Shown here piece after piece: positions 1 through 33,226 of a stretch of 33,226 nt of DNA. The DNA lies in the NCBI RefSeq assembly GCF_030068505.1, contig NZ_JAQOSO010000047.1:1-33226 (forward strand), in the 5' to 3' direction. Below the pieces are notes generated by a model, which saw nothing but the letters and a program-made list of their open reading frames with translations, was not told the DNA's origin and searched no databases. The translations under genes were made by a program, and so were the position numbers. Each line of letters begins with the position of its first letter. Position 1 is the stretch's first letter. The stretch comes from Roseofilum capinflatum BLCC-M114 (GTDB lineage Bacteria; Cyanobacteriota; Cyanobacteriia; Cyanobacteriales; Desertifilaceae).

Positions 1-123
1 GAGGGATATAGGGAGAGGGCATTTCCAATTGCACAACTCATTTAGACTAGCTATATCTCCCCAATCTCCCCATCCCCCCATCTCCAAAAGCGCTATAAAA
101 GATAAGGGGAATTACTTTATGGA

Positions 124-1266
124 GTGAAGAGCGTGATACGGACGATCGCCGATTGGTTAGAGAGAAAATGGGTTAATCCAGCTTATGCGGGATGGTTGTT
201 AGGCGCTCTGATGGTCTTCTTTTTCGGGGCAGCGACCAATACCATGGTGGGATGGTTGTATGTGATTAGCGGTATTCTCGCTGCTCTGCTACTTATGGCC
301 GCTATTTTACCCGTGCGATCGCTGCGCGGCCTAGAGGTCCGTCGCCATCGTCTCCGTCCCATCAGTGCCGGGGATCATCTCACCATTGAACTCGACATCG
401 AAAATCGCACCAACCAACCCAAAACTCTGCTCCAAGTACAAGACCTACTTCCCTTTGTCCTCAGTCCTCCCCAAACCGCCGCGATCGCCCATATCCCCCC
501 TCACAGCAGCTATAAATGGATTTACGATCAACCGACCCAAAAAAGAGGAATTTATCGCTGGAGTACCCTACAGCTCAGGACAGCCGCCCCTTTGGGCTTA
601 TTTTGGTGTCGCCGTCGCCGGGAAGCACGGGCCACGGCGATCGTTTATCCGCAAGTCCTGCCCCTGCGGAGTTGTCCCCTGATTGACGACCTGGGGCAAG
701 ACCAAAGCCCGAAATTTAAGCGCGACCAGCAGGGCATCCAAAATGCCACAGAAGGGCTGACTCGCTCCTTGCGCCCCTACCGCATTGGCGACCCCTTAAG
801 GCTGATTCACTGGCGCACCAGCGCCCGCTATGGGGACTTAAGGGTACGAGAATTAGAAATTATGGCCGGTGGTGACGATGTGGTGATTGCCCTCGATACG
901 GAATGGGCTTGGCATCCAGAAACCTTTGAACAAGCGGTTATTGCTGCGGCTTCCCTCTATTTCCACGCCTCCCGTCGGCAAATGAATGTTAAGCTCTGGA
1001 CAGCTTACACGGGTCTGATTCAGGGCCATCAAGTGGTGTTAGAGAGCCTTGCCGGAACGGGTTTTGGGGAACCTGCCCGGAATTTACCCAATTTACCCTT
1101 AATTTTACTGACCCAAAATAGCGATCGCCTCAATCAGCTCCCCATGGGCAGTCGTTGGGTGTTTTGGCCCCCAGAAGAGGGGTCTGGCCACATTAAACCA
1201 GAGTTTAAGGGTTTAGAGATCAAGGGCGATCGTCCCCTAGAGTCCGAATTGCAACAGCCCCTGTAA
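124..1266 (+). CDS. DUF58 domain membrane-anchored protein
   Basis: A 380-residue protein with two hydrophobic segments near the N-terminus (about residues 22-38 and 41-63), followed by a soluble region. The conserved DUF58 signature is visible as IHWRTSARYGDLRVRELE (about residues 228-245). In other bacteria DUF58 proteins are often encoded beside MoxR ATPases and transglutaminase-like genes and are thought to help protein maturation or the cell envelope; no such partner is in the window, although the neighbour could lie upstream of the left edge. The start is uncertain. GTG at 124 opens the frame, but GTG at 133 has a better-placed GGAG eight bases upstream. An ATG at 119 is closed at once by TGA. 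The family call is confident; the biochemical role is unknown. Confidence 0.85.
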   Translation: MKSVIRTIADWLERKWVNPAYAGWLLGALMVFFFGAATNTMVGWLYVISGILAALLLMAAILPVRSLRGLEVRRHRLRPISAGDHLTIELDIENRTNQPKTLLQVQDLLPFVLSPPQTAAIAHIPPHSSYKWIYDQPTQKRGIYRWSTLQLRTAAPLGLFWCRRRREARATAIVYPQVLPLRSCPLIDDLGQDQSPKFKRDQQGIQNATEGLTRSLRPYRIGDPLRLIHWRTSARYGDLRVRELEIMAGGDDVVIALDTEWAWHPETFEQAVIAAASLYFHASRRQMNVKLWTAYTGLIQGHQVVLESLAGTGFGEPARNLPNLPLILLTQNSDRLNQLPMGSRWVFWPPEEGSGHIKPEFKGLEIKGDRPLESELQQPL

Positions 1267-1283
1267 TGAGTAATGAGTAATGA
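1264..1283. repeat. TAATGAG short tandem repeat at the DUF58 stop
   Basis: About two and a half copies of TAATGAG begin at the DUF58 stop codon. Short heptamer repeats of this kind are common in spacers of filamentous cyanobacteria. No function is evident. Confidence 0.6.
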
Positions 1284-1340
1284 TATCAAATCTATTTATT
1301 GACGCTACAGATCTCTGTAGATACTGTCTTGGATGTCAAG

Positions 1341-1394
1341 GGGCGGGTTCACCAAAATTTAGGAGACAAAGCAGTTAATTCTGTAAACCCGCCC
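1341..1394. repeat. Inverted repeat GGGCGGGTT / AACCCGCCC
   Basis: A perfect 9-bp inverted repeat with arms at 1341-1349 and 1386-1394 encloses an A/T-rich 36-base core. It lies between the convergent DUF58 and Uma2 genes. It could be a small non-autonomous mobile element or a weak bidirectional terminator; neither arm is followed by a T tract, so a terminator is less likely. Confidence 0.5.
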
Positions 1395-1441
1395 TCACCC
1401 ATGAGCTTTTCATCATCCTGCATAATTTTACAGTAAGCGAC

Positions 1442-2215
1442 CTACAGGGAGTCGGGATCAATATCGAGCTGTCGGAGCTTATCCCGTAATTGTTGTAACT
1501 CCGACTCAGCTTGTTCTGCTCGTTGCTGTTCTTGGTCAGCTCGTTGTTGTTCTTGTTCTGCTCGTTCGCTTGGTGTTGGTATCCACTTCCCACTACCATC
1601 GTAAAAGCGCAACCACAACCCTTCTATTCCCTCATAGACCCCTTGCCATAACCCTAATCCTAGCCCTAATGCCTCTAACCAGACTTTCTTTTGAGATAAG
1701 TCCAATGGTTCGTATTTTCCCGCCTTGAGGACAAACCCTCGCAAGTTATTCTGATAGCGATCGTAAATAAAATAATAGGGAACCTGTAAAATTTTCTCGT
1801 ACACTTCCCATTTGGTTGGCGGTTTTTCCTCTTGGCGCTCTGTGCGTCCTAAGTCTTCATCTTCCGTTCCTGGGGATGCTAACTCAATCACCATAAATGG
1901 ACTGACTTTTTCTTGCCAGATCACATAACTTAGGCGTAATTCCTTTTGATTACGACTACGCTTGGCTCCCAACACTAGAAACCAATCAGGGCGTTTGTAC
2001 CATAGGGTATTATTGCTTTCATAGTAGAGGTTGAGATCGCTGGCGATAAAATAGTCTTCTTCCGGGTAGCGGGGAGATTGACAAGTTTGACTGAGTAAAT
2101 CTGGTTGGTAATCGTGAAATTCATCAGGCAATCCAGGTTCCTCCGGGTTTTCGCTGGGCAGCTCGTACATGGTGGGCAGAGATTTCTGCTTGGCATAGGG
2201 ATATAGTTGAGTCAT
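1442..2215 (-). CDS. Uma2 family (DUF820) putative nuclease, copy A
   Basis: A 257-residue Uma2-type protein, a family with a restriction-endonuclease-like fold that is greatly expanded in cyanobacteria; its cellular job is unknown. Visible landmarks are KRPDWFLV (the PD of a PD-(D/E)XK core), VIELASPGTEDEDLG and YYFIYDRY. The C-terminus is a charged coiled coil rich in Q, E and R. The start at 2215 is chosen because residues from there match the second copy exactly; the open frame continues upstream to 2344 only by running backwards through the tail of copy B. Compared with copy B it has 14 extra residues of RADQEQQ-type repeats in the coiled coil and Gly instead of Arg in the DGSGKW segment. 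The family call is strong; catalytic activity is untested. Confidence 0.85.
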   Translation of the reverse strand: MTQLYPYAKQKSLPTMYELPSENPEEPGLPDEFHDYQPDLLSQTCQSPRYPEEDYFIASDLNLYYESNNTLWYKRPDWFLVLGAKRSRNQKELRLSYVIWQEKVSPFMVIELASPGTEDEDLGRTERQEEKPPTKWEVYEKILQVPYYFIYDRYQNNLRGFVLKAGKYEPLDLSQKKVWLEALGLGLGLWQGVYEGIEGLWLRFYDGSGKWIPTPSERAEQEQQRADQEQQRAEQAESELQQLRDKLRQLDIDPDSL

Positions 2216-2234
2216 GGCTTTACAGATATAGCGT

Positions 2235-2966
2235 TTACAGGGAATCAGGATCAATGTTGAATTGTTGGAGCTTATCGCGTAATTGTTGTAACTCCGACTC
2301 AGCTTGTTCTGCTCGTTCGCTTGGTGTTGGTATCCACTTCCCACTGCGATCGTAAAAGCGCAACCACAACCCTTCTATTCCCTCATAGACCCCTTGCCAT
2401 AACCCTAATCCTAGCCCTAATGCCTCTAACCAGACTTTCTTTTGAGATAAGTCCAATGGTTCGTATTTTCCCGCCTTGAGGACAAACCCTCGCAAGTTAT
2501 TCTGATAGCGATCGTAAATAAAATAATAGGGAACCTGTAAAATTTTCTCGTACACTTCCCATTTGGTTGGCGGTTTTTCCTCTTGGCGCTCTGTGCGTCC
2601 TAAGTCTTCATCTTCCGTTCCTGGGGATGCTAACTCAATCACCATAAATGGACTGACTTTTTCTTGCCAGATCACATAACTTAGGCGTAATTCCTTTTGA
2701 TTACGACTACGCTTGGCTCCCAACACTAGAAACCAATCAGGGCGTTTGTACCATAGGGTATTATTGCTTTCATAGTAGAGGTTGAGATCGCTGGCGATAA
2801 AATAGTCTTCTTCCGGGTAGCGGGGAGATTGACAAGTTTGACTGAGTAAATCTGGTTGGTAATCGTGAAATTCATCAGGCAATCCAGGTTCCTCCGGGTT
2901 TTCGCTGGGCAGCTCGTACATGGTGGGCAGAGATTTCTGCTTGGCATAGGGATATAGTTGAGTCAT
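2235..2966 (-). CDS. Uma2 family (DUF820) putative nuclease, copy B
   Basis: A 243-residue protein identical to copy A over roughly its first 200 residues, with the same PD, VIELASPG and YYFIYDRY landmarks. It differs only in DRSGKW and in a shorter coiled-coil tail ending LQQFNIDPDSL. It lies directly upstream of copy A in transcription order with a 19-base gap, so the two could be cotranscribed. The start ATG at 2966 is preceded by a segment that matches the region before copy A for only about ten bases, which marks the end of the duplication. Both copies are intact, so neither can be called a pseudogene. Confidence 0.85.
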   Translation of the reverse strand: MTQLYPYAKQKSLPTMYELPSENPEEPGLPDEFHDYQPDLLSQTCQSPRYPEEDYFIASDLNLYYESNNTLWYKRPDWFLVLGAKRSRNQKELRLSYVIWQEKVSPFMVIELASPGTEDEDLGRTERQEEKPPTKWEVYEKILQVPYYFIYDRYQNNLRGFVLKAGKYEPLDLSQKKVWLEALGLGLGLWQGVYEGIEGLWLRFYDRSGKWIPTPSERAEQAESELQQLRDKLQQFNIDPDSL

Positions 2967-3016
2967 GGCTTTACAGAGAACCGCTTATAGAGGGTGAAAG
3001 ACCTAAACACAAGTCA

Positions 3017-3079
3017 GTAGGGTGGGCCAGGTATAGTAAGAGCATTGTTGATTTGCTTCTTGAGGCTTGCCCACCCTAC
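3017..3079. repeat. Inverted repeat GTAGGGTGGGC / GCCCACCCTAC
   Basis: A perfect 11-bp inverted repeat with arms at 3017-3027 and 3069-3079 encloses a 41-base core. GTAGGGTGGGC-type palindromes are, from memory, dispersed in many cyanobacterial genomes and look like miniature mobile elements. This one lies between ndhS and the Uma2 pair, mirroring the different inverted repeat at 1341-1394 on the other side. Confidence 0.6.
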
Positions 3080-3103
3080 AGATGGTTTGCAATTATAGCT
3101 ATT

Positions 3104-3289
3104 TTACTTCGTCGTCGTGGGGTCATCAATTTCCAGTTCTGCCAGTCGGAAGGTGACCAACTTATCCCAGTTTCCTCCCTCAAACAGTACCGCAGCCTTA
3201 CCATCGGTTACCCGTTGCACTTGGCCGGTAAAGCCATAATAGGTATCACCCATATTTTTTACCCGTACTGCTACACCTGGTAAGATCAT
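3104..3289 (-). CDS. ndhS: NAD(P)H-quinone oxidoreductase (NDH-1) subunit S
   Basis: A 61-residue SH3-like protein. The block [20 protein letters not shown] is typical of NdhS (formerly DUF3252; Synechocystis Ssl0352 and plant CRR31). NdhS sits at the ferredoxin-docking site of the thylakoid NDH-1 complex and supports cyclic electron flow around photosystem I. The N-terminal [12 protein letters not shown] is also family-typical and fixes the start; GAGG lies nine bases before the ATG. It begins 41 bases after the rodA stop on the same strand, so it may be the last gene of the mrp-rodA unit. A plus-strand frame over the same bases is a shadow. Confidence 0.88.
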
Positions 3290-3330
3290 CGTTTTTTACC
3301 TCAATTCTCTCAAATTTGATCAATATCCTC

Positions 3331-4602
3331 TTAAAACTTTAGCCGATGTCGGTAATTAGCGACCGCTTCCACCAAGCCGATCGCCAAAAAATTCGTCAGC
3401 AGAGCCGATCGCCCATAACTCATCCAAGGTAGCGGAATTCCCGTCACTGGAGCCAGGCCAATAGTCATGCCAATATTGACCATCACCTGAAACACAATCA
3501 TCGATAATACCCCGATCGCCAGCAAGGAACCAAAATTATCCTTCGCATTTTGGGCAATCATCACCAACCGAAAACAGATTAACCAGAAAACCACCAACAG
3601 GATCGCCGCGCCAATAAATCCCAACTCCTCACCCACCGCCGAAAAGATAAAATCCGTATGTTGTTCGGGAATAAAATGGAGTTGGGTTTGGGTTCCTTGA
3701 TATAACCCCGTGCCATGGAGTTGTCCTGAACCAATGGCAATCCGAGATTGAATCAGATGATAACCTCCCCCTAGGGGATCTTTTTCTGGATCGAGAAATA
3801 GGATTAAGCGGTCTTTCTGATAATCCTTGAGCAGTCCCCAAAACACCTCACCCAGAAATCCGAATCCAGTCGTCAGGGCTAGGGTAACCCCAGCTCCGAT
3901 GCGCGGCCAAGGTAAACTTGTCCAAGCTAACAGAACCAGTAAACCTGCCCAAGCAAACCAGGCAGGAAGATAAAGATTAAACAGGATCGCTGAGACAATC
4001 GGAGAGATGAGTAAAATCAGCCAACTGGGATTAGTATTGGCCCAGTAGAGCATTCCCAAGGCGATCGCCCCAAATACGAGGGAGGTTCCTAAGTCCGGTT
4101 GTAAGAATACTAAAGCCCAGGGTACGCCAACAATAGCCAGGGTTTTAAACAAGCCCGATAGTGTGGACGCTCCCTTACTGTGCAGGAGAGACGCTAAGGT
4201 AATAATCACCCCCAATTTGGCGAATTCAGAGGGTTGAATATTAAATCCTCCAATCGTAATCCATCTTTGCGCCCCTAAAGCCGTTGTCCCCACAAAAATC
4301 ACCGCTAACAGGGAAACATTGGTAATGCCATAAATAATCCATTGCCATTGGATCAGTTGCTGGTAGCGCCAACGGGAAATAAATAGGGCTAGGATACACC
4401 CCATTCCCCCAATAATCCAATGTTGCACCCAATCGGTGTATTCGAGATTAAGCTGGGTCGATCGGATCATAATCCCACCAAATAGGGTCAGTCCCACCAC
4501 TAAGATGAGTAGGAACCAATCTAAGTTTTTCCAACTACTGAGTAGGGAAAGCCAGCGAATTCTAGAACCTGAATTGGCAGAGTAAAATAGGGATCTACGC
4601 AT
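3331..4602 (-). CDS. rodA: Rod-shape determining protein RodA, SEDS peptidoglycan glycosyltransferase
   Basis: A 423-residue polytopic membrane protein of the FtsW/RodA/SpoVE family, which polymerises lipid II into glycan strands during cell elongation together with a class B PBP. Family landmarks are GAQRWITIGGFNIQPSEFAK, QPDLGTSLVFGA, DPEKDPLGGGYHLIQSRIAIGSG, EQHTDFIFSAVGEELGF and GIPLPWMSYGRSALL. The length is normal. Two features match RodA rather than FtsW: the short N-terminus before the first membrane span, and the LDWFLL / GGIMIRSTQ start. It lies 112 bases after mrp on the same strand. The sequence before the ATG is an unusual pyrimidine-rich heptamer repeat with no Shine-Dalgarno motif, and no good in-frame alternative start follows. 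Confidence 0.92.
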   Translation of the reverse strand: MRRSLFYSANSGSRIRWLSLLSSWKNLDWFLLILVVGLTLFGGIMIRSTQLNLEYTDWVQHWIIGGMGCILALFISRWRYQQLIQWQWIIYGITNVSLLAVIFVGTTALGAQRWITIGGFNIQPSEFAKLGVIITLASLLHSKGASTLSGLFKTLAIVGVPWALVFLQPDLGTSLVFGAIALGMLYWANTNPSWLILLISPIVSAILFNLYLPAWFAWAGLLVLLAWTSLPWPRIGAGVTLALTTGFGFLGEVFWGLLKDYQKDRLILFLDPEKDPLGGGYHLIQSRIAIGSGQLHGTGLYQGTQTQLHFIPEQHTDFIFSAVGEELGFIGAAILLVVFWLICFRLVMIAQNAKDNFGSLLAIGVLSMIVFQVMVNIGMTIGLAPVTGIPLPWMSYGRSALLTNFLAIGLVEAVANYRHRLKF

Positions 4603-4666
4603 AGGGGAATAGGAAATAGGGAATGGGGAATGGGGAATAGGGAATAGGGAATAGGGAATAGGGAAG
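4603..4666. repeat. GGGAATA heptanucleotide tandem repeat before rodA
   Basis: About nine tandem units of GGGAATA or GGGAATG (plus strand) abut the rodA start codon. In the rodA mRNA this reads as CCCUAUU-type repeats, so the normal ribosome-binding region is pyrimidine-rich. Such tracts can change copy number by slippage. A related short tract occurs near 22369-22384. Confidence 0.8.
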
Positions 4667-4714
4667 GATTAATCCTTCTCTATTCTTGCTAGAGTATCTC
4701 TGGTTTACTCCAAT

Positions 4715-5794
4715 TTATCCGGCGAGGACGGCGACGGAGATTTTAGCGGCGATCGCCTGAGCGACCTTCACTAAGGCTTGAGCGGAGGCAGATTCGGGAG
4801 CGCTCACCACGATGGGTAAGCCCCGATCGCCACCTTCGCGCAAAGACATTTCTAGGGGAATACAACCGAGCAGGGAAATGCCCAGTTCTTCCGAGGTTTT
4901 TGCGCCTCCTCCCGACCCAAAGATGTCATATTGGCGATCGGGCAGATCCGGGGGAATAAAATAACTCATATTTTCCACAATTCCCAGCACTGGAACCCCC
5001 ATCTGTTCAAACATTTTCAGCCCCTTGCGCGAGTCAAGAATGGCTACATTTTGGGGTGTAGTGACAATGATGGCCCCGACCATGGGAACGGCTTGAGTGA
5101 GGGTTAATTGGGCATCTCCGGTTCCGGGGGGCATATCCACAATCAGATAATCTAATTCGCCCCAGTCCACCTGATAGAGGAATTGCCGAATCACCCCATT
5201 GAGCATAGGGCCACGCCAAACCACCGGCTGGTCTTTTTCAATCAAAAAGCCCATGGAAACCAGCTTCACGCCGTGATTAAAGGCGGGTTCGAGGACTTCT
5301 TGTCCGCCTCTCTCTTGTACCATCACCTTGGCTGAGTCTAAGCCCAACATGGTGGGAGCATTGGGGCCGTAGATATCGGCATCAATCAATCCGACCTTGG
5401 CCCCCGTTTGGGCTAAAGCCACGGCCACATTCACCGCCACCGTACTTTTGCCCACACCTCCTTTACCACTGGAGATAGCAATAATATTTTTCACGCCCTC
5501 AATGCCTTGGCGATCGGGTAGAGTATTCTTAGCTTGGGGCGTTTCGGCCGTCACCTCAATATTCACTGCTTGTACCCCTGGGATCTGTTTCACCGCTTTC
5601 GTACAGTCTTCGACAATAAATTCCCGCAGTGGACAAGCTGGAGTTGTCAGTACCAAGGTAAAATTCACATTTCCCTGGTCATCAATCTCAATCTGGCGAA
5701 TCATATTCAGTTCCACCAAACTTTTCCGCAGTTCTGGGTCTTCCACTGGTCGCAGGACTTCTAAAACGGATTGGCGATCGAGGGTCAGATTCAT
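4715..5794 (-). CDS. mrp: Mrp/ApbC family Fe-S cluster carrier P-loop ATPase
   Basis: A 359-residue protein with an N-terminal MIP18/DUF59 domain (residues about 5-80, including TTPACPLREF) joined to a ParA/MinD-like ATPase. The deviant Walker A motif GKGGVGKST is at 110-118, and DADIYGPNAPTMLG and VDMPPGTGDAQLTL follow. Family members carry [4Fe-4S] clusters to apoproteins; the chloroplast homologue HCF101 serves photosystem I. Most bacterial ApbC/Mrp proteins have a CxxC after ENMSYF, but here the segment reads ENMSYFIPPDLPDRQYDIFG with no cysteine, as I recall for cyanobacterial Mrp. The start at 5794 includes the whole DUF59 domain. It is followed by rodA on the same strand. Confidence 0.92.
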   Translation of the reverse strand: MNLTLDRQSVLEVLRPVEDPELRKSLVELNMIRQIEIDDQGNVNFTLVLTTPACPLREFIVEDCTKAVKQIPGVQAVNIEVTAETPQAKNTLPDRQGIEGVKNIIAISSGKGGVGKSTVAVNVAVALAQTGAKVGLIDADIYGPNAPTMLGLDSAKVMVQERGGQEVLEPAFNHGVKLVSMGFLIEKDQPVVWRGPMLNGVIRQFLYQVDWGELDYLIVDMPPGTGDAQLTLTQAVPMVGAIIVTTPQNVAILDSRKGLKMFEQMGVPVLGIVENMSYFIPPDLPDRQYDIFGSGGGAKTSEELGISLLGCIPLEMSLREGGDRGLPIVVSAPESASAQALVKVAQAIAAKISVAVLAG

Positions 5795-5856
5795 AATGAT
5801 TAGCTATTCGCTGTTGATGATTTCGGTGTTACTCATAAAATTTTAACGCTCTTGGG

Positions 5857-5888
5857 GAGTTCTCATGGGTTTTTATTCCCATGAACTC
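5857..5888 (-). terminator. Hairpin at the SRPBCC stop codon
   Basis: GAGTTCATGGG pairs with CCCATGAGAACTC across an A/T-rich loop (bulge of two bases), overlapping the SRPBCC stop. On the minus strand there is no strong U tract after it, so it may only weaken readthrough into mrp. Confidence 0.4.
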
Positions 5889-6411
5889 AAAATCCAAAAT
5901 CCACCGAGTTTTCCGGGGGCGTTTTCTTTCCTGAACTTCCTTGGGCCGCTTTCTCTGCTGCCTTAGCCAGCGCTTCCGCCACCTTAGCCGCATAGGGACG
6001 AATAAAAGACCAAATCACAGGAGAGAGCCATCCTCGCAAGGTAACCGAATAGGAGATCCGCGTTCCCCAAACGGTGGACTCGACTTGGTAGATGATCCGC
6101 TCTTCAATTCCCGGCATGGCCAAAATCCTAATGCTTAAGAGTTCCCTGGGTCTAACTCGTTCGACAAAAATGCGAATCGGAATTGGGCTTAACCGGGTTA
6201 CGGCGCGAAAAATTAGTCCGGGTTTAGGGACTAAACCCCTAGGCACATTGGTTCGCGCTAAGAGGGGATGCCAAGAGACATCCGCGAAATCAACAACGGT
6301 TTGCCATAGATCATCGACGGACGCTGAACTAATGACACGATAGGTTTTGGCTAGGGTACAGCGAACTTTACGACTTTTGCGACCCAATAGCTTAGACAAA
6401 AAATCTGGCAT
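5887..6411 (-). CDS. SRPBCC family (START/polyketide cyclase-like) protein
   Basis: A 174-residue protein with the layout of the SRPBCC superfamily: an early beta strand and helix (RVISSASVDDLWQTVVDFADVSWHPLL), a run of strands, and a long C-terminal helix (AAKVAEALAKAAEKAAQ). These proteins form a helix-grip cavity for hydrophobic ligands; the ligand here cannot be read from sequence. A basic N-terminus (LLGRKSRKVR) precedes the domain. It lies 92 bases upstream of mrp on the same strand, with a hairpin between, so cotranscription is possible but not assured. Confidence 0.7.
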   Translation of the reverse strand: MPDFLSKLLGRKSRKVRCTLAKTYRVISSASVDDLWQTVVDFADVSWHPLLARTNVPRGLVPKPGLIFRAVTRLSPIPIRIFVERVRPRELLSIRILAMPGIEERIIYQVESTVWGTRISYSVTLRGWLSPVIWSFIRPYAAKVAEALAKAAEKAAQGSSGKKTPPENSVDFGF

Positions 6412-6769
6412 TGTCTATTCAATACTCACACTAAAAAATAATAGGGATAAGTGACACGGTTTAGGTTTGAGCAGGATTAGGAGGGTTAATGTCAACGGGG
6501 AGTGGGTCATTCACGCTAGGTTAACATTGCCAGTGAGATCTGCGGATGATGGATTAAGAATTATTTCAGTTCAGAAGGGTTTTTGTGTGTTAGAGGCCTA
6601 GAGGCTGTACTGTTGTGCCCTAAAATGGGGTGCAGAGGATCTCAATGTTGAGGGTTAAATCCAGAAAGTCTGATTGATTATGGGTCTAAGGCTTGTTCCA
6701 AGTCAATTGGAGATACTACAATCAACACCAGAAGTCCACAATTCCTATAGAGAAGGTAGACGAGCCAAA
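6412..6769. other. Gene-free spacer between SRPBCC and STAS genes
   Basis: These 358 bases separate two divergent genes and should hold both promoters. I see no convincing paired -35/-10 elements, no RNA gene and no repeat. An ATG at 6680 would extend the STAS protein by 30 residues that do not resemble the family. Confidence 0.5.
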
Positions 6770-7126
6770 ATGGAGCAAAGAACACACGAAACTGAAGATG
6801 GAACAACGGTGATAGTTTTAACGCCAACTGGCCGTTTGGATATCACTACAGCCTGGCAATTTCGTTTGAAGCTACAGGAATGTATTTCCAAGCTCAGTAG
6901 GCATGTGGTGGTGAATCTGGGTCAAGTCAATTTTATTGATAGCTCAGGTCTAACCTCTTTGGTGGCTGGGATGCGAGATGCGGAGAAAGTCAAAGGCAGT
7001 TTTCGGATCTGTAATGTTCACCCAGAAGCCAAGTTGGTGTTTGAAGTGACGATGATGGATTCTGTATTTGAAATTTTTGAAACGGAAAATGATGCCCTAG
7101 AAGGGGTTCCCAGAATACCTGGATAA
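6770..7126 (+). CDS. STAS domain protein (anti-anti-sigma factor family)
   Basis: A 118-residue single-domain STAS protein, like SpoIIAA/RsbV. The conserved phospho-acceptor loop is FIDSSGLTSLV, with the likely regulatory serine at residue 58 or 59. TPTGRLDITTAW and HPEAKLVFEVTMMD are further family landmarks. Such proteins bind anti-sigma kinases or other partners when unphosphorylated; PP2C phosphatases reset them. No partner kinase or phosphatase is in the window. The start at 6770 is preferred because residues from there align with the domain; the frame is open from TTG 6674 and ATG 6680. It is followed by psb29 on the same strand, with a hairpin between. Confidence 0.82.
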   Translation: MEQRTHETEDGTTVIVLTPTGRLDITTAWQFRLKLQECISKLSRHVVVNLGQVNFIDSSGLTSLVAGMRDAEKVKGSFRICNVHPEAKLVFEVTMMDSVFEIFETENDALEGVPRIPG

Positions 7127-7170
7127 TTTTGGCCGCGAGCATCTTAAGCAAGTTTTTCGGTCGGGAGAGG

Positions 7171-7200
7171 AGACGGTGGGCTTGATTCAAGCAGCCGTCT
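7171..7200 (+). terminator. Hairpin downstream of the STAS gene
   Basis: AGACGG (7171-7176) pairs with CCGTCT (7195-7200), and GCTTG (7180-7184) with CAAGC (7188-7192), around an ATT loop. There is an internal bulge and only a weak T-rich follow-on, so this is a possible terminator of the STAS transcript. Confidence 0.4.
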
Positions 7201-7304
7201 TATGCTCCTGGTAACTGGGGTTCGACTCTGGTTTCTCTGAAAAGTCTTGGCAAAGTGACCTTTAGGGGTGAGAATGGGATCACCCACTCTTGATAATTTT
7301 AGCT

Positions 7305-8033
7305 GTGAATACTGTCCGCACTGTCTCAGATACCAAGCGAGCGTTTTATACTCATCACACCCGGCCGATCAATTCTATCTACCGCCGTGTGGTAGAGGAG
7401 TTGATGGTAGAGATGCATTTGCTATCGGTCAATGTGGACTTTGAGTATGACCCCATTTATGCTCTTGGGGTTGTTTCGTCCTTTGACCAGTTTATGGAGG
7501 GATATGCACCGGAGGGTGACAAAGCGTCTATTTTTACGGCTTTGTGTCAAGCATTGGAGAGTGACGCGAATGTTTATCGTGCAGATGCTCAACAGGTGAA
7601 GGAACAGGTTAAAGACTGGTCTGGAGAGGCTTTGGTGGCTCTGCTCTCTGATCCGCATCAAGGTGATGGTGCGGAGGGTTTGCGGGAGCGTTTGAAGGCG
7701 ATCGCCGCTAATCCTAAGTTTAAATATAGCCGCTTGTTTGCCATTGGTTTGTATACCTTAGTCTCTACGGTTGATCCCGAACGAGTGAACAGTGAGGAGA
7801 CTCGTAACCAAGCTTTAGAAAAGATTGCCCAAGGGTTAGGGATCTCTGTGGAAAAACTGCTTAAGGATATTGAGCTGTATCGGTCGAATTTAGAGAAGCT
7901 CAAGCAAGCTCAGGCAGTGATGAAGGATATCTTGGAGGCTGAACGCAAAAAGCGCCAAGAGCAAATCTTAGAAAAGGATACTTCTGCTGCTTCATCTTCG
8001 TCTACTGAGGAAACTGAAGAAGCTAAAGATTAA
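7305..8033 (+). CDS. psb29: Photosystem II biogenesis protein Psb29 / Thylakoid formation protein Thf1
   Basis: A 242-residue protein beginning NTVRTVSDTKRAFY and continuing HHTRPINSIYRRVVEELMVEMHLL, which is the highly conserved Psb29/Thf1 N-terminus. Residues DFEYDPIYALGVVSSFDQFM are also typical. Psb29 acts at the thylakoid; it interacts with FtsH proteases and is needed for photosystem II repair in high light. The C-terminal part is a charged coiled coil ending in a Ser/Glu-rich tail. The start is taken as GTG at 7305, because the family begins right there; the frame opens five codons earlier at a TTG. No strong ribosome-binding site is visible. Its 3' end converges with nblA. Confidence 0.93.
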   Translation: MNTVRTVSDTKRAFYTHHTRPINSIYRRVVEELMVEMHLLSVNVDFEYDPIYALGVVSSFDQFMEGYAPEGDKASIFTALCQALESDANVYRADAQQVKEQVKDWSGEALVALLSDPHQGDGAEGLRERLKAIAANPKFKYSRLFAIGLYTLVSTVDPERVNSEETRNQALEKIAQGLGISVEKLLKDIELYRSNLEKLKQAQAVMKDILEAERKKRQEQILEKDTSAASSSSTEETEEAKD

Positions 8034-8063
8034 AAAGTTATTCAATTGATTCTTGATCGATCT

Positions 8064-8103
8064 GAGCCACCGGGTTTCAAGGTTTGAAGCAACTGGGTGG
8101 CTC
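8064..8103. terminator. Bidirectional terminator-like hairpin between psb29 and nblA
   Basis: GAGCCACC (8064-8071) pairs perfectly with GGTGGCTC (8096-8103), and an inner TTCAA/TTGAA stem can also form. It occupies the 80-base gap between two convergent genes. T-rich sequence follows on the minus-strand side. Confidence 0.6.
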
Positions 8104-8113
8104 ACTTCTCTAT

Positions 8114-8281
8114 TTAAGCATTCTTCATCAAGTGCTTTACGAGATTATCTTTCACCATCATTTGTCGCAACACTTCCAACAGATAGGTTTGAGCTTCTTC
8201 GTGGCTTAAAGACTGCACTTGATCTTCGTAGATTTTCATCTTGAATTGTTGCTCAAGCGTTAGCTTTCCGGGCATTTCCAT
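8114..8281 (-). CDS. nblA: Phycobilisome degradation protein NblA
   Basis: A 55-residue protein, MEMPGKLTLEQQFKMKIY then EDQVQSLSHEEAQTYLLEVL, RQMMVKDNLVKHLMKNA. This matches the NblA pattern: LTLEQ(Q)F, an internal QV..LSHEEAQ, and the second helix L..Q.MV...L...L. NblA binds phycobiliproteins and delivers phycobilisomes to Clp protease during nitrogen or sulfur starvation. The ribosome-binding site AGGAGG lies about seven bases before the ATG at 8281, so strong translation is expected. It converges with psb29 and is divergent from the bilin lyase. A plus-strand frame at 8053-8244 is its antisense shadow. Confidence is high on motif, length and context, though I could not align it. Confidence 0.9.
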   Translation of the reverse strand: MEMPGKLTLEQQFKMKIYEDQVQSLSHEEAQTYLLEVLRQMMVKDNLVKHLMKNA

Positions 8282-8343
8282 ATTCACTCCTCCTGCACGA
8301 TTTCAGAAGTTGGCAGATTTGTGCCTTAATCTAGCACATGGAT

Positions 8344-8365
8344 ATTATATTGTCCATCTTGTCAA
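8344..8365 (-). promoter_or_regulatory. Candidate nblA promoter elements
   Basis: On the minus strand a consensus TATAAT (8349-8344) would start transcription about 56 bases before nblA. A consensus TTGACA lies at 8365-8360, but only ten bases upstream of it, too close for a normal -35. Either the -10 is used with an activator or TTGACA belongs to another site. No clear NtcA palindrome (GTA-N8-TAC) was found nearby. Confidence 0.35.
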
Positions 8366-8416
8366 GTAAACAGTAGTGAGATTAACAAAAATTCACATAG
8401 AATCGGGTCTTGTGTC

Positions 8417-8422
8417 TATAAT
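8417..8422 (+). promoter_or_regulatory. Candidate -10 element for the bilin lyase gene
   Basis: A consensus TATAAT lies about 60 bases before the lyase ATG. No good -35 matches at 16-18 bases upstream (TTCACA is at 19). Confidence 0.35.
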
Positions 8423-8483
8423 TCAAGGAGATTAAAATAAAAACGTCAAAATCGTTACCAAGTAATCGAGGAGGTTAATCCAG

Positions 8484-9098
8484 ATGGATGCAATGGAATT
8501 TTTTCAGCGCAGTGCAGGCACATGGCGATCGCAGCGTTCAACCCATCACCTGGCCTTTCGGCGGGCAGAACTGGGAGAACTCGAAATCACCGTTAGCGCC
8601 TTAACCCCAGACGACCCCAGAGTGCAAGAAATTTGCACCATGCATGAAGTCGATGGCCAACTAGCCGCCGGTGGGGCCCTGGTACAATGGCACGGCACCA
8701 TGAATTGGGATCGAGAAGGAGAAGGCCATGAAGATTCCACCGTCATGGTGATCGTTCCCGATGTGGATAACCCCCGGAAAGGGAAACTCCTGCGGGAAAA
8801 AGGCTATGCAGAAATCGTTCCCGTGGCTGGACAATATGAAATGGACGACGAAGACGGACTGAACCTAGTCACCGAATATGAAACCATGAGCGCGATCGAG
8901 CGATTTTCCTTCGCAAGCAATTCAGACGATATTCGGATGCGAACCAGCACCGTCAAACGCTTTGGCGGATTTAACACCGCTTCCTTCTGCATTGAAACCC
9001 GCATCGGTTCGGCCGCAGACACCAACGCCACGGCTCTGCCAGAAGCGCTCAAATCCTCTTGGGAAAAAGAATCAGCCGTTTCCCTATTGGGATGGTAA
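8484..9098 (+). CDS. cpcS: Phycobiliprotein chromophore lyase, CpcS/CpeS family
   Basis: A 204-residue protein starting MDAMEFFQRSAGTWRSQRST then HHLAFRR, the family's hallmark N-terminus. CpcS/CpeS (T-type-fold, lipocalin-like) lyases attach phycocyanobilin or phycoerythrobilin to the conserved Cys-82/84 of phycobiliprotein subunits. The fold is a beta barrel; the segments TVMVIVPDVDNPRKGKLLREKGYAE and RFSFASNSDDIRMRTSTVKRFGG fit its strands. A strong GAGGAGG lies about ten bases before the ATG. Which paralogue it is (CpcS, CpcU or CpeS) cannot be settled by reading, so the symbol is tentative. It is transcribed divergently from nblA, which has the opposite effect on the antenna. Confidence 0.83.
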   Translation: MDAMEFFQRSAGTWRSQRSTHHLAFRRAELGELEITVSALTPDDPRVQEICTMHEVDGQLAAGGALVQWHGTMNWDREGEGHEDSTVMVIVPDVDNPRKGKLLREKGYAEIVPVAGQYEMDDEDGLNLVTEYETMSAIERFSFASNSDDIRMRTSTVKRFGGFNTASFCIETRIGSAADTNATALPEALKSSWEKESAVSLLGW

Positions 9099-9243
9099 CC
9101 TCACCCTGGATGGGGACAGGGTAGGGAGCGTGGGAGCGGAAAAAAGGTCTCAGGAGTAAATAAAATCTTAAAAATGCATCAAAAGTTCGGATTCAGTTTT
9201 TCAATAGGCTGTAGAATGGCAAATTCCCACTAGCCGAGAACTT

Positions 9244-11793
9244 ATGAACGAACGTATGATTCCTGAAGACCAATGTCCGATCCAAATTGAAGACGATCGG
9301 ACTGGCATGAATGTAGAGACTCTCAAACGTGCCTTTGCAGATAACCTATTTTACTTACAAGGAAAATATGAATCCCTAGCCACACAAGACGACTTCTACA
9401 TGGCTCTGGCGTACACATTGCGCGATCGCCTCCTGAGTCGTTGGCTCAAAACCCTGAAAACCTACCTGGAAAACGACGTAAAAACGGTTTATTATCTCTC
9501 TGCCGAATTCCTCATGGGTCGGCATTTAGGCAATAGTCTGATTAACCTGAACCTTTATGATCGGGTGCGTCAAGCGGTAGAAGAATCAGGTCTCGATCTT
9601 GAAGAAATTCTTGAACACGAACCCGATCCGGGTTTGGGCAACGGCGGTTTAGGCCGATTAGCGGCTTGCTTCCTGGACTCTCTGGCTACCCTAGAAATTC
9701 CTGCCGTCGGCTACGGTATTCGCTATGAATTCGGGATTTTCCATCAAATCATTCAGGATGGCTGGCAAGCAGAAATTCCCGACAAATGGTTACGCCTGGG
9801 TAACCCCTGGGAAATTGCTCGTCCCGATCAAGCCGCAGAAGTCAAATTTGGCGGCCATACGGAAACCTACAACGATGAAAAAGGACGGCCCAGAATTCGT
9901 TGGATTCCCGGTACGACGGTGATGGGAATTCCCTATGATACCCCGGTTCCGGGCTACGACACGAATACCGTAAACCCCCTACGGTTATGGAAAGCTGAAT
10001 CGAGTGATGATTTTGATTTCAGCGAATTTAACGCTGGGAACTACGATGGCGCGGTTTCGGAAAAAATGCGCTCTGAAACCATCTCCAAAGTTCTCTATCC
10101 CAATGACAACACCCCCCAAGGGAAACAACTGCGACTCGAGCAACAATTCTTCTTTGTCTCCTGTTCCCTCCAGGATATTCTGCGGATTCATTTAATGCGC
10201 CATAAGACCCTGGATAATTTACCGGAGACGACGGCCATTCAACTCAATGATACCCACCCCACAGTGGCGATCGCCGAAATGATGCGTTTATTGCTGGATG
10301 AACATGGCTTTGATTGGAATATCGCCTGGCGCATTACCCAGAAAACCTTTGCCTACACCAACCATACCCTACTCCCAGAAGCCTTAGAACGGTGGTCAGT
10401 CAGTTTATTTGAAACCGTTCTTCCCCGTCATCTAGAAATCATCTACGAAATCAACCATCGATTCCTCGAAGATGTGAAGCAATGGTATCCTGATGATTTA
10501 GACCTTCTCAGTCGCCTCTCCTTAATTGAAGAAGGCGCAGAAAAGAAAGTTCGCATGGCTAATTTAGCCTGTGTGGGTTCCCATGCCATTAATGGCGTGG
10601 CTGCCTTACATACGGAATTACTCAAACAGGATACGCTCCAAGACTTTTACAAGCTTTGGCCAGAGAAATTCTACAATAAGACCAATGGCGTAACCCCGCG
10701 TCGTTGGCTGCTGCTCAGTAATCCCAAATTGTCGGCACTCTTTAGCCGTAAGTTGGGAGAAGGGTGGTTAAAGGATCTCGATCAACTGCGTCAACTCGAA
10801 AGTTCTATTGAAGATCCAGAGTTTCGAGCCGAGTGGCGCAAGATTAAACAGCACAATAAAGAGGTGATGGCGGAGTATATTCGCACTCACAATGGTTTGG
10901 AGGTTGATCCCAATTCTTTGTTTGATATTCAGGTGAAACGGATTCATGAATATAAACGCCAGCACCTGAATGTGTTAAACATCATTACCTTGTATAACCG
11001 GATTAAGCAGAATCCCAATGTGAATATTCAACCCCGGACATTCATCTTTGGGGGTAAGGCTGCACCGGGATACTTTATGGCCAAATTAATCGTTAAGTTG
11101 ATTAATTCGGTGGCTGAAGTGGTGAATAAAGATCCGGATGTGCGCGGTCGGATTAAGGTGGTCTTCTTGGCTAACTTTAATGCCTCTTTGGGGCAGAAAA
11201 TTTATCCTTGTGCCGATTTATCCGAACAAGTCTCGACTGCGGGTAAGGAAGCATCGGGAACTGGAAACATGAAGTTTTCCATGAATGGCGCTCTCACTAT
11301 TGGTACATTGGATGGAGCCAATATTGAAATCCGGGAAGAAGCGGGTGCAGAGAATTTCTTCTTGTTTGGCTTGACAGCTCAAGAGGTAGCAGAGTTGAAA
11401 CAACAAGGGTATAAGCCTTGGGAGTATTATGAACAGAATGCTGAACTCAAGCAAACGATCGATCGCATTTCTTCTGGATTCTTTTCCCATGGCGATCGCA
11501 ATCTGTTTAAGCCTTTGGTAGATTCCCTGATGTACAACGATCCTTATATGCTGTTCGCTGACTATCAGGATTATATCGATTGTCAAGACAAAGTAGATCA
11601 GGCCTATGCCGATCAAGATAATTGGGTGAAGATGTCTATTATCAATTCGATCCGTATGGGCAAATTTTCCAGCGATCGCACCATTCGCGAATATTGTCAG
11701 CAAATTTGGGATGTCAAACCTGTAAAAGTTGAACTCGAAGAATACAATCAAGCCTTAGCCGGTTTGAAAGTTTCCCAAAAAATTGGGTCTTAG
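9244..11793 (+). CDS. glgP: Glycogen phosphorylase
   Basis: An 849-residue GT35 enzyme that releases glucose-1-phosphate from glycogen using pyridoxal phosphate. The N-terminal active-site blocks YYLSAEFLMGRHLGNSL and PGLGNGGLGRLAACFLDSLA are present, as are NDTHPTVAIAEMMR, KRIHEYKRQ and the PLP-binding lysine at residue 677 in EASGTGNMKFSMNGAL. The length is normal for the family. The start has an extended N-terminus (MNERMIPEDQCPIQIEDDR) before the first conserved helix. Glycogen is the main night-time carbon store in cyanobacteria. It stands alone on the plus strand and converges with the ABC-2 permease. Confidence 0.96.
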   Translation: MNERMIPEDQCPIQIEDDRTGMNVETLKRAFADNLFYLQGKYESLATQDDFYMALAYTLRDRLLSRWLKTLKTYLENDVKTVYYLSAEFLMGRHLGNSLINLNLYDRVRQAVEESGLDLEEILEHEPDPGLGNGGLGRLAACFLDSLATLEIPAVGYGIRYEFGIFHQIIQDGWQAEIPDKWLRLGNPWEIARPDQAAEVKFGGHTETYNDEKGRPRIRWIPGTTVMGIPYDTPVPGYDTNTVNPLRLWKAESSDDFDFSEFNAGNYDGAVSEKMRSETISKVLYPNDNTPQGKQLRLEQQFFFVSCSLQDILRIHLMRHKTLDNLPETTAIQLNDTHPTVAIAEMMRLLLDEHGFDWNIAWRITQKTFAYTNHTLLPEALERWSVSLFETVLPRHLEIIYEINHRFLEDVKQWYPDDLDLLSRLSLIEEGAEKKVRMANLACVGSHAINGVAALHTELLKQDTLQDFYKLWPEKFYNKTNGVTPRRWLLLSNPKLSALFSRKLGEGWLKDLDQLRQLESSIEDPEFRAEWRKIKQHNKEVMAEYIRTHNGLEVDPNSLFDIQVKRIHEYKRQHLNVLNIITLYNRIKQNPNVNIQPRTFIFGGKAAPGYFMAKLIVKLINSVAEVVNKDPDVRGRIKVVFLANFNASLGQKIYPCADLSEQVSTAGKEASGTGNMKFSMNGALTIGTLDGANIEIREEAGAENFFLFGLTAQEVAELKQQGYKPWEYYEQNAELKQTIDRISSGFFSHGDRNLFKPLVDSLMYNDPYMLFADYQDYIDCQDKVDQAYADQDNWVKMSIINSIRMGKFSSDRTIREYCQQIWDVKPVKVELEEYNQALAGLKVSQKIGS

Positions 11794-11870
11794 TCTTCGA
11801 CTTGACAACATTCAAGGTTTGAATACCCTAATTAACGTCAGTTTTGGTTAAGCGATCGCCCAAAAGTAAT

Positions 11871-11894
11871 CCTCTTCTCCTGCGGGAGAAGAGG
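11871..11894. terminator. Bidirectional terminator-like hairpin after glgP
   Basis: CCTCTTCTCC and GGAGAAGAGG form a perfect 10-bp stem with a TGCG loop between the convergent glgP and ABC-2 permease genes. Flanking T tracts are modest. The same type of hairpin occurs at 27313-27336, so it may also be a dispersed repeat. Confidence 0.6.
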
Positions 11895-11920
11895 ATGGGA
11901 GATTAGGAGATGGGTCGATT

Positions 11921-13414
11921 TTAGCTCATCAGAGCCTTAGTTGTGGATTGTCCCATCTTATTCAACCGAGAAACTAAGGTGGTGTTCAAAGCGGCAAAAA
12001 GCGCCCATTGAGTGAGCAAGGAAAAGGCAAAGGGTAAGACTAAAGTTTGGGCTGTTTGTTCTAGGGCAAACCAAGCACCCCCAAAGATGGAGAACATCCA
12101 CCAAGTAGCGCCCATTTCGGGGCTGAGTTCTAACATGCCTACAATGATTAAGGGTAGAACTAATCCGGCGATCACTAAAGATCCGGCGATCGCCATCCGC
12201 CTTTTAGAGCGATTGAGTAAACTTAATTGAATAATCACCCCATAAATTAACATCAGATTGGCGGAGAGAATCAAAGAGAAAACTCCCCAGGTTCTTTCTG
12301 GGTGAGGTAAGCGAGCGATCGCCCAAACGACCCAAACCAGGGTAATCATCAACACTTGCAGGGCGATCGCCCCCACGGAAGGACTCTTTTCACCCCAAAG
12401 CAAATCCTGAATCAATCCTCGATTGTTCTTCGGTTGCTGATGGCGATATCTGGCCCAATCTAAACAATTTTGCCGCTCTGGAGTCATGGCAAACCCCATC
12501 AGTAGCACCACCATCAAATTAAACAAGCTAATACCAAATAACATATAAAAGCCTTGGTCAGGATAGTCCCAGGAAACAGGCAAAGCAAACCCCAATAACC
12601 ACACCTGAAGCAAGCCTACCATCCAATAACTTTGAGACTTACTCACCCGTGTTCCTAGGGGATTTTGGTAGACGCGATTGACAATCTGAGCCATCCAATA
12701 GGCGATCGCCATACCCGTGACCATCGTTAATCCATAACCCACCCAAGCTGAAGAGAAAGGAAAGTTAAACCAATACCCGTCAAAATACTCTGCCTTGCCC
12801 CAAGCATACTGATCCAAGCACCAATTCACCCCTTGTAAATAATAGGGCATCACCATTAAACTCAGAACACTGGCACTACCGGCACGAGCTTGTTCGCCAA
12901 TCTTATCATTACCGATCATGCCGAATAATAGGGCTAGGGTATAACACACGCCACATCCCAATCCCCAAAGACTATAGAGCGCTAATAAACTCACTAAGGA
13001 ATACTCTTGTAGACCTGCCCAAGCATGGAGGGGTAGGCACAACAGGGTAAAACAGTACACAATAATCGGCACGCCAAGCACTTTACCCCATAAAATATTT
13101 TTGCTCTCTTGAGGACTGAAGCGAATAAAATTAAGGGTTCCTTTACGCACCTCTTTGGCCATATCACTGGTCAATAAAAAGACCCCACAGATCCATAAGG
13201 TCAAGGGTAAAATCCAACCCAGGGAACTAAAAATGACTGACCAAGCAAACTCCTGACCGATGTAATCATATTCTGTGGCGACTAGGATCAGAAGACCCTG
13301 CAATAAAACAGCCGCGACTATAGCTAAAAAGAGGGGAGGGGCTTTAAGCCGGCCTTTTAGCTCTCTTAATAATTGGGGATTCCATTCCCCAATGCGATTA
13401 AATACTGAATCCAT
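11921..13414 (-). CDS. ABC-2 type transporter permease protein
   Basis: A 497-residue membrane protein with about twelve hydrophobic segments. It starts with a cytoplasmic RELKGRLK motif before the first span, as in ABC-2 exporters, then has a loop with KEVRKGTLNFIRFSPQESKNILWGKVLGVP, which is the conserved elbow of that family. The substrate cannot be inferred. The permease is about twice the usual ABC-2 size, so it may be a fusion of two halves. No ATP-binding partner gene is adjacent; the minus-strand neighbours are the helicase upstream and, converging, glgP. The cognate ATPase must be elsewhere. Confidence 0.75.
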   Translation of the reverse strand: MDSVFNRIGEWNPQLLRELKGRLKAPPLFLAIVAAVLLQGLLILVATEYDYIGQEFAWSVIFSSLGWILPLTLWICGVFLLTSDMAKEVRKGTLNFIRFSPQESKNILWGKVLGVPIIVYCFTLLCLPLHAWAGLQEYSLVSLLALYSLWGLGCGVCYTLALLFGMIGNDKIGEQARAGSASVLSLMVMPYYLQGVNWCLDQYAWGKAEYFDGYWFNFPFSSAWVGYGLTMVTGMAIAYWMAQIVNRVYQNPLGTRVSKSQSYWMVGLLQVWLLGFALPVSWDYPDQGFYMLFGISLFNLMVVLLMGFAMTPERQNCLDWARYRHQQPKNNRGLIQDLLWGEKSPSVGAIALQVLMITLVWVVWAIARLPHPERTWGVFSLILSANLMLIYGVIIQLSLLNRSKRRMAIAGSLVIAGLVLPLIIVGMLELSPEMGATWWMFSIFGGAWFALEQTAQTLVLPFAFSLLTQWALFAALNTTLVSRLNKMGQSTTKALMS

Positions 13415-13590
13415 ATTTGAACTTACTCCTAAACGCTCTCTAGGGTTAATATCTTTTTGCTTTAACCCGGATGTACTGGTATTATTCCTCAGTGCTAAGT
13501 CAAGGTTTGGACGTTTGGACAGGTGTACTGTTCTATTATGGCAGTTGAAACTGGAGAGTTGGGAGATTCAGATCGAGTTGGCTGGCTCGA

Positions 13591-16281
13591 TCATCCATTT
13601 GCTGTTTCATTAACGGGGAAACGGTTGATTAATTTCATGGCCCAAATGGCATTATCCTTGAGCGTATTAGAAATATGGGGAATATGGGGAATTTGCGATA
13701 ATAAATCTAAGGTTCGTCTCAGTAGACGTACAATATCCCCTTCATCTAAACTGGTTTGTTCGCACAGTTCTGCCCAATCGCGATCCTGGGCCCATTGTTC
13801 GATTAAAGCGATTAGCTCATACTCTAACCAAATGGGCAGGGCGACATCATAGCGCCGTTGTTGCTGGAAGAGTTGGCGACGCATGGATTGTAAGTCTAAC
13901 AAGGCTTCAATTACGGCTTGAGAGGTATTGTAGTTGACCCAACTATCGGGCCGTGGTGTTTCTGTCACTAGGGCAGCACAAGCGGCGGCTAAGTGATGGG
14001 GTTCTAGCTGGGCAAAGATTTCAGAGCTTAAGGCAATACCGAGCCATAATTCATTCTCTCCTCGCAGGGTGGCGGCTGATTCACCGAGGGTGGTGGGTAC
14101 GAGTTTAGGATCGAGGGCGTTAAAGGCTTGCAGAATAGCAATTAAATTGAGGAATTCTTCCCAATAGCGGGATTTGAGGTGCTGAAACTTGTTGAGCCGA
14201 TCGCCGATTTCGCTGTCTAATCTAACTGCACGAGAAATTTGCTTGAGAACCCGACCGCGATCGGGCCATTGATGCACTGGATGCTCCATTAACCCGTTCG
14301 TGATTTCCTCAACTTGTAGTTGTTGCTCATCTACCTCTGGAGCAGCTAAGGTAGTTTCTAACTGGGGAATTTGGTTAGCTGCGGCGGCTGTTTCTGAGCC
14401 ACTCTTGCGACACTCTCCCGGTTTTAACTGTAACTCTGGGGGCAGTTCCCAACCATCAACGACTTTGAAGCGGGGAATATCCCCATATAATCCCACGACA
14501 TCCCCATAGGTGGCCACCATCCAGCGATTATCTTCCCCTAGACAGACTAAATAAGGGGCTTGGCCGCTACCGGGGACTTTTCTGACCAAAATGGCGGAAA
14601 TTGGCTCAGAAACGGTAATATACTTGCCTTTAAGACTTAATACGGTTCCTTGAACGGCAAAATCGATCGCCGCCGCTAAATCCTTAGTTCGCGCTCGTTC
14701 TGCTTGGTTTTGCAAGGTTTTTAAGAGTCGTTTGGCTTCCCGCAGTCGCTCTTGCAGTTTCTTGTAACTGGCAGCTAACTCTTGGAGGGTTTCTAGATCA
14801 CCATAGTGGGCTAGTTTAGAGTAAATTTGCTTTTGTTCGGCTTGCAAATCGGCGATCGCCTGCTGTTGGGGAATTAAGCTTAAATTGGCCATATATTGAC
14901 CAAAGCTGCGCTCGATCAGTTGTTTGGCTTCTTCTAAACTATGGGTTTGCAACAGGTTCAGCACCATGCCATAACTGGGGGTAAACTGACTGACCAAGGG
15001 ATCTGCCCCTGCGGTGGCTAAATAGCCTGCTTCTTTGGCTCCTTCAAACCGGGTTTCTACGACAACTAAATGGCCAATTTCATCCATTCCCCTGCGTCCG
15101 GCTCGTCCAGCCATTTGCAGAAATTCACTGGGGTTGAGCAGGCGATGACCCTGATCGGTGCGCTTGGATAAACTGGAAATGACGGTGGTGCGAGCGGGCA
15201 TATTAATCCCCGCCGCCAGGGTTTCCGTGGCAAATACGACTTTGATTAAGCCCTTTTGAAAGAGTTCTTCTACTAGAGATTTCCAAGCTGGTAATAAGCC
15301 CGCATGGTGAGCGGCTACCCCCCGATACAGGCATTCCACCTGGGAGCGGCGAATGGCTTCGGGATGCTCATGCAGCACCAGTTCTAGATGGGCGGCAACT
15401 TCCCGTTTTTCTTCGGAGCTGAGGAGAGAAAGTCCCACGGTTTCAGCCACAGCGCGATCGCATCCCTTACGGGAGAAAATAAAGTAAATTGCCGGTAGCA
15501 TTTCCCGTTCTTGCAGTCGGGAAACCACGGTTAATAAACTAGGGACTTGATCCTTGGGTTTAACTTTGGGGGGTTTTTTGCCCTTGTATTTTGTATTCAG
15601 CAAGAGGCGGTTAATGCTGTTGCCTTTCTTGTTGAGTAGGGGAAAGATGCCTTTCAGGTTGCAAAAGTTATATTGCAGAGGGACGGGACGGAAGTCTGAG
15701 TAAATGCGTTCTGTGGGGCCGTGAACTTGGGAAATCCAGTCAGTAAGCTGGTCGCTATTGGCGACAGTTGCAGACAGGGCCACCAGTTGAATATGGGGAG
15801 GACAGTAAATAATCGATTCTTCCCAAACGGTTCCCCGTTGGCGATCGTTCATGTAGTGACATTCATCGAGAACCACCGCCTCCACGCCCTGGATCGATGT
15901 GCCAATTTGACCAATCGGTGTCCCGTAGAGCATATTCCGAAACACTTCTGTGGTCATGATTACAACAGGAGCTTCTCGGTTTAGGGACAAATCACCTGTA
16001 ACTAATCCTACATTTTTTGCCCCAAAGAGCTGGCTAAAATCTCGCAGTTTCTGATTCGAGAGTGCTTTTAAGGGAGTGGTGTAGAAGACCCGTCTGCCCC
16101 GTGATAGGGCGCGATAGATGGCGTATTCTCCGATTAAGGTTTTACCCGATCCAGTAGGAGCGCACACCACCACCGATTTATCCGCGTTCAATGCAGCGAT
16201 CGCCTGATGTTGGAACTCATCGAGTTCAAATGAAAACAAGCGTTTCAGGTCAAGGTCGGTAGGGGAAGGAGAACTATTCAC
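13591..16281 (-). CDS. DExH-box RNA helicase, Ski2/Mtr4-like (ISE2-related)
   Basis: An 896-residue superfamily 2 helicase. Motif I is APTGSGKT (residues 41-48), motif II is DECH (139-142), motif III is SAT (in LVALSATVANS), and motif VI is QMAGRAGRRG (about 390-399). The C-terminal third carries a DSHCT-like helical domain. This architecture is that of Ski2/Mtr4 helicases, and the cyanobacterial version is related to plant chloroplast ISE2, which acts in RNA processing. Its N-terminus is short, starting the helicase core at residue 20. It is followed by the ABC-2 gene after 176 bases, likely separate. DNA-helicase function is not excluded, but the Ski2-like features favour RNA. Confidence 0.88.
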   Translation of the reverse strand: MNSSPSPTDLDLKRLFSFELDEFQHQAIAALNADKSVVVCAPTGSGKTLIGEYAIYRALSRGRRVFYTTPLKALSNQKLRDFSQLFGAKNVGLVTGDLSLNREAPVVIMTTEVFRNMLYGTPIGQIGTSIQGVEAVVLDECHYMNDRQRGTVWEESIIYCPPHIQLVALSATVANSDQLTDWISQVHGPTERIYSDFRPVPLQYNFCNLKGIFPLLNKKGNSINRLLLNTKYKGKKPPKVKPKDQVPSLLTVVSRLQEREMLPAIYFIFSRKGCDRAVAETVGLSLLSSEEKREVAAHLELVLHEHPEAIRRSQVECLYRGVAAHHAGLLPAWKSLVEELFQKGLIKVVFATETLAAGINMPARTTVISSLSKRTDQGHRLLNPSEFLQMAGRAGRRGMDEIGHLVVVETRFEGAKEAGYLATAGADPLVSQFTPSYGMVLNLLQTHSLEEAKQLIERSFGQYMANLSLIPQQQAIADLQAEQKQIYSKLAHYGDLETLQELAASYKKLQERLREAKRLLKTLQNQAERARTKDLAAAIDFAVQGTVLSLKGKYITVSEPISAILVRKVPGSGQAPYLVCLGEDNRWMVATYGDVVGLYGDIPRFKVVDGWELPPELQLKPGECRKSGSETAAAANQIPQLETTLAAPEVDEQQLQVEEITNGLMEHPVHQWPDRGRVLKQISRAVRLDSEIGDRLNKFQHLKSRYWEEFLNLIAILQAFNALDPKLVPTTLGESAATLRGENELWLGIALSSEIFAQLEPHHLAAACAALVTETPRPDSWVNYNTSQAVIEALLDLQSMRRQLFQQQRRYDVALPIWLEYELIALIEQWAQDRDWAELCEQTSLDEGDIVRLLRRTLDLLSQIPHIPHISNTLKDNAIWAMKLINRFPVNETANG

Positions 16282-16369
16282 CGTTCTAAAATTCTGAGCA
16301 TAAGCTAATTTGCTCTATTTTAGTGTATTCTGGCTGACAGCGTAGGCAAATGGGCGATCGCCTTCTCAT

Positions 16370-17431
16370 CTACTTCCGTTCTGGATGATTTTCAGCCTCC
16401 GAAGGTTCGCCCATTTGGTTAATGCGATTAATCATTTGATAGAGCCGTCCATGATCCCGTTGATTAAAGTGTAAGACCAATCGGGGCAAGTCATGGACAT
16501 CAGTGAGACTCTCTTCCGGTAAGGCTTGGGTTTTTTGGATTTTACCGCTTACCAGGATGTCTCCAAACTCCTGATTGAGCTGTTCTACATCCCTATCCGA
16601 GAGTTCAGTTTTCAGCCGCATGACGAACTGTTCGCGCACATAGCGACTAGAATGATAAACTCGATAAAACTCGGCGATCGCCCGACAGGCCACATCCACC
16701 TGGTCTGTAATCGTATACAGACTTAAATCTTCCCCATTGATCAATTTCTGGCTTAACAGATGATCCTTAACATATTGCTCCCATCTGTACCAATATCGTC
16801 CCCCTGGCTTATCCAAGAAGACCAAAGGCATCGGCCCTGCCTTTCCCGTTTGGCAGAGCGTTAAGCACTCAAAGGCTTCATCCTGCGTGCCAAACCCACC
16901 TGGGAAGAGAGCCACAGCATCCGTTTCCCGCAAGAAAAACAACTTACGAGTAAAGAAATACTTAAACAAAACCAATTTATCTTCCCTCACAAAGGGGTTC
17001 GATCCCTGTTCAAAGGGAAGCTGAATATTGAGTCCAAAGGACTGCTCTAATCCCGCCCCTTCATTGGCTGCTTGCATAATTCCGCCGCCTGCTCCCGTCA
17101 TCACCATAAATCCCTGTTGGGCAACTTGGCGAGCAAACTCTAGGGCAATCTGGTATTCTGGGGCATCAGACGGTAGGCGAGCCGACCCAAAAATACTAAT
17201 TTTACGCACATGACGATAATTAGAAAAGATATGGAAGGCTCTTTCCATATCCTGTAGAGAAGCCGTTAGAATCTTCCAGTCTAAACGCTCCATATCTTCT
17301 GCTGCAATTCGCAGGATACTAATCAGAGCTTGTTCTATCCATTTACCATGTTCTAAATTGGGCAATTGAGCCACAAGTTCTGATAAATCGGCTTTCAGTG
17401 TAGCGTGAGCATCTGGGGAGGATAAAGTCAT
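16370..17431 (-). CDS. LOG family (TIGR00730) Rossmann-fold protein
   Basis: A 353-residue protein with the LOG signature: GSARLPS, MTGAGGGIMQAANEGA and the phosphate-binding PGGFGTQDE (about residues 177-185). LOG proteins hydrolyse nucleoside 5'-monophosphates to free base plus ribose-5-phosphate (cytokinin activation in plants). The conserved arginine/glutamate pair is visible as FTRKLFF and GTQDE. It is longer than the 190-residue plant LOGs because of an N-terminal helical region (about 70 residues) and a C-terminal extension. ATG at 17431 is preferred over a TTG two codons upstream. The substrate cannot be determined. Confidence 0.85.
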   Translation of the reverse strand: MTLSSPDAHATLKADLSELVAQLPNLEHGKWIEQALISILRIAAEDMERLDWKILTASLQDMERAFHIFSNYRHVRKISIFGSARLPSDAPEYQIALEFARQVAQQGFMVMTGAGGGIMQAANEGAGLEQSFGLNIQLPFEQGSNPFVREDKLVLFKYFFTRKLFFLRETDAVALFPGGFGTQDEAFECLTLCQTGKAGPMPLVFLDKPGGRYWYRWEQYVKDHLLSQKLINGEDLSLYTITDQVDVACRAIAEFYRVYHSSRYVREQFVMRLKTELSDRDVEQLNQEFGDILVSGKIQKTQALPEESLTDVHDLPRLVLHFNQRDHGRLYQMINRINQMGEPSEAENHPERK

Positions 17432-17476
17432 CCGCAATTTACGCTTCGTGAGTAAACAGGAGTAGTAGAGAGAATT

Positions 17477-17500
17477 TAGGCTTCTCGACTGAGAAACCTA
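17477..17500 (-). terminator. Hairpin downstream of trxA
   Basis: On the minus strand TAGGTTTCTC pairs with GAGAAGCCTA (one G-U) around AGTC. It lies 170 bases after the trxA stop and before the LOG start. No clear U tract follows, so the role as a terminator is weak. Confidence 0.35.
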
Positions 17501-17671
17501 ATCGGCATGGGGGAGTTTTAGGATCGGTTTTGGGTGTGAATTTATGCCGACCCGTTTGCGATCGAGTTACGGAAATACAAAAGTAGCATAGGGCCTTTCC
17601 GCTACGGAAGATTAACTGCCTTAGAAAAGCCCATTTGCTCAACTCAATTCATTCCATATTCGGTTTAATGA

Positions 17672-18022
17672 CTAACCTTCAGGGGCACTCTCCCCCCCCT
17701 CAGAGATATACTTTTGTAGGGTTGTAATCAAAGTGGTTTTCGGAACCGCCCCAACCACCATATCAACTCGTTGGCCATCTTTGAAGATCATCAGGGTGGG
17801 AATACTGCGAATACCATACTTACTGGCTACACTGGGATTTTCATCCGTATTGACTTTCACTACTTTGATCTGCCCATCAAATTGTTCGGCCACTTCTTCA
17901 ACGACCGGAGCAACGATGCGGCAGGGGCCACACCAGGGGGCCCAAAAATCCACTAAAACAGGAATTGCGCTTTGAAGCACTTCCTGGTCAAAACTATTAT
18001 CTGTAACGGCTGCTGCTGTCAT
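17672..18022 (-). CDS. trxA: Thioredoxin
   Basis: A 116-residue thioredoxin with the active site WCGPC (cysteines at residues 31 and 34), the buried Asp in VDFWAPW and the cis-proline loop RSIPTLMIF. It reduces disulfides of target enzymes, including Calvin-cycle proteins, in the cytoplasm. ATG at 18022 is preferred to a TTG three codons earlier; AAGGA lies about ten bases before it. The C-terminal tail (EGGESAPEG) is acidic and extra. It is downstream of the yfr1 gene, with its own promoter candidate. The guaB-yfr1-trxA order is conserved in many cyanobacteria. Confidence 0.95.
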
Positions 18023-18062
18023 TAGGGGCAATCCTTATCCTACATTGCACATCAGGAATTCT

Positions 18063-18071
18063 ATCATAACA
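18063..18071 (-). promoter_or_regulatory. Extended -10 promoter of trxA
   Basis: TGTTATGAT on the minus strand matches an extended -10 (TGnTATAAT, one mismatch). It would start transcription about 34 bases before the trxA ATG, just downstream of the Yfr1 terminator. The -35 is weak. Confidence 0.5.
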
Positions 18072-18088
18072 GACCGATTGGTTTAAAT

Positions 18089-18164
18089 AAGAAACCGCCC
18101 GAACAAACTGTTCAGGCGGAGTGTGGTGTGAGGAGTGAACGGAAACATCATGCGTCTCCGCTAT
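18089..18164 (-). ncRNA. yfr1: Yfr1 small regulatory RNA
   Basis: The minus strand has all three parts of Yfr1. A 5' stem-loop is formed by AGCGGAGAC (18162-18154) and GTTTCCGTT (18146-18138). A single-stranded segment holds the invariant ACTCCTCACAC (18136-18126). A Rho-independent terminator stem follows at 18119-18095, ending in TTTCTTATTT. Yfr1 is known to lie between guaB and trxA in cyanobacteria, as here, and pairs with mRNAs of outer-membrane proteins through its CU-rich core. A -10 element TACAAT (18175-18170) sets the start near 18164, uncertain by a few bases. The terminator also separates guaB3 from trxA. Confidence 0.92.
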
Positions 18165-18258
18165 ACCCTATTGTAAACAACAGATTTCACTTTTCCCCGA
18201 ATTCTGTACAAATTGTAGGAATCTTTCTCAGACTTCTGGCCATTGAGAAAAATTGAGT

Positions 18259-19422
18259 CTATTTACCCATCCCCAGTTGTTGGGCTTTTTGGTACACTTT
18301 TCCTTCTGTGAGCAAGGATGGGGCAATCACCACTTCTACCTGCTGCATTTCGCTAATGGTTTGAGCGCCTAGGGTTCCCATGCTAGTTTTCAGCGCACCG
18401 AGAAGGTTGTGGGTTCCGTCGTCTAACTGAGCTGGGCCTCGCAGGATTTGTTCTAGGGTTCCGGTGCTACCGACCCGAATTCTTGTGCCTCTGGGCAATA
18501 CGGGGCTAGGGGTGGCCATGCCCCAGTGATAGCCTCGGCCGGGGGCTTCTTTGGCTCTGGCAAGGGGAGAGCCGATCATGACTCCATCTGCACCACAGGC
18601 TAAACATTTACAAATATCGCCGCCGGTGATGATGCCCCCATCAGCGATGACGGGGATATAGTTGCCGGTTTCTTGATGATAGGTGTCCCGTGCGGCTGCA
18701 CAGTCGGCGATCGCCGTCGGTTGGGGCACACCCACACCTAAAACCCCCCGTGACGTACAAGCAGCTCCTGGCCCTATACCCACCAATAGGCCAGCAGCTC
18801 CGGCTCGCATCAAGTTTAGGGCCACATCATAGGTGACACAGTTGCCTAAAATCACCGGAATGGGCATCTCTTGACAGAATTTTGCCAAATCTAAAGGAGT
18901 AACCGACTCTGGGGAGAGGTGATCGGTGGAGACAACCGTCCCTTGGACAAAAAACAGGTCTGCCCCCGCTTCGGCTGCCACCTGACCGTATTTAATGGCT
19001 CCGACTGGAGTGGCACTCACCGCCGCAATGCCCCCTCGATCCTTGATTTCCTTCACCCGTTTGGTAATCAGTTCTGGATCGATAGGTTGGGCATAGAGTT
19101 GTTGCATCAAAGATACAAATTCATCTTTCCCTACCGAGGCAATTTTGTCTAAGACGGGGTTGGGATCGTCGTAGCGAGTATTAATTCCTTCTAAGTTCAG
19201 CACTCCCATTGCGCCTAATTTCGATAGGGTAACGGCTGTTGTCACATCCACAACCCCATCCATGGCACTGGCAATAATGGGAATTTCCCGCTCTATCCCC
19301 CCCAAGGTGAGGGTGGTCTCGGCCAGACTCGGATCGAGTGTCCGAAGACCGGGTACTAGGGCGATCTCGTCAATTCCGTAAGCTCTGCGGGCTGTTTTTC
19401 CCCGTCCAATTTGAATATCCAC
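18259..19422 (-). CDS. guaB3: GuaB3 family IMP dehydrogenase-like protein
   Basis: A 387-residue TIM-barrel protein of the IMPDH/GMPR family. The catalytic cysteine loop is [12 protein letters not shown] (Cys at about residue 222), and [11 protein letters not shown] and [30 protein letters not shown] are typical. It lacks the CBS-domain insertion found in canonical GuaB. GuaB3 proteins are characteristic of cyanobacteria and, as I recall, some have been shown to be active IMP dehydrogenases without CBS domains. GTG at 19422 is preferred because the family begins VDIQIGRGK; the frame opens seven codons upstream at TTG 19443. Yfr1 and trxA follow, and the flotillin gene is upstream on the same strand. 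Confidence 0.92.
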
Positions 19423-19544
19423 TGTCTCTCTTGCGTTTCCCAAAATATATTTAAATAGCCTATCAAATTCATTCGGAAATTAAAAAGGGTTGGGCGGGAT
19501 GGGGGAGATGGGGAGATAGGGCAGGTGAGCTGCCCTGGGTTGGG

Positions 19545-21476
19545 TTAACTGGCGGTGGGATTTTCTGGAGCTGAGGGAGGTTTAACCGGCTGCTGTTTGG
19601 TGGGGGCGATCGCCGTTGAAGGTTTTTCTGGAGCCTGGCTGGGTTTGGCTTGGGCGTTTTGGCTCGCTGTTTCTGGGGCATTGGGGTTACGCACCATTTG
19701 GCTGATTTGTTGCAGCAGTGTCCCCAATTTTCCCTCTTCCATCAGGGCATTCACTAAGGATAAGCCACTGGTGGACATCAGCAGTTTATTCAAGTCGCCC
19801 ATACCGTTACTGCCATTGTTGCCATTGGCTCCAGGGAAAGAATAAATGCGGGTATCGCCCAAGATACCCGGTTGGGGTGTGAGCGCTTTGACAATTTCGG
19901 GCACATGGGGCGCGAGAGTGGGCCAAATTTCCGAGATCAGTTGGGCGGAGAGTTTGGCATCGGAGAGGGCGTTTCTGGCTTCAATGAGGGCTTTTTCTCC
20001 CTCAGCTTCGGCTAAGGCTCTATCCCGGTTGGCTTCGGCTAGGGTACGGATGGACTCGGCTTCGAGTTCGGCGGCTTGGCGGGCAATTTCGGCTTGCCGA
20101 CGGCGACGGAAAACGTCGATTTCGACCACATTTTGCTCGGAAATGCGCTGTTTCTGGGCTTCTTTTTCGGCTTCGATCGCCGTTAACCGTTGTGCCCGTT
20201 CTGCTTGTTCGATTTCTTGGGCGGTAACAACGGCAGCTTCAGCTTGGGCGCGTTCGGCATCAGCCGCTAACCGTTGCTTTTCTTTTTCGACAATGGCGAT
20301 CGCCGCTTCCTGTTGGGCAATCTTCGATTCCCGTTCGGCTGCCGCAATCTCAATCTTGGCTTTAAGCTGGGAAGATTCCACCATTTTCTGACGGTTAATT
20401 TCCGCCACTTCCGATTCTTGTTTTTGCAGCGCTTGGGCAATTTTCAACTGTTTATTGCGCTCTTCCAAGGCAATATTGGCATCAATTTGGCTTTGTTGTA
20501 CCGCCAACTGTTGCTGAATTTTCTCTTCTTCAACCGCCTTGGTTTGCAAGAGTTTATTCCGTTCAATTTTCGCCAATTCTTGGTCTTTAGACTCCTGAAT
20601 TTCCCGCTCCCGTTGAGCTGTCATGGATTCGACTTCCAATTTTTGACCTAAATTGGCTTCTTCTTTCTCTTTGGAAATGCGTAAGGATTGTTTTTCCGCA
20701 TCCAGTTCCCTCTGCTCAATCAGAACTTTGGTTTTCAGCTCCACTTCCCGTTTTTGCTGAATCGATTTCTGAATCGTTTCCGTCCTTAGCCTCACCCCCT
20801 GGGCATCGAAGAAATTATTTTCATCATAGGTATCGCTTTCTTCAATCTCAGAAATGGCAATATTGTTCAGCGTCAAGCCGATTTTTTTTAAGTCCTGCTG
20901 AATCAGGTTCAACACTTCATCGGCAAACCCTAATTTGTCTGAGTCAATTTCCGCTAAACTTTTCTTTTTCGCCGCCGCACGAATGGCATCATCTGCCCGT
21001 TTTTCGAGAGCTTCTTTAATATCGGTAGCAGAAATAATTCCTTCTTTTGACAACCGAGCGGCAACCGTCAAAACATCCTGTTGATTGGCACTCACGCACA
21101 CATAAAAGGTGACGCGCATGTTTGCCCGTAAATAGTCTTGAGTCCGCACGGCTAAATTACCGGTGCGTTCGACATCGATAGAAATTTCTCGTAAAGGCAC
21201 GCGGGTGATTTCATGAAAGCCGGGAATGACAATACAGCCCCCGTTCAAAAAGACTCGTTTTTGTTTGATAAAAACACCCCCAGTCCGCACAAAGGCTTCG
21301 TTGTTGGGAGTGATTTTGTAAACGCTGGTATAAGCAATAATTCCTAGGATTAGAAAGAAGACAAATCCTAGGGAACCACTGACTAAAAGCATCCCCACCG
21401 ATCCCATTTGGGCGAGTGGCAGTGGAGCTTGAGCGACTATGGGTTGGGCGGGTTGTTCAATAATGGTTTGTTTCAT
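19545..21476 (-). CDS. Flotillin-like SPFH domain protein
   Basis: A 643-residue protein with one N-terminal membrane segment (about residues 28-52), a Band-7/SPFH domain (about 55-240, including EVLNLIQQDLKKIGLTLNNIAI), then a long coiled coil of Glu/Gln/Lys/Arg heptads (about 245-520) with AEAEGEKALIEAR at its end. The C-terminal 60 residues are Pro/Gln/Ala-rich. Flotillins scaffold detergent-resistant membrane domains. It lies 92 bases after the NfeD-like gene on the same strand, as in the bacterial yuaF-floT and yqiJ-yqiK pairs. No purine-rich ribosome-binding site is visible before the ATG. It is followed by guaB3. Confidence 0.9.
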   Translation of the reverse strand: MKQTIIEQPAQPIVAQAPLPLAQMGSVGMLLVSGSLGFVFFLILGIIAYTSVYKITPNNEAFVRTGGVFIKQKRVFLNGGCIVIPGFHEITRVPLREISIDVERTGNLAVRTQDYLRANMRVTFYVCVSANQQDVLTVAARLSKEGIISATDIKEALEKRADDAIRAAAKKKSLAEIDSDKLGFADEVLNLIQQDLKKIGLTLNNIAISEIEESDTYDENNFFDAQGVRLRTETIQKSIQQKREVELKTKVLIEQRELDAEKQSLRISKEKEEANLGQKLEVESMTAQREREIQESKDQELAKIERNKLLQTKAVEEEKIQQQLAVQQSQIDANIALEERNKQLKIAQALQKQESEVAEINRQKMVESSQLKAKIEIAAAERESKIAQQEAAIAIVEKEKQRLAADAERAQAEAAVVTAQEIEQAERAQRLTAIEAEKEAQKQRISEQNVVEIDVFRRRRQAEIARQAAELEAESIRTLAEANRDRALAEAEGEKALIEARNALSDAKLSAQLISEIWPTLAPHVPEIVKALTPQPGILGDTRIYSFPGANGNNGSNGMGDLNKLLMSTSGLSLVNALMEEGKLGTLLQQISQMVRNPNAPETASQNAQAKPSQAPEKPSTAIAPTKQQPVKPPSAPENPTAS

Positions 21477-21568
21477 AGGAGTAATGGGTAAACAATTAGA
21501 TAGTTCTATTCAAGGATGCAGAGGATACACAATCCGAAAGTGTGCATCCCTATTCACGGGCACTAAAA

Positions 21569-22249
21569 TTATCCTAACCAGCGCTTTTGGTCTACACTAT
21601 CTTGAGCGACAGCGAGATAAAAGCTTTCACAATATTCGATAATAATCACTCGATCGCCCCGTTGAGGAATTTGGGTCGCCCATTGGGGCAGTTGGACGTT
21701 AATACTGACTAAGTTATGGGCGGGATCGATCGCATCGACTTGCCCGATTTGGGTGGTTGGCTGTTGGGGGAGACTGACAGAAACGACGGTTCCGGTACAT
21801 CCGATGAAGCGATCGCCACGGGTATCTTCCCCAAAGGCTGCAAACAGTTTACCAATGGGCCGAGAGATGATACTACCGCCAAATAGGCCTAAGATTAAGG
21901 AGACGATTAGCACGGCATTGCCTAACAGCCCGGTGGGAATTCCTAAGAGCAGGTTAAGAACCCATCCCAGAAGCCCCCACAAACTAAAATCAATGGCTAA
22001 TAAGAGCAATAGGGGCGCTTTTCCTAAGCCTAACCAACCCAAGGCTTGTAGAGCGGTAAAACTACCCTCAGCGTCTGCGTCTACTTCCATGTCTAGGTCA
22101 GTATCCCAATCGCCATCTACGTCTACATCGCCATCGACATCGACATCGCCATCACTGTCTCCACCTCCAGAAAAAATCACCAGCAGAAACAGCACGACTC
22201 CTAAACCGAGAAAGATCCAATAGGGGAGGTTCGCTGGATCAAAGACCAT
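21569..22249 (-). CDS. NfeD/YqiJ-like membrane protein with acidic DxDxDG stretch
   Basis: A 226-residue protein with an N-terminal membrane segment (about 9-27), a strongly acidic stretch (31-60: repeats of DGDVDV and DWDTD), two or three further membrane segments (about 65-130), and a C-terminal OB-fold-like domain (GCTGTVVSVSLPQQ...). This is the layout of YqiJ/YuaF partners of flotillins, which act with them in membrane microdomains. The acidic loop contains DVDVDG units resembling Ca2+-binding DxDxDG loops; whether it binds metal is unknown. The matching DNA at about 22078-22160 is a short imperfect repeat. It precedes the flotillin gene on the same strand. Confidence 0.78.
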   Translation of the reverse strand: MVFDPANLPYWIFLGLGVVLFLLVIFSGGGDSDGDVDVDGDVDVDGDWDTDLDMEVDADAEGSFTALQALGWLGLGKAPLLLLLAIDFSLWGLLGWVLNLLLGIPTGLLGNAVLIVSLILGLFGGSIISRPIGKLFAAFGEDTRGDRFIGCTGTVVSVSLPQQPTTQIGQVDAIDPAHNLVSINVQLPQWATQIPQRGDRVIIIEYCESFYLAVAQDSVDQKRWLG

Positions 22250-22332
22250 ATCTAAAAACCTAAAACTTGAAAGGATTTGTGTATAGAGTTTGGGTACAGC
22301 ATAGCCATTTTTAGCCTATGCGAGAGACAATA

Positions 22333-22441
22333 TAGCGCTTTCCGCTTCGCGGACATGAACGCGCTAGGGAATAGGGAATAGGGTTGTAGTACATGGCTTT
22401 GAGCCTTTAAGACTGTACACCATAAAAGCGCGAAGCGCTGT
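22333..22441. repeat. Palindromic repeat region upstream of the NfeD-like gene
   Basis: The 338-base spacer between the NfeD-like gene and the small ORF at 22588 holds a nested palindrome (outer TAGCGC 22333-22338 / GCGCTA 22361-22366, inner TCCGC/GCGGA), a GGGAATA tract at 22366-22384, and AGCGCGAAGCGCTGT at 22427-22441. The last occurs inverted at 33139-33153, so it is a dispersed element. Promoters for both divergent genes should also lie here, but none is clear. Confidence 0.6.
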
Positions 22442-22587
22442 ATATAGATTATCTTAACTTCAATAGAGTGAGCCAGGTGGTCAGAGTTCGTAATATTTCG
22501 TTAAATAAATAAGCAACGCGATCGCCCCCTAGGTCTTATAATGAATCATAAATAACCTTGAATGTCCGGGAATGAGGGAGTTGAGTG

Positions 22588-22821
22588 ATGATAGAGTTTA
22601 ATGGGTTGATCTTTGGTCTATTCTTGTGGATTGCCTATTCTTGGGTGCTGCTGCACTTATTTAGTCCTCGCGCTCCTTTTGCTCCTCAGAATTTAGCTTA
22701 TGACCATGGGGGAACTACAATCACGGTTGAATGTACAGTGGCAGCAGTTTCTGATTCCTTCAAGTTCAGGGATTATGGCTCAGTTAAGGGTAACCGTTAT
22801 TTGCGATCGCGGATGACATGA
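22588..22821 (+). CDS. Small putative membrane protein, unknown
   Basis: A 77-residue ORF starting MIEFNGLIFGLFLWIAYSWV then LLHLFSPRAPFAPQNL. The first 27 residues form one probable membrane span; the rest (DHGGTTITVECTVAAVSDSF...) is polar and does not resemble a family I know. GGGAG lies about eight bases before the ATG, so the start is credible. The 3' half overlaps a second short frame (22700-22816, MTMGELQSRLNVQWQQF...), which could be the true continuation if there was a frameshift. It ends 5 bases from the recJ stop on the opposite strand. Function is unknown. Confidence 0.45.
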   Translation: MIEFNGLIFGLFLWIAYSWVLLHLFSPRAPFAPQNLAYDHGGTTITVECTVAAVSDSFKFRDYGSVKGNRYLRSRMT

Positions 22822-22825
22822 GATT

Positions 22826-25138
22826 TTATCCTGATGTAGTTCTTTGTAGGGTATCTAGGGAAAGCTGGGCAAAATATTGGCGGCGAAACTGTTCTTCTTG
22901 TACAGCCGAGAGAAAGGTATAAATCAGATTAGAATTTGAGAAAGCGTTTCTCGGATTATAGCTAATTTCTAATTGATGGTCTTGGGTGTGAATGGTAAAC
23001 CCAATCTGGGATAAAGCATTTAAACCCAAGTGTAAGGCGGTTGCCGTAACTTGAAGTCGATCTTGGAGACAGTTGAGAGATATGGACTTTTGGGTACGGC
23101 TTAAATATTTGGCTATGCCGACCAATTTTTTCCAGGTTTCAATGGGGCGATCGAGGGTAAGGGGTTCATAGGCGATCGCCACTGTTTTTTGCTGTTGATT
23201 AGCTTGCTCTAACCAAGACTCAATTTCTTGCCAACTCACTGGGTTTTTGGTGATTACCCAAGGATCGGACTCGGCAATTATATCCGGTTCGTCTAGTTGC
23301 TGGGTGCGCCAATCAAGAATGGGGGTTGATTCAGGGTTAGGGGTAGATAATTGCTCTTGTTGGACAGGAACTAAATCAATAATCCGCACGTGATATTTTT
23401 GGTAGTCATTAAAATCTAACTCAACCACCACATGAGACTGACCGGGGGGGATATCGTCTTGATAATGTCCCCACCATAACCCCGGAATTCCCTGCTTACT
23501 GCTAGAGTCAGTTAAGATAAAGTGGGTTTTAATGTATTTTACTTTATTGCCTTTATTGTCTTTAATATTGGCATTGTAGACCTGAGTAAACTGACAATTT
23601 TTAATTAAAATGCGCGGAACAGGGTTCCCCATGCCACAGGGTTCTAAATATTTTAGTTCTTGAAAGAGTTCTTTTCCTAAATCGGCAACGGTTAATTCGA
23701 GGTCAATATCAAGAATAGGGGAACGATCGCCAGAGGCTAAGGTGCGATTGAGTTCTTGATTAATGCCTTCCGTAAACAGAGCTAAGTTTTCCAGGGGTAA
23801 GCTTAATCCTGCGGCGAAGGGATGACCGCCAAAGCGATGGAGTAAATGAGCTTGGCTATTGACCAGTTGATACAGGTCAATTTGAGCGACGGAACGAGCC
23901 GATCCTTGGGCAAATTTAGATCCCAATTCGGAGCTTAATAAAAGGGTGGGTTTATGGTATTCCTGGGCAATTTGAGAGGCGACTAAACCGAGTACACCAA
24001 CCGGCCATTCAGGTTTGTGGAGGACAATCGCTTGGGTGGTGGAGAGGTCTAATTGGGCCACTTCCAAGATGGCATCTTGAACCACACTTTGCTGAATTTC
24101 CTTCCGCCGAGTATTGGCAAGTTCCGCAGATTCGGCTAAATCATGACAGGTTTTTAAGTCTTGGTTAGTCAGTAATTCAACGCAAAAACTGGCATCACCA
24201 TAAATGCGACTGACAGCGTTAATTCTAGGGCCGATGCCAAAAGAAATATCCGTGGGGCGATCGCCAGTTTTTCGGCATAAATCCAATAAACGCCCAATTC
24301 CTGGACGACGACGAGCTTCAGGAGAGCGCTTATAATCACGCTGTAAGCACTCAATTCCCCGTTGGGCTAAATAGCGACAATCTCCTTTAAGCTGGACTAA
24401 ATCAGCAATTAATCCGATCGCCACCAAGTCCAGCAACTCCTCTAGGGGCGATTGCGGAATTTCGGGAAACTCTTGATACAGTGCTTCCACCAATTTATAG
24501 GCGACTGCAACCCCAGATAAATGGAACAGGGGATGATCGTCAGTCAGATAGCGGGGATTAATAATGGCAACGACTGGAGGACGCAGTGCTGGCAACGTAT
24601 GATGATCGGTGATGATTACATCAATGCCTAACCTTTGCCCTAACTCCACCTCCGCTAAATTCGTGCTTCCCGTATCGCAAGTAACAATGAGTTGGGTTCC
24701 TTCCTCTGCCAAGCGTTCAATTCCAGCAACATTTAAGCCATGGGATTCGCTTAAGCGATTGGGAATATAATAATCTAACTGAGAAGCGGGGAAAAATTGC
24801 CCCAAGCCATCGAGTAAAACGGCTGTGGAAGTGACCCCATCTGCATCAAAATCCCCCCAAATGGTGACCTTTTCTCCCTTTTGTCTCGCTTGTTCTAGCC
24901 GCGCAACTGCCTGTTGCATTTCTTGCCCAAATTCAAACGGGCTTGTCGGGGTATACTGCTCAGGAGAGAGGAAAGGGGCTAAAGTCTCCCGGTTTTGAAT
25001 TCCCCGTTGCCACAACAGTTTCGCCAAGCAGTTCCATCGGGAGAGTCGAGGAGTCAACCGGGCAACTTCCTGTACAAACCCGTCTGGAAGCTCAACTTTA
25101 GGAGCGAGTTGCCACGTTGGAGTCGGTTTTATAGACAT
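22826..25138 (-). CDS. recJ: Single-stranded-DNA-specific exonuclease RecJ
   Basis: A 770-residue DHH-family nuclease. Motif I is GDFDADGVTSTA (residues about 96-107), a CDTGSTN follows, and the metal-binding DHH is at 178-180 (VIITDHHTLP). The DHHA1 motif GGHPFAAG lies further on. RecJ degrades ssDNA 5' to 3' in RecF-pathway recombination and mismatch repair. It is about 190 residues longer than E. coli RecJ because of a C-terminal extension seen in cyanobacteria. Its start at 25138 lies 59 bases after the cimA stop on the same strand, so the genes may be cotranscribed. Confidence 0.93.
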   Translation of the reverse strand: MSIKPTPTWQLAPKVELPDGFVQEVARLTPRLSRWNCLAKLLWQRGIQNRETLAPFLSPEQYTPTSPFEFGQEMQQAVARLEQARQKGEKVTIWGDFDADGVTSTAVLLDGLGQFFPASQLDYYIPNRLSESHGLNVAGIERLAEEGTQLIVTCDTGSTNLAEVELGQRLGIDVIITDHHTLPALRPPVVAIINPRYLTDDHPLFHLSGVAVAYKLVEALYQEFPEIPQSPLEELLDLVAIGLIADLVQLKGDCRYLAQRGIECLQRDYKRSPEARRRPGIGRLLDLCRKTGDRPTDISFGIGPRINAVSRIYGDASFCVELLTNQDLKTCHDLAESAELANTRRKEIQQSVVQDAILEVAQLDLSTTQAIVLHKPEWPVGVLGLVASQIAQEYHKPTLLLSSELGSKFAQGSARSVAQIDLYQLVNSQAHLLHRFGGHPFAAGLSLPLENLALFTEGINQELNRTLASGDRSPILDIDLELTVADLGKELFQELKYLEPCGMGNPVPRILIKNCQFTQVYNANIKDNKGNKVKYIKTHFILTDSSSKQGIPGLWWGHYQDDIPPGQSHVVVELDFNDYQKYHVRIIDLVPVQQEQLSTPNPESTPILDWRTQQLDEPDIIAESDPWVITKNPVSWQEIESWLEQANQQQKTVAIAYEPLTLDRPIETWKKLVGIAKYLSRTQKSISLNCLQDRLQVTATALHLGLNALSQIGFTIHTQDHQLEISYNPRNAFSNSNLIYTFLSAVQEEQFRRQYFAQLSLDTLQRTTSG

Positions 25139-25196
25139 AGGAGACTGAGAGCATTTTGTGTTGCGATCGGGTAGAACCTCATCATCCGAATTCAGT

Positions 25197-26855
25197 TTAG
25201 CCTAAAGAAGCCATATCTACAGATGGAGAAGGGTCTTTTTCCTGGGTTTGATGAACCAAGAGTCCGTATTCCAAACCTTCGACCACCGCTTGATAGGAGG
25301 CATCCAAAATATTCGTGGATACGCCCACGGTTGTCCATCGATTTAAGCCATCACTCGATTCAACTAAGACCCTGGTTTTCGCAGAAGTTCCGGCTGTTCC
25401 ATCAAGAATTCGTACTTTATAGTCCGTTAAATAGAAACTGCCAATTTCGGGGTAAAATTTTACCAATGCTTTTCTGAGGGCGGCATCGAGGGCAGCAACG
25501 GGGCCATTTCCCTCGGCAACTTCGAGAAAATCGCGATCGTTTACCCTGACTTTAATGGTAGCTAAAGCATTACTGGTCATGGTGGGATCGGGGGTAGTCG
25601 CTCCCATGTCACAATGGACATTAAAACCCTTGATGTCAAACCAAGATTGAGCTTGTCCTAAAGCCGATCGCATTAAGAGTTCAAAGCTGGCTTCTGCCCC
25701 TTCAAACTGATAACCTTGGTTTTCTAGTTCCTTGAGTCGGTCTAAAATTTGCCGACAGGCGGGGTTTTGCTTGTCTAAGTGGATGCCAAAGGAGCGAGCT
25801 TTGGCCAAAATGTTGCTGAGTCCGGCTTGATCGGAGACCACAATTCGTCGTTGATTGCCGATTTTTTCCGGTGGTAAATGTTCGTATGTGAGGGGATTTC
25901 GCGCTACGGCTGACACATGAATTCCCCCTTTATGGGCAAAAGCAGAACGGCCGACAAAGGGCGCATGATGATTGGGGGCGAGATTGACCACTTCACTGAC
26001 AAATCGGCTGGTTTCCGTGAGGTTGGCGAGTTGTTTTTCGGCTAAACAGGAATAACCGAGTTTGAGTTGCAAATTGGGAATTGCGGAGCAGAGGTTAACA
26101 TTGCCGCACCGTTCGCCATAGCCGTTGATGGTTCCTTGTACCATTTGCGCTCCTTCCTGCACGGCGACGATCGCATTGGCAACGGCAGTATCGGAGTCAT
26201 TATGGGGATGAATCCCTAGTTTCACGGTATAGTTCTGCTGCTGAAAATGGGTTTGCACGTCGCGGACAATGGCGCTAATTTCATGGGGTAGGCTTCCCCC
26301 ATTGGTATCGCATAAAATCACCCATTCTGCCCCGGCTTGTACGGCAGAATCTAGGGTAGAGAGGGCATAGTCGGGATTTTTCTTGTAACCATCAAACCAA
26401 TGTTCGGCATCGTACATAATGCGGCGACCTTGCGATCGCAAATACTCAGCCGTATCGCCAATCATGGCTAGGTTTTCTTCTAAGGTGGTGTGTAGTCCTT
26501 CTGTTACATGGAGATCCCAGGATTTACCAAAAAAGGTGATCCATTCTGTGCCCGCGCTGAGAATCGCTTGGAGCATGGGATCTTCTTTGGCGCGGGTATT
26601 CGGGCGACGGGTGGAACAAAAGGCGACTAGGGCTGCTTGGGAAAGGGGTTGTTCTTTCAGATGCCAGAAAAATTGCACATCTTTGGGGTTTGCACCCGGC
26701 CACCCCCCTTCAATAAAGGGCACGCCCAGTTGATCTAGACGGCGGGCGATTCGTAGTTTATCGTCTAGGGAGAGGGAAATCCCTTCCCGTTGAGCGCCAT
26801 CTCGAAGGGTGGTGTCGTAGATCCAGATGGGTTTAGGGTTGGATAAGATGGTCAT
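25197..26855 (-). CDS. cimA: (R)-citramalate synthase
   Basis: A 552-residue member of the 2-isopropylmalate synthase family. The N-terminal TIM barrel has DTTLRDGAQREG (residues 14-25) and the metal ligands HPHNDSDTA; the C-terminal LeuA-type regulatory domain has GNGPVAALDAALRKAL. CimA condenses pyruvate and acetyl-CoA to citramalate in the threonine-independent route to isoleucine. Features setting it apart from LeuA include GGWPGANPKD near the N-terminus and the HKGGIHVSAVARNPLTYEH block. The CDS is divergent from the ferredoxin gene, with an 89-base spacer. Specificity (citramalate rather than isopropylmalate) is inferred from motifs, not shown. Confidence 0.9.
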   Translation of the reverse strand: MTILSNPKPIWIYDTTLRDGAQREGISLSLDDKLRIARRLDQLGVPFIEGGWPGANPKDVQFFWHLKEQPLSQAALVAFCSTRRPNTRAKEDPMLQAILSAGTEWITFFGKSWDLHVTEGLHTTLEENLAMIGDTAEYLRSQGRRIMYDAEHWFDGYKKNPDYALSTLDSAVQAGAEWVILCDTNGGSLPHEISAIVRDVQTHFQQQNYTVKLGIHPHNDSDTAVANAIVAVQEGAQMVQGTINGYGERCGNVNLCSAIPNLQLKLGYSCLAEKQLANLTETSRFVSEVVNLAPNHHAPFVGRSAFAHKGGIHVSAVARNPLTYEHLPPEKIGNQRRIVVSDQAGLSNILAKARSFGIHLDKQNPACRQILDRLKELENQGYQFEGAEASFELLMRSALGQAQSWFDIKGFNVHCDMGATTPDPTMTSNALATIKVRVNDRDFLEVAEGNGPVAALDAALRKALVKFYPEIGSFYLTDYKVRILDGTAGTSAKTRVLVESSDGLNRWTTVGVSTNILDASYQAVVEGLEYGLLVHQTQEKDPSPSVDMASLG

Positions 26856-26944
26856 GCTTTATAAACCCGCTTGCGTCAGGTGATGGATTTCGTCCTTAAT
26901 TGTAGAAAATTGTCGAGAAAAAATTCAGGGAGAAAATGTAAATT

Positions 26945-27289
26945 ATGGTGAAGATTAAAGTGGCGGGTCAAGAACTGACCTGTGAGTCGGGAGCGAATTT
27001 GCGCCAGGTGCTATTAGCCCATGATATTTCGCTCTATAACGGTCAGTCAAAGTTAATTAATTGCCGAGGACTGGGGACTTGTGGCACTTGTGCGGTGTAT
27101 GTGGAGGGTGAGGTCTCGCCCCCGAATTGGCGCGATCGCACCCGGCGATCGCTTCCTCCCCATTCTGGCGATCGTCCCTTGCGTTTAGCCTGTCAGACTC
27201 AGGTGTTAGGTGATGTATCTGTGACCAAATTTGATGGGTTTTGGGGACAAGGAGACCAAAAGGTTTGGACTCCGGATGGTAATGGGTAA
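26945..27289 (+). CDS. [2Fe-2S] ferredoxin-like protein
   Basis: A 114-residue ferredoxin fold with cluster cysteines at residues 40, 46, 49 and 83: NCRGLGTCGTCAVY gives CX5CX2C, then RLACQT. This spacing matches adrenodoxin/ISC-type rather than the CX4CX2C of plant-type photosynthetic ferredoxins, so it is probably not PetF. Between the third and fourth cysteine there is a basic loop with RDRTRRSL, whose DNA has three CGATCG cores within about 45 bases. An electron-transfer role is likely; the partner is unknown. The start has no strong ribosome-binding site (AGGGAGAAAATGTAAATT before it). It is divergent from cimA. Confidence 0.82.
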   Translation: MVKIKVAGQELTCESGANLRQVLLAHDISLYNGQSKLINCRGLGTCGTCAVYVEGEVSPPNWRDRTRRSLPPHSGDRPLRLACQTQVLGDVSVTKFDGFWGQGDQKVWTPDGNG

Positions 27290-27312
27290 TACATTTTTCC
27301 CTTATCCCACAA

Positions 27313-27336
27313 CCCCTTCTCTGGCAGGAGAAGGGG
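27313..27336. terminator. Terminator-like hairpin after the ferredoxin gene
   Basis: CCCCTTCTC (27313-27321) pairs with GAGAAGGGG (27328-27336) in the gap between the ferredoxin gene and the convergent 30-residue ORF. The sequence is related to the hairpin at 11871-11894. Confidence 0.55.
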
Positions 27337-27352
27337 AGAATCGGTTTCTGGT

Positions 27353-27445
27353 TTAGAGTGGGTGTGAGTGTTTCGAGATCCAGGTTAAGCCACCATAGAT
27401 GAGGGCTAAGTAGAGGATGGCGATCGCTAAAATTAAGGTAACCAT
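27353..27445 (-). CDS. 30-residue single-span membrane protein, unknown
   Basis: A short ORF encodes MVTLILAIAILYLALIYGGL then TWISKHSHPL: one hydrophobic helix (residues 2-23) and a short basic tail. GGGAGG lies about eight bases before the ATG, which supports translation. Cyanobacteria have many one-helix proteins of this size attached to photosystems, cytochrome b6f and NDH-1; I cannot match this one to PsbX, PsbM, PsbT, PetL, PetN, NdhP or NdhQ by memory. It lies between the ferredoxin gene and the ABC binding protein; the upstream gene on the same strand (binding protein) ends 123 bases away on the lower side, so it is probably its own unit. Confidence 0.6.
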   Translation of the reverse strand: MVTLILAIAILYLALIYGGLTWISKHSHPL

Positions 27446-27568
27446 GATTTTGCCTCCCTGATGTGGTGAATAAGTATTTTCCTATACTTTTATTCTACCC
27501 GATTTTGGGAGTATTTTACCCTCTAAAACTCAGATTAAATTCTTAGATGTTGGCGAAAAAATAGGGAA

Positions 27569-29203
27569 CTAAGTTTCAACTTGCGTGATTTTGCTATAGG
27601 GAATGGATTGATTGGCTTCAATCATCACTCCTTCTATGTTTGGCTGGGCGAATACATAATCTTTGTCAAACCAGAGGGGAATATAGGGGACTTCTTGGGC
27701 TAAGAGTTCTTGAATTTCTACTAGCAATAAGCGGCGTTTTTCAGGGTCTTGTTCTTGCCGTTGTTGGTTAATTAGGTCATTGACGCGGGGATTGTAGTAG
27801 AAAGAGCCATGATATTGACTGGCACCGGCTTTGCAACCGTCGGTTTCTGAGCCTTCGGTGCATTCGAGGAAGGGTTGCACGTAGTTATCGGGATCGAGAA
27901 AGTCGGCGTACCAATCGAGCATGAAGGTGGGATACACGCCTTTGTCTAGGTTTTGGAAGGCGGTGGTGGATTCGACGGAGTTGGGTTGTATGTCGAGGAG
28001 TCCTTCAAGTTTGGTATCGGCGATCGCCTTTAGGGTACTGGCAATCAGTCCCCGTTTGGTGGAGTTGGAGGGATACCAAACTTCGACGACTGCGGGATTA
28101 TCGACGGAATACCCGGCTTCGGTTAAGAGTGTTTTGGCCAGTTCCACGTTACCATCGCCATAGGCGGTTTTAAATACGGGTTCTGAGGCGGCGAAGCTTT
28201 TGGGAATTAGGGTATAGGCAGGTTCGGCTTGGCCTTGGAGGACGCGGTTGTTGATGGTGGGGCGATCGGTGATGGCGGCTAGGGCTTGGCGAACGGGGAG
28301 TTGATTGAGAGGATCGGATTGCACATTGACAATAATATAGTTGAGCGTATTCCCTTCGGCGGCAATTTCTCGCCATCCTTGGGTGTCCATTTCTCGCTCT
28401 AAGCTATCAATTTGATTGCTGTCTAATGTGCCCAAGGTTACGTCAATGGCTCCCGTGCGAAAGGCGTTAAATAGGTTGGCGGGAGAGGAAAACCATTGAA
28501 TATCAATGCCTTCATTTTCGGGCACATCTCCCCAATAGTCGGCAAAGGGTTCTAAGCGGATCATGTCTGAGGTCATTTGGGCGACTTGATAGGGCCCGGT
28601 TCCGACAAAGGTATCGGGCTGAAATTGGCCGCTACCGATCTGATAGGTTTGGGGCGAAACGGGGCAAAGTCCGCCAAAGGCAAGAAGAGCGGTAAAACCG
28701 GCAAAGGGTTGGCTGAGGGTGATGGTGAGTTCGTATTCTCCGGTGGCTTCGATGGAGTCTACGATGTCCGAGAGTAAGAAGGAGGGTTTGCCCTGGTTTT
28801 CCATGAACCGTTGTAGGGAAAAGACCATGGCTTCGGCGTTGAAGGGTGTGCCATCGTGGAAGGTGACTCCTTGACGTAAGGGGATGGTGTAGGTGAGCCG
28901 ATCGCTGCTGATGGTTGGTAATTCTGTGGCTAATTGGGGGGTTAAGTCGGACGTGCCATCCTGGTAAGTATAGAGGCGATCGCCCACATTGTAGAGAATA
29001 TTCAGAGAGGGAACTTCATAGGCATCGGCTGGATCGAGGGTGCGGGGTTTGAGTGTTGTGCCTAAAATGACTTGCGGATTGTCCCTGGTCGGAGTTTGCG
29101 TCGTATTCGACTGGGGGCTACAGGCGATCGCCATCAGACAACAAACGAGGGCGATCGCTAAAAATTTTCCTAAACGCTGCGATTGTTTCAACCAAGTGAA
29201 CAC
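27569..29203 (-). CDS. ABC transporter substrate-binding lipoprotein, peptide/nickel family 5
   Basis: A 544-residue SBP family 5 protein (OppA/DppA-like). A basic N-terminus and hydrophobic stretch end at the probable lipidated cysteine in CCLMAIACSPQ (residue 28). The family signature is seen in RTLDPADAYEVPSLNILYNV and YTIPLRQGVTFHDGTPFNAEAMVFSLQRF. These proteins capture peptides or related solutes at the outer face of the inner membrane. GTG at 29203 is chosen because it gives a proper signal peptide; the frame runs 35 codons further upstream without family features. No permease or ATPase gene is adjacent, so the cognate transporter lies elsewhere. It is divergent from the decarboxylase gene. 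Confidence 0.87.
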   Translation of the reverse strand: MFTWLKQSQRLGKFLAIALVCCLMAIACSPQSNTTQTPTRDNPQVILGTTLKPRTLDPADAYEVPSLNILYNVGDRLYTYQDGTSDLTPQLATELPTISSDRLTYTIPLRQGVTFHDGTPFNAEAMVFSLQRFMENQGKPSFLLSDIVDSIEATGEYELTITLSQPFAGFTALLAFGGLCPVSPQTYQIGSGQFQPDTFVGTGPYQVAQMTSDMIRLEPFADYWGDVPENEGIDIQWFSSPANLFNAFRTGAIDVTLGTLDSNQIDSLEREMDTQGWREIAAEGNTLNYIIVNVQSDPLNQLPVRQALAAITDRPTINNRVLQGQAEPAYTLIPKSFAASEPVFKTAYGDGNVELAKTLLTEAGYSVDNPAVVEVWYPSNSTKRGLIASTLKAIADTKLEGLLDIQPNSVESTTAFQNLDKGVYPTFMLDWYADFLDPDNYVQPFLECTEGSETDGCKAGASQYHGSFYYNPRVNDLINQQRQEQDPEKRRLLLVEIQELLAQEVPYIPLWFDKDYVFAQPNIEGVMIEANQSIPYSKITQVET

Positions 29204-29378
29204 TAACTTCTCTCTCTTCCTTGCGTGACCATGGCTCTCATCATAGTACAAGATGGCGAGGGGGCGATGGTTTCGCTCTAAAACATATTTTTGTATTTTT
29301 GACAACAACTTTTGATAAAAATTTACGTTACCCTAACGGATAAAGCCATAAGAACACCCAATCGATGAGGAAAGTCTG

Positions 29379-31076
29379 ATGAGTTTGATGCCAGAATCCG
29401 GACTGTACCCCGTCCAATCGACTGCCGTTAGTGTGGGGAAATACTTAGTCAAGAAACTTGAATCTATTGGTGTTCGACATATTTTTGGCGTGCCAGGAGA
29501 TTATGTCCTGAGATTCATGGATCATATTGTGGAAAGCTCCATGGATTTGATCGGAACTTGTAACGAATTAAACGCTGGATACGCGGCTGATGCTTACGCC
29601 CGGTTAAATGGAGTCAGCGCCCTCTGTGTCACTTACGGAGTGGGGGGATTGAGTCTGATCAATGCTCTAGCAGGAGCCTATGCCGAACAAGTACCCGTCA
29701 TTGCCATTAGCGGTGCGCCCAAAACCTCAGCAGAAGAGAATTCCTTGCTCATGCATCACACGACTGGAGATTATAATCTGCAACGTTCGGTATTAAAAAA
29801 TGTCACCGTTGCCGCAGTGACGTTAACCGCCGATGATGCCATTGCTCAGATCGATCGGGCGATCGCCGCTTGCCTCCAGTATAAGCGCCCTGTATACATC
29901 GAAATTCCCGCCGATTTAGTCGATCATCCCTGCGTCTTACCCCTGCGAAAGCCCTCCCTGTCAGTGCTTGAGAGCAAACCCGAAGCCCTAGAAGAGGCGA
30001 TCGCCGAAGCCGTCGAACTCCTAGAAAACGCCCAATCTCCCGTCATTTTAGCCGGTGTAGAACTCCATCGCTATGGCATCCAATCTCAACTTGATCGGCT
30101 CGTGGAAAAAACCGGCTATCCCGTTGCCACCACCATGCTCGGTAAATCCGCCATTTCTGAGATGCACCCCCAATTTATCGGCAACTATGTGGGAGCCTTA
30201 AGTCGGGATGAAGTCCGCGATCGGGTCGAAAATGCCGATTGTATTCTTTGCCTAGGCGCAATTTTATCCGACACCAATTTAGGCGGCTTTACGGCTGAAC
30301 TCGATCCCAGCAAACTCATCAACGCCAACCTCGCGCGAGTCCAAATTAAACATCATTTTTATGCCCCCATTCACTTAGGCGACTTTATCGAGGGATTAAT
30401 CGAAAAACTTCCCTATCGTCCCCCAGAAACCTTAAACATTCAACCCGCTTCAAGTCTGCACAAAGATCCCTGGCAAGTCCAAGACAACGCCCCCCTCACC
30501 AATGCTCGGTTTTATGAACGGATGAACTCGTTTATCGGCGAAAATGATATCGTCATTGCCGAAACCGGGGATGCCATCATTGCTTGCATCGACTTACTGA
30601 TCCATCAAAATACCAAATTTATTGGTCAAGCCTTTTATATGTCCATTGGCTATTCTCTCCCCGCTTGTTTAGGCGCTGGGTTAGCCTCTCCAGACAATCG
30701 CGTGGTTTTATTTATTGGCGATGGTTCCTTCCAGATGACTTGTCAGGCCCTTTCAACCCTGATTCGCAATGGAATTCACCCGATTATTTTCTTAATTAAC
30801 AATGACGGCTATACCATCGAGCGCATGATTCATGATGGCCCCTATAATGACATTCAACCCTGGAAATACCATCTAATGCCCCAGATTTTTGGCCAAAGCT
30901 GGAGTACCGAAGTGAGAACCGAGGGTGAGCTAGAGCTGGCATTGGCAGAGACAGAGCGTCATACGGATAAGCTCTGTTTTATCGAAATTCACTTAGATCG
31001 CTTTGATTGCTGCGATCGCCTGGCCCATCTGACTCAAACCCTACAATATAGTGGTTTGCACGGTAACAAGGAATAG
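29379..31076 (+). CDS. Thiamine-diphosphate alpha-keto acid decarboxylase (pyruvate/indolepyruvate decarboxylase family)
   Basis: A 565-residue ThDP enzyme. The activating Glu is at 63 (GTCNELNAGYAADAYAR), the HH pair typical of PDC/IPDC is at 126-127 (LMHHTTGDYN), and the ThDP motif GDGS to NN is at 447-475, with the second catalytic Glu in NDGYTIE (481). The tail RMIHDGPYNDIQPW is also PDC-like. Together these point to decarboxylation of a 2-keto acid to an aldehyde rather than acetolactate synthase. Whether the substrate is pyruvate (towards ethanol), indolepyruvate or a branched keto acid cannot be read. AGGAAAG lies about seven bases before the ATG. No alcohol dehydrogenase is adjacent. 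Confidence 0.87.
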   Translation: MSLMPESGLYPVQSTAVSVGKYLVKKLESIGVRHIFGVPGDYVLRFMDHIVESSMDLIGTCNELNAGYAADAYARLNGVSALCVTYGVGGLSLINALAGAYAEQVPVIAISGAPKTSAEENSLLMHHTTGDYNLQRSVLKNVTVAAVTLTADDAIAQIDRAIAACLQYKRPVYIEIPADLVDHPCVLPLRKPSLSVLESKPEALEEAIAEAVELLENAQSPVILAGVELHRYGIQSQLDRLVEKTGYPVATTMLGKSAISEMHPQFIGNYVGALSRDEVRDRVENADCILCLGAILSDTNLGGFTAELDPSKLINANLARVQIKHHFYAPIHLGDFIEGLIEKLPYRPPETLNIQPASSLHKDPWQVQDNAPLTNARFYERMNSFIGENDIVIAETGDAIIACIDLLIHQNTKFIGQAFYMSIGYSLPACLGAGLASPDNRVVLFIGDGSFQMTCQALSTLIRNGIHPIIFLINNDGYTIERMIHDGPYNDIQPWKYHLMPQIFGQSWSTEVRTEGELELALAETERHTDKLCFIEIHLDRFDCCDRLAHLTQTLQYSGLHGNKE

Positions 31077-31146
31077 TGGGAAAGATTCTCCTAGCTATGT
31101 TGTATATTCCCACAGCATTTTTGGAAGGCGAGGGATTGTCCTATGG

Positions 31147-31229
31147 GGAGTGCGAGCGTCTCGCTCGCTAGGGCACACTTTATTGCGAGCAAGATGTTTG
31201 TCCTGCGGACATGCTACGCTACGCACTCC
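31147..31229. repeat. Nested hairpin repeat after the decarboxylase
   Basis: Outer arms GGAGTGCG (31147-31154) and CGCACTCC (31222-31229) enclose GCGAGCG-TCT-CGCTCGC (31152-31168) and TGTCC-TGC-GGACA. The layout is that of a dispersed palindromic element. It could act as the decarboxylase terminator. A frame reading through it (31051-31320) is not a gene. Confidence 0.6.
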
Positions 31230-31294
31230 TCGCATTACAGCTCTTCGCGGTATATCTTCCACAAAGGTTTGTCCAATAGAAATTGATTCACTTG

Positions 31295-31627
31295 TTAGTG
31301 AAGTTCCAAGCAGTGAATAGCAGGATTTCCTAAAAGTTCTTCAATGGCTTCTTGCCCAGAGCGAAGAAGAGCTTCAACCTGTTGAGTGGGTGCATTTCCA
31401 CATCTTAGCCATACCACTTTTGGTGGAGAACCATAAAGTCGGCTTTTTTCTGCAAAATCTGCATCTTGAGTCACAATGCAGAAATCATTTAGCTTGGCAA
31501 ACTCCCAAATCTCTGTATCTGTTTTCTCTGCTAACCCATGAAATTGTACATGACTAGCATTGAGAAAAATATCAGCCAAGCGAGGGATCAATTTTTGACT
31601 CAAATTTTGATCGAGAAGTAGTTTCAA
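31295..31627 (-). CDS. DUF5615 PIN-like putative toxin
   Basis: A 110-residue protein starting LKLLLDQNLSQKLIPRLADI, the DUF5615 (Mut7-C-like PIN) signature, with acidic residues in DQN, TDTEIWEFAKLND and TQDADF that would form a PIN-type metal site. In toxin-antitoxin loci such proteins are the putative RNase toxins, paired with DUF433 antitoxins as here. The start is TTG at 31627, overlapping the TGA of the upstream DUF433 gene (TTGA), which suggests translational coupling. The frame opens earlier, but upstream residues are the DUF433 gene in another frame. Confidence 0.85.
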   Translation of the reverse strand: MKLLLDQNLSQKLIPRLADIFLNASHVQFHGLAEKTDTEIWEFAKLNDFCIVTQDADFAEKSRLYGSPPKVVWLRCGNAPTQQVEALLRSGQEAIEELLGNPAIHCLELH

Positions 31628-31854
31628 GCGGCACTCACCGAAGCAACTAAACGATGTTCGCGATCGGCGGCAAACTCTAAACAAGCTCTAATATCTGCTT
31701 CTGTCAGTTCTGGGAAATCCTCAATAATGTCAGCCACAGACATGCCAGCAGCAAGCCAGCCAAGAACATCGTAAACTGTAATTCGCATCCGACGAATACA
31801 GGGTTTTCCCCCACGTTTATCTGGCTCAATGGTAATAATATCGCGATAGGTCAT
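31624..31854 (-). CDS. DUF433 putative antitoxin
   Basis: A 76-residue DUF433 protein with the family pattern IITIEPDKRGGKPCIRRMRITVYDVLGWLAAGMSVADIIEDFPELTEADIRACLEFAADRE. DUF433 is a winged-helix-type fold and is the usual partner of DUF5615. It is the upstream gene of the pair, typical for antitoxins, and probably represses its own promoter. An alternative view is that the pair is only a domesticated remnant; both reading frames are intact. Confidence 0.87.
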   Translation of the reverse strand: MTYRDIITIEPDKRGGKPCIRRMRITVYDVLGWLAAGMSVADIIEDFPELTEADIRACLEFAADREHRLVASVSAA

Positions 31855-32265
<411 letters not shown>

Positions 32266-32267
32266 AC

Positions 32268-32513
32268 ATGGCTGTCCTCATTCCGGATGATATTCTCCAA
32301 GCTGCCGAAATGTCTGAAGCGCAGTTGAAGCTGGAAATTGCGATTATGCTATTCCAACAAGATAGAATTAGTATAGGGAAAGCACGTCATTTAGCCGGGA
32401 TGCATTTGTTAGAGTTTCAGAAAGAAATTGCTAGTCGCGGTATTTGTATTCATTATGATGTTGAGGAATTTGAAGAGGATCTGAAAACCCTGCAAGCCCT
32501 AGGTCGTCTATGA
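32268..32513 (+). CDS. UPF0175 family putative antitoxin
   Basis: An 81-residue UPF0175 protein. Family features are the N-terminal IPDDILQAAEMSEAQLKLEIAIMLFQQDRISIGKARHLAGM and the C-terminal short acidic end (YDVEEFEEDLKTL). UPF0175 proteins contain a helix-turn-helix-like region and are found next to DUF3368 PIN proteins as putative antitoxins. The gene overlaps the next by ATGA, which suggests coupling. It begins just after the DUF433 remnant, with no obvious own ribosome-binding site besides AGTAGGTAACTAA. Confidence 0.87.
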   Translation: MAVLIPDDILQAAEMSEAQLKLEIAIMLFQQDRISIGKARHLAGMHLLEFQKEIASRGICIHYDVEEFEEDLKTLQALGRL

Positions 32514-32998
32514 TTGTTATTAGCGATACTTCACCGATTACTAATTTAGCGGCTGTTGAACTTTTAGAGCTTTTGCATATTCTATACGATCGAGTCGTTA
32601 TTCCTCAAGCTGTTTATGATGAAATGACTGCGTTAGGTTATCAAGTTCCTGGTACAGTTGAAGTTCAAAATCTGGATTGGATCGAGACGCAATCGGTTAG
32701 CGATCGCTTGAGGGTTGAAGCTTTACAGGCTAAGTTGGATTTAGGAGAAGCTGAGGCAATTGTTTTGGCGTTAGAACTCGATGCTGATTTATTATTAATT
32801 GATGAGCGTAGAGGAAGACAAGAAGCTTTAGAACAGGGAGTAACGAAAATTAGTGGATTGTTAGGTATCTTGCAGGAAGCAAAGGCAAAAGGTTTGATTT
32901 CAACAATTAAGCCTGTTTTAGATCGGTTAATTTCTGAAAACAACTTTCGCATTAGCGATCGCCTCTACTACGCTGTTGTAAAATCTGCCGACGAGTAG
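32510..32998 (+). CDS. DUF3368 PIN-domain putative toxin
   Basis: A 162-residue PIN-like protein starting MIVISDTSPITNLAAVELLELL, with the conserved SDTSPI metal-site Asp, then LDLGEAEAIVLALELDADLLLIDERRGRQEA, which holds further acidic residues (GEAEAI and DER). This is the DUF3368 pattern. Such proteins are putative RNase toxins controlled by the upstream UPF0175 protein, with which this gene overlaps by four bases. All expected acidic residues are present, so it may be active. Confidence 0.87.
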   Translation: MIVISDTSPITNLAAVELLELLHILYDRVVIPQAVYDEMTALGYQVPGTVEVQNLDWIETQSVSDRLRVEALQAKLDLGEAEAIVLALELDADLLLIDERRGRQEALEQGVTKISGLLGILQEAKAKGLISTIKPVLDRLISENNFRISDRLYYAVVKSADE

Positions 32999-33101
32999 AA
33001 GGTTTGAGGAGTATAAGAATGTGCGATCGCTGTAATCATACCCCTTTCCAATTCTCTGGATAGCGAAGAATTTCTTGTTTCTGCAAAACAACTAAAAAAT
33101 A

Positions 33102-33132
33102 AGGGTAGCATAGTTGTCGCTACCACCCTTTA
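33102..33132 (+). terminator. Imperfect hairpin after the DUF3368 gene
   Basis: AAGGG-TAGC can pair with GCTA-CCA-CCCTT around ATAGTTGTC. It is about 100 bases after the stop and followed by TATCATTT, so it is a possible terminator. Confidence 0.4.
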
Positions 33133-33138
33133 TCATTT

Positions 33139-33191
33139 ACAGCGCTTCGCGCTGTGATGGGGGGATGGGGGGATGGGGGAATGGGGGGAAC
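33139..33191. repeat. Palindrome ACAGCGC-TTC-GCGCTGT and GGGGGGAT tract
   Basis: A perfect 7-bp stem with TTC loop (33139-33155) is followed by tandem GGGGGGAT-type units to about 33191. The palindrome is shared, inverted, with 22427-22441. Similar G-rich tracts are near 19497-19517 and, as C-rich tracts, near 58-84. Confidence 0.65.
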
Positions 33192-33226
33192 AAACAGCAG
33201 ACTGGGTAGCACTTTGAGCCATTTTA

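Follow-up and report, generated by a model that had tools for sequence, protein, structure and literature searches.

The window analyzed here, a 33,226-nucleotide stretch of DNA from Roseofilum capinflatum BLCC-M114, carries on its minus strand a yfr1 gene flanked on the same strand by guaB3 upstream and trxA downstream (Table 1). Yfr1 is a well-known small RNA of nearly all cyanobacteria, usually encoded in the same place, and it turns down cell-envelope genes. When the whole window was searched with Rfam, the Yfr1 family (RF01116) was the sole match above threshold. The match covers positions 18161–18093 of the minus strand, scores 51.1 bits, well above the gathering score of 38 (E = 1.8e-7), and is full-length, extending over model positions 1–59, all 59 positions. 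It is also the sole Rfam match up to E = 1 between positions 17400 and 19600, and a whole-genome search returned this one RF01116 match. The first-pass annotation had proposed Yfr1 on this strand and named the covariance model as the check; the full-length match above the gathering score supports the identification. The proposed placement between guaB3 and trxA is likewise borne out by TIGR01304 and TIGR01068 and agrees with the published position (PMC2190773), downstream of guaB and upstream of trxA, which is a frequent, not obligatory, trait of Yfr1. In a survey of 31 genomes, yfr1 adjoins guaB in 25 and trxA in 27 (Voss et al. 2007, PMC2190773). The element is Yfr1, a small RNA described before, at its customary location, and the finding is correct but ordinary. 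The 5' end of the gene was placed from the −10-like element and the 3' end from the U tract. Elsewhere in the window, overlapping ORFs at 1442–2344 and 2235–2966 (within 1442–2966, minus strand) encode near-identical proteins, as after a tandem duplication.

Table 1. Features of the yfr1 locus (window coordinates).
Feature	Position	Strand	Basis
yfr1 gene, predicted RNA of ~74–78 nt	18087..18164	−	RF01116 match; both ends inferred
guaB3, IMP dehydrogenase-related protein, start codon uncertain	18259..19443	−	TIGR01304, 541 bits
trxA, thioredoxin	17672..18022	−	TIGR01068, 137 bits
TACAAT, −10-like element of yfr1	18170..18175	−	sequence
5' hairpin, 9 pairs, 5-nt loop	18139..18161	−	fold
Invariant 11-mer ACUCCUCACAC, pairing region	18126..18136	−	sequence and fold; in 51/51 Yfr1 loci examined
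Intrinsic terminator: 11-pair hairpin (18119–18095) and U-rich tail (18094–18085)	18085..18119	−	fold and terminator scan
TAGAAT, candidate trxA −10, weak	18058..18063	−	promoter scan

The sequence at positions 18161–18085 folds at −28.4 kcal/mol, as compared to a mean of −15.8 kcal/mol (sd 2.7) for 200 shuffled sequences, none of which folds as low (z = −4.67). The unpaired middle of the fold spans 19 nt (18138–18120) and contains an exact ACUCCUCACAC, as in other Yfr1 RNAs, where this motif lies in an open stretch of 16–20 nt between two stem-loops. The 3' hairpin is GC-rich, with G–C pairs at 7 of 11 positions, and is followed by the U tail typical of the family, here TTTCTTATTT. Sequence, RF01116 match, and fold all confirm the earlier description of a minus-strand 5' stem-loop, an unpaired ACUCCUCACAC, and a terminator hairpin with a U-rich end. 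The accompanying claim that the loops are specific to this genome does not hold: the 5' loop GCATGAT is identical in genomes G057, G076, and G127 of our comparison, and the terminator loop is the same in G034, G057, and G127. The AAC quoted for the latter loop was read from the plus strand; in the RNA, the loop is GUU. The 5' hairpin contains three additional nucleotides in all six sequences of the genus, and the complete set of three occurs in none of the other 19 aligned sequences. The terminator hairpin has the core CAAACTG at locus L034 (G076) and CAGTTTG at locus L033 (G057); these are exact reverse complements, as if the tip had been inverted.

Yfr1 is widespread in the order. An RF01116 match was found in 145 of the 147 genomes searched, 135 of which exceed the cut-off; none was found in G070 (77% complete) or G095 (99% complete). 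Gene context and folding were examined at 51 loci, drawn from 49 of the 145 matching genomes (two doubly represented genomes were counted once), a set that leans toward strong matches because 30 of the loci are best-scoring ones. Within the 1.5–2.5 kb examined, 47 of the 49 genomes have a same-strand trxA downstream and 39 have guaB3 upstream. Loci L018 and L019 have no trxA within 1.5 kb downstream; guaB3 is not visible at L019 because the upstream side ends at the contig end. The motif is predicted to be unpaired at 50 of 51 loci, the exception being L050, a longer element that was folded within a truncated frame. When 25 of the sequences were aligned, standard pairs filled 96.9% of pair cells, as compared to 38–50% for slid partners. 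Covariation is modest. Three of 19 pairs changed on both sides, a number reached by 186 of 500 shuffles; cells changed on both sides number 7 (1/500 shuffles), and the covariation score is 0.136 (2/500). The 5' stem is nearly invariant in the aligned set, and L048 has a different, self-complementary sequence instead, which appears as alignment gaps.

These comparisons bear on two other assignments of the element. Its 51.1 bits fall below the 60–63 bits of many genomes in the order, which would suit a decayed, functionless yfr1 copy. However, the motif is intact, both hairpins are stable, and the copy is the sole one in the genome; moreover, the lower score is common to the genus (50.5–53.6 bits), in which all six members have the longer 5' hairpin. 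Decay is therefore extremely unlikely. The second assignment starts from the motif, which Yfr10 also bears (PMC6778093), and would make the element a Yfr10-type RNA having nothing else in common with Yfr1. Yfr10 reportedly lacks a conserved place and structure (PMC6778093), whereas this element matches the Yfr1 model from end to end, has both hairpins, and sits between guaB3 and trxA, so that conserved structure and place are both present. This renders a Yfr10-type RNA extremely improbable.

The TACAAT recorded ahead of yfr1 in the first-pass annotation is present, and it recurs in 6/6 genomes of the genus and in G004; it is absent in G110. As a putative promoter it consists of the −10 alone, the promoter scan having found no −35/−10 pair for yfr1. 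Upstream of this −10, a palindrome-like TACAATTTGTA occupies positions 18207–18217 of the minus strand. It is exact in 4/6 genus genomes, reads TACGATTTGTA in G034 and TACAAATTGTA in G127, is absent from G004 and G110, and could be a regulator site. In Anabaena, FurC reportedly binds the yfr1 promoter region (PMC10936207); a term search of the main text of that paper found no FurC consensus.

On the trxA side, the candidate promoter TTTAAA-18-TAGAAT is weak (9/12 bases) and overlaps the end of the yfr1 U tract. The TATGATAGAAT at its −10 is also found in G034, G127, and G093, and not in G057 and G076. The proposal of a U tract leading straight into the trxA promoter region is overstated: the overlap here is with a weak candidate, and the arrangement is not conserved. 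The 11-mer and the trxA start are 104 nt apart in this genome, G034, and G127, 155 nt in G093, and 573 nt in G057 and G076. Among the loci examined outside the genus, this distance reaches 677 nt. Given such a spread, from 104 to 677 nt, the close packing seen here is a local state. The same variation argues against a role in cis, in which the element would be a leader or attenuator of trxA and not an RNA in its own right; such a role is suggested by the same-strand trxA downstream in 47/49 genomes and by its start only ~66 nt past the U tract here. The element also closes with a strong terminator, and the trxA leader and the Yfr1 middle show no pairing (−9.3 kcal/mol, with 83 of 200 shuffles as low). 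In other cyanobacteria, free Yfr1 RNA is seen on northern blots (PMC2190773). A trxA leader is consequently very unlikely.

The locus is very probably a yfr1 gene with its own promoter and terminator, the RNA of which lowers translation of envelope mRNAs by pairing over their ribosome-binding sites. Its sequence, structure, conservation, and complementary sites are established directly in this analysis. This explanation is favored by the RF01116 match, the stable fold with an open motif, the occurrence in 145/147 genomes, the unpaired motif at 50/51 loci, and the presence of trxA in 47/49 genomes; it is weakened by the three pairs changed on both sides, which are no more than shuffles give. 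Judging from other cyanobacteria, a short RNA would be made from the gene's own promoter and would end at its own terminator. The two hairpins would keep ACUCCUCACACC open for pairing with GUGUGAGGA-type sequences in envelope mRNAs, at their ribosome-binding sites. The predicted targets are Som/OprB-type porins, murC, and perhaps tamB-like and ShlB-type genes, whose translation would be lowered, by analogy with repression published for other cyanobacteria.

In this genome, GTGTGAGGA with an ATG within 25 nt yields 8 matches. One is yfr1 in reverse reading, and one site appears twice among the rest, which leaves 6 distinct sites. Of these six, four lie near an ORF start, belonging to two neighboring porins, murC, and a tamB-like ORF. 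Exact 9-nt complements occur just before the starts of the two tandem Som/OprB-type porins and murC, and near the tamB-like start. Both porins are OprB/SLH proteins with Pfam OprB in each, and the first also matches por_somb (483 bits), an NCBIfam scan that covered the first porin only. The identity of murC is given by TIGR01082 (501 bits), and the tamB-like ORF encodes 2105 aa with a TamB domain. An in-frame ATG lies 44 codons upstream in the latter, so the Yfr1 site may be inside the frame; in the G004 relative, an upstream start of this kind is absent. A ShlB-type gene has an 11-nt complement that overlaps what appears to be its GTG start; in ShlB-type relatives in G093 and G127, the 9-mer precedes an ATG by 20 nt. 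The Yfr1 middle pairs with these five predicted target sites at −21.7 to −24.9 kcal/mol, energies matched by 0 or 1 of 200 shuffles.

Two sites were dropped as targets. One, on contig C55, is on the strand opposite a dps leader, and the other, on C119, is inside an ORF; considered as an RNA gene, the C119 site has no Rfam match up to E 0.5. These sites pair at −22.0 and −21.9 kcal/mol (2 and 0 of 200 shuffles as low), about as well as the predicted targets, and energy alone therefore cannot separate targets. On the strand of the dps-like ORF (L053 ~1495–1511, G000:C55), an exact ACTCCTCACAC, which is the Yfr1 motif itself, stands a few bases before the ATG, within a possible mRNA leader.

The plain count of GTGTGAGGA with ATG was rejected as evidence of a regulon, with 8 matches versus 15, 40, and 53 for three permutations that keep GAGGA; the reversed pattern gives 2. 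The 11-mer complement occurs 3 times in the genome, including yfr1, versus 2 for its reversed pattern, and this genome-wide count is not above chance. A leader test, which asked whether a site precedes the start of an ORF of 100 aa or more, was passed under the strict rule by 2/7 sites (one being yfr1 itself) versus 1/12, 2/26, and 0/27 permuted sites. The strict rule lost murC and tamB because of in-frame start codons upstream. With the rule loosened to allow an upstream extension of up to 60 codons, applied to all sets alike, 4/6 sites passed versus 4/12, 2/26, and 1/27 (pooled 7/65; Fisher p = 0.004, which is only a guide because the rule was altered after a look at the data). The controls comprised the loci of 15/15, 30/40, and 30/53 permuted matches, with repeats of one place merged.

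Across 10 family genomes, 95 pattern matches were reduced to 81 by setting aside 9 in yfr1 and 5 overlapping repeats, and 32 of the 81 passed the loosened leader test. With sites assigned by similarity to the proteins of this genome, the porin site is found in 8/10 genomes. The two genomes without it, G076 and G127, also have no porin match of full length; two short partial ORFs occur in G127, and the site is absent from both. The murC site is found in 6/10 genomes, comprising 6/6 of the genus and 0/4 others. In the latter four, murC has lost the exact 9-mer and kept GGTGTGGTG, a sequence able to pair with Yfr1 at its ACACCACAC part, at −23.4 to −25.5 kcal/mol (energies calculated without a shuffle control). 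The tamB-like site is found in 4/10 genomes, one of which, G057, fails the leader test.

In Nostoc, Yfr1 represses murC, mraY, porins, and others via its conserved region (Brenes-Alvarez et al. 2020, PMC6974561). The murC and mraY sites there sit in the ribosome-binding region, and murC and porins are verified targets (PMC6974561). The main text of that study makes no mention of TamB, although its supplementary target table may list tamB. In Synechococcus elongatus PCC 6301, sbtA is a Yfr1 target (PMC6202907). The predicted regulon is favored by these Nostoc targets and by the complements before the porin and murC starts, which are kept in relatives. It is weakened by counts below those of the permutations, the loosened rule, the equal pairing of the dismissed sites, and the possible in-frame position of the tamB site. 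We suggest tentatively, with somewhat more doubt than confidence, that in this cyanobacterial family Yfr1 might also control a tamB-like gene and a ShlB-type outer-membrane gene and that the murC pairing might extend past the 11-mer into ACACCACAC. If so, a single RNA would link the synthesis of porins and of peptidoglycan with outer-membrane assembly or lipid supply.

Elsewhere in the genome are two candidates for Cyano-1 (RF01701), which we take to be the Yfr2 family, scoring 41.9 bits (cut-off 41) and 37.5 bits (below it). They carry GGTGAGGAGT and GTGTGAGGAG, complementary to Yfr1, and pair with it at −21.1 and −21.6 kcal/mol, energies matched by 0 and 3 of 200 shuffles, respectively. These Yfr2-type RNAs, through their GUGUGAGGA-like complement, may titrate Yfr1 away. 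This part of the mechanism is favored by the two complements and by the Yfr1–Yfr2 interaction published for Prochlorococcus (PMC6778093), with which the complements in this genome fit by analogy.

The analysis confirms a small RNA that ordinary gene callers miss and leaves the general picture of Yfr1 unchanged. What it adds is the predicted regulon, a small set of candidate envelope targets in this genome that can be tested. As compared to known systems, the element shares with published Yfr1 (RF01116; PMC2190773, PMC6974561) the two hairpins, the open ACUCCUCACAC, the terminator, and the guaB–trxA place, and with Nostoc Yfr1 (PMC6974561) the complements before murC and porin starts. The differences are minor: the three additional nucleotides in the 5' hairpin are genus-wide, and the predicted length of 74–78 nt slightly exceeds the 54–69 nt published for this abundant RNA (PMC2190773). 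In S. elongatus, Yfr1 is ~60 nt (PMC3219970), and strain PCC 6301 has a 65-nt Yfr1 between guaB and trxA (PMC6202907). Yfr10 has the 11-nt motif in common with the element and differs in reportedly lacking the conserved structure and place seen here (PMC6778093). Cyano-1/Yfr2 carries the complement of the Yfr1 motif and is a partner RNA of Yfr1, not a relative.
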